64,000 nucleotides of DNA from Eubacterium sp. 14-2. GTDB taxonomy: Bacteria > Bacillota > Clostridia > Lachnospirales > Lachnospiraceae. The stretch lies in contig NZ_KE159567.1 in NCBI RefSeq assembly GCF_000403845.2, positions 347,670 through 411,669 of the forward strand. The letters are read 5' to 3'. Position numbers and translations under genes: made by a program. Shown here piece after piece: positions 1-64,000 of the stretch. Under the pieces are notes generated by a model. The model saw only the letters and a program-made list of their open reading frames with translations, ran no database searches and was not told where the DNA came from. How positions within the stretch are numbered: the stretch's first letter is position 1; each line of letters starts with the position of its first letter.

Positions 1-556
1 ATCGGTGTTTAACCCACCAATCTTACATTTACCCGAACAGAAGCACTTTACAAATCGCCTCTGAGCAATATTCTTATGCAAAAGTGAAGTGAGGGTAAAC
101 CAATACATGAAAAAATACAGAATTTTATACAGCGAAACTGACGGGAATAACTGTTCACTGTTGCAATATCCTGTTCCAGTCTGCCTGTATCAGAATGGAA
201 AACGCCTGAAAGACGGGCAGAAGAAAAGTATATCCACAAAAGGCAGAAAAGGCTGTTCCAGGAGAGCGTTTTAGAATTACAATAAGTATCAGGGCAGAGA
301 ATACTGCCCGACTTAAGAGAAGGAACCAATGAAAGAAGGACAGATGTTATGAGCAGAAAGGTGGACGAAAGCAGCCAAAATCCGAGGGGAGGGAAGGCCA
401 TGGCACAGGGATCGTGACTTTGATTTTGGCGGAGTCTGCCATCGAGGCGGTGAATTGAAAATGATTTTTTGAACTGGAATGTTGACAGGATTTCGAAGAT
501 ACAGAATGAAAGTGCCAAAAACTTAAAACGGCATTGCGCTAGAAGTGGAGTGAAAA
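1..556. other. No recognisable gene; purine-rich degenerate DNA
   Basis: I see no convincing gene here. Short open frames exist on both strands: one of 61 codons on the plus strand from 89, and a Cys/Phe-rich one of 184 codons on the minus strand. Neither has a ribosome site or a family resemblance I know. The plus strand is rich in AAG/GAG words, like the unexplained stretch at 8.8-9.5 kb, and may be decayed coding DNA. Confidence 0.4.
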
Positions 557-718
557 TTGCAAAATGTATGTTCCTGTAAGCCGAAGGCCCATAGAAAACC
601 ATATTTTTTTGGTATTATTGTTTGTGCATTGGCTGTTGAAATTAAAAGCAAAGAAGAGTATGGATTTCTGAAAGGAAATAAAGAACCTGAAGCAATTTTT
701 GAGGAATATTTGAAATAA
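557..718 (+). pseudogene. Possible coding relic, unknown
   Basis: A 53-codon open frame with a TTG start and no ribosome site. Its second half has coding-like composition with many charged residues, ending EEYLK. No family is recognised. It sits just before a hairpin terminator, as the tail of a decayed gene would. It could equally be chance. Confidence 0.25.
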
Positions 719-749
719 CTTCACTGAATAAAATATATAGAAACAGATA

Positions 750-788
750 AAAAGCTGTAAAAATCCACGTTGAATTTTACAGTTTTTG
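750..788 (+). terminator. Rho-independent terminator
   Basis: Inverted repeat AAAAGCTGTAAAAAT / AATTTTACAGTTTTT with an 8-nt loop, ending in a T run. It closes the relic upstream. The same bases carry the candidate -35 of the next promoter. Confidence 0.55.
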
Positions 789-796
789 TGTATAAT
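770..796 (+). promoter_or_regulatory. Candidate sigma-A promoter of phd-like gene
   Basis: TTGAAT and TATAAT are separated by only 15 bp, shorter than ideal. The -10 is perfect. The start codon of the antitoxin gene is about 48 nt downstream, preceded by AAGGAGCGGAAAGG. Confidence 0.4.
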
Positions 797-843
797 AGAA
801 GCAGCAGAAACAATTTAAAATCAAAAGAAGGAGCGGAAAGGAT

Positions 844-1005
844 ATGGCAAATATTTTACCAGTATCTGATTTGAGAAATTATAATGAAGTCCTGAAAAAT
901 TGTCAGAAAGGAGAACCGGTATATCTGACTAAGAATGGCAGAGGACGTTTCGTAGTTATGGATATTGAAGATTATGAGCGTGATCGTTTTTTGATAGCAC
1001 AATAA
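844..1005 (+). CDS. Truncated Phd/YefM-family antitoxin
   Basis: A 53-residue protein beginning MANILPVSDLRNYNE, the typical N-terminus of Phd/YefM antitoxins: the DNA-binding beta-alpha fold that represses its own operon. The motif VYLTKNGRGRFVVMD is also classic for the family. Full members run about 80-95 residues and use the C-terminal tail to neutralise a RelE/Doc-type toxin. Here the frame ends right after IEDYERDR with a foreign LIAQ tail, so the toxin-binding part is missing. No toxin gene follows, only relics. The ribosome site AAGGAGCGGAAAGG is good. It may still bind DNA, but it is probably a solitary remnant of a toxin-antitoxin module. The family call is firm; present-day function is doubtful. 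Confidence 0.6.
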   Translation: MANILPVSDLRNYNEVLKNCQKGEPVYLTKNGRGRFVVMDIEDYERDRFLIAQ

Positions 1006-1027
1006 TGATAACAAATTGATAATATTG

Positions 1028-1168
1028 TTCAGCACAGCCTATGGACTCAGGACAGGAGAGCACATAGAAAACCCTACAATTGGCGGTCTGATGAGCGGTG
1101 AACAGCTGTACCAGATGTATGGCAGCCGGCCTGTGGTATTAACAGAAAATCAGCAGGAGAAGAAATAG
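1028..1168 (+). pseudogene. Coding relic downstream of antitoxin
   Basis: An open 46-codon frame without a start codon, with protein-like content (GGLMSGEQLYQMYGSRPVV). It could be the tail of a gene whose front was deleted when the antitoxin was truncated. Family not recognised. A further open stretch in another frame (about 1160-1275) is equally anonymous. Confidence 0.3.
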
Positions 1169-1272
1169 TAAAAATTTATGAAACAGATCTTTGGAAATTA
1201 CCAATTTGGATTCGCAGACAGGAAAAAGACAGTCTGGCGGTTTATTCATTTCTGATATCTGCAGTCCTGTAA

Positions 1273-1309
1273 ATCAGCCAGCCCCGCTGTACAGCAGGGG
1301 CTGGCTGAT
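1273..1309 (-). terminator. Hairpin downstream of the binding-protein gene
   Basis: Perfect 13-bp inverted repeat (ATCAGCCAGCCCC and its complement) with an 11-nt loop, about 50 bp after the stop of the minus-strand lipoprotein gene. The trailing T run is weak (TTTACA), so it may be an inefficient terminator or an mRNA 3'-end stabiliser. Confidence 0.55.
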
Positions 1310-1361
1310 GATAAGATCTGACATGTCATATGCCGCAAAATATGCTGCACAAAATCAGCTT

Positions 1362-2669
1362 TTATTTTTTCAGGGATTCTTCCTGCAGTTTGTCGAATTC
1401 TGCCATGCATTCGTCCACGGTTGCTCCGTTTAACAGATTCCGCACGATATTACAGGTATTTCCCCACTGTTCCACCTTCATACTGGCATTGGAACCCAGT
1501 ACATAAATATTTTCATTGAAACGGTCGTTCAGAGGTTTTAAAGCGTCAATACATTCCACCTGTACATTTTTGGAGGGAGAAATGACGTTGTTGGTCTCTG
1601 TGTACTTCTGAAGAGCTTCGTCGGAAAGAATTACGTCCAGAACATCCATGGTATCTTTCAGATGTTCTGCTTCTGCACAGACGCCAAAGCCTGTCACTGA
1701 TACCACAGGCATCTGTCCCAGCTTGCTGGGGAACCCGATAACCTGCAGATTAAAATCCGGTTTTCCATAGGCGGTGTCTGCATTTGCGGCACCCCAGTAG
1801 GCCATAACAATGGGAGTTTTCTGAGCCAGAAAATCAGGCCCTTCTCCTTCGATTGCTTCATAGGTATAAGCTGTTTTGGCGTCTACATAGCCTTTGTCAA
1901 TCAGTTCCTGCAGAAATTCAAAGCCAGGGCGCATGTAATCGCTGTATTTTGCTTCTCCGCTGTTTAATGCAGCGATTTCCTGGTCTGTGGTATCTCCGTT
2001 GTATAAATCTGCATAAGCCTGTGCGAACACAAAATTTTCCAGCCACCAGCGGTTGGCCCCCACGGGGGTCTCAATTCCGTTTTCTTTCAATACTCTGCAG
2101 CATTCCAGAAATTCTTCCGGCGTGTTGGGCAGTTCCAGGTTATATTTATCGAACATGTCTTTGTTTATAAACAGGCCGTTTACCACTACTTCCTGGGGAA
2201 CAGCCACTAATTTTCCATTAATGGTATTGGCTGTTTTTACCACGTCACGCAGGTTCCTGGCACAGTCGAGATCTGATAAATCAGCAAGTTTTTTTTCTTC
2301 CCCAAGGGTTCGGATTGTATCCGGATTTAACAGGTAAAAATCATCCATATTGTTCCGGGCCCGGTCCAGGGATACTTCATCATAAGATTTTTCCTGATAA
2401 TTTTCTGCTGTATAAGTCCGGTATTCCACCGTTACACCCAGCTTTTCTTCTGCCATGCCCACGGTTATGTCAAATGCAGTTCTGGAAACATTTTCATTTT
2501 CCGGGTCAGATTTTTCCATGGGGGCAAACAGCATGACTGAACGAATACGGTCTTCATTATCTTTCGCCAGATTTTTATCGGAAGAATGATTCTGTCCGCA
2601 GGATGATGACGTGACAGTTATCAGTCCGGCCAGCAAAAGGGTTCCTGCTTTATAAAAAATGTTCTTCAT
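1362..2669 (-). CDS. Extracellular solute-binding lipoprotein (family 1)
   Basis: 435 residues. A lipoprotein signal runs to about residue 24, with lipobox TSSSC placing the lipid on the Cys before GQNHSS. The rest has the pattern of family 1 (sugar-type) ABC binding proteins: an open alternating alpha/beta body with a 'GVTVEYRTYTAENYQ'-like first strand region and conserved Trp-rich and Asn-Pro segments in the second lobe. No permease or ATPase gene is next to it. Instead its start lies 20 bp inside the 3' end of the upstream hybrid kinase gene, so the two are translated together from one mRNA. That arrangement suggests a sensory subunit that presents ligand to the kinase, rather than a transporter part. 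Ligand unknown. A ribosome site AAAGGAA precedes the ATG. Confidence 0.85.
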   Translation of the reverse strand: MKNIFYKAGTLLLAGLITVTSSSCGQNHSSDKNLAKDNEDRIRSVMLFAPMEKSDPENENVSRTAFDITVGMAEEKLGVTVEYRTYTAENYQEKSYDEVSLDRARNNMDDFYLLNPDTIRTLGEEKKLADLSDLDCARNLRDVVKTANTINGKLVAVPQEVVVNGLFINKDMFDKYNLELPNTPEEFLECCRVLKENGIETPVGANRWWLENFVFAQAYADLYNGDTTDQEIAALNSGEAKYSDYMRPGFEFLQELIDKGYVDAKTAYTYEAIEGEGPDFLAQKTPIVMAYWGAANADTAYGKPDFNLQVIGFPSKLGQMPVVSVTGFGVCAEAEHLKDTMDVLDVILSDEALQKYTETNNVISPSKNVQVECIDALKPLNDRFNENIYVLGSNASMKVEQWGNTCNIVRNLLNGATVDECMAEFDKLQEESLKK

Positions 2670-5259
2670 TTTCCGGTTCCTTTCTTTGAAGATATTGATT
2701 TATTGTTTTCTTTAACAGGTTCATGTCCACTGGTTTTGCAATATGGGCATTCATGCCTGCTTCTAAAGCGTCTTTCACATCCTCAGCAAAAGCATTTGCA
2801 GTCATTGCAATAATCGGTATTGTTCCGGCGTCCTCACGATTCAGCTTCCGGATGGCTCTGGTAGCTTCATATCCGTTCATCCGGGGCATCTGAACATCCA
2901 TCAGAACAGCGTCAAAAGTTCCTGGCGGTGCATTTATGAAGCGTTCCAGTGTGATCTGACCGTCCTCGGCAATTTCGCAGGCAGCGCCTTCCAGTTCCAG
3001 AAGCTGTGCAAGGATTTCCGCGTTGATTTCATTATCTTCTGCCACAAGGAAATGACAGCCTTCCAGGCTGTACTGTTCCAGGGGGGCTGTATCTGCTTCA
3101 CGATGTTCCAGTTCTGTGCGGACCTCCAGAATTTTTTCTTTCAGTGCAGATACAAAAAAGGGTTTGGCGAGGAATCCGTCAATTCCTGCCTGGGCAGCTT
3201 CTTCTTTCAGATCATCCCAGTCGTATGCGGTAAGAAACAGAATGGGGATATGTTTATCCACAGAGGCACGGATTCTTCTGGCAGTTTCCACTCCATCCAT
3301 ACCAGGCATTTTCCAGTCCAGTAAAATGACATGGTAAGGTTCGTCTTTCTGACTTGCCTCACAGGCCAGTCTGGTTCCGTCTTCTCCATTCAGGGCAGAG
3401 TCTACCAGCACACCGCTGTCTTCCATTAACATCTGTACATTTGCACAGATATCTTCCTCATCATCCACCACCAGAATTCTGGAAATATTATGAGTTTTCC
3501 AGAATTTTTCGTCTGTACGTTCTTCCGGGATACGCAGTTCCAGTTCTACGGTAAAAAGACTTCCCCGGTTTATCTCACTGGTTACATGGATGGTTCCGCC
3601 CATCAGTTCCACAATATTTTTGGTAATGGCCATGCCGAGTCCGGTTCCCTGCACCTTGTTAGTGGTACTGTTTTCCGCTCTGGTGAAGGCGTCAAAAACA
3701 GTTTCCAGATACTCCGGCGTCATACCGTATCCATTGTCCTCTACTTCAATACGGATATGCTCATACTGGCTGGAACGCTGCTCCAGTCCCATAATTCGAA
3801 AACAGATGGTTCCGCCCTCCTGGGTATATTTTACTGCGTTTGAGAGCAGATTAATCAGAATCTGGTTGATTCTTGTTTCATCTCCTGCAAGACATTCATT
3901 TTTAATCCCGGTCACCGTTACCTCAAAGGTCTGTTTTTTTGCTTTGGCTGCCGGACGGATAATGGCGTCTACAGAAGATACTATGCTGCTCAGAGTGAAT
4001 TCGCCAATATTCAGAACCACTTTTCCGCTTTCAATTTTGGAAACATCCAGCACATCATTGATGAGACTAAGCAGATGCTGGCCAGAGGCAGTGATTTTTC
4101 TGGTATATTCCCGGATCTTTTTGGGATTATCCGCATCTTTTGCCAGCAAAGTGGTAAATCCCAGAATGGCGTTCATGGGTGTTCGAATATCATGAGACAT
4201 ATTGGAGAGAAACATGGTTTTGGATTTGCTGGCCACCTGTGCCGCCTGCAGAGCTTCTGCCAGCTGCCGGTTGTGCAGTTCCCGTTCCTTTTCCCGTTCT
4301 CTCCGGGCTTTTTTCTGATTCCTTTCGGCGAAAAAATATATTGCACAGCAGAACAGAAAGGCAACCAGCATAACTGCCACTACCGTAAGAATATTCTGAT
4401 TTACTGCGCTGCCTTCCCGCTGTATGGCCTCTATTGGTACATATCCAATCAGATAAATGGTTCCGTCATTTACCGACCACATGTAGATCAGAGATTTTTT
4501 GTCCTGAACATCATGATAGAACATGACATCTTTACCGGTTTTTATACTGTTTGTGATTTCATTTTGCACATCGTCTTCCATAATCTGGTTGGCACGGTAA
4601 AAATCTTCCAGATTCACATGGCCGGCTTCCCGTTCTCCCATTCCTTTGGGCTTCAGTACAAGCCGCTCACTTTTGGCGTCCATAATATAGAGAGAAGCCA
4701 TACTGTTATAAAATCTGTTGGGCAGTGCTGTGTCCAGAGATTCGTAAATATATTCAATGTAGAGTGTTGCTGCTGTCTGTCTGTTCTTTATGATGGGGCA
4801 TTTCAGAGTATAGGACCATGCTCCCATATGGTTTATATAAGAAGCGGAAATGGGCAGGCCTTCTACTTTTTTTCCGGAAGAGAAGTCCAGTTCTTCCGGA
4901 TAAAAAGGTTCTCCTGTATTTGAAATTCCTTCGGATTCACCAACGGGTACCAGAGACAGCTTTACCATGGTCTTGTTCCGATTGTAAGTACGGATAAATT
5001 CTTCCGGATTTTCCATCATCTCGATTTCTCTGGCAATCAGTTTCTGGAATTCTGCTTCTTTGTTAAAAATTGCCTCAATTGTCCCCTGAATTAAATCCAG
5101 ATTTTCACTGAGGTTGTCAATAGCTGCTTCGGACATTTCCTGGGCGGTTCTTCTGGCAACAGAAAATACAAATAATCCAAGAATACAGAAAACGGTTGCA
5201 AAGGATACAATCAGGGCAAACTCTTTGCCGGACCTGTCTTTTTTTACTTTCTTTTTCAT
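2650..5259 (-). CDS. Hybrid sensor histidine kinase with two receiver domains
   Basis: 869 residues. A first membrane segment lies near residues 14-35, then a roughly 250-residue extracellular sensor of Cache style, and a second membrane segment near 290-310. Next come a coiled linker, a HisKA box with the phospho-His in NMSHDIRTPMNAI (about residue 356), and an HATPase domain with the N, G1 and G2 boxes (NLLSNAVKYT, VEDNGYGM, GTGLGM). Two receiver domains follow, each with its Asp: LLDWKMPGMDG and LMDVQMPRMNG. There is no HPt or DNA-binding output, so phosphate must pass to another protein. I chose the ATG five codons inside the longest frame because AAAGGTG sits 8 nt before it; the earlier GTG is part of that ribosome site. 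It is cotranscribed with the binding lipoprotein, the likely input. Confidence 0.88.
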   Translation of the reverse strand: MKKKVKKDRSGKEFALIVSFATVFCILGLFVFSVARRTAQEMSEAAIDNLSENLDLIQGTIEAIFNKEAEFQKLIAREIEMMENPEEFIRTYNRNKTMVKLSLVPVGESEGISNTGEPFYPEELDFSSGKKVEGLPISASYINHMGAWSYTLKCPIIKNRQTAATLYIEYIYESLDTALPNRFYNSMASLYIMDAKSERLVLKPKGMGEREAGHVNLEDFYRANQIMEDDVQNEITNSIKTGKDVMFYHDVQDKKSLIYMWSVNDGTIYLIGYVPIEAIQREGSAVNQNILTVVAVMLVAFLFCCAIYFFAERNQKKARREREKERELHNRQLAEALQAAQVASKSKTMFLSNMSHDIRTPMNAILGFTTLLAKDADNPKKIREYTRKITASGQHLLSLINDVLDVSKIESGKVVLNIGEFTLSSIVSSVDAIIRPAAKAKKQTFEVTVTGIKNECLAGDETRINQILINLLSNAVKYTQEGGTICFRIMGLEQRSSQYEHIRIEVEDNGYGMTPEYLETVFDAFTRAENSTTNKVQGTGLGMAITKNIVELMGGTIHVTSEINRGSLFTVELELRIPEERTDEKFWKTHNISRILVVDDEEDICANVQMLMEDSGVLVDSALNGEDGTRLACEASQKDEPYHVILLDWKMPGMDGVETARRIRASVDKHIPILFLTAYDWDDLKEEAAQAGIDGFLAKPFFVSALKEKILEVRTELEHREADTAPLEQYSLEGCHFLVAEDNEINAEILAQLLELEGAACEIAEDGQITLERFINAPPGTFDAVLMDVQMPRMNGYEATRAIRKLNREDAGTIPIIAMTANAFAEDVKDALEAGMNAHIAKPVDMNLLKKTINQYLQRKEPENEEHFL

Positions 5260-5298
5260 TTTATAAATCACCTTTTATATAACTGCGTTTGTAATCCT

Positions 5299-5328
5299 AT
5301 TGTACCTTGAAAGACCTGGCAAAGTCAA
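5299..5328 (-). promoter_or_regulatory. Sigma-A promoter for kinase/binding-protein operon
   Basis: TTGACT, 18 bp, TACAAT reading on the minus strand, about 40 nt before the kinase start. The -35 box overlaps the T tract of the secA terminator, so the two genes are packed end to start. Confidence 0.65.
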
Positions 5329-5372
5329 GAAAAGGCTGGCTGCCCCTGGTGAAAAATCATGGGCAGCCAGCC
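5328..5372 (-). terminator. secA terminator
   Basis: Perfect 12-bp stem GGCTGGCTGCCC with its complement, 15-nt loop, followed on the minus strand by TTTTCTTG. It lies 30 bp after the secA stop. Confidence 0.85.
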
Positions 5373-5401
5373 TCCTGCGGTATGGGAAATAAGTAGCAGA
5401 T

Positions 5402-7966
5402 TTATTTCCTTCCACAGCATTGCTTATATTTTTTTCCGCTTCCGCAGGGACAGGGATCGTTGGGATATACCTTTGCGGAGTCACGTTTTCTGGGACCTTT
5501 CTGCATGGATTCATCCCGATTGGTTCCCGTTACTTTTGCCACCTGTTCCCGTTCTACTTTCTGTTCAATTCTCACATGGAACAGCAGGCGCACCGTGTCT
5601 TCCTGGATATTTGCAATCATTCCGTCGAACATGTCGTAACCGCTCATCTTGTATTCCACCAGCGGATCACGCTGACCATATGCCTGCAGGCCGATACCCT
5701 GGCGGAGCTGGTCCATATCGTCGATGTGGTCCATCCATTTGCGGTCGATGACTTTCAGAAGCACCACCCGCTCCAGTTCACGGACAGCTTCCGGCTCCGG
5801 AAATTCTGCTTCTTTCATTTCATATGCTTTTACTGCCTGTTCTTTCAGACTGTGCTTCAGTTCATTGGCCTGAATATTTTTAACATCTTCCGGAGTTACC
5901 GGTTTCAGAGGAATAATGGGAATCAGAAGCTGATTCAGTTCGTTCAGGTCCCATTCCTCACTTCCCTGATCTGCGGAAATACAGGTGTCTACCGTATTCT
6001 CCACCCGGTCAGTGATCATTTTGTAGATTACATCCCGCATGCTTTCCCCGTCCAGTACCCGGCGGCGTTCTGCGTAGATGATTTCCCGCTGTTCGTTCAT
6101 AACCTGATCGTATTCCAGAAGATTTTTACGGATTCCAAAGTTGTTGCTCTCGATTTTCATCTGGGCTTTTTCAATGGCGTTTGTCAGCATTTTGTGCTGA
6201 ATCTGTTCATTTTCCGGTACGCCCAGTGCATTGAACATACCCATCAGCTTTTCGGAGCCAAAAAGCCGCATCAGATCGTCTTCCAGAGAAATGAAGAACT
6301 GGGATTCACCCGGATCTCCCTGCCGGCCGGAACGTCCCCGGAGCTGATTGTCAATACGTCTGGATTCGTGCCGTTCCGTACCGATGATTTTCAGCCCTCC
6401 GGCAGCTTTGGCGTCTTCGTCCAGTTTGATGTCCGTACCACGGCCGGCCATGTTGGTGGCAATGGTTACAGCTCCGTGCTGACCGGCTTCTGCCACGATT
6501 TCAGCTTCCAGCTCGTGGAATTTGGCGTTCAGGACTTTGTGCTGGATGCCCCGGCGTTTCAGCATACCGCTGATTAATTCAGAAGTCTCAATGGTGATGG
6601 TACCTACCAGTACCGGCTGGCCTTTGGCATGGGCCCTTTCTATTTCCTCTACTACTGCATGGAATTTTTCTTTTTTGGTCTTATATACTGCGTCCTGCAA
6701 ATCTTCCCGGACAACCGGCATGTTTGTGGGAATTTCAATAACGTCCATACCGTAAATATCACGGAATTCCTTTTCCTCGGTCAGGGCAGTACCGGTCATT
6801 CCGGCTTTTTTCGTATATTTATTAAAGAAATTCTGGAAAGTGATGTTGGCCAGGGTTTTGCTTTCCCGTTTTACCTTTACATGCTCTTTTGCCTCAATGG
6901 CCTGATGGAGGCCGTCGGAATAACGCCGGCCGGGCATAATACGTCCGGTAAATTCATCTACAATCAGAACTTTTTCATCCTGCACCACATAATCCTGATC
7001 CCGGAACATGAGATTGTGGGCCCGCAGAGCTAAAATCACATTGTGCTGGATTTCCAGATTTTCCGCATCTGCCAGGTTTTCAATCCGGAAGAACTGTTCT
7101 ACCTTTTTCACACCTTCTGCTGTGAGATTTACAACTTTGTCTTTTTCGTTTACAATAAAGTCTCCCGTTTCTTCCTGTTCCACACCCATAATGGCGTCCA
7201 TTTTGGAAAATTCGGGCATATCCTCGCCGCGGGTAAGCTGTCTTGCAAGAACATCACAGGCTTCGTAAAGACTGGTGGATTTTCCGCTCTGGCCGGAGAT
7301 AATCAGGGGCGTTCGGGCTTCGTCAATCAGTACCGAGTCAACCTCGTCGATGATGGCATAACAGAGATCCCGCTGTACCAGCTGTTCTTTGTAAATAACC
7401 ATATTGTCGCGAAGATAATCGAATCCCAGCTCATTGTTGGTCACATAGGTAATGTCGCAGCCATAGGCTTTCCGGCGCTCATCGTTATCCATGGAGTTCA
7501 GTACCACGCCTACGGTCAGTCCCAGAAATTCGTGTACCTTTCCCATCCATTCCGCATCACGGTGAGCCAGATAATCGTTGACGGTAACAACATGAACTCC
7601 TTTTCCCTCCAGGGCATTCAGATAGGCAGGCAGAGTGGATACCAGTGTTTTTCCTTCACCGGTTTTCATTTCTGCAATACGTCCCTGATGGAGGATAATA
7701 CCGCCGATTAACTGTACCCGGTAATGTTCCATACCAAGGGTACGCCTTGCCGCTTCCCGTACCACTGCATATGCTTCCGGCATCAGCTGGTCCAGTGTCT
7801 CTCCCTCTTCCAGCCTCTTTTTTAATTCCTTTGTTTTGCCTTTCAGCTGTTCATCGGGCAACTCCATCATGGAAGGACGGTAAGATTCAATTTTTTCCAC
7901 AATGGGATTGATTCTTTTTAATTCCCGTTCACTGTGGGTCCCGAAAACTTTATTCATAATACCCAT
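5402..7966 (-). CDS. secA: Preprotein translocase ATPase SecA
   Basis: 854 residues, normal for SecA. It is the motor that drives unfolded preproteins through SecYEG at the membrane. Visible are the Walker A region in [10 protein letters not shown], the DEAD-type box [17 protein letters not shown], the preprotein cross-linking domain, helicase motif [23 protein letters not shown], and a C-terminal zinc/SecB-binding tail with the cysteine pattern [13 protein letters not shown]. The start is set at the ATG giving MGIMNKVFG because CAGGAGC lies 8 nt upstream; seven extra in-frame codons upstream have no ribosome site. It is single-gene, with its own promoter and terminator. Confidence 0.97.
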
Positions 7967-8039
7967 AATATTTGCTCCTGTTTTCACTTCGGCGGTAAAT
8001 ACCGCCGATTCTATTCCGTTTATAAGGACAACTTCTTAT

Positions 8040-8068
8040 ATTGTACCACTTAATGATTTTATTCACAA
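8040..8068 (-). promoter_or_regulatory. secA promoter with leader hairpin
   Basis: TTGTGA, 17 bp, TACAAT on the minus strand. The leader of about 65 nt carries a tight hairpin (CGGCGGTA / TACCGCCG, 7989-8008) ending about 10 nt before the ribosome site. That position could affect translation; no known riboswitch is recognised. Confidence 0.55.
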
Positions 8069-8280
8069 TACTTTATCCCATGAACGAATTATGAATTTTT
8101 TATGAAATTCCCTTTTCCTTTCGGAGATTTTGTGTTATACTTTTCAGTAATATTTTCCGGTATACAGCGGTATCTGACGGATATCGGATGTGCTGTACCG
8201 TCGTGCGTTCCCCGGAAAGCCGTATGGATTCCATGCGGGAAGAGGACGGAGGAATCTTTATGGAAAAGGAGATGGATAAA

Positions 8281-8538
8281 ATGAGCTATATGTATAAGAC
8301 CAGAGGAACCTGTTCCACTCAGATTGAAGTTGAGCTGGATGGAAATGTTGTGAAATATGTGAAGTTTACCGGTGGCTGTCATGGAAATCTGCAGGCGATT
8401 CCCAAACTGGTGGAGGGTATGACCATCGAACAGGTGGAGGAAAAAATAGGCGGTATTTCCTGTAACGGAAGACCCACTTCCTGCGGCGACCAGCTTGCCA
8501 AAGCCTGCCGGGCTGCTTATGAAGCAGCTCAGAAGTAG
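8281..8538 (+). CDS. TIGR03905-type TSCPD domain protein
   Basis: 85 residues, the full length of this small family. It shows the hallmarks: an N-terminal RGTCS, a FTGGCHGN motif, and the eponymous RPTSCGDQLA near the C-terminus. Four cysteines (in GTCS, GGCH, ISCNG and TSCGD) suggest metal binding. The same domain occurs at the end of vitamin-B12-dependent ribonucleotide reductases, where it may bind metal or nucleic acid. The role of the stand-alone form is unknown. The start is the ATG nine nt after AAGGAG; earlier in-frame ATGs lack such a site. It stands alone, divergent from secA, and is followed by a hairpin terminator. Confidence 0.85.
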   Translation: MSYMYKTRGTCSTQIEVELDGNVVKYVKFTGGCHGNLQAIPKLVEGMTIEQVEEKIGGISCNGRPTSCGDQLAKACRAAYEAAQK

Positions 8539-8580
8539 ATGTTTCGTATCAGAACAGATGAATAACAGATGAGATACATT

Positions 8581-8625
8581 CCCGCGTTCCATTCTGCTTT
8601 CAGGCAGAGGGGAGGCGGGTTTTTG
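8581..8625 (+). terminator. Terminator of the TSCPD gene
   Basis: CCCGC / GCGGG stem with a partly paired interior and TTTTT immediately after. About 40 bp past the stop codon. Confidence 0.65.
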
Positions 8626-8776
8626 ATGCCGGAAATTCTGAATCCGGTTTGCCTGCGGTTATTTTTGTATTAAGACGGCCATTCTGGAATGAAACTTAAA
8701 TTTTCAGAATATTCTACAACTTATTTCTATTATTTCATTTATAAGCAGCTTTAATATAAAATTTTAAAAATAATTG

Positions 8777-8805
8777 TTGACATTTTAAAATTTATTAGAT
8801 ATAAT
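8777..8805 (+). promoter_or_regulatory. Perfect-consensus sigma-A promoter
   Basis: TTGACA, exactly 17 bp, TATAAT: both hexamers perfect, in an A+T-rich upstream setting that could act as an UP element. It is the strongest-looking promoter in the window, yet no convincing gene follows before the hairpin at about 9.5 kb. Confidence 0.85.
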
Positions 8806-8841
8806 AAACTCACAAAACAAAACAACGACAGCAAACAAAAT

Positions 8842-8973
8842 TCAGAGAAGGAGGTACAGACCACCGAAAACAGAATGTAATATCTCATAATTCAGGAAAG
8901 AGAGGTACGGACCACCAGAATAAGAAAATGAAATCTTCTCAGTTTATAAGCAGAGGAGGTACAGGACAGACAG
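8842..8973 (+). repeat. Three Shine-Dalgarno-like repeats
   Basis: GGAGGTACAGACCACC (8850), GAGGTACGGACCACC (8902) and a partial copy GGAGGTACAGGACAGA (8955), spaced 52-53 bp apart. The first two also share an upstream TTCAG-GAA-like lead. Each carries a near-perfect anti-SD match, but none is well placed before a long frame. Confidence 0.7.
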
Positions 8974-9493
8974 AATGGAAATCTTTCCGATAAGGAATTT
9001 TGGAAATGGAGAGACGGAAGTTGGTTTTCCGGAACAGAATTATTTTTAGAAGCTGAAATCAGAAGTTGAGTTTTCGGAATGGGAAATTATAGTAAGGTTA
9101 TTATCCGGACTGTTGATATTTAATTTGGATGATTCCAGACGGTTCAGACGTGAACCGGATATGAGCAGAAGCGATAACATCCGATCTTATATTTTCGGAA
9201 TGGGGAAACAAAATAAGACAGAAGCGGATACGAAATGTTTTGTACTGGATTTAACTGAAGATTTACAGATTCAGAAGTCCGAAGCAGAAAGATTTTAAGA
9301 AAAAGAAGAAATCAGGAGGAATTTCAAGAGAAGCCCTGAGTTAGCAATCAAAGAAGAAACAGCGTATGATATTCCAGTGCGATTCGTTCATATATGGATA
9401 CATACCATTTGACTCAGAGGTAGCAAAATTTCCAGGAAAGGAATCAGGATTTCAGAAAGAATGAGGTAGAGTCCCATGGACAACATAGCATAG

Positions 9494-9536
9494 AAGGCTG
9501 CACCAGATGAAGTTGATATCGGTGCAGCCTTTTAGT
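9494..9536 (+). terminator. Strong hairpin terminator
   Basis: AAGGCTGCACC and its exact complement (11 bp), 16-nt loop, then TTTAGTT. It ends the anonymous transcript that starts near 8812. Confidence 0.75.
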
Positions 9537-9569
9537 TGTTGTACAGGTTCACTTATGCAAAAGGAAAGA

Positions 9570-9612
9570 GCCGCTCAGGCGGAGAATCCTGCAAAGCAGG
9601 ATTCTTTGTTCT
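9570..9612. repeat. Modular palindromic repeat, copy D (partial)
   Basis: GGCGGAGAATCCTGC-AAA-GCAGGATTCTTTGTTCT. It is identical to the third module of the long copy near 56.9 kb except for the three loop bases (TTT there). It sits directly past the proS stop and could serve as its terminator region. Confidence 0.75.
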
Positions 9613-9619
9613 GTCATTC

Positions 9620-11062
9620 TTAATAGGCTTTTCCCCAGTAAATCAGTTTATGTGCAGGCTTTCCGCAGCAAACGCATACGTCTGAGACAGCTTTCTGTTC
9701 TTCCAGAGGCATACAGCGGGAAGTGGCTGTTGTGTCTTCTTTTATTTTATTTTCGCATTCCACGTCACCGCACCACATGGCCCGTATAAATCCTGGTTTA
9801 TGTTCCACAGCGTCTTTAAACTCATCGTAGGAGGTTACATCTGTAACATGAGACTGCTGGTGTTTTTTTGTCCGTTCAAACATATCTTTCTGAATGGTTT
9901 TCAGCAGTTCCGCTGCAGTTTCTGCCGCATTTTCCAGGGCACATTCGATTTTTTCTCTGGTGTCCCGGCGTACCAGCACACATTTTCCGGCTTCCATGTC
10001 TTTGGGACCAAGTTCAATACGGATGGGAATACCGCGCATTTCCTGTTCAGAGAATTTCCAGCCGGGGCTCTTGTCACTGTCGTCCATTTTTACGCGGATG
10101 CCTGACTGTTTCAGCATGTCTTTTAATTCAGCAGCTTTGTCCAGAACTCCTTCTTTATGCTGCTGGATGGGAATTACCATAACCTGAACCGGTGCAATTT
10201 CCGGTGGGAGCACAAGGCCGGAGTCGTCGCCGTGTACCATGATAATTGCTCCGATCAGCCGGGTGGTCATTCCCCAGGAGGTCTGATGGACGTACTGGAG
10301 TTTGTTGTCTTTGTCTGTGTACTGAATATGAAAGGCCCTGGCAAATCCGTCTCCGAAGTTGTGGCTGGTGCCGGACTGGAGCGCTTTGCCGTCGTGCATA
10401 AGCGCCTCGATGGTGTAGGTTGCTTCTGCGCCGGCAAATTTTTCTTTCTCTGTTTTGCGTCCGCGGATGACCGGCATTGCCAGCACTTCTTCACAGAAAT
10501 CTGCATAGAGATGCAGCATTTGAAGGGTCCGTTCTTCGGCTTCTTCTGCAGTTGCGTGAGCGGTGTGTCCTTCCTGCCATAAAAATTCTCTGGAGCGCAG
10601 GAAGGGTCTGGTTTCTTTTTCCCAGCGGACAACAGAGCACCACTGGTTGTAGCATTTGGGCAGATCACGGTATGACTGGATATCATTTGCGTAGAAATCG
10701 CAGAATAAAGTTTCTGAGGTGGGTCTGACGCACATTCTTTCCTGCAATGGATTCAGGCCTCCATGGGTTACCCAGGCTACTTCCGGGGCAAACCCTTCCA
10801 CATGATCCTTTTCTTTCTGCAGCAGGCTTTCCGGAATAAACATGGGCATATATACGTTTTCCACGCCTGTTTCCTTAAATCTTCGATCCAGTTCTTTCTG
10901 GATGTTTTCCCAGATGGCATAACCTGCCGGTTTGATTACCATGCACCCTTTTACACTGGAATATTCAATTAATTCTGCTTTTTTTACCACATCCGTATAC
11001 CACTGTGCAAAATCCACATCCATGGACGTGATGGCTTCCACTAATTTTTTGTCCTTTGCCAT
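9620..11062 (-). CDS. proS: Prolyl-tRNA synthetase, short (archaeal/eukaryal-like) form
   Basis: 480 residues, the ProS type that lacks the bacterial editing insertion. It activates proline with ATP and charges tRNA-Pro in the cytoplasm. Class II motifs are seen: a motif 2 region with [12 protein letters not shown] and [26 protein letters not shown], a motif 3 region with [11 protein letters not shown], the anticodon-binding domain ([12 protein letters not shown] onward), and a C-terminal zinc-type domain with conserved Cys ending in WGKAY. The ATG follows AAGGAG by 8 nt. It is transcribed from its own promoter through a T-box leader, so expression rises when tRNA-Pro is uncharged. Confidence 0.96.
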
Positions 11063-11149
11063 GATTTATTCTCCTTTTCTTTATGGGATATAAACAGTTA
11101 TTTTTTGACACAGGGAGACAGATTCGCTGTGCAGAAAGGATTTCAGGTA

Positions 11150-11390
11150 CAAGAAAAGCCGGATATCCAATCCCGTCAGGGACCGGAAATCCGGCGGTAC
11201 CACCCTTATTAACAGCAAATCTGCTGTTCTCTCAATTGCCTTAACGCGGCAGTACGTCGTATTTTCATACGCGGCTCAAAGGCGGGTTCCGGGCAATGGT
11301 ATGGGAAATCTTTCACCGTTGATTTCTTCTCTGTACATCTTCCTGTCCGTACTGATCCTTTTCTTCGCCAGTTTTCTGTTTTTACTGGTA
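11150..11390 (-). promoter_or_regulatory. T-box riboswitch of proS
   Basis: Reading on the minus strand, the leader contains the conserved T-box bulge AAGGGTGGTACCGCC (11193-11207). A terminator hairpin GCCGGAT...ATCCGGC ending in TTTTC (11154-11195) partly overlaps it. Upstream lies a long stem I region with a GGTGAAAG-type distal element. Uncharged tRNA-Pro pairing with the bulge would favour the antiterminator. I could not place the proline specifier codon with certainty. Confidence 0.93.
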
Positions 11391-11396
11391 ATGGTT

Positions 11397-11425
11397 ATTC
11401 TAAGACAAATTGTGGGGATTGTCAA
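11397..11425 (-). promoter_or_regulatory. proS/T-box promoter
   Basis: TTGACA, 17 bp, TAGAAT. The -35 hexamer overlaps the TGA stop codon of the upstream YtvI-like gene, so promoter and coding end are fused. Confidence 0.85.
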
Positions 11426-12453
11426 GTAATCAGGTATATTTCCTTTATCAAAATGTAGGAGAGGGGGCCGAGAGCAAATCCCCACAGGCCGTAAATTTCC
11501 AGTCCCACATACATGGTGATTACCACAGCCAGCGGATGCATTCCCAACCTGTTTCCCAGAAGTTTTGGTTCCAGAATTTCCCGCATCAGAGTGCATATGG
11601 TGTAGATTACAGTATAAATGGCTGCCAGCATGTATTTCCCCTGCAGCAGCTCAATGATCGCCCAGGGTACAAAAATGGTTCCGGTTCCCAGAAAAGGCAT
11701 GGCGTCGCAGATACCAATGCCGCAGCCGGCCAGCAGTGCATATTCATTGCCGGAAAAGTACAGTCCTGCCACACAGATTACAGTGATGATAATCATGATG
11801 ATTATCTGAGACCTGATATAGGCGCCGCCTGCCTCGTAAGTTCTGCGGCAGACTTTCAGGGCCATATTTCCTACCGGGTGGTGTTCCAGTGTCTTACGCA
11901 TGTTTTTGTAGTCCTTCAGAATCAAAATGGTGCTGATGATCACCACAAAGCAGACGCCCAGGAATACAAAGGTGTTTTTGGCATACAGAATAGTTCCGTT
12001 CATTACGGTGGGGAGCATGTTTGTCCTGGCGTGATTCATAAGCAGGGGTATCTGTTGTTCCACTCTGCTCTGAATCAGTTCTGCTTTGATGCCGGTGATG
12101 CTTTCAATCCGGCAGCAGCATTCTTCCCAGAACGTGCCGGCCTGCTGCCTGTAAACAGGAAGATGTTCCGTTACATTCTTTATCTGTTCTACCAGTGTTT
12201 TCAGGAAAAAAAAGACTGCAAGGCCCAGCAGCAACAGCAGGATTCCCACCAGCAGGGAGGCCCAGATACTTCTTTTCAGTTTTAGTTTATTCTCCAGTTT
12301 TTCTACCAGCGGATTCAGGAGCTTTGCCAGCAAAAATGCAGCAAAAAAGGGAATTACCAGCGGAAACAGCCAGCGGAGGCCGGCGTAAACTGCCAGAGTA
12401 ATTCCCAGAACTTTTCCTATGCTCCGCATACTTTCTTTTGCTTCTGTTTTCAT
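11422..12453 (-). CDS. AI-2E family / YtvI-like membrane protein
   Basis: 343 residues with about seven or eight membrane segments, including pairs near residues 15-45 and 60-85. A soluble helical stretch with many charged residues follows (about 90-150), then a C-terminal membrane block with the family's GxGxxxxxDxxPFxGTG-like motif (GCGIGICDAMPFLGTGT) and VPWAIIELLQGKY. AI-2E proteins are putative exporters of small molecules. The Firmicute YtvI branch is linked to sporulation, but no substrate is proven. It is last in a minus-strand group after the two-component system and the RluA-like gene, with a 76-bp gap. The start ATG has only a weak ribosome site; a second ATG eight codons in is an alternative. 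Confidence 0.8.
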   Translation of the reverse strand: MKTEAKESMRSIGKVLGITLAVYAGLRWLFPLVIPFFAAFLLAKLLNPLVEKLENKLKLKRSIWASLLVGILLLLLGLAVFFFLKTLVEQIKNVTEHLPVYRQQAGTFWEECCCRIESITGIKAELIQSRVEQQIPLLMNHARTNMLPTVMNGTILYAKNTFVFLGVCFVVIISTILILKDYKNMRKTLEHHPVGNMALKVCRRTYEAGGAYIRSQIIIMIIITVICVAGLYFSGNEYALLAGCGIGICDAMPFLGTGTIFVPWAIIELLQGKYMLAAIYTVIYTICTLMREILEPKLLGNRLGMHPLAVVITMYVGLEIYGLWGFALGPLSYILIKEIYLIT

Positions 12454-12529
12454 GAAATCAGTATGCGGTGTTTTCTGTCTTTTATGCGGGAAAAACAGGT
12501 CTGGTTGAATGTTCCATAACAGGCATTTG

Positions 12530-13207
12530 TCAGATCAGAGAGGCAAACAGTTTTCCCGTGGGCTGAACGGTGAATTCCACAGACTCTCCTGTGGTGGGAT
12601 GATGAAAAGAGGTTCGGACAGAACACAGCCCTATCGGAAGATATCCAGGCGGACAGTTCTTATTGTATTTTTTATCGCCCAGAAGGGGATGGCCGGCATG
12701 AGCCATCTGTACCCGAATCTGATGATGGCGCCCTGTGTCCAGACGAATACTTACCAGGCTGACAGGTCCGTCTGATAAGTCTGTCTCGGAAATTGTTTTT
12801 TTAACCTCATAAAAGAGCTTTGCTGATTTGGCTCCTTTTGTCCCTTTGGGGACAACCTGAGAAGTGTTGGTTTTGCCGTCCCTCAGAAGAAAGTCTTCCA
12901 GGATACCGGAGGGTTCCGGAAAAATGCCTTCTGCCAAGGCGAGGTATTCTTTTTCCACGGTTTTTTCCTGTACCTGCCGGCTTAATATGGCTGCTGTCTG
13001 CTGGTCTTTTGCAAATACCATAATTCCTTCCACAGGCTGGTCCAGACGCCGGATAATGAAAACGTCTGAGGATTCTTTTTTATCTGCAAAGTAGTTCCGC
13101 AGCATGCTTACCATGTCCGGCTGCCCTGTTTTTGCAGTCTGCACAGGAATGCCCGGCATTTTATGACAGACAATGATTGCCTGATCTTCGTAAATTATTT
13201 TCAACAT
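12530..13207 (-). CDS. RluA-family RNA pseudouridine synthase
   Basis: 225 residues, a compact RluA/RsuA-type enzyme without an S4 domain. It converts uridine to pseudouridine in rRNA or tRNA. The catalytic Asp is in IIRRLDQPVEG (usual form HRLDxxTSG; here the His is Arg and TSG is VEG). Other family motifs are DDFLLRDG-like EDFLLRDGK, LDTGRHHQIRVQMAHAGHPLLGD and the tail contacting the uridine. The target nucleotide cannot be told from sequence. It starts three bp after the response regulator stop, so it is translated within that operon. The changed residues around the active site are common in small Clostridial members and do not imply loss. Confidence 0.85.
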   Translation of the reverse strand: MLKIIYEDQAIIVCHKMPGIPVQTAKTGQPDMVSMLRNYFADKKESSDVFIIRRLDQPVEGIMVFAKDQQTAAILSRQVQEKTVEKEYLALAEGIFPEPSGILEDFLLRDGKTNTSQVVPKGTKGAKSAKLFYEVKKTISETDLSDGPVSLVSIRLDTGRHHQIRVQMAHAGHPLLGDKKYNKNCPPGYLPIGLCSVRTSFHHPTTGESVEFTVQPTGKLFASLI

Positions 13208-13210
13208 GGA

Positions 13211-13900
13211 TTATACCTTAAACCGGTAGCCTACGCCCCAGATCGTCTCGATGTACTGGGGTTTGGTGGTGCTGAACTCAATTTTTTCCCGGATTTTCTT
13301 AATGTGTACGGTGACGGTTGCAATATCTCCCACCGACTCCAGATCCCAGATCTGGCTGAACAGTTCTTCCTTGGAAAATACATGGTTGGGATTCTGGGCA
13401 AGGAATGTCAGCAGGTCAAATTCTTTGGTGGTAAACTGTTTTTCTTCGTCATTGACCCATACGCGGCGCGCTGTCCTGTCAATTTTCAGGCCTCTGATTT
13501 CGATAACGTCATTTTCCTGGACGCTGCTGTTGATCAGACGTTCATAACGGGAGAGATGGGCCTTTACCCTGGCTACCAGCTCGCTGGGAGAAAAGGGCTT
13601 GGTAATATAGTCGTCTGCCCCCAGTCCCAGTCCCCGGATTTTATCTATATCATCTTTTTTGGCAGATACCATCAAAATAGGGGTGTTTTTATTTTCACGG
13701 ATTCTTTTGCAGATTTCGAATCCGTCGACGCCAGGCAGCATCAGGTCCAGAATAAACATGTCAAATTCCTCGCTTAATGCCCGTGCAAGCCCCTGATTTC
13801 CATTGTTTTCAATTTCCACATGGAAGCCGCTCAGCTCCAGATAATCTTTTTCCAAATCGGCGATTGCCACTTCATCCTCAATAATCAATACTTTGCTCAA
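13211..13900 (-). CDS. OmpR-family response regulator
   Basis: 229 residues. An N-terminal receiver domain has the acidic pair EDE near residue 8, the phospho-acceptor Asp52 in ILDLMLPGVDG and the conserved Lys in SAKKDD. A C-terminal winged helix (about 130-229) has the recognition region TVTVHIKKIREKIE and ends in GVGYRF, typical of OmpR/PhoB proteins. It begins with TTG, overlapping the kinase stop as TTGA, with GGAGGTAA 5 nt upstream inside the kinase gene. That is a translationally coupled pair with the kinase first. Target genes unknown. Confidence 0.92.
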   Translation of the reverse strand: MSKVLIIEDEVAIADLEKDYLELSGFHVEIENNGNQGLARALSEEFDMFILDLMLPGVDGFEICKRIRENKNTPILMVSAKKDDIDKIRGLGLGADDYITKPFSPSELVARVKAHLSRYERLINSSVQENDVIEIRGLKIDRTARRVWVNDEEKQFTTKEFDLLTFLAQNPNHVFSKEELFSQIWDLESVGDIATVTVHIKKIREKIEFSTTKPQYIETIWGVGYRFKV

Positions 13901-15387
13901 CTTATTACCTCCTGGTATTTCCGGATTACAAAATACATAATGGTTCCGGTCTCTTCTTTGCTGTTGGCCCAGATTTTTCCGCCATGGTCTTCGATAATTT
14001 TCTTCACAATAGACAGGCCGATGCCGCTGCCTCCGGTGGCTGAATTCCTGGATGCATCTGTACGGTAAAAACGGTCGAAAATATAGGGCAGGTCTCTGGC
14101 GGCGATTCCCTTTCCGTTATCTTCAATTTCCACCTGAATGAAATCTCCCACATCACGAATGCGCATATTGATAAAGCCCTGAGACTTGTCCAGATATTTG
14201 ACAGAATTTCCAATAATATTGTTAATCACACGCCGGAGCTGTTCCGGGTCTGCAATAATCAGTACGTCCCTGTCTGCATAATTGATATAGGTGAGTTTGA
14301 TATTTTTGGCCTCCAAATCCAGGCCTACTTCCTCCACACAGTCTTCAAAATAATCTGCCACGTTGATTCGGTTGAAATTGTAGGGTATTCGGTTGGTATC
14401 AATTCTGGAATACAGGGTCAGCTCGTTAATCAGCATATCCATTTCATTTGCCTTGTTGTAAATGGTACGGATGTATCTGTCATGTTTTTCCGGTGTGTCT
14501 GCCACTCCGTCCATAATGCCCTCCACATATCCCTTAATGGCGGTAATGGGGGTTTTTAAATCGTGGGAAATGTTGCTGATTAAGACTTTGTTTTCTTTTT
14601 CTCCCGCCACCTTCTCCTCTGCAGATTCCTTCAGACGGAACCGCATTTCTTCAAAATTCCGGCAGAGTTCTCCAATTTCATCTTTTCCTTCTGCTTCGAT
14701 GGTGAAATCCAGGTTGCCTGCCTTGATATTCTGGGCGGCTATTTCCAGTTTCCGGATGGGGTTGATAATTCCCTGATAAATCCAGACCGTAAGCATTCCT
14801 GCAGTAAAAATCAGAATCAGGAATACCGAGATCATCAGATCCAGCAGGACGCCTTTGATGTCCGGCAAAATCCGTTCCATGGATGTGATGATAAAAATGC
14901 TTCCGTTTTCTCCATCCTGAAAGTTAAAATCAATCTGCTTGATCAGGGCCTGTTCCTCCCCTTCTATATAGAAACCGGAGGCCGCACTCTGGATGGCGTC
15001 ACTGTCATATTCCGGCAGGTCCTTTTCCGGAACAGGTTCAGAACCGGTATTTCCGTTGTATATCAGTTCCTGCCCTTTTCGCACAAGCAGATAGGAATAT
15101 TTTTCTGAAAGCTGACGGTTGACTTCTTCCAGGTAGGAGAGGTCTTCAAGTTTTTCCGGCAGGCTTTCCGATACGTCCTGCAGGTCTTCATAGGCTGATT
15201 TGGTAAAGCGGCTGAGCACTTTAAAAGAATTTACAAAATAGTCATAGGCGTTTCCGTCTATGTTATAAATCTGACGTACCGCTTTCATCTGGTACTGTCC
15301 GAAGCCCCATATGGTGGCTATTGCCAGAAGTACCGGCACAAATATAATAATACAGAATGAAATGATTAATCTGGTTCTTAATTTCAT
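13897..15387 (-). CDS. HAMP-containing sensor histidine kinase
   Basis: 496 residues. The first membrane segment is at about 8-28. An extracellular sensor region of roughly 150 residues follows, then a second membrane segment near 185-208 and a HAMP domain (NPIRKLEIAAQNIKAGNLDF). The HisKA box has the phospho-His in ISNISHDLKTPITAIKGY, and the HATPase domain has NIIGNSVKYLD, VEIEDNGKGI and GGSGIGLSIVKKI. It phosphorylates the regulator encoded immediately downstream. The signal is unknown. GGAGG lies 14 nt before the ATG, a long gap, so the exact start is uncertain. A TATAAT box occurs at 15418-15423 without a clear -35. Confidence 0.92.
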   Translation of the reverse strand: MKLRTRLIISFCIIIFVPVLLAIATIWGFGQYQMKAVRQIYNIDGNAYDYFVNSFKVLSRFTKSAYEDLQDVSESLPEKLEDLSYLEEVNRQLSEKYSYLLVRKGQELIYNGNTGSEPVPEKDLPEYDSDAIQSAASGFYIEGEEQALIKQIDFNFQDGENGSIFIITSMERILPDIKGVLLDLMISVFLILIFTAGMLTVWIYQGIINPIRKLEIAAQNIKAGNLDFTIEAEGKDEIGELCRNFEEMRFRLKESAEEKVAGEKENKVLISNISHDLKTPITAIKGYVEGIMDGVADTPEKHDRYIRTIYNKANEMDMLINELTLYSRIDTNRIPYNFNRINVADYFEDCVEEVGLDLEAKNIKLTYINYADRDVLIIADPEQLRRVINNIIGNSVKYLDKSQGFINMRIRDVGDFIQVEIEDNGKGIAARDLPYIFDRFYRTDASRNSATGGSGIGLSIVKKIIEDHGGKIWANSKEETGTIMYFVIRKYQEVIS

Positions 15388-15571
15388 AATAATCGCTGTA
15401 ACCTCCGACAGCTTATATTATACCAGTTTTTGTAGAAAATCATATGGAAAATTTATAAAAATTTATAAAATTTGTATAAATTCATTCTCTGTATGGAGTT
15501 CGGGTACCAGGGGGGGCGGAAATGGAGTTGATTGTGATATCTGAATTCTGAGAGGAAAGAAATGACAGCAT

Positions 15572-15617
15572 AAAAAGCTGAGCAGCTTCTGGTTTACAGG
15601 CCGCTCAGCTTTATTTT
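15572..15617 (-). terminator. murA terminator (works both ways)
   Basis: GCTGAGC stem flanked by AAAAA and TTTATTTTT, about 19-nt loop. It lies 120 bp past the murA stop. The intervening bases hold a glycosidase-like relic. Confidence 0.75.
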
Positions 15618-15737
15618 TAAAATTCTGTTTAAAGATGCTTCCAGACGTTCCTGGGTGACGGTTCCGTTTCTGACCGTGATTAAAGTCCCTTCACAGGTAC
15701 TGTGGAAGTCCCCGGAGAATCGTATACAGCATGAGCC
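15594..15737 (-). pseudogene. Relic resembling the tail of a GH3 glycosidase
   Basis: 47 open codons directly after the murA TGA and in the same frame, with no start codon. The text ...VRNGTVTQERLEASL and NRILKIKLSGL closely fits the end of the GH3 catalytic domain (NagZ/beta-glucosidase), whose consensus is roughly 'G.Is.eRiDeSVrRIL.lKl.lGL'. It looks like the 3' end of a deleted glycosidase gene now joined to murA. Recognition is from memory of the family pattern. Confidence 0.5.
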
Positions 15738-17030
15738 TCAGCTTACCTTAAACTGAAACTTCTGAATCTCTTTTTCTGTGCTTACTTTTTCAATCTGGGC
15801 TCCAAGGCCTTCCAGTTTGGTCTCAAAAGATTCGTAACCTCGCTGGATATAGTGGATATCGTCTATGATAGTAACGCCTTCGGCGGAAAGGCCTGCGATA
15901 ACAAGGGCTGCTCCGGCTCTTAAATCCGGTGCGCTGACTCTGGCTCCGGTGTAACCTTTTACACCATTAATAATAGCAATATTGCTTTCCACCTTGATAT
16001 CAGCCCCCATACGGGTCAGTTCATCCACGTATTTGAAACGGTTTTCAAAGATACTTTCGGTTACGGTGCTGGTTCCCTGGGCAATTCCCAGTACCACAGA
16101 CATCTGAGGCTGCATATCTGTGGGAAATCCCGGATAGGGCAATGTGGTAACCTGAGTATGACGCAACGGTTTTGAGGCCACCACGCGGACAGCGTCGTCA
16201 AATTCTTCCACTTCACAGCCTGCTTCCAGCAATTTTGCTGTTGTGGCTTCCAGATGCTTGGGAATTACGTTCTTGACGGTAACATCCCCCTTGGTAGCTG
16301 CTGCCGCAAACATAAAGGTGCCTGCTTCTATCTGGTCCGGAATTACAGAATATTCTGTTTTATGGAGTTTTTCCACTCCCACAATACGGATAACGTCGGT
16401 TCCCGCACCGCGGATATTTGCCCCCATACTGTTCAGGAAATTGGCCACATCCACCACATGAGGCTCTTTCGCCGCATTTTCAATGGTGGTTTTTCCTTCT
16501 GCCATGGCTGCTGCCATCATAATATTAATGGTGGCGCCCACGGATACCTTGTCTAAATAAATGTGGCTTCCGATTAGATGATCTGCTTCTGCCGCAACTG
16601 CGCCGTTACGGATTTCCACATGGGCACCCAGAGCGCGGAATCCCTTAATATGCAAATCCATGGGGCGGCTTCCGATATTGCATCCTCCCGGCAGAGTAAC
16701 CTCCGCCCGTTTGTATTTGCCCAGCATGGCGCCCAGCAAATAGTAGGAAGCTCTGATTTTTTTCATAGAATCATAGTCTACCGGAATATCTTTTACAAAA
16801 GAACCATTTATTTTAACGGTGTGTGCGTCTGTTCTGTCTATTTTTGCTCCAATGTCTCCCATTGCCTGAAGCAGAGCATTAATATCCCTTACATCGGGTA
16901 AATTATCTATCGTTACGGTTTCATCCGTCATGATGGCAGCTGCCAGAATTGCAAGGGCCGCGTTTTTGGCTCCGCTGATTTCCACTTCGCCGACTAACGG
17001 ATTACCTCCTTTAATCACATACTGTTCCAT
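15738..17030 (-). CDS. murA: UDP-N-acetylglucosamine 1-carboxyvinyltransferase
   Basis: 430 residues. It transfers enolpyruvate from PEP to UDP-GlcNAc, the first committed step of peptidoglycan synthesis, in the cytoplasm. Family signatures: the N-terminal KGGNPLVGEVEISGAKNAAL, the catalytic loop region PGGCNIGSRPMDLHIKG with the reactive Cys (fosfomycin target), and DQIEAGTFM further on. It is transcribed alone from a sigma-A promoter about 90 nt upstream. Many Clostridia carry two MurA paralogues; which of them this is cannot be told here. Confidence 0.96.
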   Translation of the reverse strand: MEQYVIKGGNPLVGEVEISGAKNAALAILAAAIMTDETVTIDNLPDVRDINALLQAMGDIGAKIDRTDAHTVKINGSFVKDIPVDYDSMKKIRASYYLLGAMLGKYKRAEVTLPGGCNIGSRPMDLHIKGFRALGAHVEIRNGAVAAEADHLIGSHIYLDKVSVGATINIMMAAAMAEGKTTIENAAKEPHVVDVANFLNSMGANIRGAGTDVIRIVGVEKLHKTEYSVIPDQIEAGTFMFAAAATKGDVTVKNVIPKHLEATTAKLLEAGCEVEEFDDAVRVVASKPLRHTQVTTLPYPGFPTDMQPQMSVVLGIAQGTSTVTESIFENRFKYVDELTRMGADIKVESNIAIINGVKGYTGARVSAPDLRAGAALVIAGLSAEGVTIIDDIHYIQRGYESFETKLEGLGAQIEKVSTEKEIQKFQFKVS

Positions 17031-17124
17031 ATTGCACCTCTATGCTATATTTTTCGTACAGGAAGTTATCATAGTAACATCTTTTTGCCTTTGTCTGTTT
17101 TTGACAAAAAAATCTTTATGTACT

Positions 17125-17152
17125 ATTATAACACACTTTGTCGATTTGTAAA
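17125..17152 (-). promoter_or_regulatory. murA promoter
   Basis: TTTACA, 16 bp, TATAAT on the minus strand, with a leader of about 90 nt containing no recognised riboswitch. Confidence 0.65.
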
Positions 17153-17541
17153 TCTTTCCTTTTCCGGGTTCACGTGTCAGCACCGCTTTTTCAGCCGCGG
17201 GCTGTGGGTATCAGCTTATCTTATTTTATGCTGAATTACCTGAACTGTGCATGACCTTTCTGAAAATAACTGTTTTTAGTATGGGCGTTTCCTGGAAATT
17301 CATGCGCCCTTTTCCGGCAGAAAGATTTTTATTCCGCAGAAAATTTGCCTGTGTTTGTCCAATTTAAAATTATACAGTGCTGAGGCTGTAATACAGGCTC
17401 CGGTTGTTATCTTACCACATTTCTGTCTGAATTCCTACTGTTTTTTTATATTACAGGAATTTCCTGCAATATAACAGAGTGTTGCCTGCCCATTTCTGCG
17501 TACCAAAGGACAGGAAAGCAGCGGATTTCACCTGTAAAACA
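17153..17541. other. Intergenic stretch, nothing recognised
   Basis: About 390 bp between the murA promoter and the terminator of the PrcB-like gene. No open frame of note, no known RNA. A small palindromic patch TTACAGGAATTTCCTGCAA occurs near 17.45 kb. Confidence 0.5.
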
Positions 17542-17577
17542 AAAAACGTGGTATCATTCGAATACCACGTTTTTTTC
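17542..17577. terminator. Bidirectional terminator overlapping a gene end
   Basis: AAAAACGTGGTAT / ATACCACGTTTTTTT with an 8-nt loop. The upstream arm encodes the last residues (NVVFE) and stop of the lipoprotein gene, so the stem is partly coding. Confidence 0.8.
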
Positions 17578-17985
17578 CAGATATTTTGTCTGTATTACAA
17601 TATAGGGCCAGGATTTTACATGATTGATTTTTTCGCCTTTGGAGGGGCCGATTAATGTGGTGTCAAAATAAATGGCATTTCTGGTCAGGTAACAGTCGTT
17701 GATGGAAATGCTGTAACCGCCTGTTTCCTGTACGCCATATCCCACTGCAATGTACAGATATTCTTTATCTGTGTAGGTCAGTTTGAAAATCGTTTCTTTT
17801 TTCTCTTCAATCACCGCCAGAAATTCTGCCGGAATGTCTTTTTCTTCCAGAATTTCGTAGGAAAGATCTTTCAGTTTTTCCGTGTCTGTTTCTTCCACTC
17901 CGCATCCCGGCAGGAGGGGCAGGCACAGTAACAGCAGCAGGAGGAAAAATTTGCGGATGAAAATGTTCCGATACATTTTTTTCAT
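17554..17985 (-). CDS. Lipoprotein with PrcB-type domain
   Basis: 143 residues. A Leu-rich signal ends in lipobox LLPGC at about residue 28, so it is anchored outside the membrane. The mature part contains the PrcB C-terminal pattern: YIAVGYGVQETGGYSISINDCY, in which a strand, a Gly-rich turn and 'TGGYSI' recur across the family. PrcB was named as a component of a Treponema protease complex; in Clostridia such lipoproteins are of unknown role. It stands alone, back to back with plsC (130 bp apart). MKKMYRN at the start offers two possible ATGs. Confidence 0.75.
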   Translation of the reverse strand: MKKMYRNIFIRKFFLLLLLLCLPLLPGCGVEETDTEKLKDLSYEILEEKDIPAEFLAVIEEKKETIFKLTYTDKEYLYIAVGYGVQETGGYSISINDCYLTRNAIYFDTTLIGPSKGEKINHVKSWPYIVIQTKYLEKNVVFE

Positions 17986-18047
17986 AAGATGTTCCCTGTT
18001 TTTTTACATTCTTCCTGAATTTTATGAAAAAATTCTGTTATTTATGA

Positions 18048-18076
18048 TTGTATTTCCGGTTTCCACTCTGTATAAT
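18048..18076 (+). promoter_or_regulatory. plsC promoter
   Basis: TTGTAT, 17 bp, TATAAT, 40 nt before the plsC start codon. Confidence 0.65.
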
Positions 18077-18115
18077 ATAAAAAGTGAATCATCAATAAGG
18101 AAAAGGTAGAATACT

Positions 18116-18853
18116 ATGATACGAATAATTTTGGTGGCTGTTTTTTTGATCACTTTCCTGATTCTTTCCATACCGGTTATGATTGGGGAAAAGATTCTGA
18201 GGAAATTCAATCCTTATGCTGCGGATATCAGCAGTCTCAGGATTGTCCAGTGGGCTTTTAAAGTGGTGCTGTTCATTGCGGGAACGGAGATTACTGTGAT
18301 CGGGGAAGAACATGTGCCGAAGGACCAGCCGGTGCTCTATGTACCGAATCATCTCAGTTACTTTGACATTGTGATTACTTATTCCAGATGTCCGGGGCTT
18401 ACGGGATATATTGCCAAGGATAAAATGCAGCGATATCCTCTGCTTTCCACCTGGATGAAGATGCTGTACTGTCTGTTTCTGGACCGGAAGGATATGCGGG
18501 AAGGGCTGAAAATGGTTTTGACCGGAATTGACCATATTAAACATGGAATTTCCATATGTATTTTCCCGGAAGGTACAAGAAATCCCCATCCGGAAGAAGG
18601 CATGATGCCTTTTAAAGAGGGAAGTCTGAAAATGGCTGAAAAAACGGGATGTCCTGTGATTCCTGTGGCCATTTCCAATACCCATAACATTTTTGAAAGC
18701 CATATGCCTTTTATCAGAAAATGTCATGTGATTGTGGAATACGGGGAACCTGTTCTGATAAAAGAACTGGATAAAGAGCAGCGAAAGTTTTCCGGAGCCT
18801 ATACACGCTCTAAAATTGAAGAAATGCTGAAAAAACATCAGGATATGCTGTAG
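18116..18853 (+). CDS. plsC: 1-acyl-sn-glycerol-3-phosphate acyltransferase
   Basis: 245 residues. It acylates lysophosphatidic acid to phosphatidic acid at the membrane during phospholipid synthesis. An N-terminal membrane anchor lies at about 4-23. The catalytic HxxxxD is in PNHLSYFD (His79, Asp84), and the substrate-binding FPEGTRN block is near residues 147-153. A third block, GCPVIPVAISNTH, also fits the family. The ATG follows AAGGAAAAGG. Single gene, convergent with murF through a shared hairpin. Confidence 0.92.
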   Translation: MIRIILVAVFLITFLILSIPVMIGEKILRKFNPYAADISSLRIVQWAFKVVLFIAGTEITVIGEEHVPKDQPVLYVPNHLSYFDIVITYSRCPGLTGYIAKDKMQRYPLLSTWMKMLYCLFLDRKDMREGLKMVLTGIDHIKHGISICIFPEGTRNPHPEEGMMPFKEGSLKMAEKTGCPVIPVAISNTHNIFESHMPFIRKCHVIVEYGEPVLIKELDKEQRKFSGAYTRSKIEEMLKKHQDML

Positions 18854-18885
18854 GAAGTTTTTATGGGCTTCCTACAGCATTAATC
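18845..18885. terminator. Shared plsC/murF hairpin
   Basis: Perfect 13-bp inverted repeat ATGCTGTAGGAAG and its complement with a 10-nt loop. The left arm includes the plsC stop codon. The T run is modest in both directions. Confidence 0.6.
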
Positions 18886-18886
18886 A

Positions 18887-20275
18887 TTATTTAAAATGTT
18901 CCCGGATGGCTTCCACGACTTTGGGATAATCCATAAAATGGGAGGCTTTTACCAGAACGGTATCGCCTTCCTGCAGGTATTCCAGAAGCTGAGACTGCAT
19001 TTCTTCCAGGGAATCAAAGTGAAATACTTCGCACCAGTCGTTGGTGTCGCAGGCGCCTCTGGCAGTTTCTCTGGAAAGAGGACCTGAGCAGAAGATGGTG
19101 TCAATCTGTTTTTCTGCGGCGTAAGCGCCGATTTCGTAATGAAGCTGTTTTTCATTTTCCCCCAGTTCTCCCATATCGCCCAGTACAGCTACGGTTCTGG
19201 CAAGCCCGTTGCTGAGTACGTCCAGAGAAGCCCGCATGGATACGGGATTTGCGTTATAACAGTCATCTATGAGAATCAGGCCCCCTGTTTCAATGAGATT
19301 TGAGCGGCCGCCGATTGTTTCCACGGATTCAATTCCTGCCCTGATTTTTTCCAGGGGCATGTGCAGAGCCAGTCCTGCGGCTGTGGCTGCCAGGGCGTTG
19401 AAAATGTTGTGTTGTCCTGGAATGGGAATGTGCACGTTTATGCTGCCAAAGGGAGTGTGAATTACCGTTTCCACTCCCTTTAAGCCCAGGTTTTTGATGT
19501 TGTCTGCATAAATATCCTGCTGTATGGTCTGATTTTCTCCAAAGCTATAGAAAACAGGGCGGATGCCTTTGATTTCTTTCAGGGTGGCCAGTTTGTCATC
19601 CTCTCCGTTTAATACGATTTTTCCTTCCGGTTCCAGAAAATCGAATATTTCACTTTTGGCTTTCAGAATGCCGTCTCTGGTTTTGAGGTTTTCCAGGTGG
19701 CAGATGCCGATATTGGTGATGACGCAGATATCCGGACGGGCCATTTCCGCCAGCCGGTGCATTTCTCCGAAATCGGAAATGCCCATTTCCACAACAGCAG
19801 CTTCATGGTTTTCCTGAATACGCAGCAGAGTGAGAGGGAGACCGATTTCATTGTTGTAATTTCCGGCTGTTTTCAGCACTCTGTATTTTTCAGAAAGCAC
19901 AGAGGCAATCATTTCTTTGGTGCTGGTTTTTCCAACGCTTCCGGTGATACCGATAATGGGAATGGTAAGGTGGCTGCGGTGAAATTTTGCAATATCTTTC
20001 AGCGCCTGTTCTCCGGACTTTATTAATATGTAGGGTTTCTGACAATTTTCGAGTCTTTTTTCAGAGAGGACTGCGGCGGCGCCTTTTTTCAGTACATCCG
20101 GGATAAAGTCATGGCCGTCTGCCCGCGCTCCTTTGATGGGGATAAAGAGGAATCCTTCTTCCACCAGCCGGCTGTCTGTGACCGCGCCCCGGATTACGGT
20201 ATTTTTTTCTGATTCTTCACCAACATATATGCCGTTGCATGCTTCTGCAATGTGCTCCAAAGTCAAATGTTTCAT
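18887..20275 (-). CDS. murF: UDP-MurNAc-tripeptide--D-Ala-D-Ala ligase
   Basis: 462 residues. It joins D-Ala-D-Ala to the UDP-MurNAc tripeptide with ATP, completing the cytoplasmic pentapeptide precursor. The Mur-ligase layout is clear: an N-terminal substrate domain, an ATP loop GITGSVGKTSTKEM (110-123), the central NYNNEIGLPLTLL and EMGISDFGEM motifs, and a C-terminal ligase domain with DDCYNANPVSM and VLGDMGELG. It begins 12 bp after the ddl stop, so Ddl makes the dipeptide that MurF uses from the same mRNA. Confidence 0.96.
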   Translation of the reverse strand: MKHLTLEHIAEACNGIYVGEESEKNTVIRGAVTDSRLVEEGFLFIPIKGARADGHDFIPDVLKKGAAAVLSEKRLENCQKPYILIKSGEQALKDIAKFHRSHLTIPIIGITGSVGKTSTKEMIASVLSEKYRVLKTAGNYNNEIGLPLTLLRIQENHEAAVVEMGISDFGEMHRLAEMARPDICVITNIGICHLENLKTRDGILKAKSEIFDFLEPEGKIVLNGEDDKLATLKEIKGIRPVFYSFGENQTIQQDIYADNIKNLGLKGVETVIHTPFGSINVHIPIPGQHNIFNALAATAAGLALHMPLEKIRAGIESVETIGGRSNLIETGGLILIDDCYNANPVSMRASLDVLSNGLARTVAVLGDMGELGENEKQLHYEIGAYAAEKQIDTIFCSGPLSRETARGACDTNDWCEVFHFDSLEEMQSQLLEYLQEGDTVLVKASHFMDYPKVVEAIREHFK

Positions 20276-20287
20276 AACTTCCTCCGT

Positions 20288-21340
20288 TTATTCATATTTT
20301 TTCATGGAAATCTGAATAATCCGTTCGCAGAGGGATTCAAAATCCATGCCGACTGCCAGGGCTTCCTGAGGAAGCAGGCTTACAGATGTCATGCCGGGAA
20401 GGGTATTTGCTTCCAGACAGTAAATATTTTCCTGCTCATCCAGCAGGAAATCCATACGGGCGTAAGTTTCCAGATTCAGAACTCTGGCCACCTGTTCTGC
20501 GTAACCCTGCATGGCTTTTGTAATATGGGAGGGCAGCTCTGCGGGGCAGGTTTCTACTGCGCTGCCGGCTGCGTATTTGTTTTTATAATCGTAAAATCCC
20601 TCCAGCGGAGCGATTTCAATTACCGGTAATGCCTGAAAATCTATGACTCCTACGGAGAATTCCCGTCCTTTTATATAATCTTCGATAATGATTTTTTCTT
20701 CCCAGCGGAATGCATCATCCAGTGCTTTTTGATAATCTTCTTCCGTGCGTACAATGGATACCCCGATACTGGATCCCCCGCAGCAGGGTTTCACCACACA
20801 GGGCAGTTTCAGCCCGGTCTTACTGAAATCTGACAGGCAGTTGTCTTTGCTCATGGAAATACCTGCAGGCGTGGGGATGTGATTCGTGAGGAACATGCGC
20901 TTGGACAGTTCCTTATCCATGGCCAGAGCACTGCTTAAGTATCCGGTTCCGGTATATTTGATTCCATATAAATCAAAGGCTGCCTGAATTCTGCCGTCTT
21001 CTCCGTTTTCCCCGTGGAGAGCCATAAATACCATGTCCGCCATGCGGCACAGTTCAATTACATTCGGGCCGAAGAAACAGCTGCTCTGATCTTTTCTGCT
21101 TTTCTTTACCGCCTCCAGGTCCGGTGTCTCTGCGGATATGCCCGTTACGGATGCACTGGCTTCTTCGCAGCGGTCAAAGATTCCCGTTAAATCTTCCGGT
21201 TCGTCTCCATACCCCATAAAGACGTCCAGTAAAATAACGTTATGGTTCTTCCGCCTCAGGGCATCCGAAACATTTTTTCCCGTCACAAAGGATACGTCCC
21301 GCTCAGTGCTCAGTCCTCCTGCCAATACTACAATATTCAT
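20288..21340 (-). CDS. ddl: D-alanine--D-alanine ligase
   Basis: 350 residues, an ATP-grasp enzyme that makes D-Ala-D-Ala for peptidoglycan. Signs are the N-terminal VVLAGGLSTERDVS (glycine-rich), the ALHGENGEDGRIQ motif, the ATP-grasp KPCCGGSSIGVSIV, and the metal/substrate motif LEANTLPGMT with SLLPQEA. The start is set at the ATG 6 nt after AGGGAGG; seven in-frame codons upstream lack a ribosome site. First gene of the ddl-murF pair. Confidence 0.95.
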   Translation of the reverse strand: MNIVVLAGGLSTERDVSFVTGKNVSDALRRKNHNVILLDVFMGYGDEPEDLTGIFDRCEEASASVTGISAETPDLEAVKKSRKDQSSCFFGPNVIELCRMADMVFMALHGENGEDGRIQAAFDLYGIKYTGTGYLSSALAMDKELSKRMFLTNHIPTPAGISMSKDNCLSDFSKTGLKLPCVVKPCCGGSSIGVSIVRTEEDYQKALDDAFRWEEKIIIEDYIKGREFSVGVIDFQALPVIEIAPLEGFYDYKNKYAAGSAVETCPAELPSHITKAMQGYAEQVARVLNLETYARMDFLLDEQENIYCLEANTLPGMTSVSLLPQEALAVGMDFESLCERIIQISMKKYE

Positions 21341-21503
21341 TTGAAACCTCCCTGAATTCAATATTCTGTGGCTATCTTATACTATTTTATTCCCTGTGGC
21401 AAGGACTTCTGACCATTTCGGCACTTTTTTCGAATATTACGCACTTTTTGACATCTGAGTCTGTCTGAAAGCAAAAGAGGCAGATCCGGAGGAATTTCCT
21501 GCA

Positions 21504-21559
21504 GAAAAAAAGAACAGGGGAAAAGCATCTGTGGCGTACTGTTTTCCGACTGTTCTTTT
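21504..21559 (-). terminator. hpf terminator
   Basis: On the minus strand AAAGAACAG ... CTGTTCTTT followed by TTTTCTG, with a 32-nt loop. It is 20 bp after the hpf stop. Confidence 0.65.
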
Positions 21560-21580
21560 AAATTCCGTGTATGTGATTCC

Positions 21581-22117
21581 TTAAAATTCCGGCTCAATCA
21601 GGCCGTAGGTATTTCCCTTACGCTTGTACACTACGTTTACCTCTTCTGTCTCCGCATTCTGGAATACAAAGAAGTTGTGTCCCAGAAGTTCCATCTGGAC
21701 GCAGGCGTCTTCGGGATACATGGGCTTCATGCCGAAACGTTTGGTGCGGATAATCTTTACCTCCTCGTCGTCATCGGTTTCTTTTTCAATAAATTCCTGC
21801 TGGAAGTTTCCGGCTGCCTGCTGCTGGTCGATAATCTTGTTCTTGTATTTCTTCAGCTGTCTCTCAATTACTTCTTCTACCAGATCTATGGAAACATACA
21901 TATCATTGCTCACCTGTTCGGAGCGGATGATATTTCCTTTTACCGGGATGGTAACTTCGATTTTCTGACGCTCTTTTTCCACACTCAGAGTTACGATGAT
22001 ATCTGTCTCCGGTGTAAAATACCGCTCCAGTTTTGCCAGTTTTTCCTCTATCGCTTTCCGCAGTCCGTCTGTTATGTCGATATTTTTTCCGCTGATTGTA
22101 ATACGCATGGTGTCCAA
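21581..22117 (-). CDS. hpf: Ribosome hibernation promoting factor, long form
   Basis: 178 residues, the long HPF/RaiA type. The N-terminal domain (about 1-100, 'MRITISGKNIDITDGLRKAI') binds the 30S decoding site. A charged linker with QQQAAG and ETDDDEEV follows. The C-terminal dimerisation domain (about 120-178, 'IIRTKRFGMKPMYPEDA') joins two ribosomes into inactive 100S pairs in stationary phase. It is monocistronic with its own promoter. Confidence 0.94.
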   Translation of the reverse strand: MDTMRITISGKNIDITDGLRKAIEEKLAKLERYFTPETDIIVTLSVEKERQKIEVTIPVKGNIIRSEQVSNDMYVSIDLVEEVIERQLKKYKNKIIDQQQAAGNFQQEFIEKETDDDEEVKIIRTKRFGMKPMYPEDACVQMELLGHNFFVFQNAETEEVNVVYKRKGNTYGLIEPEF

Positions 22118-22147
22118 CCCCTTTTCCGTTTATTTTTAGGTGGTATA

Positions 22148-22176
22148 ATTATACCATACCTGAAATATGAATACAA
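22148..22176 (-). promoter_or_regulatory. hpf promoter
   Basis: TTGTAT, 17 bp, TATAAT on the minus strand. The -10 lies inside a perfect palindrome GGTATAATTATACC, which also offers a TATAAT in the other direction and could bind a regulator. Confidence 0.55.
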
Positions 22177-22335
22177 CAAATCTATGGGAATTCCTGACAT
22201 TTTCCGTCGGATAGTATGAAAATTTATTTTGTGTGTATAGTCGGAAATTTCAGAAGATGTTATACTTAATCTGGAACAGATACCTTTTCCGGCAGTCGGA
22301 AATACAGAACCAGTTACTGAAGAAAGGAATTTGAT

Positions 22336-23070
22336 ATGAAATCGAAAACTGTTTTTATTACCGGCGCCTCACACGGCATCGGCCGGGCCATCGCGGAAGA
22401 ATTTGCCCGCAGAGGGTATTCTCTTGCCATAAACTGTAAATCTTCCGGTGAGGAACTGCATTTATTTGCAGAGCGCCTTTCGGATGCTTTCCAGGTGCCC
22501 TGTCTGCCGCTGGTGGGGGATGTGAGTGATGAGGAATTTGTGGAACAGGCTTTTGGAGAGATTCAGCAAAAGTTCGGTATGGCGGATATTTTAATTAATA
22601 ATGCGGGTATTTCCCATGTGGGACTTCTTACGGATATGAGTCTGGAGGAATGGAACCGGGTTCTCCAGGTCAATCTTACTTCCATGTTTTGCTGCTGCAA
22701 ACATGCCATTCCCCCCATGGTACATGAAAAATCAGGCAGGATTCTGAATATTTCTTCTGTATGGGGCAATGTGGGAGCTTCCTGTGAAGTGGCCTATTCT
22801 GCTTCCAAGGGCGGCGTCAATGGTTTTACCAGGGCGCTGGCAAAAGAACTGGGGCCCAGCGGCATTACAGTGAATGCCATTGCATGCGGCGTGATAGACA
22901 CCAGGATGAATCGGTGCTTTTCAGAGGATGAGAGACGGCAGATTTCAGAGGAGATTCCTGTGGGACGGTTCGGGCTTCCGCAGGAAGCTGCCAGTCTGGC
23001 GCTGTCTCTGGTCAATGCCCCCGACTATCTGACGGGACAGGTGATTACGCTGGATGGCGGCTGGCAGTAG
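22336..23070 (+). CDS. Short-chain dehydrogenase/reductase (FabG/YmfI-like)
   Basis: 244 residues, the classic SDR fold. The NAD(P) motif is TGASHGIGRAIAEEFARRG near the start, NNAG is near residue 90, and the catalytic Ser-Tyr-Lys is in ISSVWGN and AYSASKGG. The final GQVITLDGGWQ is typical of 3-oxoacyl-ACP reductase-like proteins. No fatty-acid genes surround it, so a role as FabG is unlikely. In Firmicutes stand-alone members like YmfI reduce the 5-aminopentanone on EF-P. That is possible but not shown by the sequence. AGAAAGGAA precedes the ATG. Confidence 0.85.
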   Translation: MKSKTVFITGASHGIGRAIAEEFARRGYSLAINCKSSGEELHLFAERLSDAFQVPCLPLVGDVSDEEFVEQAFGEIQQKFGMADILINNAGISHVGLLTDMSLEEWNRVLQVNLTSMFCCCKHAIPPMVHEKSGRILNISSVWGNVGASCEVAYSASKGGVNGFTRALAKELGPSGITVNAIACGVIDTRMNRCFSEDERRQISEEIPVGRFGLPQEAASLALSLVNAPDYLTGQVITLDGGWQ

Positions 23071-23208
23071 CAGTGGATTCACGTTTGTGAATACAATTCG
23101 CGATTTGAATAATTCCGTAATTTTCCAAATATTTTTTCGTAAAATATTTCTATCGTATTATGATTTTATGTGATAGAGTTATTTTACAAAAGAGGAATGA
23201 GTATAATT

Positions 23209-23562
23209 ATGAAATTATCCAGCAGACTGGAAAATTTGTTAGAGGAGCACAATCTTACTCAGAAAAAATTATCTACGGAACTTCATATCGCACCGTCTAC
23301 CCTGAATGGATACCTGAGAAGAAACAGAGAGCCGGATTTTGCAACTCTGATTAAACTGGCCAAATATTTTCAGGTGTCCACCGATTACCTTCTGGGTGTT
23401 ACAGACATTCGCCGGCCATATAATCCTGAAAAATTTTATGATGATAATGAGGAAGATTTACTGTATACATACCGGGCCCTTGGACCACAGGAACAGATTT
23501 ATCTGATTAAACAGGCGCATATATACTGTAATCATGATTTGAGCTTCCCTCAGAAGAAATAA
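23209..23562 (+). CDS. Cro/CI-type HTH regulator, paralogue 1
   Basis: 117 residues. An N-terminal helix-turn-helix (about 5-60: LTQKKLSTELHIAPSTLNGYL) is followed by a short helical tail. The core RLENLLEE-NLTQK, NREPDFATL and VSTDYLLG matches the next gene almost word for word, so the two are tandem duplicates. I chose the ATG that aligns with the paralogue; the ribosome site AGAGG is 13 nt away, which is long. Target unknown. Confidence 0.8.
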   Translation: MKLSSRLENLLEEHNLTQKKLSTELHIAPSTLNGYLRRNREPDFATLIKLAKYFQVSTDYLLGVTDIRRPYNPEKFYDDNEEDLLYTYRALGPQEQIYLIKQAHIYCNHDLSFPQKK

Positions 23563-23672
23563 AAAATACTCAAACTGCATGGATGAAATTTCAATCTGCG
23601 TATTTCTTTTTTTACTGAGGCATATTCTATTAAGATAAAGGTATTTCAATTATCTGAAATGGAGGTGCCCTT

Positions 23673-24044
23673 ATGGATTTCTATATCCGCCTGGAAAATC
23701 TGCTTGAAGAAAGAAATCTGACACAGAAGCAGCTGTCTCTGGATCTTCATATCGCATCGTCCACTGTAAATGGATATGTCAATAATAATCGGGAACCTGA
23801 TTTTGCAACACTGGTTCGTTTTGCGCAGTATTTTAATGTATCCACAGATTATCTTCTGGGTCTCAGCAGTGAAAAGAAGCCTTCTCCTTCTTCCTTAAGT
23901 CCTGCAGAAGGAGCTTTGATACATCTGTACCGTTCTCTGCCGCAGGAGCGGCAGGAGTTAATTGTAGAGCAGGCAAAGTTTTATCAGAATCTTGAACTGA
24001 AACGACAGAAAACCTCCAAAACACGTTCCGGCGCTCATTCCTGA
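23673..24044 (+). CDS. Cro/CI-type HTH regulator, paralogue 2
   Basis: 123 residues. It has the same HTH core as the gene before it (RLENLLEERNLTQKQLSLDL, NREPDFATLVRFAQYF, VSTDYLLGLSS) and a basic tail ending KTSKTRSGAHS. GGAGG lies 7 nt before the ATG. The gap of 110 bp between the paralogues carries a weak hairpin. The strong HTH conservation and divergent tails suggest related operators but different partners or ligands. Confidence 0.82.
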   Translation: MDFYIRLENLLEERNLTQKQLSLDLHIASSTVNGYVNNNREPDFATLVRFAQYFNVSTDYLLGLSSEKKPSPSSLSPAEGALIHLYRSLPQERQELIVEQAKFYQNLELKRQKTSKTRSGAHS

Positions 24045-24087
24045 GAAACAGGAAGAGCTGCCATGAACCTGCAGGGACACATCTGTC

Positions 24088-24138
24088 CTTAAAACAAAAA
24101 TCAGCCTTCATAACGAAAAGGCTGATTTTTGTTTTAAG
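24088..24138. terminator. Bidirectional terminator with 19-bp perfect stem
   Basis: CTTAAAACAAAAATCAGCC and its exact complement with a 13-nt loop, T-rich on both exits. It separates the convergent regulator genes and overlaps the stop codon of the minus-strand one. Confidence 0.9.
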
Positions 24139-24466
24139 GCATTTCCAACAGCTTTTTTACAGCATTTTGCATTTCCGGACAGTCTCGATACCGCAGAATC
24201 AGTGTGCGTTCTTCTTCGGAAAGGAACATATTATCCATAGAATCATTATAGCCAAAAGTACCCAGAATGTTATCAATATTATATATTTTACAGAGGATCA
24301 GCAGCGTATCCGCATCTGGCTGCGTCTGGCCGCTTTCCCATCCATAAATCGTTTTCGGGGCAACAGGCAGATTATGATCTTCCAGCCTTATTACCAGGTC
24401 ATTAACGGAAAAATTGTTTAGTTTGCGATATGCCTTTAAAACTTTGGAAATATTCGGATTTTTCAT
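24134..24466 (-). CDS. Cro/CI-type HTH regulator
   Basis: 110 residues. The N-terminal HTH (about 7-65) has 'FSVNDLVIRLEDHNLPVAPKTIYGWESGQTQPDADTLLILCKIY', the usual XRE pattern in which the WESG turn precedes the third helix. The tail carries SEEERTLILRYRDCPEMQNAVKKLLE, as in many Clostridial XRE proteins without a ligand domain. It has its own promoter and faces the two paralogous regulators tail to tail. Confidence 0.82.
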   Translation of the reverse strand: MKNPNISKVLKAYRKLNNFSVNDLVIRLEDHNLPVAPKTIYGWESGQTQPDADTLLILCKIYNIDNILGTFGYNDSMDNMFLSEEERTLILRYRDCPEMQNAVKKLLEMP

Positions 24467-24484
24467 GCGCTCACCTCTTTTCTA

Positions 24485-24513
24485 ATCATAGACTACCCAA
24501 AAATCCGCGTCAA
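24485..24513 (-). promoter_or_regulatory. Promoter of the minus-strand HTH gene
   Basis: TTGACG, 17 bp, TATGAT, with AGAGGTGAG just before the start codon. It is back to back with the promoter at 24554, so the two could share an operator in the 40 bp between. Confidence 0.7.
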
Positions 24514-24553
24514 TAAATTAGAAAAAATTCTCTTAATCCAAGTAAATGAATGA

Positions 24554-24582
24554 TTGAAATTCTTTTTAAAAGAGAATATAAT
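24554..24582 (+). promoter_or_regulatory. Promoter of the 65-residue protein gene
   Basis: TTGAAA, 17 bp, TATAAT, followed by GGGAGGGG 4-10 nt before the ATG. Confidence 0.75.
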
Positions 24583-24605
24583 AGATAAAAAAAGGGAGGG
24601 GCAGT

Positions 24606-24803
24606 ATGGGGGAACAGGCGAAGAGATGGTTGGCAGAGCAGATGAGGGAAAAACACATTTCAGAAGAGATTGTTGCAAATGTGCTGGGAATTCCGGCAGA
24701 GAAATTTTATGTGGGAACGGGTGAAATTCTGGAGGCAGATGAATTCCTGCGGATATGTGCCTATCTCCATATTCGTCCGGAGAATATACCTCTGGATGAC
24801 TAA
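24606..24803 (+). CDS. Small HTH-like protein, 65 residues
   Basis: The chain (MGEQAKRWLAEQMREKHIS, then EEIVANVLGIPAEKF) has the helix spacing of a minimal Cro/CI HTH, ending in ADEFLRICAYLHIRPENI, which resembles the last helices of XRE domains. It has a strong promoter and a strong ribosome site, so it is probably real. It may be a small repressor or a decoy of the neighbouring regulators. No family name is certain. Confidence 0.65.
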   Translation: MGEQAKRWLAEQMREKHISEEIVANVLGIPAEKFYVGTGEILEADEFLRICAYLHIRPENIPLDD

Positions 24804-25030
24804 ATATATTTAAAAGCTGTATATGAATTAAGCTGCGGCTTTCTGTTTTTTTGATTGGATTCTTTTCTATTCCGGGTATCCGGTTCTTTTTTGAGTAATT
24901 TCTGTTTTTATCCAGATATGTTTTTATTTTTGAAGAATTTGCCATGGAACGTGTGGCAGATTATTTTGTGGCGGGCGAAAGGGCGAATGTAAAAGAAACA
25001 AAAAACAGAACCGGAAAAACAGGAAAAAGA
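24804..25030. other. Intergenic, nothing recognised
   Basis: The T-rich stretch after the small HTH gene (TTTCTGTTTTTTTG near 24840) may be a termination zone. No hairpin is convincing and no open frame has a ribosome site. Confidence 0.4.
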
Positions 25031-25059
25031 TTGAATGAAAATTGGTAAATTGATATAAT
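25031..25059 (+). promoter_or_regulatory. Promoter of binding-protein/chemoreceptor operon
   Basis: TTGAAT, 17 bp, TATAAT. The leader of about 150 nt before the start codon contains a short hairpin GCAGCA-GAAAAA-TGCTGC near 25.1 kb. Confidence 0.65.
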
Positions 25060-25212
25060 AACGTCAGGGCCGGAACATAATCCGGCACCATAATTCAGAC
25101 ATGCAGCAGAAAAATGCTGCATAACGGGAGAAATAAATTCCAGGACTGTCTCATGAGCATTTCGCTTATAATATTGCTGATAAAAAATAACAGAATGAGA
25201 GGATGATACATT

Positions 25213-26499
25213 ATGAGCAAAAGAACAGGCATGTTTTTTGTAACTGCTGTACTGGCTGCTCTGTTGTTCGGATGTGCCGGAGCAAAAGAAGACAGGGTTG
25301 CCGATTCTGATACTGGACTGCAGAACAGGGATGAAAACATGGATGAGGCAAAAACATTGCAAAGCAACGAGGATGTGGAACTGGTGGTTTGGGGCGCCGA
25401 AGAAGACCAGGTGCTTCTGCAGCAAATTACGGAAAGTTTTCAGGAAGAATACAAAGGACAGGCAAATTTCAATATTACATTTGCCGCCCAAAGCGAAGCC
25501 GGCTGCAAAGACGCTTTACTGGCAGATCTGGAAGCCGGGGCGGATGTCTTCGCCTTTGCCGATGATCAGCTGAATGCCCTGGTAGCGGCAGGGGCTCTGG
25601 AACCGGTAGAAAATGCGGACCGGATTAACTCAGAAAATCTGTCCGGAGCCATAGAAGCCGCTTCTGTGGAAGACGTGCTGTATGCTTATCCTTTAACGGC
25701 GGATAACGGCTATTTCCTTTATTATAATAAGCAATATTTGAAGGAAGAAGATGTAAAAACCTTTGACCGTATACTGCAGATTGCGGAAGAAAATCAAAAA
25801 AGAATTACCATGGACTGGTCTTCTGCCTGGTATGTATACGCTTTCTTTGGCAACACCGGTCTGGAAGTGGGATTAAACGATGACGGAATTACGAATTACT
25901 GTACCTGGAACGGGACAGACGGAGACATTAAGGGAGAAGATGTTGCCAGCGCCATGCTTTCCATTGCCGACAGCCCTGCTTTTCTGAGTACGGAAGAGTC
26001 TGGTTTTCTTGCAGGGATTTTGGATGGCTCTGTCATTGCCGGAGTCAGCGGCATATGGAATGAGGTTGCCATGAAAGATGCCCTGGGGCCAGATTACGGC
26101 GCCGCCAGACTTCCTTCCTATACCTGCGCAGGACGGCAAATACAAATGGCTTCTTTTTCCGGCTATAAATTAATTGGCGTTAATGCCTATTCCAGGCAGT
26201 ATGCATGGGCATCCAGACTGGCAGAATGGATTTCTAATGAAGAAAACCAGCAGCTTCGCTTTGAAATGCGTGGGCAGGGCCCCGCAAACACAAAGGCTGC
26301 GGCTTCTGCCAGTGTGCAGAATTCTCCCGCTATTACGGCTTTGCTGGAACAGTCGGAATTTTCCTGTCTGCAGCGTATCGGCAGCAACTTCTGGGATCCG
26401 GTATCAGTATTTGCCACGAACATGGCTGCCGGAAATCCGGAAGGAAAAGAATTGCAGGAACAGCTTGATATAATGGTGGAGGGGATCACCGCACCATAA
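25213..26499 (+). CDS. Extracellular solute-binding lipoprotein (family 1)
   Basis: 428 residues. Signal peptide with lipobox LLFGC at about residue 21, then an acidic linker. The binding-protein body starts VELVVWGAEEDQVLLQQIT (the usual 'itvwg....' first strand). Further family marks are the GADVFAFADDQLNALVAAGAL block and KFA-like C-lobe repeats with Trp/Tyr clusters (FSGYKLIGVNAYS). This is the sugar/oligosaccharide type by style. No transport genes adjoin. Instead a chemoreceptor gene begins 36 bp downstream, so ligand-bound protein may signal to it. Unrelated in detail to the similar lipoprotein at 1.4-2.7 kb, but the gene logic is the same. Confidence 0.85.
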   Translation: MSKRTGMFFVTAVLAALLFGCAGAKEDRVADSDTGLQNRDENMDEAKTLQSNEDVELVVWGAEEDQVLLQQITESFQEEYKGQANFNITFAAQSEAGCKDALLADLEAGADVFAFADDQLNALVAAGALEPVENADRINSENLSGAIEAASVEDVLYAYPLTADNGYFLYYNKQYLKEEDVKTFDRILQIAEENQKRITMDWSSAWYVYAFFGNTGLEVGLNDDGITNYCTWNGTDGDIKGEDVASAMLSIADSPAFLSTEESGFLAGILDGSVIAGVSGIWNEVAMKDALGPDYGAARLPSYTCAGRQIQMASFSGYKLIGVNAYSRQYAWASRLAEWISNEENQQLRFEMRGQGPANTKAAASASVQNSPAITALLEQSEFSCLQRIGSNFWDPVSVFATNMAAGNPEGKELQEQLDIMVEGITAP

Positions 26500-26535
26500 A
26501 GAATATATCTGTTTTGTCTGGAGGATACAGGGATT

Positions 26536-28122
26536 ATGAAGAAAAAATGGAACATTAAATATCGCTTAATATTACCCATTGCTCTGCTTGGGATTGTAGT
26601 GCTGATATCAAATCTCCTTGCAGTTTCCAATATTAAAAAGGTCAATGATAATGCCGCCAATATTGCGGATAATTATATGGAAGGAAAAAACCAGCTGGCG
26701 AAACTCCGCCAGTCTGTGATGAACATACATAAAATGGCGTTATCTCATATTGTGGCCACAGATTACAGCACGATGATTACCCTGGTAAATGATATAAAAG
26801 AAGAAGAAAAAAATCTGGACGATTTGCTGACGAAATACGAAAGCTATATCACTGAGGACGACAGAGAGACTTATAATGCTCTGCTTTCTGATTATGATTC
26901 GTTAAAGCACGCTCTTGTTTTTCTTGTATGTGCCAGCGCATCCGGCAAAACACAGGATGCTTATGCCTGCGCCAACGGTGATGTGGCATCTTTCAGCGCG
27001 GCGGTGGAAAACAATATCGCTGTTCTGGACAGTTCTATCAGCAGCCGTACAACTCAGGCAAGAAAGCAGCTTTCTTCTGTTTATCTCAGTTCCATGATTA
27101 CGAACAGCGCCTCCACTCTTGCCTGTGTTATACTTGTATTTTTTACAATTTCCCTTATCCTGAGATCTGTGGTCAGGCCCATTAAAAATATTCTGGAAAC
27201 ACTTCGAGGCTGCTCCGGGCGTATCAGCGGCGTGGTGGACGAGGTTTTGTCGCGGACACATACTTCCAGTGAAAGCGCGGTAGATTTATCTGCCCTTGCT
27301 GAGGAGCTGTCAGCAACCATTCAGGAAGTGGCTAACAATACTTCTCACATCAATCAAAATGCCAGAAATGTGCAGCAGGATGCGGAAAGCATGGCGGAGG
27401 AGTGCGAAAAAATCACCGCCTACTGCAATGAAATGAACGTACGGGCTGAAGATATGGGACAATCTGCACAGGAAAGCCTGAATAATACAAGTGCCAAAAT
27501 GAAGGAAATTTTAGATGTTCTGAACAGAGCTATTGAAGGGAGCCGCAGCGTGGATCAGGTAAACAGCCTTACCCATGCTATCCTGGAAATTTCCGCTCAG
27601 ACGAACCTGATTGCTCTGAATGCCTCCGTGGAAGCGGCAAGAGCCGGAAAAGCGGGAAAGGGCTTTGCTGTAGTAGCAGAAGAAATCCGTCAGCTTGCAT
27701 CCTCCAGCAGTGAGACTGCAAACCGAATCCAAAAAGTGAATGCTACTGTGACCAATGCGGTATACAACCTCTCCGAAAATTCCCAGAGTCTTGTGAATTA
27801 CATCGAGGAATCTGTTTTAAAAGAATTTCTTTCTTTTGTTGCCTGCGGGCAGCAGTACCAGGAGGACGCCGCATATATCCGCCAGACTATGGCTGCATTT
27901 AACACCAATACCGACCATTTGAAGTCTTCCATGGCAGAAATCGTAGTATCTATTGATACCATTACAAAAGCCATTGACGATGGGGTTTCCGGTATTTCCG
28001 GTGTTGCAGGCAGCGCTCAGCATCTGGTAACAGATATGACGGAAATCACAAACCGCATGGACATAAATCATAAAGTTGCGGTGGAACTGGAAGAAGAAAC
28101 GATAACTTTTGCCAATTTGTGA
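26536..28122 (+). CDS. Methyl-accepting chemotaxis protein
   Basis: 528 residues. Membrane segments lie at about 11-30 and 187-209, enclosing a mostly helical 4HB-type extracellular sensor. A short HAMP-like piece follows ([11 protein letters not shown]). The signalling domain has the hairpin tip around 351-390: [20 protein letters not shown] then [15 protein letters not shown], the diagnostic contact region for CheA/CheW. It is preceded by a Gly/Ala-rich coiled coil. The HAMP appears short. It shares an operon with the upstream binding lipoprotein, its likely ligand carrier. GGAGG is close upstream. Confidence 0.92.
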
Positions 28123-28181
28123 TAAAGGAAGGCAGTGAATTTTCCTGCATGAAGGGAAAACACAGGAAACTCGGATTTCAT

Positions 28182-28250
28182 AAAAGTACAGAACAAAAGT
28201 TTGATCTTGTCTGTACTTTTTTGATTTATATACTATAATGATAAACCAGA
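28182..28250 (+). repeat. Terminator-like repeat, copy 1
   Basis: AAAAGTACAG ... CTGTACTTTTTT forms a terminator hairpin, followed by a TATATACTATAAT box. A close relative occurs at 32692 with the same hairpin arms and the same downstream ATACTATAA word. The two copies bracket the decayed-gene region between them. Confidence 0.75.
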
Positions 28251-28353
28251 TAAGGGGATAATACTATCGGTACCGGCTGGCGTTATTCCGTGCTGTTTTC
28301 GGGTAAAAACAGATATGACAGGGGGCGGAAGATGATTTGATGACAAACAATTT

Positions 28354-28500
28354 GTGAAAAAACTGTTGAATCAATACCGAGCGCTTAAATTAGTATATTC
28401 TCGTTGGAATAATGATACTGGAAAATTATATTGGGGCTTAACAAATAAGGGATGTAAGGTGAGAGATGATTTTATTTTGATTAGAAATATAGAAAACTGA
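28354..28500 (+). CDS. Small hypothetical or gene relic, 48 residues
   Basis: A GTG-initiated frame (VKKLLNQYRALKL, then LYWGLTNKGCKVRDDF) with no clear ribosome site. Composition is coding-like. The open frame extends four codons upstream of the GTG to a TGA. It may be the remaining end of a small accessory gene; family unknown. Confidence 0.3.
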   Translation: MKKLLNQYRALKLVYSRWNNDTGKLYWGLTNKGCKVRDDFILIRNIEN

Positions 28501-28525
28501 AAATGCAGGAAAGTGTATTAAAATG

Positions 28526-28551
28526 AATTGGCTACACATGTGTAGCCAATT
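28526..28551. repeat. Perfect 26-bp palindrome before YhcG copy 1
   Basis: AATTGGCTACACA and its exact complement without a loop. It sits 14 bp before the start codon of a YhcG-type gene. A diverged copy occupies the same place before the intact YhcG gene at 37.5 kb, so it is probably an operator or nuclease-linked site rather than chance. Confidence 0.8.
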
Positions 28552-28564
28552 TGACGGAGAGAGT

Positions 28565-29411
28565 ATGAGAAACAGAGATGAAATGATAAAACAGGAAAAA
28601 TATAAATTAATAGCAGGTTTGGAGCAGCAATGATATGATGATGTACGTCTTATATTGAAACGCGCGAGGGAGCAGGCTTACGATAGGGCTAATGGAATCA
28701 TGATACAGGTATATTGGAATGTGGGACGGAGAATTGTTGGCAGGAACAATATGGTGAAAGAAAGCGAAATATGGTTCTTATCTGATAAAAAATCTATCGA
28801 AATAATTATCAGACGAATTTGGGACAGGATTTTCAGTGGCAAATTTAAAAAATTGCAGCCAATTTTATCTGGCATTTTCGGAGGAGTCATATGGATTTGC
28901 AAAAGCTGGAAAAATTCCATGGTCTCATCTAAGAAGTATAATGCGTATTTCTGATGAAGAAGAAAGGAACTTTTACTTAAATGAAGTTTTGACTGAGAAC
29001 TGGTCGGTAAGAGTTTTGGAGCGTAATATCAAGAGTGGATATTACAAAAGAATGTTCTCTGCACAATTGCCTGATAAAGAGAATAAAGTACTGGAATTTG
29101 TGAAAGATCCATTTGTATTTGAATTTATGAGTGTTACTTCAAATTACCAACCAATTAGAAAGCGATTTAGAAACAGCTATTATAAATTATCTTCAAAAAT
29201 TTCTACTGGAAATGTGAAAAGGGTCTCGTTTGTGGGAAGGCAGATGAGGATGTGTACAGAAACTACAGATTTCTATATAGATTTGGTTTTTTATGATATT
29301 TGGTGTTGTTTTGTACCGGAAAGTAAGGATTTTGTGGACAAAATGGGTGATTGCGGACCAGGCAGTATTAGGCGGATAAAATTTGTGACTTTTTGCAGTG
29401 AAAATTCATAA
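28565..29411 (+). pseudogene. YhcG/DUF1016 nuclease, decayed copy 1
   Basis: YhcG proteins have an N-terminal DUF1016 winged-helix-like part and a C-terminal PD-(D/E)xK nuclease; they occur near restriction and defence genes. Here the first frame opens with an ATG after GGAGAGAG, hits an in-frame TGA after 22 codons, and continues with the family text (KRAREQAYDRANG, QVYWNVGRRIV). A frameshift near 28.8 kb then moves the reading to another frame with WSHLRSIMRISDEEERNFYL, NWSVRVLERNIKS and DFYIDLVFYD (the nuclease core). The end is garbled and the final ELK of the active site is missing. Clearly broken; at least one stop and one or two frameshifts. Confidence 0.8.
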
Positions 29412-29686
29412 TGAGATATGTTTATAAAATGGCAGAAGGAGAAAGATGTGCCGTGCCAGTTGCTTACTCTTGGAAAATGAAAAAGATCTTAATTAATAAA
29501 ATCGGAATAGAAAAAGATATAGTTGAAAAATTATACAATTGCTGTACGTTAGATTATTCTGCCATAATACCTAAAATGCCTAAGCTGAGAATAGAAGTCA
29601 CAGCATCAGATATGGATAATACTATAACAAAAATTATAATGGCGATGGCTGAGACATATAAGCTATATGTAGATTGGACTGGATAA
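29411..29686 (+). CDS. Hypothetical protein, 91 residues
   Basis: An open frame with coding-like composition (KMKKILINKIGIEKDIVEKL, PKMPKLRIEVTASDMDNT) but no ribosome site and no family I recognise. It begins where the decayed YhcG frame ends, and may itself be a piece of a larger lost gene. Neighbours on both sides are broken. Confidence 0.3.
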   Translation: MRYVYKMAEGERCAVPVAYSWKMKKILINKIGIEKDIVEKLYNCCTLDYSAIIPKMPKLRIEVTASDMDNTITKIIMAMAETYKLYVDWTG

Positions 29687-29752
29687 TATTATATGGACAT
29701 TTAGTGAAGAGAAATTTTGAGAGAGTAAAGTGATGAAAAAGAAATATCCATT

Positions 29753-30657
29753 TTGTGTTCTTTGGCAGCAGAGTATTTGACGTTTATTACAGCTACTGGT
29801 AAAAGTGATGTAAATGCAATATATTTTGACGAAAATGTCTGGCTTTCCCAGAAAACAATGGAGTTACTTTATAATGTGGAAACAAATACCATAAATTACC
29901 ATTTGAAAGAGGTATTTGCAGATGGTGAATTGGATGAGGCATCAGTTATTCGAAAATTTCGAATAACTGCATCAGATGGCAAAGTCTATAATGCAAATCA
30001 CTACAGTTTAAAAGCTATAATTGCGGTAGGAAATAAAGTTGATTCAGAACGGGCAGTGCAATTTCGTAAGTGGGCAAATGGGATTATAGAGGAATTTACC
30101 ATTAAAGGATTTGCAATGGATGATGAACGACTTAAAAATTTTGGGACAATTTTAACAAAGGATTATTTTGAAGAGCAATTACAGAGAATCCGTGAAATTC
30201 GGTTATCGGAACGGAGATTTTACCAGAAGGTTACGGGTATATATGCCACAAGTATAGATTATGATCCGAAAGCACAGACAACCAGACGTTTTTTTGCAAA
30301 AGTCCAAAACCAACTTCACTGGGCGATTCATGGGGAAACTGCGTCAGAAGTAATTTACCATAGAGCAGACAGTGTGAAGGAGCATATGGGGCTTCAAGCA
30401 TGGGAAGATTCACCGAATGGGAAAATTCAGAGATTTGATGTGGTTGTAGCGAAAAACTATCTGGCAGAGGATGAATTATCTGCAATGGTGAGGATTGTTA
30501 ATGCTTATTTAGATCTTGTGGAATTATTTCAGCAAAAATAGCAGAGCAGCATGCGTTGAGTGAATTTGAAAAGTACCGTGTGAGGCAGGATCAATTGTAC
30601 CAGAGTGATTTTAACCGTATGTTGTTAGAAATGGAGGAGGAAAGCAATGAAAAATGA
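29753..30657 (+). pseudogene. RhuM-family protein, frameshifted
   Basis: The text is unmistakably RhuM ('virulence protein RhuM', also common beside restriction systems and prophages): VWLSQKTMELLYNVETNTIN, GELDEASVIRKFRITASDGK, SERRFYQKVTGIYATSIDYD, LHWAIHGETASEVIYHRAD, AKNYLAEDELSAMVRIVNAY. The frame closes at about 30.54 kb, but the expected C-terminus continues in another frame (IAEQHALSEFEKYRVRQDQL, YQSDFNRMLLEMEEE) to 30657. No ATG with a ribosome site opens the frame; the first in-frame ATG lies inside the domain. So both ends are damaged. RhuM's biochemical role is not established. Confidence 0.8.
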
Positions 30658-30873
30658 AATTGCAGAGATTGTATATTATTGTTCTCTTGAAGGGGTTCTA
30701 AGTATTATTCAAAATAAGTGAAGAACCAGGTGATTCAATGCTAACATATGTGGCATGTTTTTCCGAAGGAAAGGATTGTCTTTACCAATGGAGATGATGT
30801 GAAAGGGATTGGACTGGCAGGGATAGAATGGAATACGAATTGTATAGAGGAATTTGTTATATATAAAAATTCA
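30647..30873 (+). pseudogene. DUF2971 protein relic
   Basis: The front (KNEIAEIVYYCSLEGVLSII) matches the DUF2971 N-terminus, roughly 'lyhYtsl.afl.Ii.n'. After a stop and an internal deletion, a second piece reads LTYVACFSEGKDCLYQWR, the family's CFSE...L.qWr motif, and then frameshifts. DUF2971 proteins are often found in defence islands; this copy is dead. It overlaps the end of the RhuM relic. Confidence 0.65.
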
Positions 30874-30917
30874 TGATTGTCTGATTGGAAAGGCGTAAAG
30901 TTGAGGAGATGTTTACT

Positions 30918-31802
30918 ATGAGTACATATTTTGAAGATAGATTTAGAGGATATAGTTGCAATTTTAATCTTTTAGAAAAACTGGTAAATAATAAATGTGA
31001 AGCAAGTGATTATTATGCATGGGTTAGGGATACATACAAGCAATATTATGCAACAGCAAATGAAGAACAGAAAGGTAGATTTATTATTAGATATTATAAA
31101 TCGAAAAAATTAATGTATTCATCTGCACAGATGTTAGTGGAAGCAAAAGTTGCTAAAAGGAATGAGTGCGTTGTTGCATACTATTACTTAATATATTATG
31201 CATTATTTCAGGCTATGCAAGCTAATTTGATTATATGTACTGCATATGATGATGAAAAAGTTTTACAGTTATCACATGAAAATGTAAAAAAATTTTTTGA
31301 TGAACAATTTTGCAAAACAAAAAAATGTCCTTTAGATGGGGATATTGTTGTTCAGTTGGAAAAACTTCGTGAATATCGAGAATACTATTCTTATGCAATG
31401 CCATTTAATCTTTCTAAAGATGCGGTGATTGATGAAGATGTGTTAGAGGAATATATTAAGATTTGTTACCAGTTTTTGAATTTACGCCTGTTTATATTTT
31501 CGGAAGAAGTGAGTAAATCTGTTAAACTTGATATTTCATGCAAGGATAGTGTTAGAGAATATATGTATAAATCATGTAATAGAATAGGTGATACAAATGT
31601 TTTTCAAGATGATGCGGATCAAAATTTTTGGTATGAGCTAGAGAGGTATGGTGGAGCGGACATTTTACCAATTACGATGGCTTATGATCATGATTTTGAT
31701 GAGTATGGAACTTATGATTATGAGGTATATGAAAAAATAAATATGCCACGCACTCAATATATTGTAAGAGAAGCACTCTCATTAATATATTCTATACTAT
31801 GA
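30918..31802 (+). CDS. HEPN-like domain protein
   Basis: 294 residues, apparently intact. Residues of about 45-190 look like the HEPN fold as found in UPF0332-type proteins: CVVAYYYLIYYALFQAMQAN (helix with the YY..fyA pattern), SHENVKKFFDEQF, and LEKLREYREYYSYAMPF (the helix that in relatives reads LR..RE.ADY). A C-terminal part of about 90 residues is rich in Tyr and Asp and not recognised. HEPN proteins are often RNases or partners of nucleotidyltransferases in toxin-antitoxin and defence systems. The strict RxxxxH RNase motif is not seen. I start it at the ATG 9 nt after GAGGAG rather than eleven codons upstream. Function unproven. Confidence 0.6.
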   Translation: MSTYFEDRFRGYSCNFNLLEKLVNNKCEASDYYAWVRDTYKQYYATANEEQKGRFIIRYYKSKKLMYSSAQMLVEAKVAKRNECVVAYYYLIYYALFQAMQANLIICTAYDDEKVLQLSHENVKKFFDEQFCKTKKCPLDGDIVVQLEKLREYREYYSYAMPFNLSKDAVIDEDVLEEYIKICYQFLNLRLFIFSEEVSKSVKLDISCKDSVREYMYKSCNRIGDTNVFQDDADQNFWYELERYGGADILPITMAYDHDFDEYGTYDYEVYEKINMPRTQYIVREALSLIYSIL

Positions 31803-31818
31803 TAATCTTATTTGGTGC

Positions 31819-32049
31819 ATGAATTATACTGGTCGGGTGATAGGGGATAATTTTAACAATGGGTTTTTGAAAGAAGTTTTGTTACAGGTTACGGAAAAAT
31901 TTCTTTATCGGGGACCCCAAATGTATACAAATGGTGATTATCATTGTAGAGTAGATGGTGAATTTGTTTGGTTTCAAGGATATGAGGATATTTTTTATTT
32001 GGATGAGAAAATTTATGAATGTTATTTTCATGGAGGCGTGATTCAGTAG
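31819..32049 (+). CDS. DUF5680-like small protein
   Basis: 76 residues. The text FLYRGPQMYTNGDYHCRVDG then WFQGYEDIFYLDEKIYECYF has the family pattern of DUF5680 (a strand-rich module with aromatic pairs and a final 'YxGG'). It starts 16 bp after the HEPN-like gene and ends directly before the next ATG (TAGATG), so it reads as part of one unit. Ribosome site weak. Role unknown. Confidence 0.5.
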   Translation: MNYTGRVIGDNFNNGFLKEVLLQVTEKFLYRGPQMYTNGDYHCRVDGEFVWFQGYEDIFYLDEKIYECYFHGGVIQ

Positions 32050-32457
32050 ATGGATATTATAGAACAAAAAATAAATACGAAGGATTATTTATCGAAATCA
32101 AATTTGCCAGCAAGTGATTATGTGATAAATCCCTATGTCGGCTGTACTTATGATTGGAAATACTGCTATGTAAGATTTATGAAAAGATTTACAGGACATA
32201 AGGAAGGATGGGGGGAATTTATAGACATAAAACACTGTGAAAAACCTATTAATTTAAAGAAGATAAAAGGAAAATCTGTTTTTATGTCGTCTGTGACAGA
32301 CTGTTATAATTCTTATGAAGAGAAATATGGCATCGCAAGAAAGATATTAGAACAGCTTGTTAATGCAGACTGCCAACTTACGATTTCAACAAAATCAACG
32401 CTTATTTTACGAGATATAGAATTGTTGAAAAGGATATCCAATTTGCAAGGGTGGTGA
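32050..32457 (+). pseudogene. SPL-family radical SAM protein, truncated and altered
   Basis: 135 residues of a family that is normally about 280-300. It begins like spore-photoproduct-lyase-type radical SAM proteins (KSNLPASDYVINPYVGC). The iron-sulfur motif should read CxxxCxxC, but here it is C32-TYD-W36-KY-C39: the middle cysteine is tryptophan, so the cluster could not be held. The frame stops after LLKRISNLQGW where the barrel should continue. Downstream bases to about 32.68 kb include a coding-like tail (EEGTDFSEDDYMDCLEAVLA) that may belong to another lost gene. Confidence 0.75.
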
Positions 32458-32691
32458 AAATGGTGACGAATACGTTCATACAATATGCCGTGAATAAGAA
32501 AACATTTCCATAAATCCAATGTTTGATGTGGCACTGTCAAAGCAGGTAGAGTAGAAAGCCTATCACATCCGGAACATTGATACACAAAGACTTTCAATAC
32601 GGAGCAAGAAACAGAAGAAGGCACAGATTTTTCAGAAGATGATTATATGGATTGTCTGGAGGCAGTTTTGGCATAATAAATAAAAGAAACC

Positions 32692-32760
32692 AAAAAGTAC
32701 AGAACAAATGTTCAATTTTGTCTGTACTTTTTTTATATATGGTGATATACTATAAAGACA
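32692..32760 (+). repeat. Terminator-like repeat, copy 2
   Basis: The same AAAAGTACAG / CTGTACTTTT hairpin and ATACTATAA trailer as at 28182. It lies at the right edge of the decayed genes, before the truncated uvrB piece. Confidence 0.75.
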
Positions 32761-32845
32761 AAATTTTTATAAAATTTGTGACCTTTATTGCATACCGTGA
32801 TAATCTTGTGTTATTTAGTGTTGCGGAATTGTAAAAAATGAATTT

Positions 32846-32860
32846 GTGACTTTCATTCGT
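32846..32860 (+). repeat. 15-bp direct repeat, left
   Basis: GTGACTTTCATTCGT, identical to 33354-33368, and set in a similar small hairpin (AATGAATTTGTGACTTTCATT). A looser third copy (TTTGTGACCTTTATT) is near 32.78 kb. The exact pair flanks the uvrB fragment. Confidence 0.7.
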
Positions 32861-32963
32861 GTAATTGCAAAAGTTCGCGTATAAACCAACCGAAAAACAA
32901 TAATTTATACGAATTTTATGGCTCATAGTAGTTGAAGTAATTCTGTGAAAGAGAGGTTTTTAT

Positions 32964-33239
32964 ATGTCAAAATTTAAACTTCAAGCCCCCTACAAGCCCA
33001 CAGGCGACCAGCCGCAGGCCATCGCCGAGCTGGTCAAAGGCTTCAGGGAGGGCAATCAATTCCAGACTTTACTAGGGGTTACGGGTTCCGGCAAGACATT
33101 TACAATGGCAAATGTGATACAAGCCTTGCAGAAACCGACACTCGTAATTGCCCATAATAAGACATTAGCTGCTCAGTTATACGGCGAATTCAAGGAGATA
33201 TTCCCGGAGAATGCGGTAGAATATTTTGTGTCCTATTAA
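32964..33239 (+). pseudogene. uvrB: uvrB 5' fragment (first 91 codons)
   Basis: It begins with a good start after GAGAGG and encodes the UvrB N-terminus with helicase motif I ([15 protein letters not shown]) up to AVEYFVSY. It then meets a TAA exactly where the intact gene continues YDYYQPEAY. Compared with the intact gene at 38.8 kb the two are clearly homologous but diverged (about 72 of 90 residues appear the same), so it is not a recent duplication of the same allele. It marks the left side of the insertion in uvrB. Confidence 0.9.
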
Positions 33240-33353
33240 GAGCGAGGTGCTTCACGAGTGATATTTAGGGGTATTTGGTGCTATTTATCCCATATTTTGT
33301 GGACTATATGGACTGAATGGACGGGATAAAGCTACATGGAGTGAATGAGTTTA

Positions 33354-33368
33354 GTGACTTTCATTCGT
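33354..33368 (+). repeat. 15-bp direct repeat, right
   Basis: Second exact copy of GTGACTTTCATTCGT, preceded by GAATGAGTTTA so that a GAATGA/TCATTC hairpin can form. It is 508 bp from the left copy. Confidence 0.7.
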
Positions 33369-33404
33369 AAAGAGATGAAAAGTATTACCGTTTAATGGAC
33401 ATAA

Positions 33405-34517
33405 AAAGGGAGTGATGAAAATGAGAAAAAAGATGGGCTCGAATTGAAAGAATATGATATTGAACCTTTGTATGGTCAAGTAAGCAAGATTGTTGATAGC
33501 GCACGTTTGAACGCGTTTAAACAAGTGAATTTTTTGCAGATACTTACTAACCTGTTGATTGGAAAGCAGATTGTCGAAAATGAACAACAGGGAAATGTAC
33601 GTGCAAAGTATGGAAAATCAATTTTGAAAAAGTTATCTGCGAAATTGACGGAAAAATATGGATGAGGTTTTTCGGTTGATAACTTGGAAAATATGAGGAA
33701 GTTTTACTTGAAATTTGGTGACAGGATTTCCGAATCAGTGCTTCGGAGATTAGAAAATTCAAAATCCGAATCAATGCTTCGGATTTTAGGACAGGAAGAA
33801 ATTCCATACAAACTGACGTGGACGCATTATTTAATTTTGATGAGGATCGAGAATATAGCAGAAAGGGATTTTTATGAGGTAGAAGCTTATAATGAGGGGT
33901 AGGATTATAGAACTTTGCAAAGGCAATATAGTTCTAGCCTTTATGAAAGATTGGCTTTGAGTAGGAACAAGGATTCGGTATTGCAGTTGTCGCGTCAGGG
34001 CAATATGATAAAGAACCCCGAAGATTTATTAAAACAGCCGACAGTGTTGGGATTTTTAGGGCTAGAAGAAAAATCAGAGTACATGGAAAGTGATTTGGAA
34101 GCAGCAATTATTGATAAATTGCAAGTATTTCTTATGGAAATGGGGAAAGGTTTCTTGTTTGAAAAGAGACAGAAAAGATTTACTTTTGATGAAGATAATT
34201 ACTATGTAGATCTTGTGCTCTATAACCGTTTGCTTCGGTGCTATGTGTTAATAGATTTGAAAGTAGATACATTAACACATCAGGATTTGGGACAGATGCA
34301 GATGTATGTCAATTATTATGACCAAGAGGTGCGTACTGAATTTGAAAACCCAACAATAGGAATATTGCTTTGCAAAGAAAATAAAGAGGCAATGGTAAAA
34401 TTAACTTTACCACCTGAGGCCAATATTTATGCATCAGAATATAAGTTGTATTTGCCGGATAAAAAATTACTTCAGGACAAGTTAAGGGAATGGCTTGAAG
34501 AAGTAGATAATATGTAG
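33405..34517 (+). pseudogene. YhcG/DUF1016 nuclease, copy 2 with two nonsense codons
   Basis: A single reading frame carries a complete YhcG-type protein, interrupted by TGA at 33663 and TAG at 33900. Pieces in order: EPLYGQVSKIVDSARLNAF, VRAKYGKSILKKLSAKLTE, (stop) GFSVDNLENMRKFYLKFGD, LTWTHYLILMRIENIAERDF, (stop) YRTLQRQYSSSLYERLAL, then the nuclease core DNYYVDLVLYNRLLRCYVLI with DLK, and an intact end. The TAG replaces the conserved Trp of the 'W..R.L.RQ' motif. The original start codon also seems lost. Two point nonsense mutations and otherwise good conservation mean recent death. An alternative is that the C-terminal 200 residues (from 33915) are still made alone. Confidence 0.85.
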
Positions 34518-34559
34518 TGGTGTGTGTAATTACAAGTAGATGAATGAGGATTAGATTAT

Positions 34560-37028
34560 ATGCAAAAAGAGGATGTTTTTAAAAGTATTCTTAAAGGAAC
34601 AGCTGTTTTAATTACAGGATCAGGAGCACATTTAGATGTAAAGACTCCCAATAATGATGATTTCCCCTCTGGAGTTAATTTGGCGAAACAATTATACAAA
34701 TTATCGAATATTGATAATCCAGAGAATCCATGGGATTTGCAAGATGCTGCTGAAACATTTCAGGAACGTTTTTCAGCAGAGGATTTGGTAAAGGAAATAA
34801 GAAATCAGTTAAGAGTAGGATCTATTCAAAAAGAGCATCGAGAACTCTACTCATTTAAATGGCAAAGAGTTTATACAACAAATTATGATGAAGTTCCATT
34901 AATTGCTACAAGTAAAAATGGACATTCTTTAGCGTTAGAACCAGTTACACTGAAAACTCCACGTAGAGATAATGATTTGGAAAATAATTTGTGCGTTTAT
35001 ATTAATGGTTATATTGGGAGATTAACAGTACAAAGTCTTAACGATGAATTTAGACTGACAGGTCGAAGTTATTTAGCAGCAGATGGATTAAAAGAAAGTG
35101 AGTGGGGATCTGTTTTTGGAGAAGATTTAGAGACGGCTGATTGCATTGTTATTATAGGTCTTTCGTTGGCTTATGACCTAGATATAAAACGTTTTATTTT
35201 TAATAAAAATGTGATAGAAAAAACGATTTTCATTGAATCCCTCAATATTTCGTCTGACAAGAAACGTAAACTGGAACGAATGGGAAGTGTTGAAGCAATT
35301 GGTATGAAAGCGTTTGTTCAGGAATTGAGTGAGTATCAAAAGAAATATAGAGTAACAATTGATGATAAATCATATTATTGTTATAAGTCCTTTGAAATTT
35401 ATGAGCCTAAAAGACCGAGAAAAAATGCAACATCTTTTGAAGTGTATGATTTATTTATGAGTGGTCAAATAAAAGATTCTTTATGGTACAGAAAAAATGG
35501 AAAATACAGTAATTTAATATTTCGTCAAAATTTGTTAGATGTTATTAAGTGTATTAATGAAGGCGTTAGGGTGATTTATCTACATGCGAATCTGGGGAAT
35601 GGTAAATCATTGTTTATTGAATCATTAAAGCATCAGTTGCAGAATAAAGGATTTAAATTTTTTACACTTAAGGAAGATTACCAGGGGATTACTGCTAAAG
35701 ACATTAGAAATATTGTGAATGAACCTGGCTCCAAAATAGTTATTATAGAAAATTATTATAATTTCCTATCAGTAATAAAACAATTCGGATTATATAATAT
35801 GTCAGGTATACAGTTTGTATTGTCTGCAAGGACTGTGCTTTATGATACGCGTCTTTGTGAAGTGAATGATATTCTTAAAATTGGAGAAGGTCAGAGCGCC
35901 ATCTTTAATTTAAATAAATTAGAAAACAGAGAAGTATATCAAATACAAACAATTATAAATAATAATGGATTATGGGGAGAAAAGAGTAATTTATCACCTT
36001 CAGAAAAAAGTAAATTATTGGTTGGACCTAAAAAGGGGAACCGTGAATTACAAGGAATTATGTTACTTTTGGTAAACTCTACTAGTATGAAAAAAAGAAT
36101 AGAACAAGTTGTTGAAGAAATAAAACAACTTCCAGGGAATTATTATGATATTTTGATTTTAGCACTATTAATAAAAACAATGAGTTTGAATATTAGTGCA
36201 AATGATATGGGTAAAATATTAGATATTAAAGTAGCATTGGATACACATTTTGTTGAAAATCCTAATGTTCAAGAGATTTTGGAATTTTCTTCTGGTACGG
36301 CAGAGTTTAAACTTAGATCAGCAATAACAGCAAATGCGATTTTGCAAGAATTAGACTGCAATGAAACGATTATTAAAGTGCTTTCTAAGACTGCACATTA
36401 TGCAAATTATTATGCAGAAACAGAAAAGTATGAAAATATACTTAAGAATATAATTTCTTATTCTCATGTAAAAACATTTTTATTGAAATCTAGTCAACGA
36501 GAAAAATTTTTACTTAACTATTACAATGATTTGAAGGAATTGGACTACTATAAAGAAAACTCGTTTTATTGGCTTCAGTATTCAATTGCATGTACATATG
36601 TTGGAAGATATGATTTAGCACAAACTTATTTGAATAGTGCTTATAGTTGGTTTAGAGAATCTGAGAGAGTGGTTCCGTTCCAGTTAGATACGCAACAAGC
36701 TAAATTATATTTACTTTTAATTGAAAATGGAAAAACAACAGATATAAAAGAAAAATTTCTTAATGCTCATGCTCTTTTAATGAAACCGGTGATATCTTTT
36801 AAAGATAATCCAGCTAAGCAGATTGTGAATTTTTGGTCATATACTAAAAGTACAGTAAAAAATCAAATGTTCACTAACGGTTGTGGGAAAGAATACTGTG
36901 CTTGTTGCGCAGAAGCGTATAATAAAGTTCAAGATTATTTGAGAAGAGTAACTGAAAAACGAGAGAAAAGTAATTTCAATGAGCTATCAAAAAAGCTTTT
37001 AAAGTGTTCTGTAAAAAGTGATTCATGA
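34560..37028 (+). CDS. SIR2-STAND NTPase, AVAST type V-like defence protein
   Basis: 822 residues. N-terminal SIR2-like domain (about 1-260): GTAVLITGSGAHLD (residues 13-26) for NAD binding and VYTTNYDEVPLIA with the active Asn108. The expected catalytic His in the 'lHG' motif is Asn149 (VYINGYIG), a one-base change from His. A P-loop NTPase domain follows: Walker A-like HANLGNGKS (342-350), a Walker B-like strand IVIIEN (393-398) and an LSART sensor strand. The remaining ~400 residues are alpha-helical repeats with a cysteine cluster C775-x4-C780-x-CC. This order (SIR2 effector, STAND ATPase, repeat sensor) is that of Avs5-type proteins, in which phage protein binding would switch on NAD depletion. 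No ribosome site is strong. Low G+C marks it as acquired. Homology to a named Avs family needs a profile search. Confidence 0.78.
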   Translation: MQKEDVFKSILKGTAVLITGSGAHLDVKTPNNDDFPSGVNLAKQLYKLSNIDNPENPWDLQDAAETFQERFSAEDLVKEIRNQLRVGSIQKEHRELYSFKWQRVYTTNYDEVPLIATSKNGHSLALEPVTLKTPRRDNDLENNLCVYINGYIGRLTVQSLNDEFRLTGRSYLAADGLKESEWGSVFGEDLETADCIVIIGLSLAYDLDIKRFIFNKNVIEKTIFIESLNISSDKKRKLERMGSVEAIGMKAFVQELSEYQKKYRVTIDDKSYYCYKSFEIYEPKRPRKNATSFEVYDLFMSGQIKDSLWYRKNGKYSNLIFRQNLLDVIKCINEGVRVIYLHANLGNGKSLFIESLKHQLQNKGFKFFTLKEDYQGITAKDIRNIVNEPGSKIVIIENYYNFLSVIKQFGLYNMSGIQFVLSARTVLYDTRLCEVNDILKIGEGQSAIFNLNKLENREVYQIQTIINNNGLWGEKSNLSPSEKSKLLVGPKKGNRELQGIMLLLVNSTSMKKRIEQVVEEIKQLPGNYYDILILALLIKTMSLNISANDMGKILDIKVALDTHFVENPNVQEILEFSSGTAEFKLRSAITANAILQELDCNETIIKVLSKTAHYANYYAETEKYENILKNIISYSHVKTFLLKSSQREKFLLNYYNDLKELDYYKENSFYWLQYSIACTYVGRYDLAQTYLNSAYSWFRESERVVPFQLDTQQAKLYLLLIENGKTTDIKEKFLNAHALLMKPVISFKDNPAKQIVNFWSYTKSTVKNQMFTNGCGKEYCACCAEAYNKVQDYLRRVTEKREKSNFNELSKKLLKCSVKSDS

Positions 37029-37546
37029 AGAATTTGATTAAACATCTACTCATTTTTATATTATAGTAGATATCAGGGGATACCATCGTTTATAGAAAAA
37101 TCTTTAGCTTTTTATGATTTAAACTTGATGATTTAATTGGATATATCGGTTCGTTAGACACGTGGAGTATTTTTAAAAAGAGACATCAAAAAGGACATAA
37201 TGCCGAATATTTGTATTTTAATCATAATGAGGAAGAAATTCATTTGGGATTTCAATTCATGTTGACAGGAATATTGAGTGTTTATTATGATGAGAGCCGT
37301 AATAATATTTCCCGTCCTGGATTTACAGCATTTCCTTCCAGAAGAGCATATAATAGAAAACTGGGAAATATAGTTGTTAAGGATTTGAGGTAAATACAAA
37401 AGCTTCAAGAGTATTTCAAGAAAAAGATATTCTTAACCCAAAAAATTGAACAGGAGTAAAAGCAATAATTGTAAGCGGTGTAAACATTGTTGAGCAGATT
37501 GCATGAGCCATTGTAAACAAAGAATATGGAAAGTAGCTAAAAAATG
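37029..37546 (+). pseudogene. Unknown gene relics between SIR2-STAND and YhcG
   Basis: No intact gene in about 520 bp. A 60-codon frame (37211-37393) is coding-like: YFNHNEEEIHLGFQFMLTG, NNISRPGFTAFPSRRAYNRK, LGNIVVKDL. A second short piece (ASRVFQEKDILNPKN) follows in another frame, so this is the remains of one or two small genes. Family not recognised. Confidence 0.4.
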
Positions 37547-37572
37547 AATTGGCTACACGCATGTAGCGAATT
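37547..37572. repeat. Palindrome before YhcG copy 3
   Basis: AATTGGCTACACGC-ATGTAGCGAATT, an imperfect relative of the 26-bp palindrome before copy 1, 24 bp upstream of the intact nuclease gene. The same preceding word AAAATG occurs in both. Confidence 0.75.
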
Positions 37573-37596
37573 TATTGGAGGGTTTAGGAAGAAGTA

Positions 37597-38679
37597 ATGT
37601 TCCCAAATAGCTATGACAAAGAGGAGGCTAATGTGAAAGATGAATTGATTTTCCCAGAAAATTATAAACAAACATATGACAATATTGTTAAGCTGATTGA
37701 GACGGCTAAACGTAAAGTATTTGAAACAGCTAATTTTGAAACAGTATATTTATTTTGGCATATAGGGCAGGAACTTAAAGATAATATTTTAAATGGACAG
37801 AAAGCGGAGTATGGGAAATTCATTGTAAAAAATCTGAGTAAAGAATTAGAATTTCGATATGGACGTTCCTATGAGAAAAGTTCTGTTTTTCGGATGATAC
37901 AATTTTATGAGGAATTTCCTGATTTTGAAAAAGTTGCTACATTGTCGCAACAATTAACCTGGTCGCATTTTAAAGAGCTACTGCCTGTAAATGACGAATT
38001 AAAAAGAGATTTTTATGCGGTTCTGTGTAAAAATGAGGGGTGGAGTGTAAGGACATTAAGGGAACGAAAGAAATCCATGTTATATGAAAGAACAGCTATC
38101 TCCAAACGTCCTGAAAAAACGATTAGGAACGACATTCAACTTTTGGAAGAGAAGGATGTTATGACGGTGGATATGTTTTATAGAGATCCGTGTATATTAG
38201 ATTTTTTGGGATTGCAGGATACTTATAGTGAAAAAGATTTGGAAAATGCAATTTTAGCAGAATTAGAAAAATTTATATTGGAAATGGGTACTGATTTTGC
38301 TTTTATGGCGAGGCAGAAAAAGGTTACGATAGATGGAAAAGATTATAAAATAGATTTGCTGTTTTTTCATAGGAAATTGAGGAGATTGGTTGTAGTAGAA
38401 CTGAAAATTGGAGAGTTTGAGCCAGAATATAAAGCACAGGTGGAGCTTTATTTACGTTGGCTTAATAAATATGAGAGGATGGAAAATGAAGAATCTCCTG
38501 TTGCTTTGATATTATGTGCTGAAAAGTCAGATGAAGTGATTGAACTGCTCGAATTGGATAAGGGAGATATTAGAGTATCTCAATATTTGACAGCTATGCC
38601 ACCCAAAGAAGAATTGGAAGAGAAATTGCATTTGGCAATCGAGAGGGCAAAAATACAATTAGAGCAGCGGGAGAAGTAA
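37597..38679 (+). CDS. YhcG/DUF1016 family PD-(D/E)xK nuclease, intact
   Basis: 360 residues, full length. The N-terminal DUF1016 part (about 20-190) has YLFWHIGQELKDNIL, KAEYGKFIVKNLSKELEFRY, QLTWSHFKELLPVNDELKRD and the GWSVRTLRERK motif. The C-terminal nuclease (about 200-345) has DPCILDFLGL, then the active-site string DYKIDLLFFHRKLRRLVVVE followed by LK: the Asp, Glu and Lys of PD-(D/E)xK are all present. Such proteins are thought to cut nucleic acid in restriction or DNA-repair settings, but no activity is well defined. This is the only intact one of three copies here, and it is framed by palindromes on both sides. An alternative GTG start lies twelve codons in. Confidence 0.88.
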   Translation: MFPNSYDKEEANVKDELIFPENYKQTYDNIVKLIETAKRKVFETANFETVYLFWHIGQELKDNILNGQKAEYGKFIVKNLSKELEFRYGRSYEKSSVFRMIQFYEEFPDFEKVATLSQQLTWSHFKELLPVNDELKRDFYAVLCKNEGWSVRTLRERKKSMLYERTAISKRPEKTIRNDIQLLEEKDVMTVDMFYRDPCILDFLGLQDTYSEKDLENAILAELEKFILEMGTDFAFMARQKKVTIDGKDYKIDLLFFHRKLRRLVVVELKIGEFEPEYKAQVELYLRWLNKYERMENEESPVALILCAEKSDEVIELLELDKGDIRVSQYLTAMPPKEELEEKLHLAIERAKIQLEQREK

Positions 38680-38682
38680 AAG

Positions 38683-38705
38683 TTGCTACATGTAGCAATT
38701 TTTGT
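38683..38705 (+). terminator. Palindromic terminator of the intact YhcG gene
   Basis: TTGCTACATGTAGCAA (16 bp, perfect) followed by TTTTTG, three bases after the stop codon. The core word GCTACATGTAGC resembles the palindromes before YhcG copies 1 and 3, so the gene has similar palindromes on both sides. Confidence 0.7.
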
Positions 38706-38736
38706 TCGAATGAGGTATTTTAAAGTATATTGATAT

Positions 38737-38765
38737 TTAATTGTGCAAGGCACTTGCACAATTAA
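38737..38765. repeat. 13+13 bp inverted repeat before uvrB
   Basis: TTAATTGTGCAAG and its exact complement, 3-nt loop, about 60 bp before uvrB. No T run, so it is more likely an operator or recombination site than a terminator. It is not a Gram-positive LexA box (GAACNNNNGTTC). Confidence 0.65.
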
Positions 38766-38827
38766 GTAGGAGAACTTATACGGAGTGAATTATTTCCAAA
38801 ATGGAAATAGTCTATATGGAGATTATT

Positions 38828-40810
38828 ATGGATCATTTTGAATTAGTATCGCAATACGCCCCTACAGGCGACCAGCCGCAGGCAATCGCAGAGCTGGTCA
38901 AAGGCTTCAAGGAAGGCAACCAATTCCAGACTTTACTAGGGGTTACGGGTTCCGGCAAAACTTTTACGATGGCGAACGTCATCCAGCAATTAAATAAACC
39001 AACGCTTGTCATAGCACATAACAAGACATTGGCGGCACAGTTATACGGAGAATTTAAAGAATTTTTCCCAAATAACGCAGTAGAGTATTTTGTCTCCTAC
39101 TACGACTACTACCAGCCGGAAGCCTACGTTCCGTCTTCCGATACCTATATTGCCAAGGATTCCTCTGTCAATGAGGAAATAGACAAGCTCAGACTTTCAG
39201 CCACAGCATCGCTGATTGAGCGAAGGGATGTAATTATCATATCCAGTGTATCCTGTATTTACGGTCTGGGTGAACCGGAGAATTTCGAGAAAATGATGGT
39301 ATCTCTGCGTCCAGGCATGAATAAGGACAGGGACGAGGTAATCCGGAAACTGATTGATACCCAGTACACCCGAAATGATATGGATTTTCACCGGGGAACA
39401 TTCCGGGTACGGGGCGACGTGGTGGAAATTTTTCCTGCCAACTGTGGAGAAACGGCCATTCGTGTGGAATTTTTTGGAGATGAAATTGACCGGATTACGG
39501 AAATTGATGTGCTGACAGGAGAAATTAAAAATATTCTGGAACATATCAGTATATTTCCGGCATCCCATTATGTGGTGCCCCAGGAACAGATTAACCGGGC
39601 CATTGTTGCTGTAGAAAAAGAACTGGAAGAAAGGGTAAAATATTTCAGAGGAGAGGACAGGCTGCTGGAAGCTCAGCGGATCGCGGAACGTACCAATTTT
39701 GATATTGAAATGCTGCGGGAAACAGGTTTTTGCAGCGGCATTGAAAATTATTCCAGACACCTGGCGGGAATGCCGGAGGGAGTGCCCCCTCAGACCCTGA
39801 TGGACTATTTTCCGGAAGAATTTCTGATTATTGTGGATGAGTCTCATATTACCATTCCGCAGGTGCGAGGCATGTATGCCGGAGACCAGTCCAGAAAAAG
39901 CACGCTGGTGGATTACGGGTTCCGCCTGCCTTCTGCAAAGGACAACCGGCCATTGAACTTTGAAGAATTTGAAAGTAAAATTGACCAGATGCTGTTTGTG
40001 TCTGCCACTCCAAATGTGTATGAAAAAGAACACGAGCTGCTCCGGGCAGAGCAGATTATCCGCCCTACCGGGCTTCTGGACCCTGAGATTGATGTGCGCC
40101 CGGTGGAAGGACAGATTGATGATCTGATTGGAGAAGTCAACAGAGAAATCGGGAAAAAGAATAAAGTCCTGATTACCACCCTTACCAAGAAAATGGCGGA
40201 AGATTTAACAGACTATATGCGGGAAGTGGGAATCCGGGTAAAATATCTTCACTCTGATATTGACACGCTGGAGCGGGCGGAGATTATCCGGGACCTGCGC
40301 CTGGATGTATTTGATGTGCTGGTGGGCATCAACCTGCTGCGGGAAGGACTGGACATTCCGGAAATTACGCTGGTAGCGATTCTGGATGCAGACAAGGAAG
40401 GATTTTTAAGATCAGAAACTTCTCTGATACAGACCATTGGCCGCGCTGCCCGGAATTCAGAAGGCCATGTGATCATGTATGCAGACAGTATTACCGACTC
40501 CATGCGGGTTGCCATAAATGAAACAAACCGGAGAAGAAACATTCAGCAGGCATACAATAAGGAGCATGGAATTACCCCGGCAACCATACGCAAATCTGTC
40601 CGGGATTTAATCAGCATATCCAAAAAAGTGGCAAAAGAGGAGTACCAGTTCCAGAAAGATCCGGAATCCATGAGCAAAAAGGAACTGGAGAAGCTGGTTG
40701 GAGAGATTCAGAAAAAGATGCAGGCAGCGGCGGCAGAGCTGAATTTCGAGGCGGCGGCAGAGCTGCGTGACAAGATGATAGAACTGAAAAAGAATCTGAG
40801 GGATATGTAG
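38828..40810 (+). CDS. uvrB: Excinuclease ABC subunit B
   Basis: 660 residues. UvrB opens and verifies damaged DNA in nucleotide excision repair. Motif [16 protein letters not shown] is at 38-52, the beta-hairpin region [12 protein letters not shown] follows, then later helicase motifs [21 protein letters not shown], and a C-terminal UVR domain ([20 protein letters not shown]) that contacts UvrC. The start is the ATG 6 nt after GGAG; nine in-frame codons upstream are excluded. The first ~280 bp are A+T-richer than the rest and have a diverged twin at 32964, so this gene appears to be a hybrid whose 5' end came with the insertion. uvrA follows 56 bp later. Confidence 0.96.
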
Positions 40811-40866
40811 TCATACATTTTCGGCTCATTATATGCGGGAATCAGGAGAAAAAGGAGTTTATCAAA

Positions 40867-43701
40867 ATGGCAAAAGCAGAAAAGCAGTACATTAAAATCA
40901 GAGGTGCAAATGAGCATAACCTGAAAAATCTGGATGTGGACATTCCGAGAAATGAGTTTATTGTTCTGACAGGGCTGAGCGGTTCCGGGAAATCCTCTCT
41001 GGCCTTTGACACTATTTATGCTGAAGGTCAGCGCCGATATATGGAGTCTCTGTCTTCCTATGCCAGACAGTTTCTGGGGCAGATGGAAAAACCCGATGTG
41101 GAACGGATTGAGGGACTTTCCCCGGCTATTTCCATTGATCAGAAATCCACCAATCGGAATCCCAGATCTACGGTGGGAACTGTGACGGAAATATATGATT
41201 ATTTTCGTCTGCTGTATGCAAGAATTGGAATACCCCATTGTCCTGTCTGCGGAAAAGAGATTAAAAAGCAGTCGGTAGACCAGATGGTAGACCAGATTTT
41301 GTCCATGGAAGAGGGAAGCAGAATACAGCTTCTGGCTCCGGTGGTCCGGGGACGGAAGGGAACCCATCAGAAATTATTTGAACAGGCAAAACGAAGCGGT
41401 TATGTGAGAGTACAGGTGGACGGCAATATTTATGACCTGACAGAAGAAATTCCGCTGGATAAGAACATCAAACATAATATTGAGATTGTGGTGGACCGTC
41501 TGGTGGTGAAGCAGGGAATAGAGAAGCGTCTGACAGATTCGGTGGAAAGCGTACTGGAACTGGCAGAGGGTCTGATGACGGTGGATGTGATTGGCGGAGA
41601 ACCGGTGAATTTTTCTCAGAGCTTTTCCTGTCCGGACTGCGGCGTCAGTATTGAAGAGATTGAGCCCAGGAGTTTTTCATTTAATAACCCCTTCGGTGCC
41701 TGTCCGGACTGCTTCGGCCTGGGTTACAAAATGGAATTTGATGTGGATTTAATGATTCCGGATAAATCCTTAAGCCTTGCAGCAGGAGCCATTCAGGTTA
41801 TGGGATGGCAGTCCAGCACCGACAAAGGCAGCTTTACCAATGCGGTTCTCACCGCACTGTCGGAAGAGTATAAGTTTGATCTGGATACGCCTTATGAGGA
41901 GCTTCCAAAAAAGATTCAGAACATTCTGATTAATGGGACCGGAGGAAAAGAACTGAAAGTCCATTATAAAGGCCAGCGTGGGGAGGGAGTTTATGACGTG
42001 GCCTTTGAAGGACTGGTACGGAATGTGCAGCGCCGGTACCGGGAAACGGGATCCGACACCATGAAGCAGGAATATGAGCAGTTTATGCGGGTGACTCCCT
42101 GTAAAACCTGCGGCGGCCAGCGATTAAAGAAGGAAGCCCTTGCAGTGACTGTTTCCGGAAAAAATATTTACGAGATCACTTCCATGTCCATAAGAAAGCT
42201 GCAGGCATTTCTGAAAGATATGGAGCTGACGGAGCAGCAGAAACTGATTGGGGCACAGGTATTAAAAGAAATCCGTGCCAGAGTGGGATTTCTGGTGGAT
42301 GTGGGTCTGGATTATCTGACGTTATCCAGAGCTACCGGAACGTTATCCGGCGGGGAGGCTCAGCGTATCCGGCTGGCCACTCAGATCGGTTCAGGACTGG
42401 TAGGAGTGGCCTATATTCTGGATGAGCCCAGTATCGGCCTGCACCAGCGGGATAATGACAAGCTGCTGAATACCCTTCGGAATCTGAAAAATCTGGGAAA
42501 TACACTGATTGTAGTGGAGCATGATGAAGACACCATGTTTGCAGCAGATCATATTGTGGATATCGGGCCGGGAGCAGGAGAGCATGGCGGACGTCTGGTG
42601 GCCCAGGGAACAGCTCAGGAAATTATGAAGAATAAGGAATCTGTCACAGGAGCTTATCTGAGCGGCAGAATTAAAATACCGGTTCCGGAAACCAGAAGAA
42701 AACCCACAGGTTTTCTGAAAATCAAAGGTGCCGGGGAAAATAACCTGCAGAATATTAATGTGGAGATTCCTCTGGGGGTAATGACCTGCGTTACGGGAGT
42801 ATCCGGTTCCGGAAAATCCTCTCTGACCAATGAAATTCTCTACAAACGCCTGGCAAGGGATTTGAACCGTGCCAGAGTGATTCCGGGGAAACACAAATCC
42901 ATCGAGGGGATGGAGCATCTGGACAAGGTGATAGATATTGACCAGTCTCCCATCGGCAGAACGCCCCGTTCCAATCCTGCAACTTATACAGGGGTTTTTG
43001 ACCAGATTCGTGATTTGTTTGCAGCCACGCCGGATGCAAAAGCCAAAGGATATGCCAAAGGCCGGTTCAGTTTTAATGTGAAGGGCGGACGTTGTGAGGC
43101 ATGTTCCGGCGACGGTATTCTGAAAATAGAAATGCATTTTCTGCCGGATGTCTATGTGCCCTGTGAAGTGTGCGGCGGCAAACGATACAACAGAGAAACC
43201 CTGGAAGTTAAGTATAAAGGAAAAAGCATTTACGATGTACTGAACATGACGGTGGAGGAAGCACTGGTTTTCTTTGAAAATGTACCTTCTATTAAACGGA
43301 AAATAGAGACATTATATGATGTGGGGCTTTCTTACATTAAGCTGGGGCAGCCGTCAACGACCCTGTCCGGCGGAGAAGCGCAGCGGATTAAGCTGGCTAC
43401 GGAACTGAGCCGGCGGAGTACCGGAAAAACCATCTATATTCTGGATGAGCCTACCACAGGGCTTCATTTTGCAGATGTGCATAAGCTGACAGAAATTTTG
43501 CAGCGGCTGGCAGAAGGTGGCAATACAGTGGTGGTAATAGAGCATAATCTGGATGTAATCAAAACAGCAGATTATATCATTGATATGGGGCCTGAAGGCG
43601 GAGACGGCGGAGGCATGGTTATTGCAAAGGGCACGCCGGAAGAAGTGGCGGAAGTGGAAGCATCCTATACCGGCAGATATATTAAAAAATATCTGAAGTA
43701 A
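40867..43701 (+). CDS. uvrA: Excinuclease ABC subunit A
   Basis: 944 residues, the damage-recognising ABC-type ATPase of nucleotide excision repair. Two nucleotide-binding halves are seen: Walker [20 protein letters not shown] near residue 35 and [15 protein letters not shown] near 645, with signature motifs [20 protein letters not shown] and [19 protein letters not shown]. Zinc fingers have [13 protein letters not shown]...CPDCFGLG, and CEACSGDG...[10 protein letters not shown]. The ribosome site AGGAG precedes the ATG. It is cotranscribed with uvrB, supplying the partner of the UvrA2B complex. Confidence 0.97.
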
Positions 43702-43731
43702 CACGAAAGGCCGGCCCCGGCGAAGCGAGGG

Positions 43732-43780
43732 TACTCGCGCAAATTGTATTATGTCGCTAAAGCGACCGTACTCGGCGCAT
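43732..43780. repeat. Modular palindromic repeat, copy C (middle module)
   Basis: TACTCGCGC ... GTCGCTAAAGCGAC ... CGTACTCGGCGCA. The central palindrome GTCGCTAAAGCGAC is identical to that in the long copy at 56.9 kb, and the flanks match the copy at 58.4 kb. It lies just after uvrA. Confidence 0.75.
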
Positions 43781-43841
43781 CAAAGTGACAAAAATATGTA
43801 AAAGCAGAATGGTTTTGCGAAAAAAGTTGTTATTGTAATGA

Positions 43842-43934
43842 GCATCAGCAGTTTTGTTTCCACAGATTCAAAGGCTCACTGAGGGCATGAAACGGGCGCA
43901 GGGCAACGGAACAGCTAAAGGCAAAACGCCTTAG
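43842..43934 (+). pseudogene. Short relic, possibly of a mobile element
   Basis: 30 open codons after a stop, without a start codon: SAVLFPQIQRLTEGMKRAQ then GNGTAKGKTP. This looks like the C-terminus of a protein from a Firmicute conjugative element, but I cannot name it. It precedes the A+T-rich import at 44.1-47.8 kb. The DNA on both sides (43781-44090) holds nothing else I recognise. Confidence 0.3.
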
Positions 43935-44090
43935 AATGGACAGGGAGAATGAATAACATAAGGGCGTGTGCGAGGGAGATTGTGAACGAAGAAATTATAT
44001 ACGCACAGGCAAGGCAGCATGGCGGCAGAGGGTAAAAGCTCTGTCGTTTTTCTTTTCGGATAGTTATAATGTATGTTCCTATTTATCTGC

Positions 44091-44120
44091 TTGATACAGT
44101 TCGTTCAGGCGGCTATACTA
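44091..44120 (+). promoter_or_regulatory. Promoter of the AraC operon
   Basis: TTGATA, 18 bp, TATACT. It is followed at 44149 by an AGGAGGT-preceded 11-codon frame (MFEYMTAQEAC, stop at 44184) that may be a leader peptide or the stump of a DNA-binding protein from a mobile element. Confidence 0.6.
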
Positions 44121-44218
44121 TATACAGTACGCAATAGGAGGTCAAAAATGTTTGAATATATGACAGCACAGGAAGCCTGTTGATAGAAGAAATCCTGATT
44201 GAGTATTAAAGTTTCAGC

Positions 44219-44347
44219 ATGAATAAGGCAAACATGGAAAGGAAAGTTCAAAGCAGAGAACAAAAAGAAGCCGAAAAAGAACGGCAATACGTTATGCGAC
44301 AAGAAAAGAAAAAGCCAGGCATAGAGGGAGGTAACATCTATGAATAA
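44219..44347 (+). CDS. Small highly charged peptide overlapping the AraC start
   Basis: 42 residues (MNKANMERKVQSREQKEAEK, then ERQYVMRQEKKKPG), no clear ribosome site. Its stop overlaps the next start as ATGAATAA, so translation of the regulator may be coupled to it. The Lys/Glu-rich style is common in tails of conjugative-element proteins. It may be a relic kept as a leader. Confidence 0.35.
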   Translation: MNKANMERKVQSREQKEAEKERQYVMRQEKKKPGIEGGNIYE

Positions 44348-45101
44348 AATATATTGGGACAGAGATAAAATCTCAATCATAACAGACCAAATTGAATCTG
44401 TCCCACATAAGCATTGGACAATGCAGTTATTTTTAAGCATAGAAAAAGATTTGGAGATAGGTGTGGAAGATAATAAAATTTCATGTAAATGTATTGTTAT
44501 AAACCGCGGCATATTACATAGTTTTTCAACAGGCAACAACATGTATTTTACTATGATAATTGAGCCGGCTTCAGGTTTAGCCATTCAATTGGAGGAACGA
44601 ATGGGAGGAATGAAGTATCATATTTTTAATAATCAGGATATTGAATACATCAAAAATTTATTATTTTGCCTTATTGACAGCGATGGACTGAGAGAATACA
44701 GAGAGTTTATGATACAACTATATAAGTTCTTAGGGGTAAAAGAGCAGGCTAAAATATATGACGACAGGGTTAAGGATTTGTTATACGAAATAGGACGGTG
44801 CAATTGCGATACACATTCGATTGCTTTTTTTGCTGATAAAGTGGCGTTGTCACCAGGTCGACTGTCGCACTTATTTAAGGAACAGGTCGGAATGCCCTTA
44901 AAAAGCTATATTCAGTTTCATCAAATGCAAACAGCCTTTTTAGCATTATTGAATGGTAAAAATATTACGGAAGCGGCAATGCTGTCTGGTTTTGATACAC
45001 CATCACATTTTGCAGCGGTTACAAAAAAGATGATGGGAATGCCTGCGAGTATTTCTGTGAAGAATAGCGTTTTTTTGAAAGTTGCAGAAGAAGTGAACTG
45101 A
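44340..45101 (+). CDS. AraC-family transcriptional regulator
   Basis: 253 residues. An N-terminal cupin-like sensor of about 110 residues has HWTMQLFLSIEKDLEIG and a glycine-rich turn. The C-terminal double HTH (about 160-250) shows AFFADKVALSPGRLSHLFKE and the second-helix text ITEAAMLSGFDTPSHFAAV, then KKMMGMPAS, the classic 'F..pshFsr.FKk..G.tP..yR' layout slightly altered. GGGAGGTAAC precedes the ATG. The genes after it (transglutaminase-like, CPBP, Lnt-like) are its likely targets. A+T-rich and presumably imported. Confidence 0.85.
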   Translation: MNKIYWDRDKISIITDQIESVPHKHWTMQLFLSIEKDLEIGVEDNKISCKCIVINRGILHSFSTGNNMYFTMIIEPASGLAIQLEERMGGMKYHIFNNQDIEYIKNLLFCLIDSDGLREYREFMIQLYKFLGVKEQAKIYDDRVKDLLYEIGRCNCDTHSIAFFADKVALSPGRLSHLFKEQVGMPLKSYIQFHQMQTAFLALLNGKNITEAAMLSGFDTPSHFAAVTKKMMGMPASISVKNSVFLKVAEEVN

Positions 45102-45134
45102 TATAATGAAACCAGACAGACAGGAGGTTTAATT

Positions 45135-45851
45135 ATGGATATGCAATTTCTTGAAGAAACCAAAATGCTGAATTATCAGTCTGTTGGCATACAGAAACTC
45201 ATCAACGAAAAGCGATGGGGAGAGTTGAGTGAATATGAAAAAATTAAAGCTATTTATGGATTTGTGCAAAATGAAATACCTTTGGGCTATAACCGTAACG
45301 ATACATTAACTGCCGAACAGGTTTTAATGGACGGATACGGACAGTGCAATACAAAAGCAACGCTTTTAATGGCATTGTTAAGAGGTGTAAATATTCCGTG
45401 CCGTATTCATGGCTTTGAAGTATCAAAAGATTTTCAGCATGGAGCAACCACAGGTATCATTGCGGCACTTGCACCAGATAAAATTGTACATACCTGGGCA
45501 GAAGTTTATTATAAAGGTCAATGGCTTGCTTTAGAAGGAGTTATTACAGACAATCAATATCTTGAAGCCGTTAAAGCAAAATACTCTCATGTTCAAGGCG
45601 AATTTATGAAATTTGCCATTGCGACAAAAGACTTTCAAAAGATTTCCGTTGATTGGAATGAAAACAACACTTATATTCAGAGTGCTGCTATTGTGTCCGA
45701 TTTGGGCGTTTTCCCAAATCCCGATAAGTTTTTTGAGCATTATACACAGCATTGGTGTAAAATGAAAGACTTTATGTATGTTCATTTCGGAAGAAAAATT
45801 ATGAATTACAATGTTGGTAAAATGAGGAAAAGATTTTATTTTTTGTTGTGA
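45135..45851 (+). CDS. Transglutaminase-like cysteine protein
   Basis: 238 residues, cytoplasmic by sequence (no signal). The papain-like transglutaminase core is clear: YGQCNTKATLLMALLRG with Cys71, KIVHTWAEVYYKGQW with His119, then Glu134 or Asp139 to complete the triad. Such proteins are proteases, deamidases or peptide hydrolases; no substrate can be assigned. The last residues (KMRKRFYFLL) look like frameshifted tail. It starts 33 bp after the regulator with an AGGAGGT ribosome site and probably shares its mRNA. Confidence 0.8.
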   Translation: MDMQFLEETKMLNYQSVGIQKLINEKRWGELSEYEKIKAIYGFVQNEIPLGYNRNDTLTAEQVLMDGYGQCNTKATLLMALLRGVNIPCRIHGFEVSKDFQHGATTGIIAALAPDKIVHTWAEVYYKGQWLALEGVITDNQYLEAVKAKYSHVQGEFMKFAIATKDFQKISVDWNENNTYIQSAAIVSDLGVFPNPDKFFEHYTQHWCKMKDFMYVHFGRKIMNYNVGKMRKRFYFLL

Positions 45852-45921
45852 ATATCTATGATTTGATTGTTTTAGATGGGGGTGTCATAGTAAGAAGTTG
45901 AGAATATCTGGCACAGAAGCT

Positions 45922-46311
45922 ATGGAAAAAGGATATAAAGATTATATGTTCCATGCGAGAGGTACTTGTATTGGAATTGTTTTAAAACGGACAAAATATT
46001 TATGGCTGAGCTTGCTTTCATTTGGAGCATTTATGCTTGAATATCTGTCAATATTTGCAATTGAAGTTATAATTCTGCATGTAGACATACAGAATTATAC
46101 AATGCAGAAAAGAAGTATTTATTGTATCATAATGGTTTTTATGTGGGCGCTTTTTATTGGTGTTCTCCTGCTTTTTTCAAGGAAGCATTATCATTTTCCA
46201 GAAAGGGGAAGCAAAAGGGATAAGATTTCCTTGAAAGCTAAAGTTTTCAAAGTATGGATGGCCATGCGGCCCGCCGGACGGCAGGCTGTGCATGATGGAG
46301 GTTTACTATAA
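45922..46311 (+). pseudogene. CPBP-type membrane protease, truncated
   Basis: About 129 residues with two membrane segments (LWLSLLSFGAFMLEYLSIFA and SIYCIIMVFMWALFIGVLLL). The text, including the HVDIQNYTMQKRSI loop and FSRKHYHFP after the second segment, matches the N-terminal third of Clostridial CPBP glutamic proteases. The catalytic EExxxR and the later helices are absent: after DKISLKAKVFK the frame runs into a G+C-rich patch (MAMRPAGRQAVHDGG) and ends. So it is a 3'-truncated gene, perhaps cut by a small deletion or insertion. No good ribosome site. Confidence 0.6.
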
Positions 46312-46349
46312 CTTCCTGTTTATAGAGAATGTAAGTAAGGAGTCTGGCA

Positions 46350-47834
46350 ATGAAAAATCTTTTGAAAAGTAACCGATTTGCAGTTTTCATAATCTTAACT
46401 TTTTTAATTTATGTAATGTCCAATGGAGAATGGTGTATCCCGATTTTTGCATGGATTTATCCAATTTTGTTTTTACATATGCTTTCTCTCAATCATACCC
46501 GAAAAGTATATCTTATAATTGGCTCAATATATGCCATCGGGTTTGTTTTCCAGTTTGAAAAAGCCATCGGAATGGATATAAAAATATGTATAGTGGTAGC
46601 TTTTTTGGTAGCTATTCTGAAAATTTTACCATATATCTATTGGTCAAAATCAAAAATGAGATTTCAGGATACTGTTATTTTTGCAAGTATAATGGTATCA
46701 ATAGAATATATCATCTATTTGATATATCCTGTTTTGGGCGGGTTGTCTGATGCTTATACACAATACCAAAATCTATACCTGCTGCAAATAGTAACGGTAA
46801 CAGGGATTTACGGAATCACCTTTTTAATGTATTGGACGGCGGCAATGGTTATATGGATTTGGAACAATAAAAGCAAAAAAGAACACATCAGAAAATACAT
46901 CATTGTATATGGTTCTGTAATTGGCCTGGTATTTGTCTATGGAGTTGTTATGTTTCATTTTGCAGGAAATTCAGATAAAAGTGTCAGGATCGCTGGAGTA
47001 ACCGTTCCGATTTCAGAGCTGTTAAATAATGATAAAGATGTATATTCTGCATTTTATACCAATACATTTACGGATGAAAACATTACCAATACAAGGAATA
47101 AACTATCATCAGCAGATGATGAACTTTTCCTGAAAACAGAGTTGGAAGCACAGGCAGGTGCAAAGATTGTTTTTTGGTCTGAACTGAATGGAGCGGTTTT
47201 AAAACAAGATGAAGATATGCTTCTGCAACGGGCGTCGGATATGGCAAAACAGGAAGAAATTTATTTGATTGTTTCATTATTGGTGAAAACCCCTTACGAG
47301 GACTTAAAGGAAAATAAAACGGTAGCATTTAATCCACAGGGAGAACTAATATCAGAATATTTTAAGCATGGACGTTCAATCGGAGAACTGTGCCAAAAAG
47401 GAGATGGAATGCTAAAAAGTTTTGATACAGAATATGGTAGAATTGCGCCGTTTATATGTTCTGATATGGCATTTTTGTCTAAAATACAGCAGGCAGGTAG
47501 AAATAATGTAGATATACTGATTGTTCCAGCTTCGGACTGGAAAGAAATGACATTATTAGCTGCAAAGACAGCGATTGTGCGTGGGGTTGAAAATGGAAGT
47601 AATATAATCAGACATACAAATAACGGAATGTCGATTGTTTCAAATGTTAAAGGCTGTGTGCTGGCACAGACCGATTACTTTCAGTCTGATACAAAGACAT
47701 TATCAGCACAGGTTATCACGAAAGGGCGATTTACTCTTTACTCGTATATTGGAAATCTGTTTGTATATCTGTGTAGTTTCTATTTGTCAGGGAGTTTCAT
47801 ACTTCCCAAAATGAAACAATTAATTAAGAGGTAG
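46350..47834 (+). CDS. Lnt-like apolipoprotein N-acyltransferase / nitrilase-family membrane protein
   Basis: 494 residues. The first ~210 residues contain about six or seven membrane helices. A nitrilase-type domain (about 215-465) has a glutamate in VFWSELNG, a candidate lysine in SEYFKHGRS, and the nucleophile cysteine in PFICSDMAF, fitting the Glu-Lys-Cys triad. A final membrane helix closes the protein. This is the architecture of Lnt, which adds the third acyl chain to lipoproteins. Most low-G+C Firmicutes lack classical Lnt, so this may be a divergent N-acyltransferase or another acyl/amide enzyme. AAGGAG precedes the ATG. Low G+C, part of the imported block. Confidence 0.78.
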   Translation: MKNLLKSNRFAVFIILTFLIYVMSNGEWCIPIFAWIYPILFLHMLSLNHTRKVYLIIGSIYAIGFVFQFEKAIGMDIKICIVVAFLVAILKILPYIYWSKSKMRFQDTVIFASIMVSIEYIIYLIYPVLGGLSDAYTQYQNLYLLQIVTVTGIYGITFLMYWTAAMVIWIWNNKSKKEHIRKYIIVYGSVIGLVFVYGVVMFHFAGNSDKSVRIAGVTVPISELLNNDKDVYSAFYTNTFTDENITNTRNKLSSADDELFLKTELEAQAGAKIVFWSELNGAVLKQDEDMLLQRASDMAKQEEIYLIVSLLVKTPYEDLKENKTVAFNPQGELISEYFKHGRSIGELCQKGDGMLKSFDTEYGRIAPFICSDMAFLSKIQQAGRNNVDILIVPASDWKEMTLLAAKTAIVRGVENGSNIIRHTNNGMSIVSNVKGCVLAQTDYFQSDTKTLSAQVITKGRFTLYSYIGNLFVYLCSFYLSGSFILPKMKQLIKR

Positions 47835-47963
47835 TAAAATTTCCGTTTGCCTGAACACTGTTATCATAATCATAACTGAATAAGTAACACAGCGTCGGAG
47901 TGTAAGGAAGGTGTTCCGGAATGAAGAAGAAAATGCTGATAATGGAACAAAGTGCGCATATTA

Positions 47964-48030
47964 TTTTTATCTTACAGGAAAGATGCTTTCACGCATTAGC
48001 GTGACAAGGTCTTTCCTGTTAAGATAAAAA
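47964..48030. repeat. Modular palindromic repeat, copy E (first module)
   Basis: A long stem TTTTATCTTACAGGAAAGA paired with TCTTTCCTGTTAAGATAAAA around a loop containing CACGCATTAGCGTGAC. It corresponds to the first module of the copies at 56.8 and 58.3 kb. It may act as the terminator of the Lnt-like gene. Confidence 0.75.
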
Positions 48031-48053
48031 AGGCTGTCCGGATGGACAGCCTT
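48030..48053. terminator. Second hairpin after the Lnt-like gene
   Basis: AAGGCTGTCC-GGAT-GGACAGCCTT directly abutting repeat copy E. The trailing T run is weak. The rest of the gap up to 48.29 kb holds no gene. Confidence 0.5.
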
Positions 48054-48292
48054 AACTTTCGGGGAGTACCTCCTGGATTCCGGATAAAGCAGGAATCCAG
48101 GAAGCATGAGTTATGAAAAATTATATTAGCTTGTTAGCTAGTACATGTACAAGTATAACCGGAGAATGTGAAGGATATGTGAAAAAAACGGGAAAACTTT
48201 AGAAAAATTATAAAAAATTCATAAACTTTGATAAGGAATCCCAGGGAAAAGGTTAATAATAGACGTTTTTTTATAATTTAGAAAAAAACACT

Positions 48293-48320
48293 TTGAAAAT
48301 TTCCCATGATTGTATATAAT
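48293..48320 (+). promoter_or_regulatory. mbl promoter
   Basis: TTGAAA, 16 bp, TATAAT, with a leader of about 125 nt to the start codon. Confidence 0.7.
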
Positions 48321-48452
48321 GTATGTATATATGGAAAAATAGAGTTATTATGTTTTATTGCGTTTAAACGGAAAAACATCGTGACTGCAGGAAGCGGAAT
48401 TGCCGGCGGCATTTCCGAAGCAGATAGATAAGAGAAACGAAAGGGGAACTAC

Positions 48453-49445
48453 ATGATGTCAACTGATATTGGAATTGACCTGGGAACAGCAAGTATCCTT
48501 GTATATATAAAAGGAAAAGGCGTTGTGCTGAAAGAGCCCTCTGTGGTGGCATTTGACAGAGATACCAACAAAATAAAAGCGATTGGGGAAGAGGCCCGTC
48601 TGATGCTGGGAAGAACGCCGGGAAACATTGTTGCAGTAAGACCTTTGCGCCAGGGGGTTATTTCTGACTACACAGTGACCGAAAAAATGTTAAAGTACTT
48701 TATTCAGAAAGCCATGGGCAAGAAAAGTTTCCGTAAACCCAGAATCAGCGTATGTGTACCGAGCGGTGTTACCGAAGTGGAAAAAAAGGCCGTGGAAGAC
48801 GCCACTTACCAGGCAGGTGCAAGAGAAGTGTCTATTATTGAGGAACCCATCGCAGCAGCCATCGGCGCCGGAGTGGATATTTCCAAACCCTGCGGCAACA
48901 TGATTGTGGACATCGGCGGCGGTACTGCGGATATTGCAGTGATTTCTCTGGGAGGAACGGTAGTAAGTACCTCCATTAAAATTGCAGGGGATGATTTTGA
49001 CGAAGCAATCGTACGTTATATGCGCAAGAAGCATAACTTACTGATAGGAGAGAGAACTGCTGAAGATATTAAGATAAAGATTGGAACCTGTTTTCCGCTG
49101 GCTCAGAATGATACCATGGATGTCAGGGGACGTAATCTGGTAACGGGACTTCCGAAAACCGTGTCCGTATCTTCAGAGGAGACAGAAGAAGCGCTGCGTG
49201 AAGCTACTCTTCAGATTGTGGAAGCAGTACACAGTGTACTGGAAAAAACTCCTCCTGAGCTGGCGGCAGACGTGGCAGACCGTGGCATTATTTTAACAGG
49301 CGGCGGCGCGCTGCTCCGCGGGCTGGAAGAACTGATAGAGGACAGAACCGGAATCAATACCATGACAGCAGAAGAACCCATGACCTGCGTGGCCATTGGA
49401 ACCGGCAAATATGTGGAATTTTTATCCGGTAAGACAGACGAGTGA
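48453..49445 (+). CDS. mbl: MreB-family actin, Mbl type
   Basis: 330 residues. MreB-like filaments guide side-wall peptidoglycan synthesis under the membrane. Actin-fold motifs: phosphate-1 DIGIDLGTASILVYIKGKG, connect-1 VPSGVTEVEKKAV, phosphate-2 MIVDIGGGTADIAVISLGG, adenosine GIILTGGGALLRGLEEL. The gene order mbl-flhO-flhP is the one known from Bacillus subtilis, which supports Mbl over MreB or MreBH. AAAGGGG precedes the ATG-ATG pair. First gene of a block that continues to recD2. Confidence 0.9.
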   Translation: MMSTDIGIDLGTASILVYIKGKGVVLKEPSVVAFDRDTNKIKAIGEEARLMLGRTPGNIVAVRPLRQGVISDYTVTEKMLKYFIQKAMGKKSFRKPRISVCVPSGVTEVEKKAVEDATYQAGAREVSIIEEPIAAAIGAGVDISKPCGNMIVDIGGGTADIAVISLGGTVVSTSIKIAGDDFDEAIVRYMRKKHNLLIGERTAEDIKIKIGTCFPLAQNDTMDVRGRNLVTGLPKTVSVSSEETEEALREATLQIVEAVHSVLEKTPPELAADVADRGIILTGGGALLRGLEELIEDRTGINTMTAEEPMTCVAIGTGKYVEFLSGKTDE

Positions 49446-49530
49446 CAGTTGCAGCTCTGTTCTTCAGAATGATTCGGAAGAATAAAATGTAACGGCAACA
49501 ATGTAGTTATCATACAAAGGAGCAGGAGCT

Positions 49531-50331
49531 ATGGTAAAAGGATTATATACTGCGTATACAGGGATGATAAATCAGCAGAACAGACTGGACGTACTTACCA
49601 ACAATCTGGCAAATTCTGCAACGAACGGATTCAAAAAAGAAGGGTCAACTTCGCAGTCCTTCGATGATATGCTGGCAATTAAGATTAAAGACAGTTCGGC
49701 TATGGGACTGTCAAAACGACTGGGTGATGTGAGTCTGGGAGTTAAGATTGGGGAATGCTATACAGATTACGGTCAGGGTTCTTTCCGGGTGACAGATAAC
49801 GTTTATGATCTGGCCATTGACGGTGACGGATTTTTTGCCATTTCCTTCACCAACAAAGCGGGAGAAACTTCTGTGAAATATACCAGGGATGGTGCTTTTA
49901 CCGTCAACAGGGAAGGATACCTGATGACAAAGGACGGGGATTTTGTACTGAATCAGGCGGCAGCTCAGGCGGGCAATCCGGGGCAGGCCGGATACATACG
50001 GGTAGATCCCAATGTGGAACTGAAAGTAGATGAAAACGGAAATCTTTACCAGAACAATGCCATGGTGGGCCAGGTAGGCGTAGTGGATTTTGCCGATTAC
50101 AATTATCTGTCCAAATATGGTGAGAATATGTATGATCTGGTGGAAGGCGGCCAGGTTCAGGCCACGGATGCCAGAGTGATTCAGGGGACTCTTGAAATGT
50201 CCAATGTAAATGTGGTATCTGAAATGGTGGAAATGATTACCATTTCCAGAGCCTATGAGACCAATCAGAAAATTATTCAGTCTATTGACGATACACTGGA
50301 AAAAGCTGTAAATAATATCGGCAAAGCATAG
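49531..50331 (+). CDS. flhO: Flagellar hook-basal body rod protein, FlhO type
   Basis: 266 residues. The N-terminal rod signature is MVKGLYTAYTGMINQQNRLD followed by VLTNNLANSATNGFKKEG, a central beta-rich domain (YDLAIDGDGFFAIS), and the C-terminal partner helix (TLEMSNVNVVSEMVEMITI, then SRAYETNQKIIQ). FlgF/FlgG-type proteins polymerise into the distal flagellar rod through the cell wall. No signal peptide, as they are exported by the flagellar secretion system. It follows mbl by 85 bp, as in Bacillus. Confidence 0.9.
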   Translation: MVKGLYTAYTGMINQQNRLDVLTNNLANSATNGFKKEGSTSQSFDDMLAIKIKDSSAMGLSKRLGDVSLGVKIGECYTDYGQGSFRVTDNVYDLAIDGDGFFAISFTNKAGETSVKYTRDGAFTVNREGYLMTKDGDFVLNQAAAQAGNPGQAGYIRVDPNVELKVDENGNLYQNNAMVGQVGVVDFADYNYLSKYGENMYDLVEGGQVQATDARVIQGTLEMSNVNVVSEMVEMITISRAYETNQKIIQSIDDTLEKAVNNIGKA

Positions 50332-50349
50332 GAAGGAGCGGCATAAGTT

Positions 50350-51165
50350 ATGATGAGATCATTATGGTCGGCAGCATCCGGCATGATTTCCCAGCAGACA
50401 GCAGTGGATACCATTGCGCATAATCTGTCAAATGTAAATACCACCGGATACAAGACCGAGAAAACAGAATTTAAATCATTGTTATATCAAACTCTGCAGA
50501 CCAGAACAACAACTGCAAATGGAGAAAATAAACCGATTCCTGCACAGGTAGGTCTCGGAACGCGGGTTGCGTCCATCACTTCTAATTTTACCCAGGGTTC
50601 CATGCTGGCCAGTGAGAGCTTTACCGCTATGGCAATCGCAGGAGACGGATTTTTTGCAGTGCGCGGAGCAGATGGAAATACCTATTATACCAGGAACGGA
50701 GATTTCAAGCTGAGTGTGGGAAATGACGGAAATCTTACACTGGTAACAGCAGATGGTTATCCGGTACTTGGAACAGACGGGAACCCCATTACCATGCCTG
50801 GAGATGTGAGCAACAGTAAAATACAGGTAACCACAGAAGGCGCTTTCGGCTATATGGACGGTAACGGGAATTTTGTAAATGCAGGAAATATCGGATTATT
50901 CCAGTTCAGCAATCCGGCCGGCCTGGAGAAACTGTCCAACAGCCTTCTGGCAGTGTCAGATGCTTCCGGACAGCCTCTGAATGAAGCAAATACAGCGAAT
51001 CTGATAAGAAGTGAGATACGTCAGAAATATGTGGAAGGCTCCAATGTACAGGTGGCGGATGAAATGGTAAATCTGATTGTGGCCCAGAGAGCTTATGAAA
51101 TGAATTCCAAAGCAATTCAGGCATCCGATGATATGCTGGGGCAGGCAAATCAGTTGAAACGTTAA
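50350..51165 (+). CDS. flhP: Flagellar basal-body rod protein, FlhP/FlgG type
   Basis: 271 residues. It has the same layout as its neighbour: MRSLWSAASGMISQQTAVDT then IAHNLSNVNTTGYKTEKTEF at the N-terminus, a DGFFAVRGADG middle, and a C-terminus with VQVADEMVNLIVAQRAYEMN then SKAIQASDDML. The closer match to FlgG consensus (ANNLANVNTTGYK style) favours the distal rod. GGAAGGAGC precedes it; 18 bp after the flhO-like gene. Confidence 0.9.
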   Translation: MMRSLWSAASGMISQQTAVDTIAHNLSNVNTTGYKTEKTEFKSLLYQTLQTRTTTANGENKPIPAQVGLGTRVASITSNFTQGSMLASESFTAMAIAGDGFFAVRGADGNTYYTRNGDFKLSVGNDGNLTLVTADGYPVLGTDGNPITMPGDVSNSKIQVTTEGAFGYMDGNGNFVNAGNIGLFQFSNPAGLEKLSNSLLAVSDASGQPLNEANTANLIRSEIRQKYVEGSNVQVADEMVNLIVAQRAYEMNSKAIQASDDMLGQANQLKR

Positions 51166-51241
51166 TGTTACTGTTTGTAATGTGCCGGCAGCAGGCGGCT
51201 GTTTCTGAACAGTAATCGGGATTCAGGAAAGAAGGGTACAT

Positions 51242-51601
51242 ATGAGCCTTAATTTGAACGCAATTAATTCTTATTACAATAATTATAATACGGACACATC
51301 CACTGATTCAGCCAGCAAGCTGGAGGAAACGCTGAAATCCGATTTATCTACAGCCACAGAAGAGGAACTGATGGATGTATGCAAAGATTTTGAAGCATAT
51401 TTCGTGGAGCAGATGTTCAAGGCAATGCAGCGGATGGTGCCAGAATCTGAGGAAGATGTTTCCGCTTCTACCAGGCAGCTGAAAGACTATTACAAAGAGC
51501 AGATGACCCAGAGTTTTGCAGAACAGGCTACCGAAGGAGAAGGGCTGGGAATTGCACAGGTGCTGTATGAACAGATGAAGCGCAATTACGGTCTGGAGTA
51601 A
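51242..51601 (+). CDS. Rod-binding protein (FlgJ N-terminal domain)
   Basis: 119 residues. The core EEELMDVCKDFEAYFVEQMF then KAMQRMVPESEE fits the Rod-binding domain (PF10135-like) that in FlgJ caps or scaffolds the growing rod. Relatives with the muramidase domain are about 300 residues; this one has only the N-terminal part, as is usual in Clostridia. AGAAAGAAGGG precedes the ATG. It belongs functionally with the two rod genes before it. No other flagellar gene follows. Confidence 0.85.
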   Translation: MSLNLNAINSYYNNYNTDTSTDSASKLEETLKSDLSTATEEELMDVCKDFEAYFVEQMFKAMQRMVPESEEDVSASTRQLKDYYKEQMTQSFAEQATEGEGLGIAQVLYEQMKRNYGLE

Positions 51602-51605
51602 AATT

Positions 51606-53855
51606 GTGGAAATTTTGTCGGGATATGTGGAGCATATCGTTTTTCAGAATACAGAAAATGGATATACCGTATTAAATTTAGTCTGTGAGGAAGAAGAAAT
51701 TACCTGTGTGGGAATTTTTCACGGAGTCAGTGAAGGCGAATGCCTGGAGCTGACAGGAGAATACACCACCCATCCTTCCTACGGCAGACAGTTTAAAACC
51801 TCCTCTTTTCAGGTTAAACCGCCGGAAGATATGGTGTCTGTGGAGCGTTATCTTGCTTCCGGGGCCATTAAAGGAATCGGTGCGGCTCTTGCAGCCAGAA
51901 TTGTTAAAAAGTTCCGGGAAGATACCATACGGATTATTGAGGAGGAACCGGAACGGCTGGCAGAAGTGAAAGGAATCAGCCAGCGTAAGGCAATGGAGAT
52001 TGCAGAGCAGGCCGAGGGAAAGCGGGAATTGCGGCAGGCCATGATTTTCCTGCAGCAATATGGGATATCCCAGACCCTTGGGGCAAAAATTTTTCAGACA
52101 TATGGCCAGGAACTTTATGGGATTTTAAAAGAAAATCCATATCGCCTGGCAGATGATATTCAAGGTGTGGGTTTTCGAATTGCGGATGAAATTGCATCCA
52201 GAGTCGGAATCCACACCGATTCTGATTTCCGCATCCGCAGCGGCATTCTCTATGCACTGGTACAGGCTTCCCTGGAGGGACATACCTGTCTGCCGGAAAA
52301 TCTGCTGACTGAGAAGGCCGGTGAAATTCTGGAAATTGCTCCGGAATATATTGAGAAGCATTATATGGATCTGGCCATAGAGAAAAAACTGGTGATCCGG
52401 GAACAGGAGGACAGCCGGTATATTTACGGAGCCAGCTATTATTATATGGAAGCCAATACAGCGGCCATGCTGGAGCGGCTGGATTTTTCCTTTGAAGTGC
52501 CGGAAGGGGAAATCTGGAAACGGATTCAAAGCATTGAGCAGGACACAGGGATGACATTGGATGAGCTTCAGGCAGAAGCTGTAAAGGAGGCGGTCACCAA
52601 CGGGCTGATGATTCTGACAGGAGGGCCCGGAACAGGAAAGACCACTACCATCAATACAATAATCCGCTATTTTGAACTGGAAGGCATGGATATTTTTCTG
52701 GCAGCGCCCACAGGCCGGGCGGCAAAACGGATGAGTGAGACCACGGGCTTTGAGGCACGCACCATCCACCGGCTGCTGGAGTTAAACGGCGGGGCGGAAG
52801 GAAAAGAAGGATTTGAACGCAACGAACAGAATCCACTGGAAACAGATGTGATTATCATTGATGAAATGTCCATGGTGGATATTTCTCTGATGTATGCATT
52901 GCTGAAAGCTGTGGCTGAAGGCACCAGACTGATTCTGGCAGGAGACGTGAATCAGCTTCCCAGTGTGGGGCCGGGCAGCGTGCTGAAAGATATGATCGAT
53001 TCCGGCCGGTTTCATGTGGTGCGGCTGAATAAAATTTTCCGTCAGGCAGCCCAAAGCGACATTATTGTCAATGCCCATAAAATCAATCGTGGAGAGAAAG
53101 TAATTCTGGACAATCAGAGCATGGATTTCTTTTTTCTGAAACGATATGACGCCAATGTAATTATCAGTGTGGTGATACAGCTGATACAGCAGAAACTGCC
53201 CAAATTTGTGGATGCGGAGCCTTTTGATATTCAGGTACTGACGCCCATGCGGAAAGGACTGCTGGGCGTAGAGCGGCTGAACGGAATCCTGCAGCAGTAT
53301 CTGAATCCGCCGGAACAGGGAAAACAGGAAAAGGAGCATGGCGATATTATCTTCCGGGAAGGAGATAAAGTCATGCAGATTAAAAATAACTATCAGCTTG
53401 AATGGGAGATACGCAGCAAATACGGACTGGCTATTGACAAAGGGACTGGGATTTTCAACGGGGATACCGGGCGTATTCGGAATATCAATACATATCAGGA
53501 ACTGGTAACGGTGGAATTTGATGAGGGCAGAATGGTGGATTATACCTTTAAACAGCTGGACGAGCTGGAGCTTGCCTATGCCATCACCATACACAAGTCT
53601 CAGGGAAGCGAATACCCGGCAGTGGTGATTCCGCTGCTGACAGGCCCCAGAATGCTGATGAACCGGAACCTGCTGTATACAGCTGTGACCAGGGCGCGGA
53701 AATGTGTGACTCTGGTGGGAAATGACGCGACATTTCAGGAAATGATTGAAAATGTCAGTGAACAGAAGCGGTATACCGGTCTGAAAGACAGACTGGATAT
53801 CCAACAGGACAAAAAGAAAGAAACGGGCAGTCAGAACGTAACCGGGAAAAGGTAA
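51606..53855 (+). CDS. recD2: ATP-dependent RecD2-type helicase
   Basis: 749 residues, the usual RecD2 length with the extra N-terminal region absent from RecD of RecBCD. A 5'-3' DNA helicase for repair and fork stability. HhH-like repeats lie at about 85-200 (GIGAALAARIV, VKGISQRKAMEIAEQA). Motif I is LTGGPGTGKTTTINTII (about 339-352), motif Ia AAPTGRAAKRM, motif II IIIDEMSMVD, motif III LAGDVNQLPSVGPG, motif V/VI AITIHKSQGSEYPAVV and YTAVTRARK. GTG start, 7 nt after GGAG and only four bp after the rod-binding gene, so cotranscribed with it although unrelated in role. Confidence 0.95.
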   Translation: MEILSGYVEHIVFQNTENGYTVLNLVCEEEEITCVGIFHGVSEGECLELTGEYTTHPSYGRQFKTSSFQVKPPEDMVSVERYLASGAIKGIGAALAARIVKKFREDTIRIIEEEPERLAEVKGISQRKAMEIAEQAEGKRELRQAMIFLQQYGISQTLGAKIFQTYGQELYGILKENPYRLADDIQGVGFRIADEIASRVGIHTDSDFRIRSGILYALVQASLEGHTCLPENLLTEKAGEILEIAPEYIEKHYMDLAIEKKLVIREQEDSRYIYGASYYYMEANTAAMLERLDFSFEVPEGEIWKRIQSIEQDTGMTLDELQAEAVKEAVTNGLMILTGGPGTGKTTTINTIIRYFELEGMDIFLAAPTGRAAKRMSETTGFEARTIHRLLELNGGAEGKEGFERNEQNPLETDVIIIDEMSMVDISLMYALLKAVAEGTRLILAGDVNQLPSVGPGSVLKDMIDSGRFHVVRLNKIFRQAAQSDIIVNAHKINRGEKVILDNQSMDFFFLKRYDANVIISVVIQLIQQKLPKFVDAEPFDIQVLTPMRKGLLGVERLNGILQQYLNPPEQGKQEKEHGDIIFREGDKVMQIKNNYQLEWEIRSKYGLAIDKGTGIFNGDTGRIRNINTYQELVTVEFDEGRMVDYTFKQLDELELAYAITIHKSQGSEYPAVVIPLLTGPRMLMNRNLLYTAVTRARKCVTLVGNDATFQEMIENVSEQKRYTGLKDRLDIQQDKKKETGSQNVTGKR

Positions 53856-53881
53856 GAGCAGAAAGGCTCTTGCCTTTTTTG
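53854..53881 (+). terminator. recD2 terminator
   Basis: AAGAGC-AGAAAG-GCTCTT followed by GCCTTTTTT. The same T run contains a weak -35-like TTGCCT spaced 17 bp from TATATT (53893), which could start the next operon. Confidence 0.65.
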
Positions 53882-53946
53882 TCATTCAATGTTATATTAT
53901 AGAGTATCAACGCGTTTAAGCGCTAAAGTACAGGGAGGAAATATTC

Positions 53947-55020
53947 ATGAAGAAAAAAATAATGACACTTGTATTGTCCATGACCATGGCGGCTTCCATA
54001 CTGGCAGGCTGCGGTACGGTAGGCGGAGATTCTGCAAAGAAATCAGAAGAAAGCCAGAATTCCGGAGAGACGAAAGAGACAGAAGATACAACAGAGAATG
54101 AGGACGATGGGCAGGAGTCTGAAAGCCAGGGCGATAAAGTTTACAGAATCGGTATCTGCCAGCAGTTAGAGCATCAGGCGCTGGATGCGGCAACAGAAGG
54201 ATTTAAAGCGGCCCTGACAGAAAAATTCGGAGAAGGCAATGTGGAATTTGATTATCAGAATGCCCAGGGAGAACAGGCAAACTGTGCAACCATTGCCACG
54301 AAATTTGTAAATGACAAAGTGGATCTGATTATGGCAAATGCCACCACTTCCCTCCAGGCATGTGCAGCTGCCACCGCAGATATTCCCATTGTGGGCACTT
54401 CTGTTACGGACTTTGTGGAAGCCGGCGTAGTGGAAAGCAATGAGGCGCCGGGAAGAAATGTGACGGGAACCTCAGATCTGGCTCCCATAGATCAGCAGAT
54501 TGAACTGCTGGCAACACTGGTTCCGGATGCAAAAAAAGCAGGAATTGTATTCTGTTCTTCAGAGGCTAATTCCGTGTTCCAGGCAGAACAGGCAGAGAAA
54601 GCCTTGGATCAGAAGGGAATTGCTTATGAGAGATTTACTGTGGCGGATTCCAATGATATTCAGCAGGTGGTTACCAGTGCGGTGGAAAGCTGCGATGTGC
54701 TTTATATTCCCACAGATAACACCATCGCAAATAATATGGAAGGCGTGAAAAATGTAACCGGACCGGCAGGAATTCCCATTATCTGCGGCGAGGAAAATAT
54801 GTGCGCAGGCGGCGGACTGGCAACTTTGAGTATTTCCTACTATAACATTGGTTATAATGCGGGGATGATGGCATATGAAATTCTCACCGAAGGAAAAAAT
54901 CCCGGAGAAATGCCGATTCAGTATGCAGATGAAGTAACCAAAAAATACAATGCAGAAGTGGCGGAGGCCCTTCAGATGGAAATGCCGTCTGATATGGAAG
55001 AAATCGGAAAAGAGGAATAA
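53947..55020 (+). CDS. ABC transporter substrate-binding lipoprotein, TrpX-type
   Basis: 357 residues. Signal with lipobox ILAGC at about residue 22, followed by an acidic Ser/Glu linker (about 25-60). The binding domain fits the PF04392 family: IGICQQLEHQALDAATEGFK, then IIMANATTSLQAC-like LIMANATTSLQACAAATADI, VGTSVTD, and the GTSDLAPIDQQ block. In streptococci TrpX of this family serves tryptophan; other members take up other amino acids or purine-like molecules. The substrate here is not fixed by sequence. GGGAGG precedes the ATG. First of a three-gene transporter. Confidence 0.88.
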   Translation: MKKKIMTLVLSMTMAASILAGCGTVGGDSAKKSEESQNSGETKETEDTTENEDDGQESESQGDKVYRIGICQQLEHQALDAATEGFKAALTEKFGEGNVEFDYQNAQGEQANCATIATKFVNDKVDLIMANATTSLQACAAATADIPIVGTSVTDFVEAGVVESNEAPGRNVTGTSDLAPIDQQIELLATLVPDAKKAGIVFCSSEANSVFQAEQAEKALDQKGIAYERFTVADSNDIQQVVTSAVESCDVLYIPTDNTIANNMEGVKNVTGPAGIPIICGEENMCAGGGLATLSISYYNIGYNAGMMAYEILTEGKNPGEMPIQYADEVTKKYNAEVAEALQMEMPSDMEEIGKEE

Positions 55021-55023
55021 AAA

Positions 55024-55926
55024 ATGGGATCACTGATCAATGCACTTCCCGGCTCTGTGGCACAGGGGTTAATCTGGGGAATTTTGGCAATTGGTGTGTA
55101 TATTACTTATAAAGTGCTGGATTATGCGGATCTGACAGTAGATGGAAGCCTTGCCACCGGCGGGGCAGTGGCGGTTATGTGCATAATCAACGGAACGAAT
55201 CCGTATCTGGCCATGGTGATGGCCTTTGGAGCCGGGATGCTGGCAGGCCTTGTAACAGGTCTGTTTCACACGGTATGTGGTATTCCGCCTATTCTGTCAG
55301 GCATTCTGACCCAGCTGGGGCTTTATTCCGTTAATATGCGGATACTGGGGAAATCCAATCAGGCAGTCAGCGTAGACCAGTATGAGCTGATTGTGAGCCT
55401 CCGCTACATTCAGGAGGCATGTATTACAGCGGGAATCTGCTGTCTGATCATCACATTTGTACTGTACTGGTTTTTCGGTACGGAACTGGGAGCTGCTGTC
55501 CGGGCCACAGGCTGCAACCAGAATATGGCGCGGGCACAGGGAATTAATACCAGCAATCAGAAAGTGCTGGGACTGGTGATTTCCAACGGGCTGGTAGGGG
55601 TTTCCGGTGCACTGTATGCCCAGTATCAGGGCAGCGCGGATGTCAACATGGGCAGAGGAGCCATTGTAATCGGCCTTGCGGCGGTGATTATCGGTGAAGT
55701 GGTATTTGGCAGGATTTTCCATAACTTTGCACTGCGTATGCTGGCAGCAGTAATGGGAGCGATTATCTATTTTATTGTAATTGCCGTTGTGCTGCAGCTT
55801 GGACTGTCCACCAATGACCTGAAACTGTTTTCCGCACTGATTGTGGCGCTGTTCCTTGCAATTCCTTATCTGAAAAGTAAATATTTTGCCTCCGCAGGCA
55901 GAAAAGGAGGCAGGGCAGATGCTTAA
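55024..55926 (+). CDS. ABC transporter permease, TrpY-type
   Basis: 300 residues with about eight or nine membrane helices, of the BPD_transp_2 type that serves PF04392 binding proteins. Family marks are the N-terminal ADLTVDGSLATGGAV block and GAAVRATGCNQNMARAQGIN, which is the loop contacting the ATPase. The tail ends in KSKYFASAGRKGG. It starts three bp after the lipoprotein stop and overlaps the ATPase start by eight bp. Confidence 0.9.
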   Translation: MGSLINALPGSVAQGLIWGILAIGVYITYKVLDYADLTVDGSLATGGAVAVMCIINGTNPYLAMVMAFGAGMLAGLVTGLFHTVCGIPPILSGILTQLGLYSVNMRILGKSNQAVSVDQYELIVSLRYIQEACITAGICCLIITFVLYWFFGTELGAAVRATGCNQNMARAQGINTSNQKVLGLVISNGLVGVSGALYAQYQGSADVNMGRGAIVIGLAAVIIGEVVFGRIFHNFALRMLAAVMGAIIYFIVIAVVLQLGLSTNDLKLFSALIVALFLAIPYLKSKYFASAGRKGGRADA

Positions 55927-56713
55927 AATTGAAAAAGTATATAAAACCTTTAATCCCGGAACCATCAACGAAAAACGGGCGTTAAACGGGATAGAACTGG
56001 TGTTGAATGAGGGAGACTTTGTTACGGTAATCGGCGGAAACGGTGCAGGAAAATCCACTATGCTGAATATGATTGCCGGAGTCTATCCGGTGGACCAGGG
56101 ACAGATTCTCATTGATGAAGTGAACGTAACAAAACTTCCGGAACATAAACGGGCTCAGTATCTGGGAAGGGTATTTCAGGACCCCATGACCGGTACGGCA
56201 GCAGATATGAATATAGAGGAAAATCTGGCCATTGCCGCAAGAAGAGGGAAGAAACGGTTTCTGGGATGGGGAATCACCGGAAAGGAAAGAGACGTTTATC
56301 AGGAAAAACTGAAAGCGCTGGAGCTGGGCCTTGAGACCAGAACGACTTCCAAAGTAGGATTACTGTCGGGAGGACAGCGGCAGGCTCTGACCCTTTTGAT
56401 GGCTTCTCTGGAAAAACCGAAAGTGCTGCTGCTGGACGAGCATACAGCGGCGCTGGATCCCAAGACCGCAAAAAAGGTTCTGGATCTCACGGAGGATATT
56501 GTGGACAGGGATCATCTGACCACACTGATGATCACCCATAATATGAAAGATGCCATCCGGCTGGGGAACCGCCTGATTATGATGCACGAAGGCAGAATTA
56601 TTTACGATGTGTCAGGAGAGGAAAAGAGAGGACTGAAAGTGTCAGATTTGCTGGCTAAATTTGAAGAAGCCAGCGGCGGAGAATTTTCCAATGACCGGAT
56701 GATGCTGTCCTGA
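55919..56713 (+). CDS. ABC transporter ATP-binding protein, TrpZ-type
   Basis: 264 residues. Walker A IGGNGAGKSTMLNMIAG, Q-loop VFQDPMTGTAADM, signature LLSGGQRQALTLLMA, Walker B VLLLDEHTAALDP, switch His in MITHNM. It energises import by the upstream permease. The start is the ATG 8 nt after AGGAGG, inside the end of the permease gene; eleven earlier in-frame codons are excluded. An early-set 'DEHTAALDP' in place of DEPT is typical of this subfamily. Confidence 0.92.
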   Translation: MLKIEKVYKTFNPGTINEKRALNGIELVLNEGDFVTVIGGNGAGKSTMLNMIAGVYPVDQGQILIDEVNVTKLPEHKRAQYLGRVFQDPMTGTAADMNIEENLAIAARRGKKRFLGWGITGKERDVYQEKLKALELGLETRTTSKVGLLSGGQRQALTLLMASLEKPKVLLLDEHTAALDPKTAKKVLDLTEDIVDRDHLTTLMITHNMKDAIRLGNRLIMMHEGRIIYDVSGEEKRGLKVSDLLAKFEEASGGEFSNDRMMLS

Positions 56714-56780
56714 GGAAAAAATGTCTGGAAATGGTTCTGTTGAAGAAAGAGAACCATTTTCAGAGGATAATTATTTTGAG

Positions 56781-56808
56781 AAAAAATCCGGCAAAGCCGG
56801 ATTTTTTC
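56781..56808 (+). terminator. Terminator of the ABC transporter operon
   Basis: AAAAATCCGGC-AAA-GCCGGATTTTTT, about 70 bp after the last stop codon. Symmetric, so it can act both ways. Confidence 0.9.
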
Positions 56809-56810
56809 TG

Positions 56811-56958
56811 TTCTACAGGAAATATTCTGTCACGCTAAAGGGCGAAAGTGTCTTTCCTGTAGAATAAAAGACAATTATCACACTGCGGCGGAAAAGAAAT
56901 ATGTCGCTAAAGCGACCCGCCGCAGGCGGAGAATCCTGCTTTGCAGGATTCTTTGTTC
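56811..56958. repeat. Modular palindromic repeat, copy A (complete)
   Basis: Three stem modules in order: (1) TTCTACAGGAAA...TTTCCTGTAGAATAAAA with CACGCTAAAG in the loop; (2) TGCGGCGG...CCGCCGCA enclosing GTCGCTAAAGCGAC; (3) AGAATCCTGC-TTT-GCAGGATTCTTTGTTCT. It follows the transporter terminator directly. Confidence 0.8.
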
Positions 56959-57094
56959 TCCTGGGGACCAACAGGAAAATCCTAAGAATTTCTCCGGTTC
57001 TTTTAGAAATTTTTAAGAAAATATCGGTGGAATCCCTGTGGAAAGTGTGATACCATAAAATCTGCCGGGAGACATTTTTCGTAAAATAACCATA

Positions 57095-57823
57095 TTGAAA
57101 TTGAAGAAAGAAAAATTTTTGCATCTGCTGTTTCCGCCAAGATGCCCCATCTGTGACGGGATTTTGTTTTCGTCTTTCGCCGTACCGGAGGAATTAATCT
57201 GCAAAAGCTGCCGAAAGCAACCGGAGTATGTGAAAGAACCGGTGTGCAGCCAGTGCGGAAAGCCGCTGGAAAATGAACGGGAGGAATACTGTTATGACTG
57301 CAGCCGGAACAAAAGGGCTTTTGTCCAGGGCAGAGCATTGTGGGTATACAGAGGAGTGGTCAGAGATTCCCTGTATCGGTTTAAATATCAGAACCGCCGG
57401 GAGTATGCGGAATATTACAGTGCTGAACTGGTGAGAGTGTATGGCGGCTGGATAAAAGAGCGGGGAATTCAGGCAGTGGTTCCCATACCTCTTTCCGGAA
57501 AGCGTCGGAGACAGCGGGGATTTAATCAGGCTGAACTGGTGGCCAGGAAAGTTGCAAAGAGAATGAATCTGCCTGTATATGGCAGACTGCTGATTCGCAC
57601 CAGGGACACAAAAGCACAGAAGGAATTAAATGACCAGGAGCGGAAAAATAATCTGAAAAGGGCTTTTAAAACCAGAAAAAATAAGGTACAATTAAACCAT
57701 ATCTTACTGATAGATGATATTTATACGACCGGAAGTACGATGAACGAGGCCGCGAAGGAATTAAAGCGGGCCGGGGCAGAACAGGTCTATTGCCTGAGCA
57801 TCAGTATCGGCAGAGGATATTAG
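57095..57823 (+). CDS. comFC: ComF-family phosphoribosyltransferase-like protein
   Basis: 242 residues. The N-terminal double zinc finger has CPICDG, CKSCRKQ, CSQCGKPL and CYDCSRN. The C-terminal phosphoribosyltransferase fold has GFNQAELVARKVAK and the PRPP loop ILLIDDIYTTGSTMNEAAKE. ComFC acts in DNA uptake for transformation; here no comFA is adjacent. TTG start without a strong ribosome site, so the exact start is uncertain. It is followed by yvyF as in Bacillus subtilis. Confidence 0.88.
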   Translation: MKLKKEKFLHLLFPPRCPICDGILFSSFAVPEELICKSCRKQPEYVKEPVCSQCGKPLENEREEYCYDCSRNKRAFVQGRALWVYRGVVRDSLYRFKYQNRREYAEYYSAELVRVYGGWIKERGIQAVVPIPLSGKRRRQRGFNQAELVARKVAKRMNLPVYGRLLIRTRDTKAQKELNDQERKNNLKRAFKTRKNKVQLNHILLIDDIYTTGSTMNEAAKELKRAGAEQVYCLSISIGRGY

Positions 57824-57836
57824 GAGGAAAGAGGAT

Positions 57837-58244
57837 ATGGAAGTAAGAAATTGCAGGGGATGTGGAAGACTCTTTAATTATCTGCAGGGACAGCCTTTGT
57901 GTCCGGGCTGCCTGGCAGAACTGGAAGAAAAATTTCAGGAGGTAAAGGAATACCTGCGGGTACATCCAAAAGCACCGTTAAACGAGATCGCAGAGACAAA
58001 TGAGGTCAGTGTGAAGCAGATCAAACAGTGGGTGAGAGAGGAGCGTCTTGCATTCACAGAAGAATCACAGATTACTCTGGAATGTGAAGCATGCGGCGCA
58101 AGAGTTCTGAGCGGAAGGTTCTGTAATAACTGCAGATCACATCTGCAGAATGAACTTTCCGGTGCGATGAAACGCCCCACTGCCACTGTGGCGCCGAAAA
58201 AGAATGGCTCTACCAAAGACAGAATGAGGTTTTTGGACAACTGA
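57837..58244 (+). CDS. yvyF: YvyF-like flagellar operon protein (TIGR03826)
   Basis: 135 residues. An N-terminal zinc finger CRGCGRLF...CPGCLAEL, a helical middle with an HTH-like stretch EIAETNEVSVKQIKQWVREE, and a second zinc finger CEACGARV...CNNCRSHL. This is the YvyF family, in Bacillus coded between comFC and flgM. Here no flgM follows. AGGAGG precedes the ATG, 13 bp after comFC. A regulatory or assembly role in flagellation is inferred only from genomic context in other species. Confidence 0.82.
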   Translation: MEVRNCRGCGRLFNYLQGQPLCPGCLAELEEKFQEVKEYLRVHPKAPLNEIAETNEVSVKQIKQWVREERLAFTEESQITLECEACGARVLSGRFCNNCRSHLQNELSGAMKRPTATVAPKKNGSTKDRMRFLDN

Positions 58245-58323
58245 AACTGCCGGCAGGATATGTGTTTGCGGACGGGTGCCAGAGAGGTACGGTTCGCCGG
58301 GGCATGTTCTGCCGGTTTTGTTC

Positions 58324-58504
58324 TTCTACAGGAGGACCCTGTCACGCTAAAGCGCGAAAGTATCTTCCTATAGAATAAAAATAATATGCACACTCGTGCG
58401 AATAGAAAATGTCACTGCGTGACCGCACTCGGAGCAGCAAACCGTCCAGGTCCCTCATGAGTGAGGGATTCAGGGAGCCCCTGCGGACCTGGCCGCTTTG
58501 TTCT
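58324..58504. repeat. Modular palindromic repeat, copy B
   Basis: Module 1 (TTCTACAGGA...TCCTATAGAATAAAA), module 2 (CACTCGTGCG...GTCACTGCGTGAC...CGCACTCGG), and a variant third module (CCAGGTCC...GGACCTGG around CCCTCATGAGTGAGGG), ending in the same TTTGTTCT as copies A and D. It fills most of the gap after the YvyF-like gene. Confidence 0.75.
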
Positions 58505-58636
58505 TATGGAAATTTCCGGTAAAATCTCCCTGGCAGGAAAAAGAAAATGCACATCCGTACATCAGGAAAGGCTTTTCCTCACAGCAAATGTGTGCTATAA
58601 TAAGGCTGGTTAATTTCGGAAAATGGACGGTGCGCT

Positions 58637-59035
58637 ATGTTAAACGAAGAAAGAATTCGTCTTATGACGAAAATGGCTGCCTATGAAGCAGGAGAAGGAA
58701 AAGAAAATTTGCCGGTGAAACAATATTACCGGAAGGATTATGTGGGATATGAGATGCTGAAAACCTTTCTCACCTCCACCATATCTTTCGGGATTTTATT
58801 TGTGTGCTGGCTGGTATATAAGATGGAAGATATGACAGAATTTCTCAGGGGCAGGGATCTGCCGGAACTGGCCAGATGGCTTATTGTCCGGTATGTAATA
58901 TTTATCTGCGTCTACCAGGTCATTGCCTTTATTGTATACACCCGACGTTATAAGAGAGCAACCGCCAGTGTAAGGGAGTATTACACTACCTTGAAGAAGG
59001 TAGAAAAACTCCAGGAGAAGGAAGAACGATTATAA
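58637..59035 (+). CDS. Conserved membrane protein of unknown function (132 aa)
   Basis: Two membrane segments (about 45-63 and 82-103) separated by a short loop, and basic cytoplasmic ends with a coiled-coil-like C-terminus (TTLKKVEKLQEKEERL). I do not know a named family. The gene is 20 bp before another membrane protein and cdaA-cdaR-glmM, so it may belong to the c-di-AMP/cell-wall group. A TATAAT at 58596 lies 40 bp upstream. Confidence 0.7.
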   Translation: MLNEERIRLMTKMAAYEAGEGKENLPVKQYYRKDYVGYEMLKTFLTSTISFGILFVCWLVYKMEDMTEFLRGRDLPELARWLIVRYVIFICVYQVIAFIVYTRRYKRATASVREYYTTLKKVEKLQEKEERL

Positions 59036-59053
59036 CTTTTGGAGGATATGGAA

Positions 59054-60046
59054 ATGACAGGTTTGTTGGAAATGAGGGAAAAACTGCGTATTTTTTACGG
59101 AAAGTTTGAATTGTATGTGACGGCAGGCATAAAATTTATTCTGGGCCTGGTGGTTTTTTTTATGATTAACAGCCAGCTTGGCTATATGGAGCGGCTGGAT
59201 CATCCGGCGGTGGTGCTGATGCTGTCCCTTGGGTGTGCTTTTCTGCCCGTCAATGCAATGATTGTACTGGCCTGCGGGATGATTCTGCTTCATCTGTCGG
59301 CGCTGTCTCTGGAAGCATGCGTGATTGGCCTGTGTCTGTTCCTGCTGCTTTTTTTTCTTTATGGGAAGTTTGCACCCCAAAATGGCTACAGTGCCGTTCT
59401 GACTTCTGTGCTCTGTGTTTTCCGGGTGCCGCATGTTATGCCGGTGGCAGCAGGAATGTTGAAAGGGCCTTCTGCATATTTATCAGTATTGTGCGGAGCT
59501 GTCACTTACTATTATGTAAGAGGCGTGCAGGAGAATCTTGTGAATTTCACATCTACAGAAGAGACGGAAGGGTTTGCCAAATTTACAGCGGCTTTGCGGA
59601 TTTTAACCGGGAATAAGGAAATGTATCTGGTACTGGCAGCTTTTCTGATTACATCGCTGGTGGTATATGTCATCCGCCGCCAGTCCATCAATTATGCATG
59701 GCGAATTGCATTGTTTACAGGTAATATGCTGGAGCTGGTAATTTTGCTGGTAGGATATATTCTGCTGGATATGACGGACCGGATATTGTGGGTCGTAGTG
59801 GGAATTCTGATCTCTCTTGGAATTTCTCTGATTCTGGAATTCTTTTTCTATAATCTGGATTATTCCAGGGTAGAACGGGTACAATTTGAAGATGATGAGT
59901 ATTATTATTTTGTAAAGGCTGTTCCGAAAGTATTCGTGACGAAAAAAGAAAAAAGGGTGAAGCGGATTACGCCGAAAAAGCGTACCACCGTCAACCGCAG
60001 GGATTTGGCCAGAGAACTGGAGATTGACCAGGATTTGCTGGAATAA
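59054..60046 (+). CDS. Conserved multi-pass membrane protein, unknown (330 aa)
   Basis: About eight predicted membrane helices (for example LGLVVFFMINSQLGYM, LGCAFLPVNAMIVLACG, LCLFLLLFFLYG, VLAAFLITSLVVYVI), with a charged, Lys/Arg-rich C-terminal tail (KKEKRVKRITPKKRTTVNRR) and a final acidic helix. Family not recognised. The start is the ATG 8 nt after GGAGG. The consistent place directly before cdaA hints at a role in c-di-AMP control or envelope function; that is inference. Confidence 0.7.
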   Translation: MTGLLEMREKLRIFYGKFELYVTAGIKFILGLVVFFMINSQLGYMERLDHPAVVLMLSLGCAFLPVNAMIVLACGMILLHLSALSLEACVIGLCLFLLLFFLYGKFAPQNGYSAVLTSVLCVFRVPHVMPVAAGMLKGPSAYLSVLCGAVTYYYVRGVQENLVNFTSTEETEGFAKFTAALRILTGNKEMYLVLAAFLITSLVVYVIRRQSINYAWRIALFTGNMLELVILLVGYILLDMTDRILWVVVGILISLGISLILEFFFYNLDYSRVERVQFEDDEYYYFVKAVPKVFVTKKEKRVKRITPKKRTTVNRRDLARELEIDQDLLE

Positions 60047-60121
60047 ATGAAATAACCACCGGTATTTGCCGGCTGACAGATCACAGAAACTGAAAACCGC
60101 AAAAAGAAAGGGGATGAAAAA

Positions 60122-61027
60122 ATGATACAGGATTTATTCGCAATGATGAATTCATTTGCATCGAAATACCTGTTTTGGATAGACAGACACAGTATAACGA
60201 AAACAGATATTGCGGAAATTATTATTATTTCATTCCTGATTTATAATATTCTTGTCTGGGTGAAGCAGACCAGGGCATGGAATCTGCTGAAGGGAATTAT
60301 TGTGGTGCTGATATTTGTAATGCTGGCCGCAATGTTCCAGATGAATAATATTCTGTGGATTGCAGGGAAAACCATCAATGTGGCGGTAATCGCAATTATC
60401 ATTGTATTTCAGCCGGAGCTGCGGCGTGCGCTGGAGCAGCTTGGACAGAAAAATTTTATTACATCGGTATTTTCTTTTGACTCCCAGAAGAATCAGGAGC
60501 GGTTCAGCGAACGGGTAGTCAGCGAAATTGTAAAAGCAACTTATGAAATGGCCAAAGTGAAGACAGGGGCACTGATTGTCATAGAGCAGGATGTGGTACT
60601 CAGGGAATACGAGAGAACCGGAATTCCTCTGGATTCTCTGGTGTCCAGTCAGCTTCTGATTAATATTTTCGAGCACAATACGCCTCTGCATGACGGAGCT
60701 ATTCTTGTACGGGGAGAACGGGTGGTATCGGCAACCTGTTACCTTCCTCTTTCCGATAATATGGAGCTGAGCAAGGAGCTGGGAACCAGACATCGTGCGG
60801 CTGTGGGCATCAGTGAGGTCTGTGATGCACTGACCATTGTGGTATCGGAGGAAACGGGAAATGTGTCCATTGCTGTGGGAGGAGAACTGTACCGAAACGT
60901 GGATGCGGAATATTTAAAAGGAAAATTGAATTTTATCCGAAAAGGCTCCATGGATGTGGCAAGGTTCCGGATATGGAAAAGGAGGATGAAGCATGTTCAG
61001 GAAAATGATGAAGCATCTGGTGAATAA
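60122..61027 (+). CDS. cdaA: Diadenylate cyclase CdaA
   Basis: 301 residues. It makes c-di-AMP from two ATP at the membrane. Three N-terminal membrane helices (about 35-100), then the DAC domain with the active-site DGAILV (residues 191-196) and RHRAAVGIS (223-231). c-di-AMP controls potassium uptake and cell-wall balance. GGGGATG precedes the ATG. Its stop lies 35 bp inside cdaR, the regulator of its activity, and glmM follows: the conserved cdaA-cdaR-glmM operon. Confidence 0.96.
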   Translation: MIQDLFAMMNSFASKYLFWIDRHSITKTDIAEIIIISFLIYNILVWVKQTRAWNLLKGIIVVLIFVMLAAMFQMNNILWIAGKTINVAVIAIIIVFQPELRRALEQLGQKNFITSVFSFDSQKNQERFSERVVSEIVKATYEMAKVKTGALIVIEQDVVLREYERTGIPLDSLVSSQLLINIFEHNTPLHDGAILVRGERVVSATCYLPLSDNMELSKELGTRHRAAVGISEVCDALTIVVSEETGNVSIAVGGELYRNVDAEYLKGKLNFIRKGSMDVARFRIWKRRMKHVQENDEASGE

Positions 61028-62411
61028 TCCGGGGCTGAAAATTCTGTCCGTCCTCTTGTCTGTTGTACTGTGGATGGTAGTGGTGAAAATGGCGGATCCG
61101 GACTTTACCAAACCGTTTTCCGTTCCGGTGGAAATTCTGAATAAAGATGTGATTCGGACCATGGGAAAGGTTCCGGATATTGTAGGGGATACGGATATTG
61201 CCGTGTTTTATATTTCCGGTCCCCGAAGCTATGTGGAGGACATGGACAGCGATGATTTCAGCGTGACAGCAGATTTAAGCCAGATGGATTTGAGCCAGGA
61301 CGGCGAGACAAAACTGGTGCCCATTGAAATCACTGCGAAAAAAAATGAAAAACATATTGAAATCATAAAAAAAACCGTGAACATGCAGATTACACTGGAG
61401 GATTTGTCGGAACAGAAATTTGTAATTTCTCCGGAAACTACGGGAACGCCGGCGGAAGGCTGCGCCATTGGAGATGTGGAGGTAGTCCCGAATCTTCTGC
61501 AGGTATCAGGCCCGGAATCTGTGGTATCGCGGATTAATCGTGTGTCAGCTTCCATCAATGTGGATGGAATTTCCAGTGATGTGACAGACAGTGTGAAACC
61601 TGTTTTATATGATGAGAACGGAGAAGTAATTTCTTCCGAACTGCTGGAAATGAATCAGAATGTAGTGACTATAAGAGCCAGAATTCTGGGAACGAAAAGT
61701 GTGCCTGTCCGCTGTCAGGTAAGGGGTACACCGGCAGCAGGCTATGAGTACCGGGGCGTGGAATTAACCCCGGAAACGATTCTGATTAAAGGAGAGGCCG
61801 CATTGCTGAACGGGATCACTTCTATTGATATCCCGGACGATGTAATCAGTCTGGAAGGGGCAAAGGAAGATATTGAAACCACTGTGGATATCACTCCGTA
61901 TCTGGGGGACGGAGGCGTCTCTCTGGTGGATGATACGGCCAACCAGGTGGTTGTAAAAGTGTTGATTGAACAGAAAGAATCCAAAGTATTCCATCTGCCG
62001 GTGGAAAGTATCAAAATCAACGGACTGAAACAGGATTATGAATTGTCTTTTCAGGGAAGTACCGTTTCTGTTACGGTCAGAGCCCTGAAAGAATACATGG
62101 ATACGCTGCAGAATGGAAGTATTAAGGCGGAGCTGGATGTTGAGGATCTGGAGCCGGGGGTCCATACGCTCCCTCTTACCGTGACTTTGCCAGATGATAA
62201 GTTTGAGCTGCCGGACACCATTAACGTCCAGGTTACCATTGAAGATAAAAATGCCCCGCCGGAAATAAATCAGGATGAGACAGAACAGCCTGGAGATGAC
62301 AACAGCGGAAACAGCAACAATAACAGCAGCAATGGCAATAATAACAGCCCAAACGGGAATAACAGCGGAAACGGAACGAATCAGAATAACAGAGATTCAG
62401 AGGAAGACTGA
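60993..62411 (+). CDS. cdaR: YbbR-domain regulator CdaR
   Basis: 472 residues. One N-terminal membrane helix (about 17-35), then four to five YbbR repeats of about 85 residues on the outside, each with the 'v.V.GP...V..I' pattern (LLQVSGPESVVSRINRVSAS, IKGEAALLNGITSIDIPDDV). The last ~45 residues are low complexity, made of Asn, Gly and Ser around acidic ends; such a tail is not part of the family core. CdaR binds CdaA and adjusts its activity. AGGAGG precedes the ATG inside cdaA. Confidence 0.92.
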   Translation: MFRKMMKHLVNNPGLKILSVLLSVVLWMVVVKMADPDFTKPFSVPVEILNKDVIRTMGKVPDIVGDTDIAVFYISGPRSYVEDMDSDDFSVTADLSQMDLSQDGETKLVPIEITAKKNEKHIEIIKKTVNMQITLEDLSEQKFVISPETTGTPAEGCAIGDVEVVPNLLQVSGPESVVSRINRVSASINVDGISSDVTDSVKPVLYDENGEVISSELLEMNQNVVTIRARILGTKSVPVRCQVRGTPAAGYEYRGVELTPETILIKGEAALLNGITSIDIPDDVISLEGAKEDIETTVDITPYLGDGGVSLVDDTANQVVVKVLIEQKESKVFHLPVESIKINGLKQDYELSFQGSTVSVTVRALKEYMDTLQNGSIKAELDVEDLEPGVHTLPLTVTLPDDKFELPDTINVQVTIEDKNAPPEINQDETEQPGDDNSGNSNNNSSNGNNNSPNGNNSGNGTNQNNRDSEED

Positions 62412-62466
62412 CAGATTCATTTACCATGGTATGACAGGATGCATACAGAATGGAGGAAAATAATAT

Positions 62467-63816
62467 ATGGCAAGAATGTTTGGAACAGATGGTGTGAGAG
62501 GTGTGGCCGGTACAGAGCTTACGATTGAGCTGGCCATGAAACTGGGGCAGGCGGGTGCCTATGTACTGACAAAAGAAAAATCATATCAGCCCACGATTAT
62601 TGTAGGCTGTGATACAAGAATTTCAGGTGGAATGCTGGCGAATGCTCTGATGGCGGGAATCTGTTCCGTAGGGGCGAATGCTGTCTACATGGGGGTGGTG
62701 CCCACGCCGGCCATTGCATATCTGACCAGGAAACACAAGGTAGAGGCAGGTGTGGTTATTTCCGCTTCCCATAACCCCATGGAGTTTAACGGAATTAAGT
62801 TTTTCAACGGGGAAGGATATAAGCTGTCCGACGAACTGGAAGATGAGATAGAAGCCCTGATAAAAAACGGTATGAAGGATGTTGCCATGCCCCTTGGTTC
62901 CGGAATTGGAAATATCAGTTACCGCTTTGACGCCAGGGAGGAATATGTATTTTTCATGAAAAAAACAGTTCCGGTGGATTTAAGCGGCCTGAAAATTGTA
63001 GTGGACTGTGCAGAAGGGGCTTCTCATTATACAGCGGTGGAGACATTAAAGGGTCTTGGTGCAAATCTGGTGGCAATTCATACCAGTCCCGATGGAAGCA
63101 ATATCAATGCCAACTGCGGCTCTACCCATATGGATGAACTGCGGGCAAGGGTGGTTTATGAAAAGGCCAATGTGGGAATTGCTTTTGACGGTGATGCAGA
63201 CCGTATGCTTGCTGTAGATGAAAAAGGCGACGTGGTAGACGGTGATCAGGTGATGGCCATTATCGGAAATTACATGAAGGAGCATGGAAATCTGAAGAAA
63301 AATACCATTGTGGGAACGGTTATGAGTAATCTTGGGTTTACGCTGATGGGGAAACAGCGGGGAATTCATATTGAACAGACAAAGGTGGGAGACCGCTATG
63401 TTCTGGAAAATATGAGAGAAAATGGGTATAATATTGGAGGAGAGCAGTCCGGACATATTATTTTTCTGGATGAAAATACCACAGGAGACGGTCTGTTAAG
63501 CGCGCTCCATCTGCTGGAAGTTATGGTGGAGACAAAGGAACCCCTTTCACAGCTGGCTCAGATTATGGAGGTACTGCCTCAGGCCCTTGTGAATGCAAAA
63601 GTGCCCAACCACAAGAAAGAACATTTTATGGAATATCCGGAAATTGCCCAGGCAATTCATGAGCTGGAGCAGAAGTTTGCAGGAGAAGGCAGAGTTCTGA
63701 TTCGCCCTTCCGGTACAGAGCCGCTGATTCGTGTTATGATTGAAGGGAAGGATCAGACAGAGATTAATCAGGATGCAGAAAATCTGGCTGATCTGATTAT
63801 GAAAAATATGTTGTAA
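62467..63816 (+). CDS. glmM: Phosphoglucosamine mutase
   Basis: 449 residues. It converts glucosamine-6-phosphate to glucosamine-1-phosphate for UDP-GlcNAc, feeding MurA. N-terminal FGTDGVRGVAG, phosphoserine loop ISASHNPMEFNGIK with Ser101, metal loop FDGDADRM, sugar loop GGEQSGHI, and phosphate-binding RPSGTEPLIRVM. In other Firmicutes c-di-AMP synthase activity is also held by GlmM binding. It ends the operon; no terminator hairpin is clear before the next gene. Confidence 0.97.
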   Translation: MARMFGTDGVRGVAGTELTIELAMKLGQAGAYVLTKEKSYQPTIIVGCDTRISGGMLANALMAGICSVGANAVYMGVVPTPAIAYLTRKHKVEAGVVISASHNPMEFNGIKFFNGEGYKLSDELEDEIEALIKNGMKDVAMPLGSGIGNISYRFDAREEYVFFMKKTVPVDLSGLKIVVDCAEGASHYTAVETLKGLGANLVAIHTSPDGSNINANCGSTHMDELRARVVYEKANVGIAFDGDADRMLAVDEKGDVVDGDQVMAIIGNYMKEHGNLKKNTIVGTVMSNLGFTLMGKQRGIHIEQTKVGDRYVLENMRENGYNIGGEQSGHIIFLDENTTGDGLLSALHLLEVMVETKEPLSQLAQIMEVLPQALVNAKVPNHKKEHFMEYPEIAQAIHELEQKFAGEGRVLIRPSGTEPLIRVMIEGKDQTEINQDAENLADLIMKNML

Positions 63817-63936
63817 TTTGCCATGAGGAGGGACCTGGTTTATTTATCCCAACGTCCAGGTAAACTGGGAGGAGTCTTTATGGTTACCTGACAGTACAGG
63901 AAAAACCTGGCAGAAAAATGTATTGGAGGAACGAAG

Positions 63937-64000
63937 ATGGTTAGTCAGAAAGTGACGATTAAGAATCCTACGGGCCTGCATTTAAGACCGGCGGGGATTT
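63937..64000 (+). CDS. ptsH: HPr phosphocarrier protein, 5' part
   Basis: Only the first 21 codons are in the window. GLHLRPAG carries the active His15, phosphorylated by enzyme I in sugar PTS uptake; the Firmicute HPr also has Ser46, not visible here. TTGGAGG lies 7 nt before the ATG. The 120 bp gap after glmM contains repeated CCTGG/CCAGG words and a 22-codon frame with no known function. Confidence 0.85.
   Translation, partial: MVSQKVTIKNPTGLHLRPAGI

Follow-up and report, generated by a model that had tools for sequence, protein, structure and literature searches.

The window, by which we mean the whole 64,000-nucleotide stretch of DNA that was analyzed, contains members of a family of palindromic intergenic repeats that are probably non-autonomous modular mobile elements of ~130 to 185 bp, settling immediately downstream of the T-runs of intrinsic terminators. 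The units keep one address and one orientation, fold into a structure whose base pairs covary, have empty sites in congeners, show no target-site duplication longer than ~2 bp at three junctions, and form arrays. Movement of the units is what these sequences suggest. If terminators are the target, the family ties transcription termination to mobility, and in gut bacteria, dozens of genes in each genome would have their 3′ ends remodeled; a testable question is then raised, namely, which enzyme recognizes a hairpin followed by a T-run. The original prediction, made from the letters of the window alone, had proposed a modular family with conserved stems and had read hints of mobility and tandem growth in it. 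The present analysis supports both, the mobility indirectly, and adds the terminator address, the key feature that had been missed.

Two long copies and the anatomy of a unit

Copies A and B (Table 1) lie where the original prediction had placed two long repeats, and they are two members of one interspersed family. The first part of each is a hairpin, here called module A, and the last is a terminator-like hairpin with TTTGTTCT, an ending previously claimed for both copies and found in both. Module A is the sole module that they have in common; the two copies differ in the types of their B and C modules. Each copy folds better than all 200 of its dinucleotide shuffles (z = −7.7 for copy A and z = −2.9 for copy B), with the minimum-energy fold of copy B matching the module borders only in part. 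Shorter copies predicted near positions 9570, 43732, and 47964 also exist, the second of them folding weakly (z = −2.0, with 4 of 200 shuffles as good). For the third, no obvious minus-strand gene was found in the window ahead of the hairpin upstream of its module A. Copy B had been described as beginning just after a repeat-like end. It does start directly after a terminator TTTTG, but the preceding T-run is the upstream gene's own terminator rather than a duplicated end, and the hairpin of that terminator is recognizable without the element in related species.

Table 1. Repeat copies, their modules, and neighboring features in the window (R1, covariance model of modules B and C)
Feature	Position	Strand	Basis
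Copy A, whole	56809..56959		
Host intrinsic terminator directly upstream of copy A, AGAAAAAATCCGGC/GCCGGATTTTTTCT plus T-run	56779..56809	+	14-nt arms, 100% complementary
Copy A module A, long-loop type, hairpin TGTTCTACAGGA..TCCTGTAGAATAAAA	56809..56869	+	sequence, fold
R1 match in copy A	56873..56960		108.4 bits
Copy A linker and module B, CTGCGGCGG/CCGCCGCAG stem, 11-nt purine-rich 5′ bulge, inner GTCGC/GCGAC hairpin	56873..56925	+	R1 match, fold
Copy A module C, terminator-like hairpin AGAATCCTGC/GCAGGATTCT plus TTTGTTCT	56930..56959	+	fold, R1 match
Copy B, whole	58321..58504		
Host terminator of gene upstream of copy B, ACTGCCGGCAG..CTGCCGGTTTTG	58246..58320	+	hairpin recognizable without element in congeners
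Copy B module A, long-loop type	58321..58380	+	sequence
Copy B D-type B module: TGCACACTCGTGCG, AATAGAAAAT bulge, GTCACTGCGTGAC, CGCACTCGGAGCA	58387..58436	+	sequence; D-type relatives
Copy B D-type C module, large terminator-like hairpin with TTTGTTCT at end	58438..58504	+	sequence, fold
Isolated module C and remnant of B	9566..9613	+	R1, 37.1 bits, E 6e-9
Fragment reading like D-type B module, without module A	43720..43780	+	weak R1 match, 15.4 bits, E 0.015
Module A, then only short D/E-like start	47964..48030	−	sequence, fold
Terminator-like hairpin AAGGCTGTCC/GGACAGCCTT plus T-run, directly upstream of module A at 47964..48030	48030..48053	−	sequence, fold
T-box leader	11175..11374	−	Rfam RF00230, 116.3 bits

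A complete unit can be read as hairpin A, hairpin B, and hairpin C with its T-run. The order of its parts is T-run, stem X, an AGGAAA..TTTCCT apex, the complement of X, A-run, linker, hairpin B, hairpin C, and T-run. In hairpin A, the T-run pairs with the A-run, and the apex loop is either short or long, the long form having CACGCTAAAGCGTG; the linker that follows is short and ends in about AT(C/G)CGCA. In hairpin B, only the 5′ side carries a bulge, which is purine rich, and thus, the fold belongs to one strand. Hairpin C resembles an intrinsic terminator and has a T-run of its own. At least three B/C types follow module A in the own genome. Copy A has the B+C type and copy B the D type, and a further one, the E type, reads GCGCAGCTCGCG.. 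..GCGCATTCTTTTTT. The modules are also reused independently, as A is joined to the B+C, D, or E type and C, A, and B-like modules occur in isolation. In other genera, the architecture of the unit is kept and its stems are altered. At one locus elsewhere (L381; G014:C1:2184900-2185700), the hairpin A loop of one unit has a palindromic insert of ~120 bases.

A genome-wide count, proposed in the original prediction against the prospect that only the window's copies exist, returned many more than the window holds. With copy A as the query, blastn of the own genome (3.99 Mb, 4 contigs) gave 81 match places, some of which are palindrome echoes. R1, which was built from 35 copies, gave at least 103 places at an E value of ≤0.1, at least 64 at an E value of <1e-4, and at least 27 above 60 bits among the 150 of 2,347 first-look candidates that were scored, with at least one place being an opposite-strand echo. 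Two module-A consensus strings found 96 distinct places by blastn. Twelve places below 28 bits were set aside, and the 84 copies kept, all at different genome places, are a minimum, since the search covered the window and the surroundings of earlier matches only.

The repeat family is structurally constrained, and its base pairs covary strongly. In the 35-row alignment, 9 of 24 pairs were altered on both sides; the outer B stem, whose sequence these copies conserve, contributed none of the nine. In 37 more diverse matches, from 35 loci picked by the analyst, 23 of 24 pairs were altered on both sides. Both-side changes occupied 134 cells of that alignment versus a shuffled mean of 25 and 12 to 24 in slid controls, and the covariation score was 0.489 versus at most 0.104 in slid controls; the alignment was fitted to the R1 structure and therefore leans towards it, and the margin over slid partners is large. 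Covariation was thus present in the test for compensatory changes that the original prediction had suggested, and the contrary outcome did not occur.

A second pattern of paired change was found in hairpin A of genome G031, in which 15 of 21 copies were usable (four were without hairpin A in the test, one had an unlike arm, and one was misassigned). The 15 copies have 15 different X arms, and 115 of 120 positions are complementary within a copy. Re-pairing of X arms between copies gave a mean of 57 complementary positions, and none of 5,000 re-pairings was as good. Whereas the C arm and the start of B reach pairwise identities of 89% and 83%, respectively, X reaches 43%. As the outer hairpin A arm is different at all 15 copies with its complement kept, copying from the target was at first suggested. 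This idea was rejected as a general rule: copies at unrelated sites in G043 and in the own genome mostly have common arms, and the right flank gave no clear match (left arm versus right flank in G031, p = 0.05 with the T-run and p = 0.20 without it). Array units at one G043 locus (L225; G043:C97:75500-78200) have a common AGTCCATAGG arm, most G043 copies seen having ATTCCATAGG, and the common arm suggests local duplication or exchange.

The terminator address

Module A directly follows, on the 3′ side, the T-run of an intrinsic terminator. Of 84 module-A copies, 68 have a hairpin of −12 kcal/mol or lower that ends at the T-run, versus 5 of 79 on the mirror side, 49 of 1,191 other window T-runs (≥4), and 104 of 810 shuffles. 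At −15 kcal/mol, the corresponding counts were 54 of 84, 0 of 79, 18 of 1,191, and 30 of 810. The shuffles were mononucleotide shuffles of the same upstream stretches, and since they often passed at the loosest cutoff of −6 (154 of 405), the strict cutoffs are the ones to trust. The −12 kcal/mol test was failed by 16 of 84 copies, some of them through limits of the test. The upstream terminator belongs to another unit in 19 of 84 copies, and it is by units standing behind other units' terminators that arrays arise. Where the terminator has a T-run and does not come from another unit, 49 of 62 copies pass at −12 kcal/mol. In 69 of 83 copies, the nearest ORF upstream runs in the same direction as the unit (44 ++, 24 +−, and 1 without a downstream ORF), as counted by crude ORF calling and with one copy too near an edge; by the same crude calling, 10 copies overlap an ORF of >100 codons. 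The exactness of the position could partly reflect where units survive.

Carriage of the repeats was surveyed in relatives. By blastn with 8 candidates scored per genome, 40 of 99 genomes match: the own genome and 27 of 28 congeners, 11 of 32 from other genera of the family Lachnospiraceae, and 1 of 38 from outside it. The distribution across the Lachnospiraceae is patchy, with R1 matches in 54 of 150 genus representatives. In a sample of the order (246 genomes), 18 match, 11 within the family and 7 outside it at E values of 6e-10 to 7e-4. Petralouisia muris and Lachnospiraceae strains 3-1 and A2 are among the named relatives of the window locus, several of which are from mouse gut. B+C is also present on one plasmid (Roseburia) and matches 17 phage records, which are unannotated fecal contigs; a second query gave 16 phage records.

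Empty sites, junctions, and competing readings

Three sites were readable at their junctions. At site B, the closest species (L092, with an identical reading in G028) has other units, and six named relatives (L093 to L097 and L105) have the gene's terminator hairpin without a unit, the T-run being weak in three of the six. The own site reads ..GGTTTTG, the unit, and then TATGGAAATTTCCGG, and the empty site (L093) reads ..GGTTTTGCTATGAAAGTCTCCGG. A unit of G028 (L318; G028:C1:2571200-2574300) is located in a multi-copy repeat, the empty versions of which read TTCTTTTCTTTTTATAGTGACAAAGCG (L331, another species); the filled left junction reads TTCTTTTCTTTTTAT and then TCTATTAGG, and the filled right junction reads GGATTCTTTCTT and then GTAGTGGTAAAGCG. 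At the third site, L081, the terminator has the form GAGAATTGCC..CTCTTTTT, and the own genome has a B+C unit behind it, G028 has an E unit, and G024 has a D array containing an assembly gap; G009, G023, and G015 have the site without a unit. No target-site duplication longer than ~2 bp was found at these three junctions, the flanks of which have diverged, and the right-hand T-run appears to arrive with the unit. The repeat that houses L318, seen also at L331 and L332, is a separate multi-copy repeat found in the genus; it has a terminator-like hairpin, GAATCCCCCGACTGTA..TACAGTCGGGGGATTC, and is itself a target of the element. Another genome, G018, reads like G028 where compared. Its draft contigs C37, C76, and C104 (L325, L334, and L330), at two of the G028 sites, end inside a unit; G018 therefore supplies no empty site, and units break this assembly.

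Turnover was followed between the own genome and its sister species G028, in which at least 8 of 9 queried own B+C sites were placed by at least one flank. One of the eight, L081, is occupied in G028 by another unit type, and one, L076, is the only clean empty terminator. At the other six, either the unit is absent and the terminator is changed, degenerate, or missing, or there is only a remnant, or only one flank. Site A has different unit types in the two sister species. With sites A and B counted in, both species have a unit at 3 of 10 sites, always of different types; shared occupancy is therefore not rare, and replacement in place is indistinguishable at shared sites from two insertions.

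If the units are mobile, their working form would be a single-stranded fold, either single-stranded DNA or RNA, and the mobilizing machinery would recognize a hairpin and then a T-run. Because each unit ends in a hairpin and a T-run, insertion would re-create the target, which would explain both tandem growth and why one site can hold different B/C types. Little harm would come to the host from a unit that lands behind one terminator and supplies another. The mobilizing enzyme would act in trans or may have been lost in the own genome. Tentatively, the process may be a cassette-like recombination in which any intrinsic terminator, as a folded hairpin and T-run, serves as an attachment site. 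Units would carry their own terminator as the next site, enter as folded single strands, build arrays, and be exchanged in place by an uncharacterized host or trans-acting recombinase. Such folded single-strand recombination is suggested by the hairpin and T-run target, the one-strand fold, the same-orientation arrays, the new target at the unit end, and junctions at which no duplication was seen.

An immobile module, that is, a structured 3′-UTR RNA or tandem terminator retained by selection where genes end and propagated through duplication and gene conversion, is unlikely. The original prediction had offered a 3′-end RNA module as one reading, and it would fit the address because a unit stands behind a terminator and has a terminator-like hairpin as its last part; strong one-strand covariation and the occupancy of sites A and B in both sister species are also in its favor. 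It is less easily squared with the single unit, of another type, among eight own B+C sites in G028, with differing unit types at one terminator, or with carriage by only some genera of the family.

We give a still lower chance to an ordinary MITE moved by a DDE transposase, in which target-site duplications would be short or eroded, the target preference would be for AT-rich DNA, and T-run and A-run would be terminal inverted repeats. Module A is indeed a palindrome between a T-run and an A-run, and size and copy number fit MITEs. Complete units, however, have unlike ends (hairpin A versus hairpin C), the target is a hairpin and T-run rather than AT-rich DNA, and no duplication longer than ~2 bp was seen at the three junctions, so that the MITE of the original prediction is not supported in its classical form.

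Candidate enzymes and known systems

A mobilizing gene was sought in two families, Y1_Tnp (PF01797) and the reverse transcriptase family RVT_1, and none of either was found in the own genome (G000). Y1_Tnp matched 5 of 14 control genomes and had no match in G009, G022, G133, or G156, all multi-copy hosts. Among the 26 genomes searched, Y1 genes were present in 15, including multi-copy G014, G024, and G028, and also in several genomes without unit matches; RVT_1 was present in 24. Copy number bore no relation by eye to Y1 or reverse transcriptase in these 26 genomes. REP/RAYT, IS200/IS605, and group II intron mobilization therefore lack an enzyme here, unless it was recently lost.

RNA-mediated insertion, either group IIC intron-like or by target-primed reverse transcription, with the 3′ U-run of the unit annealing to the A-run strand of the terminator, is thus very improbable: the own genome has no RVT_1 despite its many similar copies. 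What speaks for it is that a DNA stem-loop is the integration site of group IIC introns (PMC10190682), that reverse transcriptases are widespread among the genomes searched, that the unit closes with the kind of terminator-like hairpin expected at an RNA 3′ end, and that no duplication was seen. The REP-like reading of the original prediction, palindromic elements derived from REP/RAYT or IS200/IS605 and moved by a Y1 HUH transposase, would suit strand-specific hairpins, the unduplicated junctions, and the Y1-bearing multi-copy hosts, but with Y1 missing from the own genome and four other multi-copy hosts and present in genomes without units, it is the least credible and, for the own genome, largely refuted unless the enzyme was recently lost.

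The repeat family was not found described among the PMC titles and abstract openings listed, and it could be in the supplements of a structured-RNA catalogue (PMC8040213). A scan of the window and 12 loci at Rfam gathering scores returned two T-box leaders and nothing else; one lies in the window and the other in L058, and both are distinct from the element. Weaker matches on the element were taken as chance, the best of them being mir-4679 on the AT-rich palindrome of module A (25.4 bits versus a gathering score of 88, E 0.006) and DUF3800-I RNA (RF02969; 18.6 bits versus a threshold of 44.2, E 1.1 to 1.7).

Group IIC introns prefer terminators and are not known to duplicate their target. Integration at a DNA stem-loop (PMC10190682) would be a further likeness to the present repeats. 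Unlike those introns, the element gave no Rfam intron match at gathering scores in the window and 12 loci and resides in a genome without RVT_1. Integron cassettes with attC sites have structured hairpins, same-orientation arrays, and a single folding strand. The repeats may be likened to them in the structured hairpin at the unit end and ahead of the unit, in the arrays, and in the folding of one strand, and they would differ in that no gene was seen inside units and no attC boxes were noticed.

Small non-autonomous repeats are common in bacteria, and we know of few with an address this exact. Compared by description, the family would belong among the small, modular repeats that are non-autonomous, with BOX and SPRITE as its closest analogues. 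The BOX element of Streptococcus pneumoniae (boxA/boxB/boxC) has terminal inverted repeats and causes target-site duplications (PMC3049150). Like the present units, BOX elements are small modular intergenic repeats with predicted stem-loops that are non-autonomous and occur in clustered copies (PMC3049150); unlike BOX, the units have unlike ends, no duplication seen, and a terminator T-run as their address. The pneumococcal SPRITE, an 18-bp duplex with a U-rich tract, is likewise a terminator-like repeat near gene 3′ ends with AAAA/TTTT ends (PMC3049150), whereas the present units consist of three hairpins and lie behind a separate host terminator. We conclude that, on these descriptions, the terminator address and the absence of visible duplication set the family apart from both BOX and SPRITE.
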